A DNA stretch of 38,167 nucleotides from Bacteroidota bacterium (GTDB lineage: Bacteria; Bacteroidota; Bacteroidia; Chitinophagales; Chitinophagaceae), in the NCBI GenBank assembly GCA_025356235.1, contig JANXUL010000111.1:1-38167 (forward strand), in the 5' to 3' direction. A program made the position numbers and the translations under genes. Shown in pieces: positions 1-38,167 of the stretch (positions are counted from its first letter, which is position 1; every line of letters starts with the position of its first letter). The notes under the pieces were generated by a model, which saw only the letters and a list, made by a program, of their open reading frames with translations, did not search any database and was not told the origin of the DNA.

Positions 1-35
1 ATGTTACCAAGACCGACTATTAAAAATTTTGACAT
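1..35 (-). CDS. pth: Peptidyl-tRNA hydrolase, N-terminal fragment (runs off window)
   Basis: Minus strand from 35 reads ATG TCA AAA TTT TTA ATA GTC GGT CTT GGT AAC = MSKFLIVGLGN, matching the conserved Pth N-terminus (KFLIVGLGN). Confidence 0.75.
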   Translation of the reverse strand, partial: MSKFLIVGLGN

Positions 36-38
36 AAA

Positions 39-67
39 CGTGAGTGGTGAATCGTGAGTTACTGAGC
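39..67 (+). repeat. Left arm: heptad quasi-repeat GTGAGTG GTGAATC GTGAGTT (ACTGAGC)
   Basis: Positions 40-60 split into three GTGARTN heptads plus a degenerate fourth; 39-59 is an exact reverse complement of 509-529. Confidence 0.8.
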
Positions 68-69
68 TG

Positions 70-434
70 TCAGTTGTTGTTTTCGTAAACAATCATTTTG
101 CTAAGCATTTGAAAAGTTTTTACAACCAACAAACCCGTTTCATTCAATTCTTCTTTTTTTAAATATTCTAAAGCTACAGCTAAATCAAAAATAGTATCTA
201 CTTCAATTAATGACCCTCTCGATATTTCATAAAAACGCCTTCTTTCTACGGCAGATTTTCTTGAACTGCCTTCCGCAATATTGAGTTGTATTGATAACCC
301 TGCCGTTCTAAGCTGTTGAGCCATATTAAAACGTTCATCTGGCGGCAGTAATTTGGATATTTTAATGATGCCAATACAAGATTTCTTCCTGTAGCAAATA
401 CATCGAGTTTGGTGTGGGCCAGATTTAAAAACAT
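70..434 (-). pseudogene. Four helix bundle protein (23S rRNA intervening-sequence protein / S23 family), frameshifted
   Basis: Frame 1: MFLNLAHTKLDVFATGRNLVL...; frame 2: ...GIIKISKLLPPDERFNMAQQLRTAGLSIQLNIAEGSSRKSAVERRRFYEISRGSLIEVDTIFDLAVALEYLKKEELNE. Together these form the family sequence if one C is added near 371-372. The span is 365 nt (3n+2), consistent with a 1-nt deletion. Confidence 0.8.
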
Positions 435-500
435 ACAGTGGTTAATTTCAGAATGATAAATAAAGTACAACGGAAAGTTCATTCTTAAAATAAGGTCCTC

Positions 501-529
501 TACTCACTACTCACGATTCACCACTCACG
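501..529 (+). repeat. Right arm: four heptads TACTCAC TACTCAC GATTCAC CACTCAC
   Basis: 501-528 is four consecutive NAYTCAC heptamers; inverse of the left arm. Confidence 0.85.
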
Positions 530-740
530 ATCTCTTCTCCAACTTACTTATTTTCCTATCCAGGTTAAATACATATAAAAACAGTCCTAATAAAATCGTT
601 ACCACAACTGCCACCACTACATATATTTTTCCATTGCTGCGCATGGTATCAACAGGTTCCACTGCTGCTGATTGTGCCTGAACGGCAATACTTACCATGA
701 CCAGCACCAGCACACTGATGATTTTTTTTACTTTATTCAT
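525..740 (-). CDS. CcmD family protein
   Basis: 71 aa with signal peptide and single TM, ...GKIYVVVAVVVTILLGLFLYVFNLDRKISKLEKRS; overlaps the 3' end of ccmC. Confidence 0.8.
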   Translation of the reverse strand: MNKVKKIISVLVLVMVSIAVQAQSAAVEPVDTMRSNGKIYVVVAVVVTILLGLFLYVFNLDRKISKLEKRS

Positions 741-1416
741 TTGCCAGTTTTTTTTGGTGAATCATCCCTACCCTGATACGTAAAGTAGTTATCCAGACTG
801 CCAGTAATGTCCAGCCGATAAAAGCAGGATACATAACCGTTCTCATGGCATTGCTGGTATCTTTCGGGTTCAATCCTGGGTTGCCTTCGCTTCCCTGTCC
901 GCCCGGGTGAAGGCTTTCTGTCAATCTCGGCAGTATCCATATGGTAGGAAACAACATGAAGAAAGCGAAAATGTTATATACGGCTCCAATCCTTGCCTGT
1001 TTTTCTTCATCATGAAAACTGCCTTTCAAAACAAAATAAGCGAAATAAATAAGCAGTGCTATCGCTGTGCCATTTTGCTTGGCATCACCACTCCAAGGTT
1101 TACCCCATTGGTAATTGGCCCATATCATTCCGGTAATTAAACCCAATATCCCCAGGAAGGTTCCTGTTCTGGCAAATTCAGTTGAATAGATATCATCAAC
1201 AGGATTCAGGTTACGTAAATATTTTACAGCATATACCACCGAAACGGTAAAACATACCATCATAGCAATCCACATGGGTACATGAAAAAAAAGGTTCCGA
1301 ATGGTTTCTTTCAAAGGAACACCGGGCGGGGATGGCACTTCAACAAAGAAGCCGTATGAGCAGGTATATATCAGTAAAACAAAACTTAGTAACTTCCACC
1401 AGGATTGTCGAATCAT
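733..1416 (-). CDS. ccmC: Cytochrome c biogenesis protein CcmC/CcsA family
   Basis: Multi-TM protein with FHVPMWIAM and WANYQWGKPWSGDAKQNGTAI (haem-handling, tryptophan-rich WGxxWxxD-like motif). Confidence 0.9.
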   Translation of the reverse strand: MIRQSWWKLLSFVLLIYTCSYGFFVEVPSPPGVPLKETIRNLFFHVPMWIAMMVCFTVSVVYAVKYLRNLNPVDDIYSTEFARTGTFLGILGLITGMIWANYQWGKPWSGDAKQNGTAIALLIYFAYFVLKGSFHDEEKQARIGAVYNIFAFFMLFPTIWILPRLTESLHPGGQGSEGNPGLNPKDTSNAMRTVMYPAFIGWTLLAVWITTLRIRVGMIHQKKLANE

Positions 1417-1548
1417 GTTCTGATTTTTTCAGTCAAATTCTGTCGCACATCTCCAAACTAACAACTGTAAGGGCAAAAATAGGTGAAAGGCACGCAATAA
1501 TATCAATGATTGTGTAAAAATTACCTGTTAAAAACCCAATTTCAAAAT

Positions 1549-1584
1549 TGCGTAAACCTGTTTATCAATAAGCAGGTTTACGCA
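1549..1584. repeat. 12-bp-stem inverted repeat TGCGTAAACCTG ... CAGGTTTACGCA
   Basis: 1549-1560 pairs perfectly with 1573-1584 in the intergenic leader of the ABC ATPase gene. Confidence 0.8.
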
Positions 1585-1619
1585 CGTTAAATTCAAAAAA
1601 ATCTAAATTATATTTAACT

Positions 1620-3347
1620 ATGGCACTCCCCCTACTGCATATAAAAAACCTTTCTGTGGATTTTTATACTGATGGGGCCAGAACAAGCGCATTACGAAAT
1701 ATTGACATATCTATCCGTCGGGGCGAGATTTTTGCTATTGTGGGCGAGTCGGGCTCCGGAAAATCGGTTACTTCTTTATCCATTTTGCAATTATTACCAA
1801 CACCTCCGGCAGTTTATCGCTCAGGAGAGATATTATTAACAGTTGCTGATAAGACCATAGATATTTTAAAGGTTCCGCGCGAAAAACTGCAGTCTATCCG
1901 GGGCAACCAGGTAGCCATGATCTTTCAGGAACCGATGAGTTCATTAAACCCGGTTTTAACCTGTGGCTTTCAGGTAATGGAAGCCATCAGGCAACACAAT
2001 ACGATTGCACAAGCTGAAGCCAAAACCCGCACCATTGCTCTTTTTGAGAAAGTAAGGTTGCCCGATCCACCGGCGATGTTCCACAGGTATCCACACCAGT
2101 TAAGCGGCGGCCAGAAACAAAGGGTCATGATTGCCATGGCGATGAGTTGCGAACCCTCTTTATTAATCTGCGACGAACCGACTACTGCATTAGACGTAAC
2201 CGTGCAAAAAAATATCCTTCAACTGATCCGTGAGTTACAGGTACAAAACAATATGGGTGTAATTTTTATCACCCACGACCTCAGTGTAGTAGCCGAAATA
2301 GCCGATCGCGTAGCAGTCATGTATAAGGGCAGGATAGTGGAACAAAATTCTGCTAAACAAATATTTAATTATCCCCAGCACCCTTATACCAAAGCCCTGT
2401 TGGCCTGCCGGCCTTTGTTACACGAAAAAGGAGAAAGGTTACCGGTAGTGAGTGATTTTATGGAAGTGGATGGTAGAGGGGAGATTATTGAAAAGTTAGG
2501 CGTTACGGGGCTGGGGATTGGGGTTAATGCCACACAACATACACCCATACCAACCCGCACAATCTTAACTGTAGAAAATTTAAAAGTTTATTTTCCCACC
2601 AAAAAAACAATCCTGGGAAAAGTTACTGCTTACACAAAAGCCGTGGACAATGTAAGCTTCGATGTGTATGAAGGTGAAACACTCGGACTTGTTGGCGAAT
2701 CGGGTTGTGGGAAGAGTACATTAGGCAGGGCCATTCTCCGGTTGATTGAGCCAACTTCTGGCAGTATACATTACAAAGGGTTAGACCTTTTACACACGGC
2801 ACCAAAAACACTCAAATCCCTGCGAAAAGATGTACAGATCATTTTTCAGGATCCGTATTCTTCCTTAAACCCAAGGATGACAATTGGGGATGCGATAGCA
2901 GAACCTTTACAGGTGCATCGGTTATGCAAAACAAAAAAAGAGCGTAAAGATAAAGTGATAGCGTTACTGAAAAAAGTGAACCTCACTCCTGAACATTACC
3001 ATCGTTACCCCCACGAGTTAAGTGGTGGTCAGCGCCAACGGATTGTTATTGCACGGGCACTGGCTTTGCAACCTTCTTTTATTATTTGTGATGAAAGTGT
3101 TTCGGCACTTGATGTAAGTGTTCAGGCGCAGGTATTAAATTTATTGAACGATTTAAAAAAGGAATTTGGATTTACTGCGATTTTTATTTCGCATGACTTG
3201 TCGGTGGTCCGCTACATCAGCGACCGCATTATGGTGATGAACAAGGGCCGGATTGAAGAAATGGGCAGTTCAGAACAGGTATATAATCACCCGAAAACGG
3301 AGTATACCCGAAACCTGATTACTTCCATTCCGAAAGGTATTTTATAG
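1620..3347 (+). CDS. ABC transporter ATP-binding protein, fused DppD-DppF/YejF-type (two NBDs)
   Basis: Two Walker A ([16 protein letters not shown]), two signature ([16 protein letters not shown]) and two Walker B motifs; oligopeptide-type NBD features. Confidence 0.93.
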
Positions 3348-3384
3348 ATATATCCGCATAATAATCAACCTATTATGTGGCAAA

Positions 3385-3415
3385 TTGGCGTATTGCCTTC
3401 GTTACCTTACCTTTG
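3385..3415 (+). promoter_or_regulatory. Candidate Bacteroidota promoter (TTG / TAnnTTTG) for queA
   Basis: TTG at 3385-3387, 20 nt spacer, TACCTTTG at 3408-3415, upstream of queA. Confidence 0.5.
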
Positions 3416-3514
3416 CCGACTTCTGAAATTCATGCCGTAACATGAAGTTAGTACCTCCCGCCTATGGCGTGTATACAACTGAATGTGGCTATCATCTAAA
3501 ACAAGATTAGACAC

Positions 3515-4564
3515 ATGAAATTATCACAATTCAAGTTTGACCTTCCACTTAACCTGATTGCCCAGAACCCGACCAAAAGAAGGGAAGACAGCCGAATGAT
3601 GGTTGTTGACCGTAAGAGCGGGCATATGGAGAACAAACATTTCCGCGACATCTTAGAGTATTATGATGATAAGGATGTTTTTGTAGTAAACAACACAAAA
3701 GTATTTCCGGCAAGGATGTATGGCCGTAAAGAAAAGACCGGGGCCAAGATCGAAGTTTTCCTGCTTCGTGAATTGAATAAACCCAACCGTTTATGGGATG
3801 TAATTGTTGATCCCGCAAGAAAAATACGTGTGGGTAATAAATTATACTTTGGCGAAAATGAAGAATTGGTAGCTGAAGTAATTGACAATACCACCAGCCG
3901 TGGCCGTACCATTCGTTTTTTATGGGATGATGATGATGAAAGTTTTAAAAAAATGCTGGAACATTTAGGTGAAACACCTTTACCAAAATACATCAAGCGC
4001 AAGCCTGATGAAGAAGATAAAGAACGTTACCAGACAGTTTATGCCAAGCATGAAGGTGCCGTTGCTGCCCCTACTGCCGGTTTACACTTTAGTAAGGAAT
4101 TGATTAAGCGTTGTGAAATTCAGGGTATCCGTTTTGCAGAAGTTACCTTGCATACCGGCCTGGGTACCTTCCGCCCGATTGAAGTGGAAGACCTGAGTAA
4201 ACATAAGATGGATGCAGAATATTACGCGATTGACGAACAGGCCTGCAGCATCGTAAACAAAGCAAAAGAAACCGGCCACCGCATATGTTCTATCGGTACC
4301 ACAACCATGCGTGCCATGGAAAGTAGTTTCACCGCTCAAAAATTATTAAAACCAAGCGAAGGGTGGACCAATCACTTTATTCACCCGCCGTATAAATTTA
4401 ATGTGGCTGACAGCCTGGTTACCAATTTTCATTTGCCCAAGACGAGTTTACTCATCATGACCTGTGCATTTGCCGGTTATGACCTGGCTATGGAAGCTTA
4501 TAAAAAAGCCATTAAAGATAAATACCGTTTCTTCAGTTATGGAGATGCGTTGTTGATTGTTTAA
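3515..4564 (+). CDS. queA: tRNA preQ1(34) S-adenosylmethionine ribosyltransferase-isomerase QueA
   Basis: [33 protein letters not shown]..., [32 protein letters not shown] are QueA hallmarks. Confidence 0.96.
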
Positions 4565-4582
4565 TGAGCCATACCTATTTAT

Positions 4583-5851
4583 CTAAAGCCTCAACTTACC
4601 GGTTGGGGCTTTATTTTTTGGAGGCGGCCAATAGTCAAATGGTAACATGGAAGCTATTTTTTCCGACCACGCCCAATAGCCTGAGGAAATAAGGTCTATC
4701 CCCTGAAAATAACTTCCGTTCGCCAATACCACCAATGGTTTCCCGGAACTTAAAAAAATATCCGATGTGATCGGGCCTTTACTAACAGAACGTAAAGCCG
4801 ATCTTCCGTATTCATCAGGAAACATTTTAGCAGGGTACCGTACCTGTAAATGATCTGTAAATTCTAATCCGGCAGTAATAGTATCTATAGCATACGCAAT
4901 ACTATCGCCGGGTAAAATTTTATTGATCAATATACTCATCTCATCCGGTCGCTGTATTACTTTACGGTAATATGCCGCAGAATCTTCATTCTCCATACCC
5001 ATATTTTTAGTGATAACAAAAGTTTTTCTTTCTCCTACAGACTTAGCAAACTGGGATTGATAGATTGCCTTCACCCGCTTTTTCTCCGCTTCAGATAACA
5101 CGATTAGTTTTCTGATTTCAAAGCCTCCCTCGATCAACCTATTCCGGTAAACACAACGCATGAAATGCATCATTGATCCGAAATAAGCATCTTCTCTGTT
5201 GAACATCCATCGTTTTTTTAGGCCGCTACGCCCTGTTTCCATTTCTTCAAAGAGCGGGTAACCCTGGTAATAAAACATCTTGGTGGTAAAATTATATTCG
5301 AACTTTATGAGTTCGTATTTTATGATATAACCGAGTGCTTTATTTTCAATCACTAACCGGTCGTCTGCAAATGCTTTTAGTGTGTTTTGCTTTTTGTTAA
5401 ACCTAAATTTAACCATCCCGTGGTTCAGCAATTTACAATCGGTTGCAAATGCAGAACTGCCAATAAAGTTTTCTATGAAAAAAGACCCCCACTTATCCCA
5501 CCCATTTTTTTCATATGGCTCAACAGTCACTTCCTGTAATTCATTTATTTTAGGTTTTAAAACTACTTTCAGGTTAGCGGGTAAATGATTGGATTGCAGG
5601 GTAATGATATAGGTTTCATATCCAATAAAAGAAATAATCAGATCGAACCTGCCTTCGGGGAAATGGATAATACTAAACGCGCCATTATCATCCGAGATAG
5701 TTCCTACTGATGTATTACTTAAAAAAACGTTTGCTGAAACAACCGGTTGATGAGTATCAGAAGTAATGATGTTTCCTTTAAGCGTCTGCTGGCCGAAAGA
5801 AATCATCCCCGGGAATAAACCAATCACTAACACAAAAAAAAGTTTTGGCAT
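4583..5851 (-). CDS. Carboxypeptidase-regulatory-like (CarboxypepD_reg) domain protein, secreted
   Basis: Signal peptide then LKGNIITSDTHQPVVSANVFLSNTSVGTISDDNGAFSI, the typical Bacteroidota CarboxypepD_reg-like domain. Confidence 0.8.
   Translation of the reverse strand: MPKLFFVLVIGLFPGMISFGQQTLKGNIITSDTHQPVVSANVFLSNTSVGTISDDNGAFSIIHFPEGRFDLIISFIGYETYIITLQSNHLPANLKVVLKPKINELQEVTVEPYEKNGWDKWGSFFIENFIGSSAFATDCKLLNHGMVKFRFNKKQNTLKAFADDRLVIENKALGYIIKYELIKFEYNFTTKMFYYQGYPLFEEMETGRSGLKKRWMFNREDAYFGSMMHFMRCVYRNRLIEGGFEIRKLIVLSEAEKKRVKAIYQSQFAKSVGERKTFVITKNMGMENEDSAAYYRKVIQRPDEMSILINKILPGDSIAYAIDTITAGLEFTDHLQVRYPAKMFPDEYGRSALRSVSKGPITSDIFLSSGKPLVVLANGSYFQGIDLISSGYWAWSEKIASMLPFDYWPPPKNKAPTGKLRL
4585..4619 (+). 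terminator. Rho-independent terminator of queA
   Basis: AAAGCCTCAAC-TTACCG-GTTGGGGCTTT hairpin followed by ATTTTTT; lies inside the 3' end of the convergent CDS. Confidence 0.85.
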
Positions 5852-5893
5852 ACAGTATGGTTTCAGTTATGAAAGGTAAGGACTCCCTTTTCA

Positions 5894-5921
5894 AATAAAA
5901 ACCGCTGAAAAATTCAGCGGT
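5894..5921 (-). terminator. Rho-independent terminator of 5948-6394 gene
   Basis: Minus strand: ACCGCTGAA-TTT-TTCAGCGGT followed by TTTTATTT. Confidence 0.85.
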
Positions 5922-5947
5922 CAATAGGTTTATTCTTATCAAATCAT

Positions 5948-6394
5948 CTAATTAAAGATGTTTTCAGTATCTTCTTCCAGCACAAGATATTTTTTTCTGC
6001 CGATAGTCAGATAATACAGCATGTATACCAAAACAGGCACGAATGCCAGTACCTGGAACCACAGAAATTCAGGAGGTTTGGCTATATGTGCCACCTTCAT
6101 AATAAACCCTGATAATAAAACGATAATAAAAGCAATATAAACAATCGCATAATATTTCATTCCTGATTTTACTTTAAGGAATTTAGTTTCACCTTCATTG
6201 AGCTGAAGGCTTACTTCGCCGCTGCTGCACCAATCAATTTTGCATTGCATTTTATGGAACCCCGAGGCTATCACGAACTCCTCAGAACTTCCGTTTGTTA
6301 TTTTACCAAGTTCTACATCATCAATAAAAAATTTAATCCCACGGGCTTTGTTTACCCATTCACTTTTCCTGTTCAGAATAATTTTAGCACTCAT
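5948..6394 (-). CDS. Hypothetical membrane protein
   Basis: 148 aa ORF with two TM segments C-terminally, own terminator, same strand as lysC. Confidence 0.7.
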   Translation of the reverse strand: MSAKIILNRKSEWVNKARGIKFFIDDVELGKITNGSSEEFVIASGFHKMQCKIDWCSSGEVSLQLNEGETKFLKVKSGMKYYAIVYIAFIIVLLSGFIMKVAHIAKPPEFLWFQVLAFVPVLVYMLYYLTIGRKKYLVLEEDTENIFN

Positions 6395-6404
6395 GGTTTA
6401 ATTT

Positions 6405-7724
6405 TTATAACCCGAACAACCCTTTATTCAGCAATTGCAAAGTTTTTGTTTTATACGAACTTGGCACCAACAATGAAATATTATGCGGACTTCCGCCATA
6501 ACTAACCATGGTAACCGGTATTTCTTTGATTGATTCGAAAAGTTTCTGCAATACATCATCCGTTTGTGCTATCTCGTTTCCTACAATAGATACAATGGTT
6601 TGGTCTTTATCCACATCAACCGAACCGAATGGTTCCAGTTCTTTCACTATTTGTTTCAAAGACACATCAGTATCGATGGTTACCGATACGGCTACTTCAG
6701 AAGTAGTAATCATATCAATTGACGTATGATATTTTTCAAATACTTCAAACACTTTTCTTAAAAATCCATAGGCCAGTAACATCCGGCTACTTTTAATCTT
6801 GATGGCGATGATACCATCTTTTGCTGCCACCGCTTTCACACCTACACTCCCGGCTTCTTTGGTGATTACCGTACCCGCGGCTTCAGGCTGCATGGTATTC
6901 AGCAATTTAACAGGTACATTTTCCTGTTGCGCCGGCCAGATACAAGTAGGGTGAAGTATCTTGGCACCGAAGTAAGCCAGCTCAGCCGCTTCATCAAAAC
7001 TTAGTTGCTTAATGGCAATGGTTTTTTCAACAATACGCGGATCGTTGTTATGCATACCATCAATATCCGTCCATATTTCGCATACAGTTGCTTTAATAGC
7101 TGCGGCAATCAAAGAGGCGGTATAATCGCTTCCGCCACGTTTTAAATTATCTACTTCGCCTTTTGAATTGCGACAGATATATCCCTGTGTAACGAATAAT
7201 TTTTTCTGGCTGTTTTGTTGCAATAACTGGCTGAGTTTTATCTTGATACTTCCCAATTGTGGTTCTTCATTAGCATCAATGGTCATAAATTCCAATGCAG
7301 GTAACAGCATATGATCAATATCCTGTTCTTCAAGGTACACTGAAAAGAGTTTGGTGCTCATCAATTCACCCTGTGCAAGGATATCTTTATTCAGTGCCTC
7401 ACTAAAAGAAATACGGAGTATGATATTCAGGAATTCAAAATGCTCTGAAACAAGGTCATTTGCTTTTACCCTTGTAGCATTCTGTTTTACCAGATCAAGT
7501 ACAAAACTGCGGTAATGTTCTTCCAGTTTATTTATCTTTTGTTTGGCACCCTCACGATCGCCATTGGCTAAACATTTACTGATTTCTACCAATGCATTTG
7601 TCGTTCCGCTTAAAGCACTTAATACGACAATCGTTGGTTCACCGTCTTTCGTGATCAATTGTGATACCTGGTGCATACGTTCCGGCTTACCCACACTAGT
7701 GCCGCCAAACTTCATTACTTTCAT
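6405..7724 (-). CDS. lysC: Aspartate kinase
   Basis: MKVMKFGGTSVGKPERM, GGSDYTASLIAAA, EIWTDIDGMHNNDPRIV, C-terminal ACT region. Confidence 0.94.
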   Translation of the reverse strand: MKVMKFGGTSVGKPERMHQVSQLITKDGEPTIVVLSALSGTTNALVEISKCLANGDREGAKQKINKLEEHYRSFVLDLVKQNATRVKANDLVSEHFEFLNIILRISFSEALNKDILAQGELMSTKLFSVYLEEQDIDHMLLPALEFMTIDANEEPQLGSIKIKLSQLLQQNSQKKLFVTQGYICRNSKGEVDNLKRGGSDYTASLIAAAIKATVCEIWTDIDGMHNNDPRIVEKTIAIKQLSFDEAAELAYFGAKILHPTCIWPAQQENVPVKLLNTMQPEAAGTVITKEAGSVGVKAVAAKDGIIAIKIKSSRMLLAYGFLRKVFEVFEKYHTSIDMITTSEVAVSVTIDTDVSLKQIVKELEPFGSVDVDKDQTIVSIVGNEIAQTDDVLQKLFESIKEIPVTMVSYGGSPHNISLLVPSSYKTKTLQLLNKGLFGL

Positions 7725-7866
7725 GTGAAACCCCCTCCCCGATTTTTATTGATGAATTAATTGAATTGCAAATGTACAGTCTGGAACCAAATTACTTCAG
7801 AAGTATTTTATTAACGAATGTTAGCCTGACAGCGGATACCATTAACTTTATTACTATTTAAACGAC

Positions 7867-8679
7867 ATGACCATGATCAGATATTCAGTTTTTATACTTG
7901 CCTTTCTATTGAGTGGTTTACCCGTCATTAAAACCTATGCTCAACCAGATTCCAGCCATTATTATCGTGCTGCCGATGGTACAAATATTTATTATGAAGT
8001 GAAAGGGAAAGGCTATCCGGTTGTTTTGGTTCACGGATTTATTGTAAATGCAACTACCTGGAAGAAGTCGCCATTGTATCTTGATCTTTTGAAAAATGGT
8101 TACCAAGTAATCATCATGGACCTGCGTGGAAACGGAAAATCAGATAAACCACATACCCCACAGGCCTATGAAAACGATGCCCAGGCAAAAGATATTATGG
8201 GCATTGTTTCTGAATTAGGTATCAAAAAATATGATGCGATCGGTTACTCAAGGGGGTCGATCATCGCAGCGCGCTTATTGGTCTTGGATAAACGTGTGCA
8301 TAAAACCATACTTGGTGGAATGGGTGCTGAATTTACTAACCCTGAGTGGCCAAGACGTATTATGTTTTACCATGCATTAATGGGTGATAGTGTACCTGAA
8401 TTAAAAACAATGGTGCAAAATGTACAGAAATCCGGACTTGATCAGCTGGCCCTTGCCTATCAACAGAAAGAACAACCCGCTACTTCAAAAGAAGCCCTGC
8501 TCAAAGTAAAAAAAGATGTGCTTGTCATTTGTGGCGATCATGATAAAGACAATGGTTTGGGAACAGAACTAGCGGCCTTAATTCCCAAAGCAAAATTCAT
8601 AGAAGTTCCCGGCGACCATAACCATGCAGCATCTACCCAGGAATTTGCCAATGAAGCATTAGCTTTTATAAAGAAATAA
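7867..8679 (+). CDS. Alpha/beta hydrolase, secreted
   Basis: Signal peptide; VVLVHGFIVNATTW oxyanion motif, GYSRGS nucleophile elbow, GDHNHAAS catalytic His. Confidence 0.9.
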   Translation: MTMIRYSVFILAFLLSGLPVIKTYAQPDSSHYYRAADGTNIYYEVKGKGYPVVLVHGFIVNATTWKKSPLYLDLLKNGYQVIIMDLRGNGKSDKPHTPQAYENDAQAKDIMGIVSELGIKKYDAIGYSRGSIIAARLLVLDKRVHKTILGGMGAEFTNPEWPRRIMFYHALMGDSVPELKTMVQNVQKSGLDQLALAYQQKEQPATSKEALLKVKKDVLVICGDHDKDNGLGTELAALIPKAKFIEVPGDHNHAASTQEFANEALAFIKK

Positions 8680-8702
8680 ATTGGAGTGCTACTCGTAAGG
8701 GT

Positions 8703-9785
8703 TTATATAATAAGTCCGAATTTTTTTGCTACGAGTTCTAAATCTTCTGCAACAGATTCTACAACAGGAATACCTTCTGATTTCCGCTTATGCTCCGCTT
8801 CACGTTCAGGATCACCGGGTATCAATACCTTATCAAACCCTTCAGCCGGTTTAGCCGATCTGAACCTTTGTATCCAGTTATCCATATGCTCTTTAAACTC
8901 TTCAGCCGGCCGGAAGGCATCTATTCGCATGGCACCAAAAAAATGTCCCAGCCCTTTACCCGGCATATTTTCCGGCATAGGCACATAAGCAGGAAAGGGT
9001 GGTGCCCAGGGCCCATAAGATGCACCACTAAGAACTGCTGAAAAAATATCAACAATACTTCCCAATGCATAACCTTTATGACTGCCATGCTCCCTATCGC
9101 TTCCCAATGGAAGTAATGCTCCCTGCTTTTTTAAAATATTCGCATCACTTGATGGCTGCCCTTCTTTATCCTGCACCCAGCCTGAAGGTGTATCCGCGTT
9201 TTTTCTTTGTAATATTTCTAATTTACCATTGGCAGCTGTGGTTGTTGCAAAATCAGCGACAAAAGCGGGTTGTTCTTTCGCAGGAATCGCTACCGCTATC
9301 GGATTGGTGCCTAACATCCTCTCTATCGAAAAGGTTGGGGCAACCAGGGCACTGGCATTCGTCATAGCCATACCAATCATATCATGTTCCAAAGCCATCA
9401 TAGCGTGGTGGCCGGCTATACCAAAATGATTAGTATTACGTACACTCACCCATCCGGTACCTACATTTTTTGCTTTTTCAATAGCCACCTGCATGGCAAA
9501 AGGAGCTATTACCAACCCTAATCCTGCATCCCCATCCACCACTGCGGTAGAAGGTGTTTGATGAACGATTTGAATATCTGGTGTGGCATTTATCCTGTTT
9601 GCTTCCCATAAACGGATATAGCCGCTTAACCGGGCCACACCATGACTATCAATCCCCCGAAGATCTGCTGCAATTAACCCGACAGATGCCGTATTCGCAT
9701 GCTCATTAGAGCAGCCCATACTTTTAAAGACCTTATAAGTGAATTGATATAATTGATCGTAAGAATACAATGCCACGGCAGCCAT
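8703..9785 (-). CDS. Ldh family oxidoreductase (malate/L-lactate dehydrogenase type 2 family)
   Basis: RGIDSHGVARLSGYI, VRNTNHFGIAGHHAMMAL, LGTNPIAVAIPA, HKGYALG. Likely start is the internal Met at 9785 (MAAVALYSYDQLY). Confidence 0.92.
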   Translation of the reverse strand: MAAVALYSYDQLYQFTYKVFKSMGCSNEHANTASVGLIAADLRGIDSHGVARLSGYIRLWEANRINATPDIQIVHQTPSTAVVDGDAGLGLVIAPFAMQVAIEKAKNVGTGWVSVRNTNHFGIAGHHAMMALEHDMIGMAMTNASALVAPTFSIERMLGTNPIAVAIPAKEQPAFVADFATTTAANGKLEILQRKNADTPSGWVQDKEGQPSSDANILKKQGALLPLGSDREHGSHKGYALGSIVDIFSAVLSGASYGPWAPPFPAYVPMPENMPGKGLGHFFGAMRIDAFRPAEEFKEHMDNWIQRFRSAKPAEGFDKVLIPGDPEREAEHKRKSEGIPVVESVAEDLELVAKKFGLII

Positions 9786-9846
9786 GATTTTAAATAGAAA
9801 AGATAAAACTAACCTGCACAATATAATCTGTTTGATGTAATCAATG

Positions 9847-9887
9847 TTAATAGCAGTCGCTCAGCTCTGCCGAATGACTGCTATTAA
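9847..9887. repeat. REP-like hairpin, 12-bp perfect arms
   Basis: TTAATAGCAGTC (9847-9858) / GACTGCTATTAA (9876-9887), just downstream of the RAYT pseudogene. Confidence 0.75.
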
Positions 9888-9902
9888 TTGGCCTCCGGCC
9901 AA
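9888..9902. repeat. REP-like hairpin TTGGCC-TCC-GGCCAA
   Basis: Perfect 6 bp stem with 3-nt loop adjacent to the previous hairpin. Confidence 0.7.
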
Positions 9903-9912
9903 ATACCAATAC

Positions 9913-10443
9913 TCAAATATCCATAACAGAAATAGGCGATCTTGTATTAGCACTGCTATACCACCAATGTTCGGGATCAGTCACTAATCCGGCTCTCACA
10001 GGATTAAAGTGGATATAGTTTTTTTTCTGTAATAGTATTTCAGCAGTAAAGCAATTAATTGGATGATTGGTCTTTTGCCAAAAAATATTCTCAGCATTTT
10101 GTTGTTGAAATTTGGCATTATATTGAAAAATAATTTTCATCCAGTCCCTCCTGCTTTCATAGGGGTTATTATAAATCATAGTCAAAAGTAGTTAGGCGGT
10201 ATAACTTTTAAAATCACGTAATAAGTAATTCAGTTTCCCATCTTTTTGTCCGGCCAACCAATGCATATGGTTACTCATAATTACGTAAGCATACAATTCC
10301 AGGCCTTTATGTTGTTGCCAGTATTGTATATTTTTTATAACCTCTTCACAATAATTCTTACACGTAAATGCATCTAGGCCACCAACTACTGTTAGGGTTA
10401 CAAAAAAAACAGCATCATAATTGGCTTTGCGTAGTTCACTCAT
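9913..10443 (-). pseudogene. REP-associated tyrosine transposase (RAYT / IS200-like Y1_Tnp), in-frame stop
   Basis: MSELRKANYDAVFFVTLTVVGGLDAFTCKNYCEEVIKNIQYWQQHKGLELYAYVIMSNHMHWLAGQKDGKLNYLLRDFKSYTA*LLLTMIYNNPYESRRDWMKIIF...HFNPVRAGLVTDPEHWWYSSA. HUH motif HMH present; TAA at 10194-10192 interrupts a single reading frame. Confidence 0.88.
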
Positions 10444-10454
10444 ATTGGCAGGTT

Positions 10455-10471
10455 TTGGCGGTGGGCGCCAA
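10455..10471. repeat. Hairpin TTGGCG-GTGGG-CGCCAA upstream of RAYT
   Basis: Perfect 6 bp inverted repeat 10455-10460 / 10466-10471; same TTGGC/GCCAA core as the downstream hairpin. Confidence 0.6.
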
Positions 10472-10535
10472 GTTATCATATTCAGTCGGCAGGGCCGAGC
10501 CAATATTACTGCGTATTTATACTTAATTTTATATC

Positions 10536-11819
10536 ATGAAACACGTTTGTTTTCTTATTGCCTGTATACTTGTATGTACCTGCACATTTGCACAATTATC
10601 CAGGGATTCCATCAGTACAGATTTTGTATTATACCAGCGGCGTATTGACTTTGATAAGAATATGCGCGACCGGACCATTACTGCCACCTTCGCACAACCA
10701 TTAGATAGTAATAATGAAGAAAAATACAGGGAAGCCTGCTGGGCCATTTCACAATTTCTTTTTCGGTCGGCGGAGATAGAGAAAGGATTTCATACACTAT
10801 TCAATCAATATGCATCTTTGGAAACAAGTACCAAGAGGGCTTTACTGGAGGCAGTTTATGGTAGTTATCCAACAGAATATCAAAAAGAAATACAGCAATT
10901 AATTCAGGCCGAGAAAGTACCGAAATTATTTGCTATGGAGGCCATATACCTTTTTAGAATAGATCATAGTCTTACAAACAGTAGCGCGCTGCTGAAGTTG
11001 TTAAATCAACAATTCACTAATTATAGCGGGCAGGTTTTATTGACCGAATTAGAGAATTATTTATTACAGCATACAAGTTTGGTTTCGCAATCAATACCTG
11101 ATCTAATATCATTATTCCTTCATCAAAAAAAAAGGGGGCAGAAAATAGTCTATTCGTTTCAGCGATGGAACAGAGATTATCCCGGGCTGGCCATCATTCA
11201 GAATGCAGATGGTAGTTTTTGCAAAGATAGCCATGGGAAATTGCTGGTATTCGAGCAGTTGGCAAGATCAGCTTCCAACCTCCCATACTTTATCACCAAC
11301 GGCAGTACCCCACAAGGCATATACAGTATCCAGGGGACTGATGTATCGCATAATAATTTTATTGGCCCTACGCCTAATATTCAGTTGGTTATGCCAAATG
11401 AAGCTGATATCCTGTTCTGGCATACGCCTTATGATTCTTTAAAAGATCCCTTAATTAATTACCTTGACCTTTTACCCGAATCATGGCGTTCTTACCCGCC
11501 TATTACAGAATCATTTTTTGCGGGAAAGGCAGGGCGCACCGAAATCATTGCACACGGCACAACCATTGACCCCGACTATTTTAAAGACAAACCTTTCTAC
11601 CCACTTACCCCAACTATGGGTTGTCTTTGCGCCAAAGAAACCTGGAATATTTTTAATGGAAAATTCCTGCAAAGCGAGCAGTTTAACCTCGTGAATAGTT
11701 TCCTCTCAACACCCGGCAACACGGGTTATTTAATGGTGATCAATCTTGATAATCAACAAAAAGAAGTGAGCAGGAACGAGTTAGCAAAGATGGTGCAAGC
11801 GTATGAGCAGCGGAAATAA
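10536..11819 (+). CDS. Secreted protein with probable L,D-transpeptidase (YkuD)-like C-terminal region
   Basis: Signal peptide; C-terminal IIAHGTTIDPDYFKDKPFYPLTPTMGCLCAKETW resembles the HG...(S/T)xGC active site of YkuD enzymes. Confidence 0.6.
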   Translation: MKHVCFLIACILVCTCTFAQLSRDSISTDFVLYQRRIDFDKNMRDRTITATFAQPLDSNNEEKYREACWAISQFLFRSAEIEKGFHTLFNQYASLETSTKRALLEAVYGSYPTEYQKEIQQLIQAEKVPKLFAMEAIYLFRIDHSLTNSSALLKLLNQQFTNYSGQVLLTELENYLLQHTSLVSQSIPDLISLFLHQKKRGQKIVYSFQRWNRDYPGLAIIQNADGSFCKDSHGKLLVFEQLARSASNLPYFITNGSTPQGIYSIQGTDVSHNNFIGPTPNIQLVMPNEADILFWHTPYDSLKDPLINYLDLLPESWRSYPPITESFFAGKAGRTEIIAHGTTIDPDYFKDKPFYPLTPTMGCLCAKETWNIFNGKFLQSEQFNLVNSFLSTPGNTGYLMVINLDNQQKEVSRNELAKMVQAYEQRK

Positions 11820-11852
11820 ATTTTGTACAACACCCGGTCAAATACCTAGCTG

Positions 11853-13757
11853 CTATTTTAAGCTGATGTTACCGAAATGATCTTTCTGAATAAAATCCCA
11901 AAACAGGATATGGTTATTCAACAAAAGCGAAAATTCCTTTCTTGTTAATGACCGTCGTGGATCATAATTTTTTAATCCAAGACTTTCGAATTCTTTGGCA
12001 CTGATATCATTAATAAGATAAGACCTGATAAACATTATTTTCCGGGCTTCCTTTCCATTTTTATGGATGTATTGATTGACAGCATTAATCACTTTAACCA
12101 GGAAGGGGATGTTTGTCTTTTCATCACTACCCGCAAATAACTGGTTGGGAAATATGGTTGATAACCCGTTTCGGACCTCGTCTATATGCAAAGCAGAATC
12201 AGGATAAAAGTAAGTTTTATTAGACCAGCCTATACTCTTCCCCACCCCTTTAATAATACCCATCGTCCCAATTCGCTGTATGGCTTCCCATGCGGAGTCC
12301 TCCACTTTTACATCTACAAAAGGTTGCAGGTAACATTTATTTTTCAGCAATTCATTCTGGATTATGTTTACTTCTATAAGCTTAGGGTCTTTCTTTTCCA
12401 CGATACTTTTAGCTGCCAATATTCCTGCTGCCTGCCCTGTTAACAATACCACAGGTTGTAAACGGGTGGTGCCATTGGCAATATTACTTACTGATATCCC
12501 TTTTTCACAAACAATCAATCCCTGTATATTTTTGGGTAGCAATGCGCCAATAGGAATAGAAAAAGAGGGTATCTGCGGAAATGGTATGGGCACTACTTTA
12601 CCTGGATATTGTGCATGGTGGTGATCTACCGGGTAATCGCCAACAGCGATACCCGTTCTGTATAAGTTATATTGATAAGGCGATTTGATATGATCGATAT
12701 TTAAACGAACCACTCCCTTCACCCTCCTGCCTTCGCGGTTATACGGCATGAATGCCATACCATGGTCCATTTCATTTTCTGCCAAACCAATGTGTTTTTG
12801 TTTTAATACTGTTTGCAAAAAATAAATAAATCCAAGGGTTTGGTTTTTTGCTTTGGTATATTCCTTTTCACGTTCAAGTGGCTTCATTTCTACTGCATCC
12901 AGGTAAGAATCATTGCCATGCGCCGGCCAGTTAAGCATGTATTTATCTGCGGTTCCTTTTGCTACCCGCAGCTTGCCATAATCCAATACTTTTTGTGTAT
13001 TGGCTGCATAGGGAGTGCCGTTACAAGGAGCCTCATTAGTGCTGCAATAAAATTTAGCAGGATCATATCCTGGCGGAGCTTTAATCGTTTTATCAGAGCC
13101 TTTGCCGTAATCTTGTAAAGTTGCCGCCCATGTCAGGTCCTGTATCACATTGGTTTTACCAGGTGCTATTTTCTCTCCGCTTTGGGTACTGTCTTCTGTA
13201 CCCAGATCATACCCGGCACCTGCATTTGCAAACACATCTCCGAGATCGGTTGCATCCACGGTAACAATGGCTGTTACTTCCAGTTTTTCTCCTTTTTTAT
13301 TTACAAATGCTGCGCCGAGTATTTTATTTTCTTTTTTCAATACTTTCTCAAAATACCAACCATATATTACCTGTAAATTCTTTTCATTTGCTGCCCATGC
13401 TTTAAATATACTATCGCCTACATGCGGTTCAAAACAGGTTTCACTTACCCATCCTGCAAATAGATTTTTGGTTTTATAGTGTTTGTATAATGCCTGCCTG
13501 AATTCTTCCCAGATACCGCTATGGAGGTCGTTGTTGCCGTCGGTACAGCTTACCCCTGCTGCAGTAAGCATACCACCCAACCAGGGTGTTTGCTCTACCA
13601 TCAATGTTTTTGCACCACTCCGGGCACTTTGAATACCGGCGGCCGTTCCACCTGTGCTGCCCCCAACAACCAATACTTCTGTATACATCTTTTTAACCTG
13701 TGCATTCAGCAAAGCAACAGCGGTAGCAAAATATAAAAGCAAACTGAGTTTTTTCAT
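11853..13757 (-). CDS. FAD-dependent oxidoreductase, secreted, with C-terminal SLH-like region
   Basis: Signal peptide; TEVLVVGGSTGGTAAGIQSARSGAKTLMVEQTPWLGGMLTAAGV Rossmann/FAD motif of the PF12831-type family; C-terminus FVDVKVEDSAWEAIQRIGTMGIIKG...YFYPDSALHIDEVRNGL. Confidence 0.85.
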   Translation of the reverse strand: MKKLSLLLYFATAVALLNAQVKKMYTEVLVVGGSTGGTAAGIQSARSGAKTLMVEQTPWLGGMLTAAGVSCTDGNNDLHSGIWEEFRQALYKHYKTKNLFAGWVSETCFEPHVGDSIFKAWAANEKNLQVIYGWYFEKVLKKENKILGAAFVNKKGEKLEVTAIVTVDATDLGDVFANAGAGYDLGTEDSTQSGEKIAPGKTNVIQDLTWAATLQDYGKGSDKTIKAPPGYDPAKFYCSTNEAPCNGTPYAANTQKVLDYGKLRVAKGTADKYMLNWPAHGNDSYLDAVEMKPLEREKEYTKAKNQTLGFIYFLQTVLKQKHIGLAENEMDHGMAFMPYNREGRRVKGVVRLNIDHIKSPYQYNLYRTGIAVGDYPVDHHHAQYPGKVVPIPFPQIPSFSIPIGALLPKNIQGLIVCEKGISVSNIANGTTRLQPVVLLTGQAAGILAAKSIVEKKDPKLIEVNIIQNELLKNKCYLQPFVDVKVEDSAWEAIQRIGTMGIIKGVGKSIGWSNKTYFYPDSALHIDEVRNGLSTIFPNQLFAGSDEKTNIPFLVKVINAVNQYIHKNGKEARKIMFIRSYLINDISAKEFESLGLKNYDPRRSLTRKEFSLLLNNHILFWDFIQKDHFGNISLK

Positions 13758-13810
13758 AACACTGGTTCTGGTATCAATTAATCAACTAATGTGTCGTCTT
13801 ATATCATCTT

Positions 13811-13852
13811 AAAAATAAAAGGAGAGGCTACTTAATCAGTGCATCTCCTTTT
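13811..13852 (-). terminator. Rho-independent terminator of ssb
   Basis: Minus strand AAAAGGAGA ... TCTCCTTTT followed by ATTTTT. Confidence 0.75.
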
Positions 13853-13872
13853 ACTATATCAGGTTAATTTTT

Positions 13873-14319
13873 TTAAAACGGAAGGTCATCCAATGGTTCA
13901 GTCAACTCACCGGCAGACGGTCCTGTAGTTGCCGGCTGGGCGTAAGCGGGGGCAGATTGGTAATTGCTTCCCCCCTCATTATTACCTCCGCTTCCATCAG
14001 CACTTTTACTACCCAATAATTGTACACTGGCAATTCGTAAGCTTAAAGTTGCCCCATTACGGCCATCCTGAGTAGTATACGTTCTTACATCCGGCTGCCC
14101 CTCAACAAATACCTGGGTCCCTTTTTTAAGATACGGTGCAACTGCTGTGCGGTCCGTCCAGTAAGAACAATCCACCCAGGTAGTCTTGTCTTTCTGGTTA
14201 CCCTGGGCATCTTTATAGCGTTCTGTATGGGCCACAGTGAAATTGATCACATTCTTCCCGTTTACATTATTAACAATGGCATCTTTTCCAAGATTTCCGA
14301 TTACCTGAAGCTTTATCAT
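13873..14319 (-). CDS. ssb: Single-stranded DNA-binding protein
   Basis: MIKLQVIGNLGKDA..., TTWVDCSYW, VEGQPDVRTY; acidic C-terminal tip EPLDDLPF. Confidence 0.95.
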   Translation of the reverse strand: MIKLQVIGNLGKDAIVNNVNGKNVINFTVAHTERYKDAQGNQKDKTTWVDCSYWTDRTAVAPYLKKGTQVFVEGQPDVRTYTTQDGRNGATLSLRIASVQLLGSKSADGSGGNNEGGSNYQSAPAYAQPATTGPSAGELTEPLDDLPF

Positions 14320-14491
14320 AAATATTTGTTTTTGTAAATGTCTGAAAGATGAAATTACTAAAATCGCGTATTTCCCGCATAAACTAGTTTTTATTCACTG
14401 TATAAATTGGGTCTAAAAAGTCAAAATGTATCAGATTACTAAGGAAATTGATTGATGGAAGTTCTCCTGCACTTCTATTTTCAACGATTGC

Positions 14492-15244
14492 CTATTGGGG
14501 CACAGCTTCGCTTAATGAAGACTCAACTGATTTCTTTATCCATGAAACCGTATTCATAGCTAAACCTGATGCATGAAATACTACTTTACCCTGCCTGTCC
14601 AGCACAACATGGGTGGGATATAAATTTATATTATATTTTTCCGCTATGTACCGGCCGTTGTCAATGATATTGTAAATGAATGGGTTCTTTTTTAAGAAAT
14701 CCTGTAAATCACTTTTTTGATCTAATGCTACCGCAATAAACACGACATCTTTATTATTTTTAAATGATCCCACTAGCTCATTTAAATCGGGTATTTCCTT
14801 TCTGCAGGGAGGGCAATTGATGAACCAAAAATTCAATACTACCACTTTACCTGTTAACTCTTTCAGACTGTACCTGTTTCCATACATATCCGTTTCCTTA
14901 AAAGATGCGATTTTATCACCTGTTCTGAAAAACTTGCTTTCTGCCGGTTTGGGCAATTTTAATACCCTGTTATTAATTTCTTCTTCGGATAACTTTGAGA
15001 TCAAAGCATTTTTCTGATCAGGTGATATACGAACACCATATTTTCCTGATGCCAGCAGTTGCTGCCAAACAATCGGGGGATACACCATCCCACTTGAGTC
15101 TTTTACCTCCATATCCTCCAGTTTAACACGAGCTGGTACCTGAGAACTGTTCCCTGGCAACGTTTGGGCCATTAATGACATACAAAAGCCAACTGTTAAC
15201 CATAAAACGAGAATGGGTTTCATATAATGCTTTTTACTATTCAT
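14492..15244 (-). CDS. TlpA-like thioredoxin-fold (redoxin) protein, secreted
   Basis: Signal peptide; LTGKVVVLNFWFINCPPCRKEIPDLNELV with CPPC active site. Confidence 0.9.
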   Translation of the reverse strand: MNSKKHYMKPILVLWLTVGFCMSLMAQTLPGNSSQVPARVKLEDMEVKDSSGMVYPPIVWQQLLASGKYGVRISPDQKNALISKLSEEEINNRVLKLPKPAESKFFRTGDKIASFKETDMYGNRYSLKELTGKVVVLNFWFINCPPCRKEIPDLNELVGSFKNNKDVVFIAVALDQKSDLQDFLKKNPFIYNIIDNGRYIAEKYNINLYPTHVVLDRQGKVVFHASGLAMNTVSWIKKSVESSLSEAVPQ

Positions 15245-15389
15245 TGAATATAATATATTATTTTTATTTATTCAACGGTAATTTTTCCGCTTTCGTAATC
15301 CTTATATTACTCTTTACACAAACTGTTACGCTTACTTGTTTTACTTTTACAGCTTACCTCTGTTGGATAACAGAGATCAATTTTTTATT

Positions 15390-16502
15390 ATGAGCCGTAA
15401 AGGGAAGGTACTGGTGGCAATGAGCGGCGGTATAGATAGTACCGTTGTAGCACTTATGCTGCACCAGGAAGGCTATGAAGTAGTAGGTATCACCATGAAA
15501 ACATGGGATTATGCCAGCAGTGGTTCCAGCACCAAAGAAACCGGTTGTTGTAATATAGATTCATTTAACGATGCACGTCAGGCAGCCGTACACCATGGGT
15601 TTCCGCACTTTATTCTGGATATAAGAGAGGAATTTGGCGATTTCGTTATTGAAAATTTTGTTGATGAATACCTCGCCGGGCGCACTCCCAATCCATGTGT
15701 TATGTGCAATACCCATATCAAATGGCGGGCCCTGTTAAAACGGGCCAATGCACTGGATTGCGAATTTATTGCCACCGGTCATTATGGATCGGTTCGCCAG
15801 CATGATAATGGCCGTTATGTAATCAGTAAAGGATTGGATGAAACCAAAGACCAGAGTTATGTTCTTTGGGGCCTTGACCAGGAATTGCTCAGCCGCACAA
15901 TGTTACCATTAGGTGGATACCGTAAATCTGCTATCCGCCAAATGGCAATTGATTTGGGCTATCCTGAACTGGCTAAGAAAAGCGAAAGCTACGAGATCTG
16001 TTTTGTGCCCGATAATGATTATCGGGGTTTCTTAAAGAGAAGGGTTGACGGATTAGAAGAGAAAGTAAATGGTGGTTGGTTTGTAGACAAATCCGGAAAG
16101 AGATTAGGTCAGCACAAAGGCTATCCCTTTTATACGGTGGGTCAGCGCAAAGGATTAGAGATTGCCATGGGCCGGCCCGTTTATGTAACTTCCATCAACC
16201 CGGATACCAATACCGTTGTATTGGGCGATGAAATTGATTTAGACCAGAACGATATGCTGATTGGCAAGATCAACTGGATGAAATATGATGGGATCACAGA
16301 TGGTATGGAAGCCATTACCAAAATCCGTTACAAAGACAAAGGAGCCCTAAGCAACCTGTATTATTCCGAGAATGGCATCCGCGCCCGTTTCTACGAAAAT
16401 GTAAAAGGTATTGCCCCCGGCCAAAGCGCTGTGTTCTATGAAGGCGATGATGTGATTGGCGGAGGGATTATACAGAGAGGGGAACTTATTCAACCCTTTT
16501 AA
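15390..16502 (+). CDS. mnmA: tRNA 2-thiouridine(34) synthase MnmA
   Basis: SGGIDSTVVALMLHQEGYEVVGITMKTW, CNTHIKW, ATGHYG, KDQSYVLW, FPDNDYRGF-like, YTVGQRKGL. Internal Met at 15390 (MSRKGKVLVAMSGG) is the likely start. Confidence 0.95.
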   Translation: MSRKGKVLVAMSGGIDSTVVALMLHQEGYEVVGITMKTWDYASSGSSTKETGCCNIDSFNDARQAAVHHGFPHFILDIREEFGDFVIENFVDEYLAGRTPNPCVMCNTHIKWRALLKRANALDCEFIATGHYGSVRQHDNGRYVISKGLDETKDQSYVLWGLDQELLSRTMLPLGGYRKSAIRQMAIDLGYPELAKKSESYEICFVPDNDYRGFLKRRVDGLEEKVNGGWFVDKSGKRLGQHKGYPFYTVGQRKGLEIAMGRPVYVTSINPDTNTVVLGDEIDLDQNDMLIGKINWMKYDGITDGMEAITKIRYKDKGALSNLYYSENGIRARFYENVKGIAPGQSAVFYEGDDVIGGGIIQRGELIQPF

Positions 16503-17689
16503 CCCTTACGCCTAAATAAAGCTGCGAACATGGAATCCGCCCTCATATCATAGCCTTTCAATACTTCCATTTTCACCAATTCCATTTTATTATTTTCTTG
16601 AATCAATGCAACAACCTCTTCATTTTCTTTTTTAAAAACAGAGCAGGTGATATACAGCAGATATCCATTCGCAGCTACATATGGCATCAAATTAGCGACT
16701 ATCTTTTTTTGCAAAGTGGAATATTCCAAAATCTTTTCCTTTGTAAAAAAATAAAGCTGTTCCGGCGTTCTGCCCCATGTGCCGCTGCCACTGCAGGGTA
16801 CATCACAAAGTATTATGTTGAATACTGCGCCGGCAATTTCCGGATGCGTTTTTAATTTGGCATTTGTCAGGTCTGCAGTAAAAGATTGATATTTTTTTAT
16901 CCCTGCTTTTTCAAATCTTTCTGTCAGATTGCGTAAAATAACCGGGCGGATATCAGACACGATTAACTGGATATCAGCTAACAGGTCATAAGCCAATAAA
17001 GATTTACCGCCACTGGCTGCACAGCAATCCCAAACCCGCAACACCGGCGATTCACTATTTACGATTGCAGAAAGAAATTCTGCTATCCGCTGTGAACTAT
17101 AATCCTGTACCACTACTTCTTTATCCATATCAAGTATCGTATCCACTTTGCTGGCATTGGGTAATGCCAGACAGTTTGTACCGATTTGTTGAAATGAGAT
17201 TTGATGATTCGTTAATTTCTGTAAAACAGATGTTTGTTTGCCCGGGCGGATACGCAGAAACAAATCAGGTTGAACAAGGTGGGATGCCGCAAAAGTTTCA
17301 GGGGCAATCCCATCACTTAACGCCACTCGCCACGGAAAAATATTATCAGGCGAAAAAGTTGGAAACAGCGAATGAATAAAATCAATCCTTACTTTAAGAT
17401 CATTATCCCAATGAGAAAGCCATGACTCTTCATACAAAAGGGCCCAGTCGCCCGCTCCCTCATTACATAAAAAAAAGGCTATCCGCAATCTTTCTTCAGC
17501 AGGCTGTTCTTTCAATGCATGTCCTAAACGATAAAAACAATAACAGAGATGGGCAATCAGTTTCCTGTCCTTCGACCCGTGTTTTTTTTGTCGTGCAAAA
17601 TACTGTTTCAGAAAATGTACCAATGGCATGGTACCATCATATTGCCCGATCAATATAAGTGCTGTATTAAAATAAGATTGAAAACGCAT
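16499..17689 (-). CDS. RsmB/NOP-family rRNA (cytosine-5) methyltransferase
   Basis: WDCCAASGGKSLLAYD SAM motif, CDVPCSGSGTWGRTPEQ, ITCSVFKKENEEVV catalytic Cys motifs. Confidence 0.9.
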   Translation of the reverse strand: MRFQSYFNTALILIGQYDGTMPLVHFLKQYFARQKKHGSKDRKLIAHLCYCFYRLGHALKEQPAEERLRIAFFLCNEGAGDWALLYEESWLSHWDNDLKVRIDFIHSLFPTFSPDNIFPWRVALSDGIAPETFAASHLVQPDLFLRIRPGKQTSVLQKLTNHQISFQQIGTNCLALPNASKVDTILDMDKEVVVQDYSSQRIAEFLSAIVNSESPVLRVWDCCAASGGKSLLAYDLLADIQLIVSDIRPVILRNLTERFEKAGIKKYQSFTADLTNAKLKTHPEIAGAVFNIILCDVPCSGSGTWGRTPEQLYFFTKEKILEYSTLQKKIVANLMPYVAANGYLLYITCSVFKKENEEVVALIQENNKMELVKMEVLKGYDMRADSMFAALFRRKG

Positions 17690-17714
17690 ACCCCTGAACC
17701 CCTGAAGGTAGAAT

Positions 17715-17748
17715 TAATAAAAAACCTGTTGCAAAATAGCAACAGGTT
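17715..17748 (-). terminator. Rho-independent terminator of sucB
   Basis: Minus strand AACCTGTTGC-TATTTT-GCAACAGGTT followed by TTTT. Confidence 0.88.
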
Positions 17749-17808
17749 CAAATATAAAGTTTTTGTAACGCTTCTTCAATAACTACTCCTTCATAGGGTT
17801 GTGGTGTA

Positions 17809-19053
17809 TCATACTTCCAGCAAAGTCTTAACCGGATCTTTTCCAAACAATAATAATTCGGGGTTTTCTAATAATTCTTTTAGCCGTACCAGAAAGCTTA
17901 CGCTTTCCCTTCCATCAATAATGCGGTGGTCATAACTTAATGCGAGGTACATCATTGAACGGATAACTACCTGCCCGTTAATGGCCATGGGCCTTTCCTG
18001 TATTTTATGCATTCCCAAAATGGCACTTTGCGGGATATTGATAATGGGCGTACTCATTAAACTTCCAAATACACCGCCATTGGTAATGGTAAATGTTCCT
18101 CCCTGAAGGTCTTCTGCGGTAAGCTTACTGTCCCTTGCTTTACCCGCCAATTCCACTACTTTCTTTTCAATCTCTGCCATACCCAGGCTTTCTACATTCC
18201 GAATAACAGGAACGGTTAATCCCCGGGGTGTACTTACGGCTATGCTGATATCGGCATAATCATGGTATAGTATCTGGTCGCCATCAAGATATGCATTCAC
18301 AGATGGCCATTCACCCAAAGCGATCGCACAGGCTTTGCCAAAAAAACTCATGAACCCCAGGTTAACGCCATGTATCTCTTTGAATTTATCTTTATACTGC
18401 TTACGCACCTCCATTATTTTTGTCATATCCACTTCATTAAAAGTGGTAAGCATAGCAGTCGTATTTTTTGATTCAACTAATCTCCTGCTGATGGTTTTAC
18501 GTAGGCTGCTCATTTTTTCCTGGCGAACATTGCGGGTAAATAATTCATTACCGGTAAATGCTTTTTTGCCAGGATTGGCTAATGCTTCCAACACATCATG
18601 TTTCATGATCTTTCCACCTGCACCCGAAGCTTTAATGGCAGAGGTATCTACTTTCTTATCAGCTATAATAGCAGAGGCAACAGGCGTTGCTTTGATTTCG
18701 TTAGGAACTGCAGTTACCGGAGCCTGGTTGGTTGCCGGTGCGGGTTGCGGACTTGGCGTAGCAGTTTTATTTTCTACCGGCTTAGGTGTTTCTACAGTTG
18801 TTGCAGCTGCAGGTTTTTCAGTTGTTTCATCTATTTGTGCTAATACATCCCCGATATGTAATGTATCTCCTTCTTTCGCCTGTGGTTTGAGGATACCCGC
18901 TTTTTCAGCATTCACTTCAAAAGTAGCTTTCTCGCTTTCCAGTTCAGCAATCACTTCATCACGCTCTACCCAGTCGCCTTCTTTTTTCGTCCACTTTAGC
19001 AGCGTTACTTCACTTATGGATTCGCCGATGGTTGGCACTTTAATATCAATCAT
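17809..19053 (-). CDS. sucB: 2-oxoglutarate dehydrogenase E2, dihydrolipoyllysine-residue succinyltransferase
   Basis: Lipoyl domain [11 protein letters not shown], Ala/Pro linker, E3-binding region, catalytic [16 protein letters not shown]; downstream of sucA. Confidence 0.96.
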
Positions 19054-19167
19054 AAAAAATATTTCAGTCTATGGTTTGTCGTCTTTTGTTGTGGCTATTA
19101 ACCGAATTAACGGGTAATTTTTATCAGTGTAAATTTAAACATTCACAATAGGTAATTATGAATTACA

Positions 19168-21909
19168 TTATATATTAAATGCCGTTTCAATAATTTCTAC
19201 CTGCTCCTGTATATGTACTTTGTGATAGCCCGTTGCGGTTGATGCACTGGCATTACGACTAATGACACCGAAATTAATTGACTTAAGGTTCATTTGTAGA
19301 AATGCGGCCGCACCCATATTCAGCGGTTCTTCCTGCACCCAGAACCAGGTTGCTTTGCTATACTTTCTATGCATTCCCTCCAATTGCTTGTATGGCAATG
19401 GATATATCTGTTCTAGGCGCACGATGGCAATATCCTTCCTGTTGTCTTTCTGTTGTTTGTCTGCCATTTCAAAATATAGTTTACCTGAGCACATCAATAC
19501 TTTTTTCACTTGTGCGGCATCTTCAATAAAATGATCGTCTATCAATTCTTTAAATCCGCCCTTGGTAAATTCATTTATATGGCTATACGTGACCGGGTTA
19601 CGCAGATTGGCTTTGGGTGAGAAATTAATTAATGGCTTGCGGAAACTCCAGGTCAGTTGCCTCCTGAAAGCATGGAACAAATTAGCTGCGGTGGTAATAT
19701 TTGTAACCACCAGGTTCAACTCTGCACACATTTGTAAAAACCTTTCCATGCGGGCACTGCTATGTTCGGGGCCCTGGCCTTCGTATCCATGCGGTAATAA
19801 CATGACCGCACCATTCTGACGTTGCCATTTTTGTTCACCTGCCGCAATGAATTGATCAATCATTGTTTGGGCACCGTTACAGAAATCGCCAAATTGTGCT
19901 TCCCAAATTACCAGGGCATTGGGATTGGCCATAGCATATCCGTATTCAAAGCCCAGTACCCCATACTCACTCAATAATGAATTATAGATCCGGAATTTTT
20001 CCTGTTTTTCCTGAAAATGATTCAGACGGTTATAGCCTTTATTCGTATTCTCATCCCGCAGAATTGCATGGCGATGACTAAAAGTGCCACGCTGCACGTC
20101 CTGCCCGCTCATACGAACAATATTACCCTCAACAAGCAGTGAGCCATAAGCCAGCAGTTCTGCGGTAGCCCAGTCTATTTTTTGTTCGGTGTCTAACAGT
20201 TTAATTTTATCCTGTATTAATTTCTCCACTTTTTTAAGTGGTTGAAATTCTGCCGGCCATTGCATTAAGCTGTTGAAAAGCCTTTTTACTTCTTCTTCAC
20301 TAATAGCTGTCGAAGGGGATACTTCAAAATCTTCGGCGGTTGCCCTACGCAAACTTTTCCAAGCCAATTCGGGTGATTGGTATTTATAGGGCAATGGATT
20401 TTGTTTGATCTCATCCAGACGTTCCTGCAGGTCGGCCCAGAATTTCTTCTCCATATCCTTGGCCAGCTGTTGCGCATCCTCTTCTCCATTTTCGATCAGA
20501 AACTGTGTATATATTTCCCTTGGATTTTGGTGCTTATCTATCAACGCATATAACTGCGGCTGAGTATATTTCGGATCATCTCCTTCGTTATGGCCATGCT
20601 TGCGGTAACATACCATATCAATAAAGATATCGCTGTTAAACTCCTGGCGGAAACGGGTAGCTATTTCGGCACATTTTACTACTGCTTCTGCGTCATCACC
20701 ATTCACGTGTAAAACCGGTGCCTGTACCATCGCTGCAACAGATGTACAATAATCTGCACTTCTTGCATCATCAAAATCCGTTGTGAACCCGATTTGGTTA
20801 TTGATAACAAAATGGATAGTACCTCCTGTATAATAACCACGCAGGTTACTCATCTGTAAAATTTCATACACAATACCCTGTCCGGCAACAGATGCATCGC
20901 CATGGATAAGTATAGGCAATATTTTATCGAAATCGCTTTGATACAATACATCCGCCTTAGCCCTTGCAAACCCAACTACCACGGGATCTACTGCTTCGAG
21001 GTGTGAGGGATTAGGCATTAATTTTAAGTGCATGGTTTTATTATCAGCCGTCTGTACCTCACTTCCGTACCCCATATGGTATTTTACATCGCCACTACCC
21101 ATAGTTTGATCTATCGTGGCTGTTCCTTCAAATTCACTGAAGATCTGCTCATAGGTTTTGCCCATGATATTTGCCAGTATATTCAAACGGCCACGGTGTG
21201 CCATACCTATCACCACTTCCTGTACATCATTATTAGCTGCTATGTTAATAATTGCATCAAGTGCCGCAATCGTGGTTTCGCCACCTTCGAGTGAAAATCT
21301 TTTCTGGCCGATGTATTTGGTGTGCAGGAATTTTTCAAACATCACACCCTCATTCAGTTTTTCAAGTATGCGTTTTTTCTGCTCTAAGCCAATCGGGTTT
21401 GAAAAACTCTTTTCCATCTCCGTTGTTAGCCAGTCTATTTTCTTTTGGTCGCTAATATATTTGAATTCAATGCCTACATGGTTGGCATAGGTATTTTCCA
21501 GATGGGCAAGTATCTTACGCAAACTACTGGCTCCTAATCCAACCAGGTTTCCTGCCTGGTAATTGGTATCCAGATCTGCTTCTGATAAACCAAAAAAAGA
21601 CAGTTCCAGGTTAGCACCCCGGTCTTTACGGGCACGGATAGGATTGGTTTTCGCCAGTAGATGGCCCTTATTCCGATATCCCAAAATAAGCCGGTATACC
21701 CTTATCTCCTTCATCCAATCTATTCCAGATGACTGTGCAGGGGCAACCTGTCCGTTGGTGGCTGTTAGTCCATTGGTTACTGCAAAATCAAAGCCTTCGA
21801 AAAACTTCTTAAGGTCCTGATCCACAGTAGCCGGATCTTTCACAAATTCATTATATAAGCTTTCTATGTAAGCCGGGTGGGAGTTGGTGATATACGAAAA
21901 ATCCTTCAT
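19168..21909 (-). CDS. sucA: 2-oxoglutarate dehydrogenase E1
   Basis: MKDFSYITNSHPAYIESLYNEFVKDP..., VIGMAHRGRLNILANI, NNQIGFTTD, CYRKHGHNEGDDP, HGYEGQGPEHSSAR. Start chosen at 21909. Confidence 0.97.
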   Translation of the reverse strand: MKDFSYITNSHPAYIESLYNEFVKDPATVDQDLKKFFEGFDFAVTNGLTATNGQVAPAQSSGIDWMKEIRVYRLILGYRNKGHLLAKTNPIRARKDRGANLELSFFGLSEADLDTNYQAGNLVGLGASSLRKILAHLENTYANHVGIEFKYISDQKKIDWLTTEMEKSFSNPIGLEQKKRILEKLNEGVMFEKFLHTKYIGQKRFSLEGGETTIAALDAIINIAANNDVQEVVIGMAHRGRLNILANIMGKTYEQIFSEFEGTATIDQTMGSGDVKYHMGYGSEVQTADNKTMHLKLMPNPSHLEAVDPVVVGFARAKADVLYQSDFDKILPILIHGDASVAGQGIVYEILQMSNLRGYYTGGTIHFVINNQIGFTTDFDDARSADYCTSVAAMVQAPVLHVNGDDAEAVVKCAEIATRFRQEFNSDIFIDMVCYRKHGHNEGDDPKYTQPQLYALIDKHQNPREIYTQFLIENGEEDAQQLAKDMEKKFWADLQERLDEIKQNPLPYKYQSPELAWKSLRRATAEDFEVSPSTAISEEEVKRLFNSLMQWPAEFQPLKKVEKLIQDKIKLLDTEQKIDWATAELLAYGSLLVEGNIVRMSGQDVQRGTFSHRHAILRDENTNKGYNRLNHFQEKQEKFRIYNSLLSEYGVLGFEYGYAMANPNALVIWEAQFGDFCNGAQTMIDQFIAAGEQKWQRQNGAVMLLPHGYEGQGPEHSSARMERFLQMCAELNLVVTNITTAANLFHAFRRQLTWSFRKPLINFSPKANLRNPVTYSHINEFTKGGFKELIDDHFIEDAAQVKKVLMCSGKLYFEMADKQQKDNRKDIAIVRLEQIYPLPYKQLEGMHRKYSKATWFWVQEEPLNMGAAAFLQMNLKSINFGVISRNASASTATGYHKVHIQEQVEIIETAFNI

Positions 21910-22145
21910 TGGGCGGAATTGTGCTGCTTTGGGGCAAATTGTTGGCAAATATCGGTCATTGATGGCAGAAAATAAGCCAAAATCTGAGTGAAAATCTGAA
22001 AAATCGGCAAGTCAGAAATTCTTTAAGAACTTTCGTTTCAGTGATGAAAACCCGGATTGTGTGTATTTTGGTTTTGCCGCGTATGATAAATTTAGGTTTT
22101 TTTCGTTTTTTTCACTTTAAATTTCACTATTTCACTCCCAGTCCT

Positions 22146-22153
22146 TACCTTTG
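22146..22153 (+). promoter_or_regulatory. Candidate Bacteroidota -7 element (TACCTTTG) of rpsT
   Basis: TACCTTTG matches TAnnTTTG, about 20 nt upstream of the rpsT start. Confidence 0.5.
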
Positions 22154-22174
22154 CCGTCCTGAAAAAAACAGAAC

Positions 22175-22435
22175 ATGGCAAATCACTCAGCTACTAAAAA
22201 AGACGTAAGACAATCAGCCAAACGTCGTGACCGTAATCGTTACTATGGTAAAACTACCCGTAATGCTATCCGTGAACTAAAAACCAATACCGATAAAAAA
22301 GTATACGGAGAACAGTTACCTGATGTAGTTTCTATGATTGATAAGCTGGCAAAACGTGGTATTATTCACAAGAATAAAGCCGCCAACCTAAAGAGTAAAT
22401 TAACAAAGAAGGCAAACGCAGTAGCAGTAGCCTAA
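22175..22435 (+). CDS. rpsT: 30S ribosomal protein S20
   Basis: MANHSATKKDVRQSAKRRDRNRYYGKTTRNAIR...INKAANLKSKLTKKANA-type S20 sequence. Confidence 0.96.
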   Translation: MANHSATKKDVRQSAKRRDRNRYYGKTTRNAIRELKTNTDKKVYGEQLPDVVSMIDKLAKRGIIHKNKAANLKSKLTKKANAVAVA

Positions 22436-22455
22436 GTTTACGATTATAATTAGTT

Positions 22456-22487
22456 AAAAGCCAATCAGTATGCTGGTTGGCTTTTTT
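22456..22487. terminator. Terminator shared by convergent rpsT and histidine kinase genes
   Basis: AAAAGCCAATCAG-TATG-CTGGTTGGCTTTT followed by TT; HK stop codon lies at 22486-22488. Confidence 0.82.
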
Positions 22488-23871
22488 ATGCCTTATTCTT
22501 TTCTGCCGCATTATCCAGGGTTACTGTAAACCGGTTAATGTCATTAGATATAGGGGTATAAGTAACCGTTCCTTTATGGATAGATATGAAACGGTTTACA
22601 ATAGATAAGCCCAATCCATACCCTTTGGTTTTTAACGCATTGCCCCCCCTGAAAAAAGGAGTCATTATTTTGTCTTTCTCATCATTAGGTAATTGTGTGC
22701 CGGTATTATCAAAATGAACAAATATGGCATACCCGTCAGATTCGAGTGTAATATTTACTTTTTGGTCTATAGAATAGATGTACGCGTTTTTTATAAGATT
22801 GGTAAAAGCTGATTTCAGCAGGGTCTCATTGCCCCGGATAATATAATCATCATCATTTTCCGGAATGGATCCGAACATTATATCAACAATAAGGTTGGGA
22901 AGCATACGTTTGGCATGACTTACTGTATCATAAACGATCTCATCAATACGCAAATATGGCCAGTCCTGAATATAGCCCATGTTATCATACTGGGATAACA
23001 ATAATAATGAGTTGGTCAATTCAATCATCTCCTGTTGTTCTTCTTTTAAAGAGATCAGTAATGTTTCATACTCTCCTTCCGTCATTTTTTTACCCAGTGC
23101 CGATTCCGTTTGCGACAGCATGGTAGCCAAAGGGGTACGCAACTCATGCGAAGCATGGTACACGAAACTTTTTTGAAAATCAAATGCGCCGTCAAGCCTC
23201 TCCAGCATGCCGTTAAAGTTGCGGGCTATCTCATTAATTTCATCTTTGGTATCTGTAACTTTAATGCGTTGTGTGAGGTTTTGAAAAGTGGTTTTTTTCA
23301 TTTGCAAACTCAATTTTGTTAAAGGCATAAAAGCCTGCCGTACAAAAAAAAATGATACAAATGCAGTCAATATTAATCCGCCAACGAACACAAAAAAAAG
23401 TATCAATTTAAGATTGGAAAGTTTTCGAAAGCCCGGTTTATCAAAACCGGCAGCTATTACGGCATTACCGGTATTAAAAACCGCAAGCCCCACATATTGA
23501 TAATTATTATCATCATACCAGTAATATTCTTTCTGTAGTTTGATCTTATCAATCAATGCCTGATCTGCTGCAAAATGCAGGGTATCGGGGATCTTATTAA
23601 TGATCTTTCCATTCCCATCAATTATTACCACCCTTTCATCATACACCGTACTATTGTGCAAAATAGAGGTCAATATTTTTGATGCTATATCACTACGATT
23701 GGTGTTTTGTGAAGTGGTATTATAATACTGTACCCCTTCATTTTTTACCCGTTCATAAAAATCTGATTCCCTGTAATTATAATAGAGAAAATAAATAGTA
23801 ACAGAAGAAATCAATAAAATAACAGCTACAAAAAAAGTAAACAGCAGGGCAAAACGTAATTTCAAATTCAT
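22486..23871 (-). CDS. Sensor histidine kinase (HAMP + HisKA + HATPase)
   Basis: Two TMs, FVYHASHELRTPLATML H-box, NLIKNAY N-box, GYGLGLSIVNRF G-box. Confidence 0.95.
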   Translation of the reverse strand: MNLKLRFALLFTFFVAVILLISSVTIYFLYYNYRESDFYERVKNEGVQYYNTTSQNTNRSDIASKILTSILHNSTVYDERVVIIDGNGKIINKIPDTLHFAADQALIDKIKLQKEYYWYDDNNYQYVGLAVFNTGNAVIAAGFDKPGFRKLSNLKLILFFVFVGGLILTAFVSFFFVRQAFMPLTKLSLQMKKTTFQNLTQRIKVTDTKDEINEIARNFNGMLERLDGAFDFQKSFVYHASHELRTPLATMLSQTESALGKKMTEGEYETLLISLKEEQQEMIELTNSLLLLSQYDNMGYIQDWPYLRIDEIVYDTVSHAKRMLPNLIVDIMFGSIPENDDDYIIRGNETLLKSAFTNLIKNAYIYSIDQKVNITLESDGYAIFVHFDNTGTQLPNDEKDKIMTPFFRGGNALKTKGYGLGLSIVNRFISIHKGTVTYTPISNDINRFTVTLDNAAEKNKA

Positions 23872-23881
23872 GCACGGCTAT

Positions 23882-24562
23882 TTATTTGATGTAATAACCA
23901 AAGCCCGGCTTTGTATGGATCAATTTCTGCGGAAAGGGTTTGTCTATTTTATTGCGAAGAAAGCTAATGTATACTTCAATGGTATTGGTACCGGTATCGA
24001 AGCTGAGGTCCCATACTTTTTCAAGTATCTCCTGTTTGGAAATGACTCTTTCCTTGTTCCTGGCCAATAACACCAGTAAGGTAAATTCTTTTGCGGTCAG
24101 GTTTATATTTACCCCGTTGCGCACAACTGTCTTATTCAGGAAATCAATTTCCATGTCTTCCACAAAAATCTTATCAGATTCAGACGGAAGTTCCGAGCGT
24201 TTTAAAAATACTTTTACCCTTGCGAACAATTCAACAAAATGAAAGGGTTTAACGATGTAATCATCTGCCCCAATATTAAATGCCTCCACCTTATCATGGA
24301 TTTCCCCGGCCGCACTAAGCATAATAATGGGAATATTTTTATTCAATGCCCTGAACTCCTTACACAATACAAAGCCATTCTTGTATGGCAGATTAATATC
24401 CAGTAAAATCAGTGAGTACGTATGGAGGCCAAACATCCTGCTGGCTTCAAGTCCGTCAATGGCGAGATCGGTTGCATATCCATTACGGGTTAGTTCTTCC
24501 TTTATTACCTTCCCAAGCTTCACTTCATCTTCTACTAATAAAATTCTATTATTTTGTATCAT
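23882..24562 (-). CDS. OmpR-family response regulator
   Basis: RILLVEDE, LILLDINLPYKNGF, ADDYIVKPF receiver; winged-helix LTAKEFTLLVLLARN...VYISFLRNKID. Confidence 0.95.
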   Translation of the reverse strand: MIQNNRILLVEDEVKLGKVIKEELTRNGYATDLAIDGLEASRMFGLHTYSLILLDINLPYKNGFVLCKEFRALNKNIPIIMLSAAGEIHDKVEAFNIGADDYIVKPFHFVELFARVKVFLKRSELPSESDKIFVEDMEIDFLNKTVVRNGVNINLTAKEFTLLVLLARNKERVISKQEILEKVWDLSFDTGTNTIEVYISFLRNKIDKPFPQKLIHTKPGFGYYIK

Positions 24563-24698
24563 TATATAAATAAAATTTGAGTATTTACACTACCGAAAGA
24601 ATACCATAGCAAACCAACCATTTACATTCTTATAATTGTAACTAATAACATACATATCGTATCCGGAAGTATTCGGGTCATATTAATTAGTAGGCCAA

Positions 24699-25421
24699 TT
24701 ATTCAATTTTTTTTATTTCCCCACTACCCGCTATATGTTGCTTTACGGTGGCGGCCCCTTTATAATATACCGAGCCAACACCAGCAATATTTATATCCAG
24801 AGTGGTTTCTGCAAAAACTTTTACATCGCCGCTACCGGCAATTTTCACCTTCGCATTTTCTGCCTTTAATTCGTTGGCATTATAATTACCCACACCGCGT
24901 ATATGTATGGTTTCATCTTTGGTTTCACCTTTTAAAGTTATGGTACCACTGCCGGCAATATCTGAAACAATTTCAGGTGTGTTAACTTCCATCCGTATAT
25001 CACCACTACCGGCAATTTTTAGGGTTAATTTATGACTACCGGTGAATTTATTTTTTCCGATGACATTACCACTACCAGCCAATTGAATCTGCTCAAGTTT
25101 ATTGGTTGTGATATAGATCTTGATTGCATGCTCGGAAGAAATACTCATATGCTCTTTTGTTTTGATGAGTAAATCCCCGGCTTCATCGCTGACGATGATA
25201 AATGGCTGGATGTTTTCATCAGCCTCCACCCGGACAGAAGTGGTAGGGCCCTGGGTAATTTCCACATCAAAACTGCTGGCCAGTTTGATTTTTTCGGCAA
25301 AGTGGATATTCCTGTCAACAGAAGTGATAACACCATTGCCACTAATACGCTTATAACCCATCCAACGGCAGGAAGAACAGGTAAGCACAAGTATAGCGAT
25401 ATAAAAGACTATTGGTTTCAT
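24699..25421 (-). CDS. DUF2807 / putative auto-transporter adhesin head GIN domain lipoprotein
   Basis: Lipobox-like LTCSSC; repeated IAGSGxI/IAGVGSV strands typical of head-GIN domains. Confidence 0.87.
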   Translation of the reverse strand: MKPIVFYIAILVLTCSSCRWMGYKRISGNGVITSVDRNIHFAEKIKLASSFDVEITQGPTTSVRVEADENIQPFIIVSDEAGDLLIKTKEHMSISSEHAIKIYITTNKLEQIQLAGSGNVIGKNKFTGSHKLTLKIAGSGDIRMEVNTPEIVSDIAGSGTITLKGETKDETIHIRGVGNYNANELKAENAKVKIAGSGDVKVFAETTLDINIAGVGSVYYKGAATVKQHIAGSGEIKKIE

Positions 25422-25537
25422 AGCAGTGTTTTGGAAGGGTAAGATACTAAAACCTATTGAAAACCTAAAGGGTTACCTGATTTCTTGTTAACTGGTAAGG
25501 CCTTAGTAGCATAAAAATTTCTGTTACCTTCGCAGGC

Positions 25538-27073
25538 ATGACAGAAAAAATACTTATCCTCGATTTTGGGAGCCAGTTTACACAATTAATTGCCCGTGCT
25601 GTTAGAGAAGCCAATGTATTTTGCGAGATTATTCCGTTTCAGAAATCGTTTACAATAGAGCCTGGTCTTAAAGGTATTATCCTCAGCGGCTCCCCTTTTA
25701 GTGTAAATGAAGAAAATGCACCTTCAGTGGATGTTGCAACATTTATACAGGAGGTTCCTGTATTGGGTATTTGTTATGGCGCACAATTAACCGCCAAACT
25801 TTTTGGTGGCAGGGTTGATAAATCAAATAAAAGGGAATATGGCCGTGCGCGGCTACAAAAACAAAAAGAAGATATTTTATTCAAAGGAATTGCTGACCAA
25901 TCACAGGTATGGATGAGCCATAGTGATTCAATAGTTGCTTTACCGGAAGGCTTTGAAGTATTAGCCACTACAGAAAGTATTCCCATAGCAGGTTTCAAAA
26001 AAACTGGTGCCGATGCAAGGGCTATATACGGCATCCAGTTTCATCCGGAAGTATATCATTCTACGGAAGGAAAAAAAATCATTACTAATTTTTTGGTAGA
26101 TATCTGCGGTTGCAGTCAAAACTGGACCCCCGCTTCTTTTGTTAGTGAAACAGTAGCCAAACTAAAAGAGCAGATTGGTGATAGTCATGTAATCATGGCC
26201 CTGAGTGGCGGAGTAGATAGTACTGTAGCAGCCACATTAATCAGCAAAGCCATTGGAGAAAGGTTGCACGGAATATTTGTAGATAATGGCGTATTACGCA
26301 AAAATGAATTTGAGCAGGTTCTTGAAACTTACACGGCCATCGGCCTGAATGTAAAAGGTATTGATGCCAAACAAATGTTTTACGATGCATTCAAAGGCAA
26401 GACAGATCCTGAAGAAAAAAGAAAAGTGATCGGTAAATTATTCATTGATGTATTTCATGAAGAATCCAAAAAAGTAACCGGTGTAAAATTTCTGGGGCAG
26501 GGCACCATTTATCCTGATGTGATTGAAAGTGTAAGTGTACATGGTCCTTCACAAACCATTAAATCGCACCACAATGTTGGCGGGTTGCCAGATATCATGC
26601 ATTTGGAACTGGTAGAACCTTTACGATATTTATTTAAAGATGAAGTAAGAAAAGTAGGTATTGAACTAGGCATCCCAACAGATATGATCGGCCGCCACCC
26701 TTTTCCGGGCCCCGGTTTAGCGATCAGGATTTTGGGTGAGGTAACCGAGGAAAAAGTACAACTTTTACAGGCTGCTGATGAGATTTACATACAGGGACTA
26801 AAAGATAGTAACCTCTATTCTTCGGTATGGCAGGCCGGCACGATTTTACTGCCGGTGAAAAGTGTAGGTGTTATGGGTGACGAAAGAACCTATGAATTTA
26901 CCGTGGCTTTACGGGCCGTAACCTCTGTAGATGGGATGACGGCGGACTGGGCACATTTACCTTATGAGTTCCTGGCAGATATTTCGAATGAGATCATTAA
27001 TAATGTAAGAGGGATAAACCGGGTGGTGTATGATATCAGCAGTAAACCGCCCGCTACAATCGAATGGGAGTAG
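25538..27073 (+). CDS. guaA: GMP synthase (glutamine-hydrolysing)
   Basis: [55 protein letters not shown]-terminal KPPATIEWE. Confidence 0.98.
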
Positions 27074-27111
27074 CGAGGCATGCTATTTGTACGATGATCT
27101 AAAACTTCGAT

Positions 27112-28281
27112 ATGAGATTGATTTTTGGGGTGTTATTTATGCTGGCTGAATTATGCCTGGCACTTCCTGTTTCAGCACAGACTGATACGGTTAAACCACT
27201 GAAAGTTGCCGTATTTGCCCCGGTGTATCTTGATTCGGCCTTTACCGAGACAGGCTATAAATTGGGCAGGAACCTTATACCTAAATATATTTTACCCGGA
27301 CTTGAGTTTTATAATGGTGTTATGCTGGCCATTGATTCTTTGAATATAGAAAAAGCACCGGTAGAAGTATTTTTCTATGATAGTAAAAGTACAACAAACC
27401 CTGTTGAAGAAGTATTGGAAAGACCTGAGTTGACTGATATTTCATTGATCATCGCTTCCTTCAATACCCGAAGTGATGTAAAACCATTGGCTGATTTTGC
27501 ATTACAGCATACTATACCGCTTATCTCATCTATTTATCCGAACGATGGCGGTGTTAGGGCCAACCCATTCTTTGTGATGATTAACCCAACACTCAAAACA
27601 CATATTGAAGCAATCTATAAATACTTGCACCGGGCATATCCTTTAGAAAATATAATCCTGTTTAGAAGAAGCGGGGCAATAGAAGATATGATATTGTCTG
27701 TTTTAAACAGCATCAACAAAAAAACACCAGGTCTCCCATTAAAATTAAAGATAATTGAACTCTCTGATGAGTTTACACCTGAGCAGGTAACCGCTTATTT
27801 AGACAGCACCCGAAAAAATATCCTGTTATGCGGCACATTAAATGAAGCATTCGGCATGAATCTGGTAAAGGCAGTGAGCAGTTCAAAGAGCTATCGTTCT
27901 GTTATTATGGGTATGCCTACATGGGATGGTATTAAAGACCTGGGCAAGGATGCGGAAATTATTTACTCAACGCCTTATAATTTTTCCAGAACCGATAAAC
28001 CCAGCGTACAACTTACCAATAAATACAGGGCCAAATACACAGGCAGGCCAAGCGATATGGTTTTTAAAGGGTTTGAAAGCATGTACCATTTTACAAAATT
28101 ATTATTGACCCATGGAAATGGATTAATCAATAATCTTTCTTCCAAAGAATATAAACTCTTCAACGACTTTGATATCCAGCCGGTAAACCCTGATAAAGAA
28201 AATTTTCTGCCCGATTACCTGGAAAATAAAAAAATCTATTTCATCCGCAAAATGGATGGACAGGTAAAATCCATCAACTGA
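27112..28281 (+). CDS. ABC-type substrate-binding-like (periplasmic binding fold) protein, secreted
   Basis: Signal peptide; LKVAVFAPVYLDSAF...GLEFYNGVMLAIDSLN resembles the type-I periplasmic/amino-acid binding fold. Confidence 0.7.
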   Translation: MRLIFGVLFMLAELCLALPVSAQTDTVKPLKVAVFAPVYLDSAFTETGYKLGRNLIPKYILPGLEFYNGVMLAIDSLNIEKAPVEVFFYDSKSTTNPVEEVLERPELTDISLIIASFNTRSDVKPLADFALQHTIPLISSIYPNDGGVRANPFFVMINPTLKTHIEAIYKYLHRAYPLENIILFRRSGAIEDMILSVLNSINKKTPGLPLKLKIIELSDEFTPEQVTAYLDSTRKNILLCGTLNEAFGMNLVKAVSSSKSYRSVIMGMPTWDGIKDLGKDAEIIYSTPYNFSRTDKPSVQLTNKYRAKYTGRPSDMVFKGFESMYHFTKLLLTHGNGLINNLSSKEYKLFNDFDIQPVNPDKENFLPDYLENKKIYFIRKMDGQVKSIN

Positions 28282-28321
28282 TCCCCAAACATTTTTAGCC
28301 TGTTCTTGTTAATAACAAATA

Positions 28322-28501
28322 ATGCATGCAGGAAAAGCTAATAAATCATACCTCGCTGTCAAAACCTGTGTGGTTTGTCAACGCCCGTTTACCTGGCGTA
28401 AAAAATGGGAAAAAGTATGGGATGAAGTGAAATACTGCAGTGAACAATGCAAAAGAAATAAGCCACAGAACTCTACCGGTTCACAAACACCAACAACCTG
28501 A
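28322..28501 (+). CDS. DUF2256-like small zinc-ribbon protein (not in ORF track)
   Basis: Translated directly: MHAGKANKSYLAVKTCVVCQRPFTWRKKWEKVWDEVKYCSEQCKRNKPQNSTGSQTPTT*; CxxC...CxxxC with PFxWRKKWxxxWdeVkYCSxxC pattern. Confidence 0.88.
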   Translation: MHAGKANKSYLAVKTCVVCQRPFTWRKKWEKVWDEVKYCSEQCKRNKPQNSTGSQTPTT

Positions 28502-28553
28502 AAGCGGTTAATTTGTATCTTACAGATATCACTGCAAAGAATGTAACCGGCTT

Positions 28554-31043
28554 ATGAAACTGCAACAAACCCAAGGATATAGTATCATCACACAATGGCT
28601 TACCCACAAACAGTTTCAGCCTTTTGCATTCCAGCTGGAAGCATGGAAAAACATTAATAAAGGGGAAAGTGGATTGGTAAATGCCCCAACGGGTTGTGGC
28701 AAGACTTTTTCTGTTTATCTGGGATCTCTTATTCAGTTTATTAATGAACATCCGAAAGATTTCAACAGTAAAAAAAATAATGGCCTGCAGTTATTATGGA
28801 TAACCCCACTCCGTGCGCTTGCCAAAGATATTGGTCGGGCCATGGAAGAGGTGATTGCCGAGCTTGGCCTGCAATGGCGTATTGGCATCCGCAATGGGGA
28901 TACAGATACTGCAGAGAGGCAGAAACAAAAACGCAATATGCCCGAAGTGCTTATCATTACCCCGGAGAGCCTGCATTTGTTATTGGCACAGAAAGATTAT
29001 CCTGAAACATTTCAAACCCTTCGCATCATCGCTGTAGATGAATGGCATGAATTGATTGGGAGTAAACGGGGGGTTCAGGTAGAGTTGGCATTGAGCAGGA
29101 TTGTGAATTGTAAAAAATCCATTGAACATGGTCCATCCTCCATCGTCCATACTCCTTGCATATGGGGTATCAGTGCAACCATTGGCAATCTTACAGAAGC
29201 GAAGGAAGTATTACTCTCTCCTCTTAAAAAAGAAGGTATTATCATCAGGGCAAAGATTGATAAACCCATACAGGTAGCATCCATATTGCCTGATGAGATT
29301 GAGAAATACCCCTGGTCGGGACATTTGGGAATACGGCTGGCAGAAAAATTAATTCCCATTATCGAACAAAGTAAAACCACACTCATTTTTATCAATACAA
29401 GGGGTATGAGTGAAACTTGGTATCAGACATTACTCACTGTTGCACCACAATTGGCCGGTGCCATTGCCCTGCACCATGGCAGTATTGAACAGGAATTACG
29501 GTTATGGGTGGAAGAAGCATTGCATACAGAAAAGTTAAAAGCGGTAGTCTGTACATCCAGCCTCGACCTCGGAGTTGATTTCCGCCCGGTAGATACGGTT
29601 ATACAGGTAGGCTCACCAAAAGGAGTCGCACGATTTTTACAAAGGGCCGGAAGAAGCGGGCACCGTCCCGGCGAAATCAGCAAAATATATTTTCTACCTA
29701 CCCATTCATTGGAATTATTGGAAGTAGCCGCATTAAAACAAGCCATTAAAGAAACAGCTATTGAAAGCCGCGAGCCCATGTTGCTATGTTTTGATGTGTT
29801 ACTGCAATTCCTTTGCACATTGGCCATCAGTGATGGATTTGAAGCGAATAATTTATATGATGAAATAAAAAGCACCTATTGTTTTGCAGAGATGACAGAG
29901 ATGGAATGGCAGGAAATATTACTTCACCTGACAATAGGCGGCAAAGCCCTGCAGCAATATGATGAATATAAAAAAGTAGAAATAGACAACGGTATTTACC
30001 GGATAACCAATCGGAGGATAGCTATGCGCCATCGTATGCATATAGGCACCATTGTAAGCGATGCGATGTTAAAAGTAAAACTTATGAGTGGCGGGTATAT
30101 CGGGGTAATTGAAGAATGGTTCATCAGCCGCTTAGACCCTGGAGAAGTGTTTACACTCGCCGGCAGAAACCTGGAACTGGTGATGATAAAAGATATGACG
30201 GTGCTGGTTCGCAAATCATCCTCAAAAAAATCAAAAGTGCCTTCGTGGATGGGCGGGCGCATGAGTTTAACAGCTAATCTTGGAAAGATACTGCGCGAAA
30301 CATTCAATAAGGTATTGATTGACGAAAGGGAAATAGAATTAAAAAGTCTGCATAGCCTTTTTTTATTGCAGCAGGAACTTTCGCATATACCAAGGGCCAA
30401 TGAATTACTGGTTGAACAGATAGAAGATAAAAATGGTTACCATTTATTAGTGTATCCCTTCGAAGGGCGGCAGGTGCATGAAGCCATGAGTGCAATCATG
30501 GCATACAGAATAGGGCAACAGTTACCCATCACTTTTTCAATTTCCATGAATGATTATGGTTTTGAACTGCTGAGCGATCAACCGATACCGGTTGATGACA
30601 GTAATGTTCGGGAACTTTTCACCACAGAAAATCTGTTACTCGATATTCAGAAAAGTATGAACAGTACAGAAATGGCCCGGCGGAAATTTCGCGATATCGC
30701 TGTTATTGGAGGGTTAATTTTTCAGGGCATGCCGGGTGAAAAAAAGAAAGCCAGGCATTTACAGTCATCCGCATCGCTGTTGTTTAAAGTGTTTGAAGAA
30801 TATGATCCTAATAATATTTTACTACGACAGGCATACCATGAAGTTTTGATGCAGCAAATGGATGAAGTAAGGCTGCGTAACGCATTAAACAGGATTTATC
30901 ACAGTAACATCATTGTAACCTTTCCACAAAAATTAACACCACTCTCCTTCCCTATTATAGTAGATGGATTAAGCCGTATAAATCTTTCATCCGAAAAATT
31001 AGAAGACAGGGTAAGGAAAATGCAGCTTCAATTAGAGGGCTAA
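28554..31043 (+). CDS. Ligase-associated DNA damage response DEXH box helicase (Lhr-like)
   Basis: NAPTGCGKTFS, LWITPLRALAKDI, VDEWHEL (DEXH), ISATIGN, SLDLGVDFRPVD, QRAGRSGHRPG; next to PdeM. Confidence 0.93.
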   Translation: MKLQQTQGYSIITQWLTHKQFQPFAFQLEAWKNINKGESGLVNAPTGCGKTFSVYLGSLIQFINEHPKDFNSKKNNGLQLLWITPLRALAKDIGRAMEEVIAELGLQWRIGIRNGDTDTAERQKQKRNMPEVLIITPESLHLLLAQKDYPETFQTLRIIAVDEWHELIGSKRGVQVELALSRIVNCKKSIEHGPSSIVHTPCIWGISATIGNLTEAKEVLLSPLKKEGIIIRAKIDKPIQVASILPDEIEKYPWSGHLGIRLAEKLIPIIEQSKTTLIFINTRGMSETWYQTLLTVAPQLAGAIALHHGSIEQELRLWVEEALHTEKLKAVVCTSSLDLGVDFRPVDTVIQVGSPKGVARFLQRAGRSGHRPGEISKIYFLPTHSLELLEVAALKQAIKETAIESREPMLLCFDVLLQFLCTLAISDGFEANNLYDEIKSTYCFAEMTEMEWQEILLHLTIGGKALQQYDEYKKVEIDNGIYRITNRRIAMRHRMHIGTIVSDAMLKVKLMSGGYIGVIEEWFISRLDPGEVFTLAGRNLELVMIKDMTVLVRKSSSKKSKVPSWMGGRMSLTANLGKILRETFNKVLIDEREIELKSLHSLFLLQQELSHIPRANELLVEQIEDKNGYHLLVYPFEGRQVHEAMSAIMAYRIGQQLPITFSISMNDYGFELLSDQPIPVDDSNVRELFTTENLLLDIQKSMNSTEMARRKFRDIAVIGGLIFQGMPGEKKKARHLQSSASLLFKVFEEYDPNNILLRQAYHEVLMQQMDEVRLRNALNRIYHSNIIVTFPQKLTPLSFPIIVDGLSRINLSSEKLEDRVRKMQLQLEG

Positions 31044-31148
31044 GAAATAAAAAAGAAAAGATATTTATTACACGCAAATATATTTTCTCACTATACTATT
31101 TTATCTTCTTACCTTCTTTTATCTCTTAGGCTATCTTTACACTGCTTT

Positions 31149-31811
31149 ATGACTGCCCCAATAAAACACATTATACAAAACAGTACTTTCTGGTTATCGC
31201 CGCACCGTTGTTTGTATTGGGAGGAAGAGCAGGCATTAATATTATCGGACCTGCATTTTGGCAAGACTGGCCATTTTAGAAAAAGCGGTATCCCTGTACC
31301 CCAAAATGTATTTATTGAAGACCTGCAAAGATTGATGGATCAGATAGCCTATTTTAAACCCAGGCAAATTATCGCCGTAGGCGACCTGTTTCATAGCGAG
31401 GCAAACAAAGAACTGGACCTGTTTGTAAAATGGAGAAACGATTTTCCGGAACTTGTTTTTATTCTTGTCAGGGGCAATCACGATATACTCTCTGCAGAAT
31501 GGTATTCAAAAGCCGGGATACAGGTACAGGAAGGTTCTTACACTTTGGGCGGATTTGATTTTCTGCATGATCCCGCAGAAGTAAATATGGAAACAGAGGG
31601 AGCTAATTTTATCTTTTCCGGGCATATTCATCCCGGTGTACATATCAGTGGTTTGGGAAAGCAAAGTTTGCAGTTTCCCTGTTATTACATTACCAGCAGG
31701 TTAGCGATACTTCCGGCATTTAGTAAATTTAGCGGGCTGGCGATTATAAAAAAGAAAAAATATGAAACGGTATATGCTATCGTGAACCAGTCATTAGTAA
31801 ACATACAATGA
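31149..31811 (+). CDS. pdeM: Ligase-associated DNA damage response endonuclease PdeM (metallophosphoesterase)
   Basis: LILSDLHFGKTGHFRKSGIPVP, AVGDLFHSEAN, VRGNHDIL, FSGHIHPGV motifs. Confidence 0.92.
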   Translation: MTAPIKHIIQNSTFWLSPHRCLYWEEEQALILSDLHFGKTGHFRKSGIPVPQNVFIEDLQRLMDQIAYFKPRQIIAVGDLFHSEANKELDLFVKWRNDFPELVFILVRGNHDILSAEWYSKAGIQVQEGSYTLGGFDFLHDPAEVNMETEGANFIFSGHIHPGVHISGLGKQSLQFPCYYITSRLAILPAFSKFSGLAIIKKKKYETVYAIVNQSLVNIQ

Positions 31812-32710
31812 TCAAAATAGCTTTCGATCCTGTTTATGCACACCCGCTACCCGAAGGGCACCGTTTTCCGATGTTGAAATATGAATTGATACCGGCGCAA
31901 TTACTGCATGAAGGAAGCATTACCACTTTGAATTTATTTTCACCGGCATCTTGCAAAGAAGAAACCGTTTTAGGCACGCATACTAAACCCTATTTTGATA
32001 AACTAATTGAGCAAACCCTTACCCTATCTGAACAAAGAAAAATCGGCTTCCCGCAATCACCGGAATTAACCAAACGGGAATTAATCATTACACAAGGCAC
32101 AGTTGATTGTTGCCATTATGCTTTACAACATGGGGTGGCATTAAATGTGGCTGGTGGAACACATCATGCTTTTGCCGACCGGGGCGAAGGTTTTTGTTTG
32201 TTGAACGATATGGCCATTGCTTCGAATTATTTACTCAAAAACCAGCTCGCCAAACAGATCCTTATCATTGACCTTGATGTGCACCAGGGAAATGGCACAG
32301 CAAAATTATTTGAACAAAACCCTGCTGTTTTTACGTTCAGCATGCATGGCGCACACAATTATCCTTTCCACAAAGAAATCTCAGACCTTGATATCCCTTT
32401 GAATGAAGGGACGGATGATGCAACTTATCTGACATTACTATCCGATACCTTACCCGAACTGATCAGGAAAGTAAAACCTGACTTTGCATTTTACTTATCA
32501 GGTGTGGATATTTTGGATACTGATAAATTCGGCAAGTTAAAAGTGAGTCCTGAAGGATGCCGGCAAAGGGATAAAATTGTTTTCGAACTCCTCAAACAAC
32601 ATCATATCCCTGTAACGGTAGCCATGGGTGGCGGGTATTCTGCTGATATCAAAATTATTGTTGAGGCACATTGTAATACTTTTCGATTGGCGAAAGAATT
32701 TTTTGAATAA
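31808..32710 (+). CDS. Histone deacetylase family protein
   Basis: NVAGGTHHAFADRGEGFCLLNDMAIA, LIIDLDVHQGNGTA, YLSGVDILDTDKFGKL, MGGGYS; overlaps pdeM by ATGA. Confidence 0.94.
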   Translation: MIKIAFDPVYAHPLPEGHRFPMLKYELIPAQLLHEGSITTLNLFSPASCKEETVLGTHTKPYFDKLIEQTLTLSEQRKIGFPQSPELTKRELIITQGTVDCCHYALQHGVALNVAGGTHHAFADRGEGFCLLNDMAIASNYLLKNQLAKQILIIDLDVHQGNGTAKLFEQNPAVFTFSMHGAHNYPFHKEISDLDIPLNEGTDDATYLTLLSDTLPELIRKVKPDFAFYLSGVDILDTDKFGKLKVSPEGCRQRDKIVFELLKQHHIPVTVAMGGGYSADIKIIVEAHCNTFRLAKEFFE

Positions 32711-32800
32711 GCCTAGTGGCAGCGAAGCCCTTTTGCCAATCTTAAAGCGCCAGTATCCTAAACTCTCCTCCATGCAACTCTGTTCACTCCTTGAGAAAGA

Positions 32801-33553
32801 TCAATTAAATTTTTTCTTCAGGCTGCTTACCTGCTCCTGCAAATTATTCACCATACCAACCAGTTGGTTTACATCCCAACGTGGGCCGGTATTTGCTTTT
32901 TGCATAATGTATACCGCTTTCCATACTTCCAGTACATCTTCGGAACTTACATTATAGGGTTCATATTGCGGGTTATCGCTGAGCAGGGTAATTTTATTTT
33001 TTAAGCGGTTATTCTTAATGATACGTTTATATACCACACCTTCATTTTTAGATAATACTACATAGGTATTACTATTCTTCACATCCTCCAGGTCTTCTAC
33101 TTTTTCACCAACGATTACACTGCCGCTGGGCGTGGGTAACATGCTATCCCCCACAATTTCAAAAGCACGGTATTGGCCAGGCCCCAACATCGGCAGGGTA
33201 AATGTATTCAGCTCATCCACAAATTCAGGATCGCCATAACCGGCTAAATAACCTGCTGCCGCTTTTACGGGTACAAAACGTACCTCCGCAACTTCAGATA
33301 CCATCTTCATCTGCCTGCGTTTTTCGAGGTAACTGATGGCTTTGGGAGCCGACAGGTCTTTAAATAAAAAATCTTCCAGGCTCAGTTTAAATATATTACA
33401 GATCACTTCCATCACTTCGAGCCGGGGCTCTGCACGCTCTTCTTCATAAGCACCTACCAGCGATCTTTTGATCTTCAATTTATTGGCAAATTCTTCCTGG
33501 GTCCAGCCACGGAGCTTGCGCAGGTAACGTAAATTTTTTCCGGCGTTTGACAT
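32801..33553 (-). CDS. XRE-family HTH / S24 LexA-like repressor
   Basis: N-terminal HTH (LRKLRGWTQEEFANKLKIKRSLVGAYEEERAEP); S24 Ser-Lys motifs GDSMLP and VVYKRI; AAG in the linker. Confidence 0.93.
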   Translation of the reverse strand: MSNAGKNLRYLRKLRGWTQEEFANKLKIKRSLVGAYEEERAEPRLEVMEVICNIFKLSLEDFLFKDLSAPKAISYLEKRRQMKMVSEVAEVRFVPVKAAAGYLAGYGDPEFVDELNTFTLPMLGPGQYRAFEIVGDSMLPTPSGSVIVGEKVEDLEDVKNSNTYVVLSKNEGVVYKRIIKNNRLKNKITLLSDNPQYEPYNVSSEDVLEVWKAVYIMQKANTGPRWDVNQLVGMVNNLQEQVSSLKKKFN

Positions 33554-33554
33554 A

Positions 33555-33595
33555 GCTAACTGATTTAGTTAGCAATTTACTAACATTTTTAGTTA
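33555..33595. promoter_or_regulatory. Candidate operator(s) for the XRE-S24 repressor
   Basis: Perfect 7-bp dyad GCTAACT-GATTT-AGTTAGC at 33555-33573 next to the start codon, plus a second weaker TAAC...GTTA dyad at 33581-33595. Confidence 0.6.
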
Positions 33596-33760
33596 TTACA
33601 AAATATTTTTTTTATACTCCCCTCTTTTTATGAAAAAGTACACTGTGTTATAACAGATAATCATTACCGAACCCTTCGGTTTGTCTAAAAACGTTCATAT
33701 ATTTTAATAGGCAAAATAAAACCCATGATGTATTTTCCTTTTTCCAAACTCGGATACAAC

Positions 33761-35419
33761 ATGAAAAAAATAGCCATTTTATTAATTTTTAGTATCGTTA
33801 CCGGCAATGTTCAGTCGCAAGTAAAACAGGCATGGCCGGAAGACCTTATCCTTACCCCCGAAAAGTCCGGTTTTGATAAAACATCTACTTATGGTGAGGT
33901 GATGAAATTCATCAACACCATCAAAAACCTGAGCCCTTATATACAGGTAAGCACCATTGGCAAGAGCCCTATGGGCAAGGAAATACCTTTGGTTATACTT
34001 GCCAAACCTGCCATCAGTACACCTGAGCAGGCAAGGGCTTCCGGTAAACCGGTGGTGTATATACAGGGAAATATCCATGCAGGTGAAGTAGAGGGCAAAG
34101 AAGTAACAATGATGCTGATGCGTGATATTTTACTCGGTAAAAAAGGCAATCTGTTAGATAACCAGATCATCGTATTCGTTCCAATTTATAATACGGATGG
34201 AAATGATAAGATGGCCAAAGGCTTACGGCCTACCCAGGAAAACAGCCCATTGGAAACCGGCGAACGTGAGAATGGCCAGGGCCTCGACCTGAACCGCGAT
34301 GCCATTAAAATGGAAGCTCCCGAAACACAGGGGCTTATACAAAATGTTATCACGGCCTGGGACCCCCAGATGAGTGTTGACCTGCATACGACCAATGGTA
34401 CCTGGCATGCATACTCGCTTACCTGGGCACCCAGTTATTTTTATGCGGGCGAGCCTGCTACTTATCATTACACCAATGATATTATTCTTCCTTCGATTAC
34501 CCAAAAAGCAAAAGACAGTTATGGATTGTATTTTGGGCCTTATGGCGATTATAATATTAAGGAAGCATGGCCTCCAAAGAACTTTTATACCTATAACCAC
34601 CATCCACGCTATATTATTAACCAGTTTGGTTTACGCAACCGTATGGCTATTTTGAGTGAGGCTTTCGCACACGACCGTTTTTATCAACGGATCAACAGCA
34701 CCTATGTTTTTGCCTATGAGATACTGGACTACTGTAACAAACATGCCAGAGAAATTACCAAAATCAATCATGATGCAGAAACGGCTGCCATTAAAAATAT
34801 TATCGCTAATGCAGGGAAAATAAAAAAAGGGGTTCGCTTTAAAATGGTTCCAGTGGCAAAAAAAATAAATGGTTTCAGGACCTATGAGTATAACAATTTT
34901 CTGAAACCCGATGGCACGAACAGTCTTGTAAAAACAGGCAAAGTGGTTACCTATGATAATGTGACTTATTACGGAGAATTTAAAGATACGGTTCAAAGCA
35001 CCATACCGCGGGGTTACATCATACCAGCCGCCCTATCAGTGATTGCAGAGCACCTGATGAAGCAGGGAGTGAAAGTAGAAAGATTGGAAAAAGACGAAAT
35101 ATTCAACGGCGAAGTATTTACAATTGACAAATTCACCAAAGCCCCCCGCAAATTTGAAGGACATTTAATGGCATCGGCAGAAGGAAATTTTGAGCCGGCC
35201 TCGCGCAGTTTTCAAAAAGGGGATTATAAAGTAGATATGGCTCAGCCTCTAACCAACCTCATCTTTTACATGCTAGAACCTCAATCGGATGATGGGTTAC
35301 TTACCTGGAATTTCTTTGATGCCTACCTCGAACAAAAAGGGATTACCAACAAACCTGTTGAATTTCCTGTATTCAAATATTTCACTGCCAACATTACATC
35401 CAATGGCTGGAAAAAGTAA
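33761..35419 (+). CDS. M14 family zinc carboxypeptidase, secreted
   Basis: Signal peptide MKKIAILLIFSIVTGNVQSQ; GNIHAGEVEGKEV (HxxE), DLNRD, SVDLHTTNG motifs. Confidence 0.92.
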   Translation: MKKIAILLIFSIVTGNVQSQVKQAWPEDLILTPEKSGFDKTSTYGEVMKFINTIKNLSPYIQVSTIGKSPMGKEIPLVILAKPAISTPEQARASGKPVVYIQGNIHAGEVEGKEVTMMLMRDILLGKKGNLLDNQIIVFVPIYNTDGNDKMAKGLRPTQENSPLETGERENGQGLDLNRDAIKMEAPETQGLIQNVITAWDPQMSVDLHTTNGTWHAYSLTWAPSYFYAGEPATYHYTNDIILPSITQKAKDSYGLYFGPYGDYNIKEAWPPKNFYTYNHHPRYIINQFGLRNRMAILSEAFAHDRFYQRINSTYVFAYEILDYCNKHAREITKINHDAETAAIKNIIANAGKIKKGVRFKMVPVAKKINGFRTYEYNNFLKPDGTNSLVKTGKVVTYDNVTYYGEFKDTVQSTIPRGYIIPAALSVIAEHLMKQGVKVERLEKDEIFNGEVFTIDKFTKAPRKFEGHLMASAEGNFEPASRSFQKGDYKVDMAQPLTNLIFYMLEPQSDDGLLTWNFFDAYLEQKGITNKPVEFPVFKYFTANITSNGWKK

Positions 35420-35518
35420 TGGCATTCAAATACACTCCCTTTCCTTAGAAAAATAGGGTATAGCTGAATTTTACCCGGGTTTAACATCTGCAAAAAATCT
35501 TATTTGTATCTTGCACCC

Positions 35519-36313
35519 ATGGTAAAAACAAAGGCCAAGAAGAAAAAACAACCTGTTATTCTGATTACCAACGATGATGGCGTTTCTGCACCCGGTATCC
35601 GGGCATTGGTGGAAGCGATGAAAGGGCTGGGTAAAATAATCGTAGTTGCCCCTGATAAACCCCAAAGCGGCATGGGACATGCCATCACCATCGGGCATCC
35701 CCTGCGCATGCAAAAAGTAAATGTGTTTGACGATGTAGAAGCTTACAGCTGCAGCGGTACACCTGTAGACTGCGTGAAGCTGGCCGTAGATAAAGTAATA
35801 CACAGCAAGCCTGATATCTGTATCAGTGGCATTAATCATGGCGCCAATCATTCCATCAATGTAATTTATTCGGGTACTATGTCGGCTGCCCTCGAAGCTG
35901 CCATTGAAAGCATTCCCAGTATTGGCTTCAGTTTATTAGACCTGAGTATTGATGCCGATTTTACAGCTGCCAAAAAGTATGCAAGGATACTGGTTGAACA
36001 TGTTTTAAACAGTAAGCAAAACGACAAGCATTTATGCTTGAATGTTAATTTTCCGAAAGGAGATGACAAACTGATCAAAGGCATTAAAATATGCAGGCAG
36101 GCTTATGCAAAATATGAGGAAGAATTCGATGAGCGCAAGGACCCGCATGGCCGCCGCTACTATTGGCTTACCGGGGAGTTTATCAATTTCGATAAAGGAA
36201 GGGATACCGATGTATGGGCATTGAAAAATAATTATGTAAGCGTAGTACCCGTTCAGTTTGACCTTACCAATTACGAATTGAAAAAGAAATTAGAAAAAAA
36301 CTGGAAATTTTGA
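35519..36313 (+). CDS. surE: 5'/3'-nucleotidase SurE
   Basis: ILITNDDGVSAPGIRAL, VVAPDKPQSGMGHAIT, SCSGTPVDCVKLAV, SGINHGANHSINVIYSGTMSAALEA. Confidence 0.97.
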   Translation: MVKTKAKKKKQPVILITNDDGVSAPGIRALVEAMKGLGKIIVVAPDKPQSGMGHAITIGHPLRMQKVNVFDDVEAYSCSGTPVDCVKLAVDKVIHSKPDICISGINHGANHSINVIYSGTMSAALEAAIESIPSIGFSLLDLSIDADFTAAKKYARILVEHVLNSKQNDKHLCLNVNFPKGDDKLIKGIKICRQAYAKYEEEFDERKDPHGRRYYWLTGEFINFDKGRDTDVWALKNNYVSVVPVQFDLTNYELKKKLEKNWKF

Positions 36314-36606
36314 TATTCGCAAAAGACAACCTGAAACTAGGATTAATTGTAGGATTCCTTGCGCCTTTTGTGGGTTTTATCGGCTATTATCTTATGCGCT
36401 TCCGGCTATTTACCCTGAAAGAGTTTTTCCAGGTATTGATGATGCAGAAATCGCTTTTATCCGGCATCATCAGTCTTGCATTGGTGGTAAATGTAATTGT
36501 GTTTACCCTTTACATCAATAAACAGAAAGACAAAACGGCAACAGGTATTTTTATTGCCACCTGTATCTATGCATTGGTGGCACTTTGTTTTAAATGGTTT
36601 GCCTGA
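36310..36606 (+). CDS. Small membrane protein, translationally coupled to surE (TTG start)
   Basis: TTGA overlap with the surE stop; three hydrophobic segments, 98 aa. Confidence 0.65.
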   Translation: MIFAKDNLKLGLIVGFLAPFVGFIGYYLMRFRLFTLKEFFQVLMMQKSLLSGIISLALVVNVIVFTLYINKQKDKTATGIFIATCIYALVALCFKWFA

Positions 36607-36609
36607 CAT

Positions 36610-37539
36610 TTATTTAGAATCGGCAGACTTCCCATTCACCTGTGCTTCCAAAGAATAACGATAGCGTTTTAAAGCCTTTACGATTGATTCGGCAGTTCGT
36701 TGTTGGCCATCCTCACTGGTTATGAATGCTTCTTCTTCGGCATTAGATAAAAAACCCACTTCAACCAAAACGGCGGGCATGGCAACTGCCTGTAGAACCC
36801 AGATACCCTTTTCATCTCTTTGTTTGGCCCCACGGCTTACGCGGCCTGCTTTTACAAATTCCTCTTCAATGGTTTCTGCCAGCTTACGGCTTCTTTGCGC
36901 ATATTCGGATGTTCGCAATGAATTGATCATGCGCATGGCAGGATTATCGGAAGTATTAATTACCAGAAGGGCTGTATCGCTGTAACTATTCTCCATCAAT
37001 GCCTCTTCTTTGTCTTTTGTTTTGCCCACCCCCCAAATATAGGTTTCGGTGCCCAGGGCCGGATTAGGGGTAAACCAGGTGCGGTATTCGGGCACTTTTT
37101 TTTTGATTTTCTTGCCTTTACGCTTAATAGTTTTGGTGGTGTACCCCGTTATTTCGGTATGCCGTATCGCATTCACATCATTACAATGAATAGATATGAA
37201 TAAATCACCTTTCGCCTTATTGGATTTGTTCGCTTTTACGATAGGGCTGTCAAAAATATCCGTTGTGCGGGTCATCACTACTTCCACATCCGGCATTTCT
37301 TCATTGATAACTGCCGCCAGTTTTAAAGCAATGGCCAATGCCACATCTTTCTCTTCCATGTGCTTTCCGGATGCCCCGTAAAACTTACCGGCAGCCGCAG
37401 CACTACCGCCATGACCGGGATCAATCACAATCCTTTTAAGGGGTTGCTTTTGGGTTTTACCCTTATCGGTATTATCGGTTGCATGCAACGGCACCGAAAA
37501 TAATGTAATTAAAAAAACGACTCCTATTTGTCTTAACAT
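36610..37539 (-). CDS. N-acetylmuramoyl-L-alanine amidase (Amidase_3)
   Basis: RIVIDPGHGGSAAAA, LFISIHCNDV, AVLVEVGFLSNAEEE motifs. Confidence 0.94.
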   Translation of the reverse strand: MLRQIGVVFLITLFSVPLHATDNTDKGKTQKQPLKRIVIDPGHGGSAAAAGKFYGASGKHMEEKDVALAIALKLAAVINEEMPDVEVVMTRTTDIFDSPIVKANKSNKAKGDLFISIHCNDVNAIRHTEITGYTTKTIKRKGKKIKKKVPEYRTWFTPNPALGTETYIWGVGKTKDKEEALMENSYSDTALLVINTSDNPAMRMINSLRTSEYAQRSRKLAETIEEEFVKAGRVSRGAKQRDEKGIWVLQAVAMPAVLVEVGFLSNAEEEAFITSEDGQQRTAESIVKALKRYRYSLEAQVNGKSADSK

Positions 37540-37728
37540 GTTACAGGCTTATTGGGAGAAACAGTAATATACCTATGTAAAACGAAAAGAGCGGGTGTTT
37601 TATTATCAGTTAGAATAGTAAGCAGGTTGAAAAGAGGGGTTATCCTGGTTAGATTGTATCATTATTTTATGTTGGCAGCTTTAATTACGTTGCGGTTGGG
37701 GGTATTCAGATGCCCTTAAAAAATTTCC

Positions 37729-37763
37729 CAGCTTTTGGAAAGTTTGAAACTTTCCAAAAGCTG
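37729..37763. repeat. 35-nt near-perfect palindrome (17-bp arms)
   Basis: CAGCTTTTGGAAAGTTT-G-AAACTTTCCAAAAGCTG; possible terminator for the TonB-like gene or dispersed palindromic repeat. Confidence 0.85.
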
Positions 37764-37791
37764 AGATGCAAGAATTATTGTGGTTCATATT

Positions 37792-38167
37792 TTACCGGGG
37801 CAAATGGGAACTTTCAGGAACAACCCATGTAACAGGCTGCTTACGAACTGAATTCACAGCTTTCCCATTCTGAATCGCAGGTTTCCATCTTGGGCCTTTT
37901 ACAATCAATCTAACCGCTTCCTCTTTTGTACCATATCCAGGGTCATTCTCTGCCTTAACATCACTAACAGAACCTGTTTTATCTACTGTAAACGAAACGA
38001 CTACTGTGTATTTGCCAGGAGGACCACCTTTTTCAACAATAATGTTTCTGTTTAAATTGCGTTCGCGATATTTCTGCCATGACGGTTGGCCACCGGGGAA
38101 TTCTGCGGAGATCTGAACATTTGTAACCAGCTGATCGCTGGAGTTTTTTTGCGACTGAACGTTTTCA
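37792..38167 (-). CDS. TonB-like energy transducer C-terminal domain protein, partial (runs off window; absent from ORF track)
   Basis: Direct minus translation ...GKYTVVVSFTVDKTGSVSDVKAENDPGYGTKEEAVRLIVKGPRWKPAIQNGKAVNSVRKQPVTWVVPESSHLPR*. Confidence 0.88.
   Translation of the reverse strand, partial: ENVQSQKNSSDQLVTNVQISAEFPGGQPSWQKYRERNLNRNIIVEKGGPPGKYTVVVSFTVDKTGSVSDVKAENDPGYGTKEEAVRLIVKGPRWKPAIQNGKAVNSVRKQPVTWVVPESSHLPR

Follow-up and report, generated by a model that had tools for sequence, protein, structure and literature searches.

At one end of the window, by which we mean the whole stretch of 38,167 nucleotides that was analysed, lies a compact unit of about half a kilobase in which a single gene on the minus strand is enclosed by two inverted arrays of seven-nucleotide repeats (Table 1). 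The window corresponds to contig C162, which begins at window base 1, in an assembly of 3.55 Mb and 317 contigs. The perfect 21-nt inverted repeat reported in a first-pass annotation of this DNA is indeed present: its two arms (39-59 and 509-529) show 100% complementarity and are separated by 449 nt, and the arm pattern has three matches in the 38 kb of the window (40-59 and two overlapping matches at 502-528), against 0.01 expected. In a profile search, the minus-strand ORF between the arms matched the S23/IVP family PF05635 with an E-value of 1.4e-18 and 67.5 bits (curated cut-off 33.8), and also TIGR02436 with 66.6 bits (cut-off 24); the protein is homologous to the solved structures 2gsc and 2rld. 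The family to which the sole gene of the unit had been attributed is therefore correct, but the gene is frameshifted rather than intact. In fact, the ORF at 70-324 starts at profile position 32 while the N-terminus (about 372-416) is found in a different frame, which together point to an indel near 365-375.

Table 1. Features of the window unit, the other S23 loci of the same genome, and filled and empty plasmid sites in cyanobacteria
Feature	Position	Strand	Details
Distal array (3' of S23)	39-60	+	Three GTGARTN heptads in opposite orientation to the proximal array; perfect 21-nt inverted repeat
Proximal array (5' of S23)	501-529	-	Four heptads, sense-strand unit NGTGAGT; fits the WNTNAGW pattern
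S23/IVP four-helix-bundle gene, middle and C-terminal part	70-390	-	Profile positions 16-103
S23 N-terminal part, other frame	372-482	-	Translation HTKLDVFATGRNLVL compared with the family alignment
ccmD, host gene beside the insertion	525-740	-	TGA stop (525-527) supplied by the element arm
pth-like start, stub	1-35	-	At contig end; putative flank
S23 locus L009			ATGAATT heptads on both sides; 29 nt, 90%
S23 locus L010			TTACGAA heptads on both sides; 28 nt, 93%
S23 locus L012			8-nt unit on both sides; 35 nt, 86%
S23 locus L013			Degenerate 15-nt pair
S23 locus L014			Truncated S23; array on one side
Site 1			Empty: four cyanobacterial plasmids reading ...AAAAAGTAATTAAC...; filled: Trichormus plasmid C (428 bp), Scytonema; GTAAT on both sides
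Site 5			Filled: Nostoc ATCC 53789, 418-bp unit, TTCTA flanks; empty: Nostoc C057 and C052 plasmids
Site 6			Filled: Nostoc MS1, 476-bp unit, TACTAAG flanks; empty: Trichormus plasmid A

The two flanks of the unit differ in the trust they deserve. On one side, the boundary falls in the stop region of ccmD, as had been proposed, since the final codons of this gene already belong to the unit and the termination codon lies within the arm. On the other side, the assignment of pth as the flanking gene did not survive: the contig ends after only 35 nt of a pth-like start, and the complete pth of the genome is located on another contig (C270) with a different 5' sequence, so that the distal flank is untrustworthy. 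The location of the gene outside any rRNA was borne out, no Rfam rRNA match being found in window positions 1-8000; likewise, Rfam gave no rRNA around 20 S23 loci. The same window carries an Rfam queA RNA at 3429-3492, directly upstream of the queA gene (3515-4564).

A search of the genome for the arm and for the full unit, as suggested in the first-pass annotation, recovered the arms repeatedly but no second full copy of the window unit. The 20-nt arm pattern, with 2 mismatches allowed, has 211 genomic matches, against 16 for the reversed pattern. The arms are tandem arrays of the 7-nt unit GTGARTN, dispersed throughout the genome and mostly forming solo hairpins; at the loci inspected, a plus array is followed by a minus array. 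In 317 kb surveyed, all of the 14 pairs of neighbouring arrays within 150 nt were convergent, and 3 of 42 arrays fell within ORFs, although ORFs cover 87% of this sequence; with the reversed pattern as control, 14 arrays were obtained, which means that some of the 42 are due to chance. PF05635 has six matches in this genome and the five other loci carry different or degenerate arrays. The unlike arrays at these loci (L009, L010, L012, L013 and L014) indicate that S23 genes within one genome carry different units.

The bracketing of S23 genes by inverted arrays extends well beyond this genome. Of the 150 genomes of the order that were searched, 128 contain PF05635, with 0 to 16 copies per genome; of 14 control genomes, none does. 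Across the order, 92 S23 genes were scored by the best inverted match between their 200-nt flanks: the median is 20, compared with 10 in control placements taken at the same loci, and scores of at least 18 are reached by 64% of the genes and by 0.2% of the 1,840 control placements (p 3e-49). At 78 loci from named GTDB species of many phyla the figures are 72% and 1.2%, respectively. With other real genes as a second control, 67% of 168 S23 genes are bracketed, compared with 4% of 398 other genes and 6% of 167 small genes; about a third of the S23 genes fell below the threshold, in a sample drawn partly from fragmentary genomes. Bracketed S23 genes span no fewer than 11 phyla or classes of Proteobacteria, among them Acidobacteriota, Bacillota, Desulfobacterota, Ignavibacteriota, Nitrospirota, Planctomycetota, Verrucomicrobiota and three groups of Proteobacteria, and plasmids of cyanobacteria and Azospirillum show the same arrangement. 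The period of the flanking repeats is mostly 7 and at times 8 or 9, and strict tandem-repeat counts underestimate the arrays because the units vary at one or two positions. Individual loci differ considerably in their layout. The S23 gene of a Planctomycetota MAG (L298) has unusually long inverted arrays of more than 140 nt with heptads of the GTGGACG type; three S23 genes lie within about 4 kb at L116 (genome G157), where both 7-nt and 9-nt array units are found; and at L138 (12337-13265, genome G185) two S23 genes of equal score stand in direct orientation, 614 bp apart, possibly as a tandem duplication of one element.

Although the units differ, they follow a common and strand-specific pattern: read on the sense strand of S23, the aligned units of 208 arrays fit W-N-T-N-A-G-W, with column frequencies of 0.89-0.94 for G, 0.74-0.80 for A and 0.62-0.67 for T. 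The information content of the alignment is 3.43, against at most 2.77 when the columns are permuted. Furthermore, distances between S23 proteins correlate with distances between heptad units (Mantel r 0.23, p 0.001), a value uncontrolled for host phylogeny.

The comparison of filled and empty sites indicates that S23 elements are mobile. Pairs of cyanobacterial plasmids with and without the element have flanks 89-97% identical, inserts of 418-476 bp and direct target duplications (sites 1, 5 and 6), and at all three sites the insertion lies at or beside the stop codon of the upstream gene, as at the ccmD of the window. Empty sites together with a target duplication, which are the criteria for a transposable element, were thus found for related elements at three cyanobacterial sites; the duplications (5, 5 and 7 bp) are known from these sites only and the window copy shows none, so that, lacking also a trusted distal flank, it is assigned to the class on its anatomy. 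At site 3 (Aulosira plasmid 2, L191) a 9-bp deletion takes the place of the duplication. The elements of sites 1, 3 and 5, which are three different plasmid sites, are 78-82% identical to one another. At site 2, whose flanks are not clean, S23 is present in two plasmids, a third has the inverted arrays alone, and two more are empty. A further candidate for a clean empty site, in the cas6-cas4 interval of Anabaena 90 (site 4), was rejected because the relative carries another insert. On a Nostoc C052 plasmid (L190), the site 1 locus holds a decayed copy with an internally deleted S23 and only the 5' array remaining.

Relatives of the window's genome agree with this picture. No S23 follows ccmD in the 10 same-genus relatives in which the 3' side of this gene was read: the element is absent, their ccmD ends in ...LEKK with a TAA stop, and a Glu dehydrogenase gene comes next. 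This gene gave no match in the window's genome, in a search without a positive control there. The situation named beforehand as the contrary case, in which all of the relatives would share the unit at one locus and no other copies would exist, was checked and is not what is observed. The proposal of a small mobile unit with arms able to pair across its transcript is supported, mostly by evidence from elsewhere, and, judged from sequence, the window unit is a worn and decayed copy of a tiny, widespread bacterial mobile element in which S23 is the only gene.

S23 genes are maintained by strong purifying selection, with a median dN/dS of 0.08 over 27 pairs, and the value is 0.078 between L179 and L191, two copies at different sites. 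In co-directional gene contexts S23 is in sense in 133 cases and antisense in 7 (p 3e-31), against a same-strand neighbour baseline of about 78%; the ORF calls behind these counts are mechanical and the result is robust to the ORF threshold. This bias may stem from selection on expression instead of from the insertion mechanism. The distance from the upstream stop codon to the start of the S23 model has a median of 80 nt, and in the predicted folds of the transcripts of three elements the arms pair, with z values of -3.3, -3.2 and -2.7.

Taken together, these data make it likely that the S23 unit represents a class of promoterless mobile elements that hitchhike on operons, of which the window copy is a decayed member and the rRNA intervening sequences (IVSs) one niche. 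Such elements are compact (about 0.4-0.5 kb), with S23/IVP as the sole gene between inverted tandem arrays of a 7-nt (sometimes 8-9-nt) unit, and are usually inserted directly after the stop codon of a host gene, in the direction of the operon. Presumably having no promoter of their own, they would be expressed from the host operon, and their arms, by analogy with rRNA IVSs, would pair in the transcript to give a long stem that RNase III could cut, which would free the S23 message and limit the harm to that of the host. The S23 protein, as an Avd-like pentamer, would bind the heptads through the T-N-A-G core, and catalysis of insertion might be provided by another protein or by an unrecognised activity of S23 itself. 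The rRNA IVS would then be the same kind of element placed in an rRNA loop. A stronger version, which we put forward tentatively, holds that these elements form a distinct class of mobile DNA in which S23, perhaps with host replication or repair enzymes, directs insertion at gene ends by recognising the inverted T-N-A-G arrays, and that the rRNA IVSs and many heptanucleotide repeats are their offspring.

Several other explanations were weighed against that of an operon-hitchhiking element. The heptad hairpins, abundant in the window's genome, could be independent repeats between two of which S23 lies by chance, and repeats of this length have been described from cyanobacteria, Beggiatoaceae and Bacteroidetes (PMC4679880); however, such a passive cassette is very improbable given the excess of bracketing over other genes (67% vs 4%) and the unlike units carried by the S23 genes of one genome. 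Moreover, the only three array pairs separated by 200-1500 nt in 717 kb from two genomes belong to a single S23 contig, two of these pairs share an array of that contig's S23, and arrays and gene are jointly absent at the empty sites and arrive together at sites 1, 5 and 6. These empty sites and target duplications, with different sites occupied in relatives and 0-16 copies per genome, leave hardly any credit to the view of S23 as a conventional small gene that is inherited vertically and carries a regulatory hairpin, with which the purifying selection on S23 would otherwise agree. A phage origin and a defence system were rejected, as S23 is found in none of 50,697 phage records and PADLOC gave no match.

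The means of movement allow more than one answer. The element could be non-autonomous, with S23 as helper or cargo, and depend on a resident transposase acting in trans, either DDE or Y1/HUH of the IS200 or RAYT kind. This is possible but rather unlikely: in the order, 116 of 150 genomes have a Y1 transposase, the hairpin ends are similar to those of REP/RAYT and target duplications of 5-7 bp are compatible with staggered cutting of DNA, but the arrays show no association with any single transposase family and Y1 enzymes are not known to make target duplications. Y1 in trans as a general requirement is unsupported, several S23-bearing genomes being without it (e.g., G039 with six S23 genes), and the window's genome has only a sub-cut-off fragment. 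This fragment, at 10171-10347 on the minus strand of the window, is a weak and broken match to PF01797 (21.5 bits, with an internal stop) and the sole trace of the family in the genome. It is improbable, in turn, that insertion proceeds by reverse transcription of an excised S23 RNA, with S23 in the role that Avd has in diversity-generating retroelements (DGRs), although S23 is related to Avd and both the sense orientation in operons and the place after stop codons would suit a step at the RNA level. RVT_1 is absent from the window's genome and from G157 and G134, which have 13 and 16 S23 genes, and its occurrence in 56 of 150 genomes, against 128 with S23, leaves a reverse transcriptase in trans unsupported as a general requirement.

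Among known systems, the proposed operon-hitchhiking S23 element invites comparison with the rRNA IVS, which RNase III excises without ligation. In Coxiella burnetii, the IVS in helix 45 contains an S23 ORF with tandem GACAGAT heptamers ahead of it, has a 28-bp stem and is excised by RNase III, and the S23 protein of Xanthomonas forms a pentameric ring (PMC4990558). Like this IVS, the elements described here have S23 as the sole gene, a length of about 430 nt, sense orientation in the host transcript, terminal inverted repeats forming a stem (here in predicted folds) and tandem heptamers before the ORF; unlike it, they sit between protein genes, vary in array unit, and show empty sites with 5-7 bp duplications as well as dispersed solo inverted arrays. 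The relationship of S23 to Avd has been described (PMC10053308) and both are homologous four-helix-bundle proteins: S23 matched the PHROG Avd profile with an E-value of 8e-12 and NCBIfam DivGenRetAVD with E-values of 5e-8 to 3e-4, although at 21-33 bits the homologs stay below the Avd family cut-off of 80. With REP/REPIN-RAYT systems and MITEs the elements share short inverted repeats in intergenic sites and, presumably, autonomous and non-autonomous forms; they differ in that the arms are 7-nt tandem arrays, the coding gene is S23 and, unlike in IS200/IS605 or REP-RAYT, no Y1 transposase lies in the element or is intact in the window's genome. The solo arrays would fit a MITE, although no parent transposase was recognised; the form with S23 is coding. 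Finally, heptanucleotide repeats, such as the STRR of cyanobacteria, are likewise tandem, intergenic and often beside gene starts or ends, but no link between them and S23 or inverted pairs is known; arrays inverted around S23, as found here, are a possible source of them. The TAACTGA heptads of Beggiatoaceae were described without a mobile element (PMC4679880), and no paper connecting S23 genes located outside rRNA to heptad arrays or to mobility was found in a search that covered neither preprints nor most subscription journals.

S23/IVP, a family of unknown function met mostly in rRNA IVSs whose origin has been debated for decades, would in this way gain a genomic role, that of the coding gene in a mobile element bounded by heptad arrays, together with a usual home (after stop codons, in sense in operons) and a candidate binding motif. 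The data suggest that the rRNA IVS, long a puzzle, belongs to a much larger family whose members also reside within ordinary operons and may be a source of the heptanucleotide repeats dispersed in cyanobacteria, Bacteroidota and other bacteria. The S23 element would rank among the smallest gene-bearing mobile elements, and the filled and empty pairs could be used to catch it moving. A simpler reading is also offered for the S23 genes in cas loci, formerly considered as possible CRISPR parts (PMC3936711): those between cas6 and cas4 in type I-D CRISPR loci of Anabaena 90 (L178) and Pseudanabaena plasmids (L182) are probably insertions. Both genes have heptad arrays on either side, and the inverted match is clear in L178 only.
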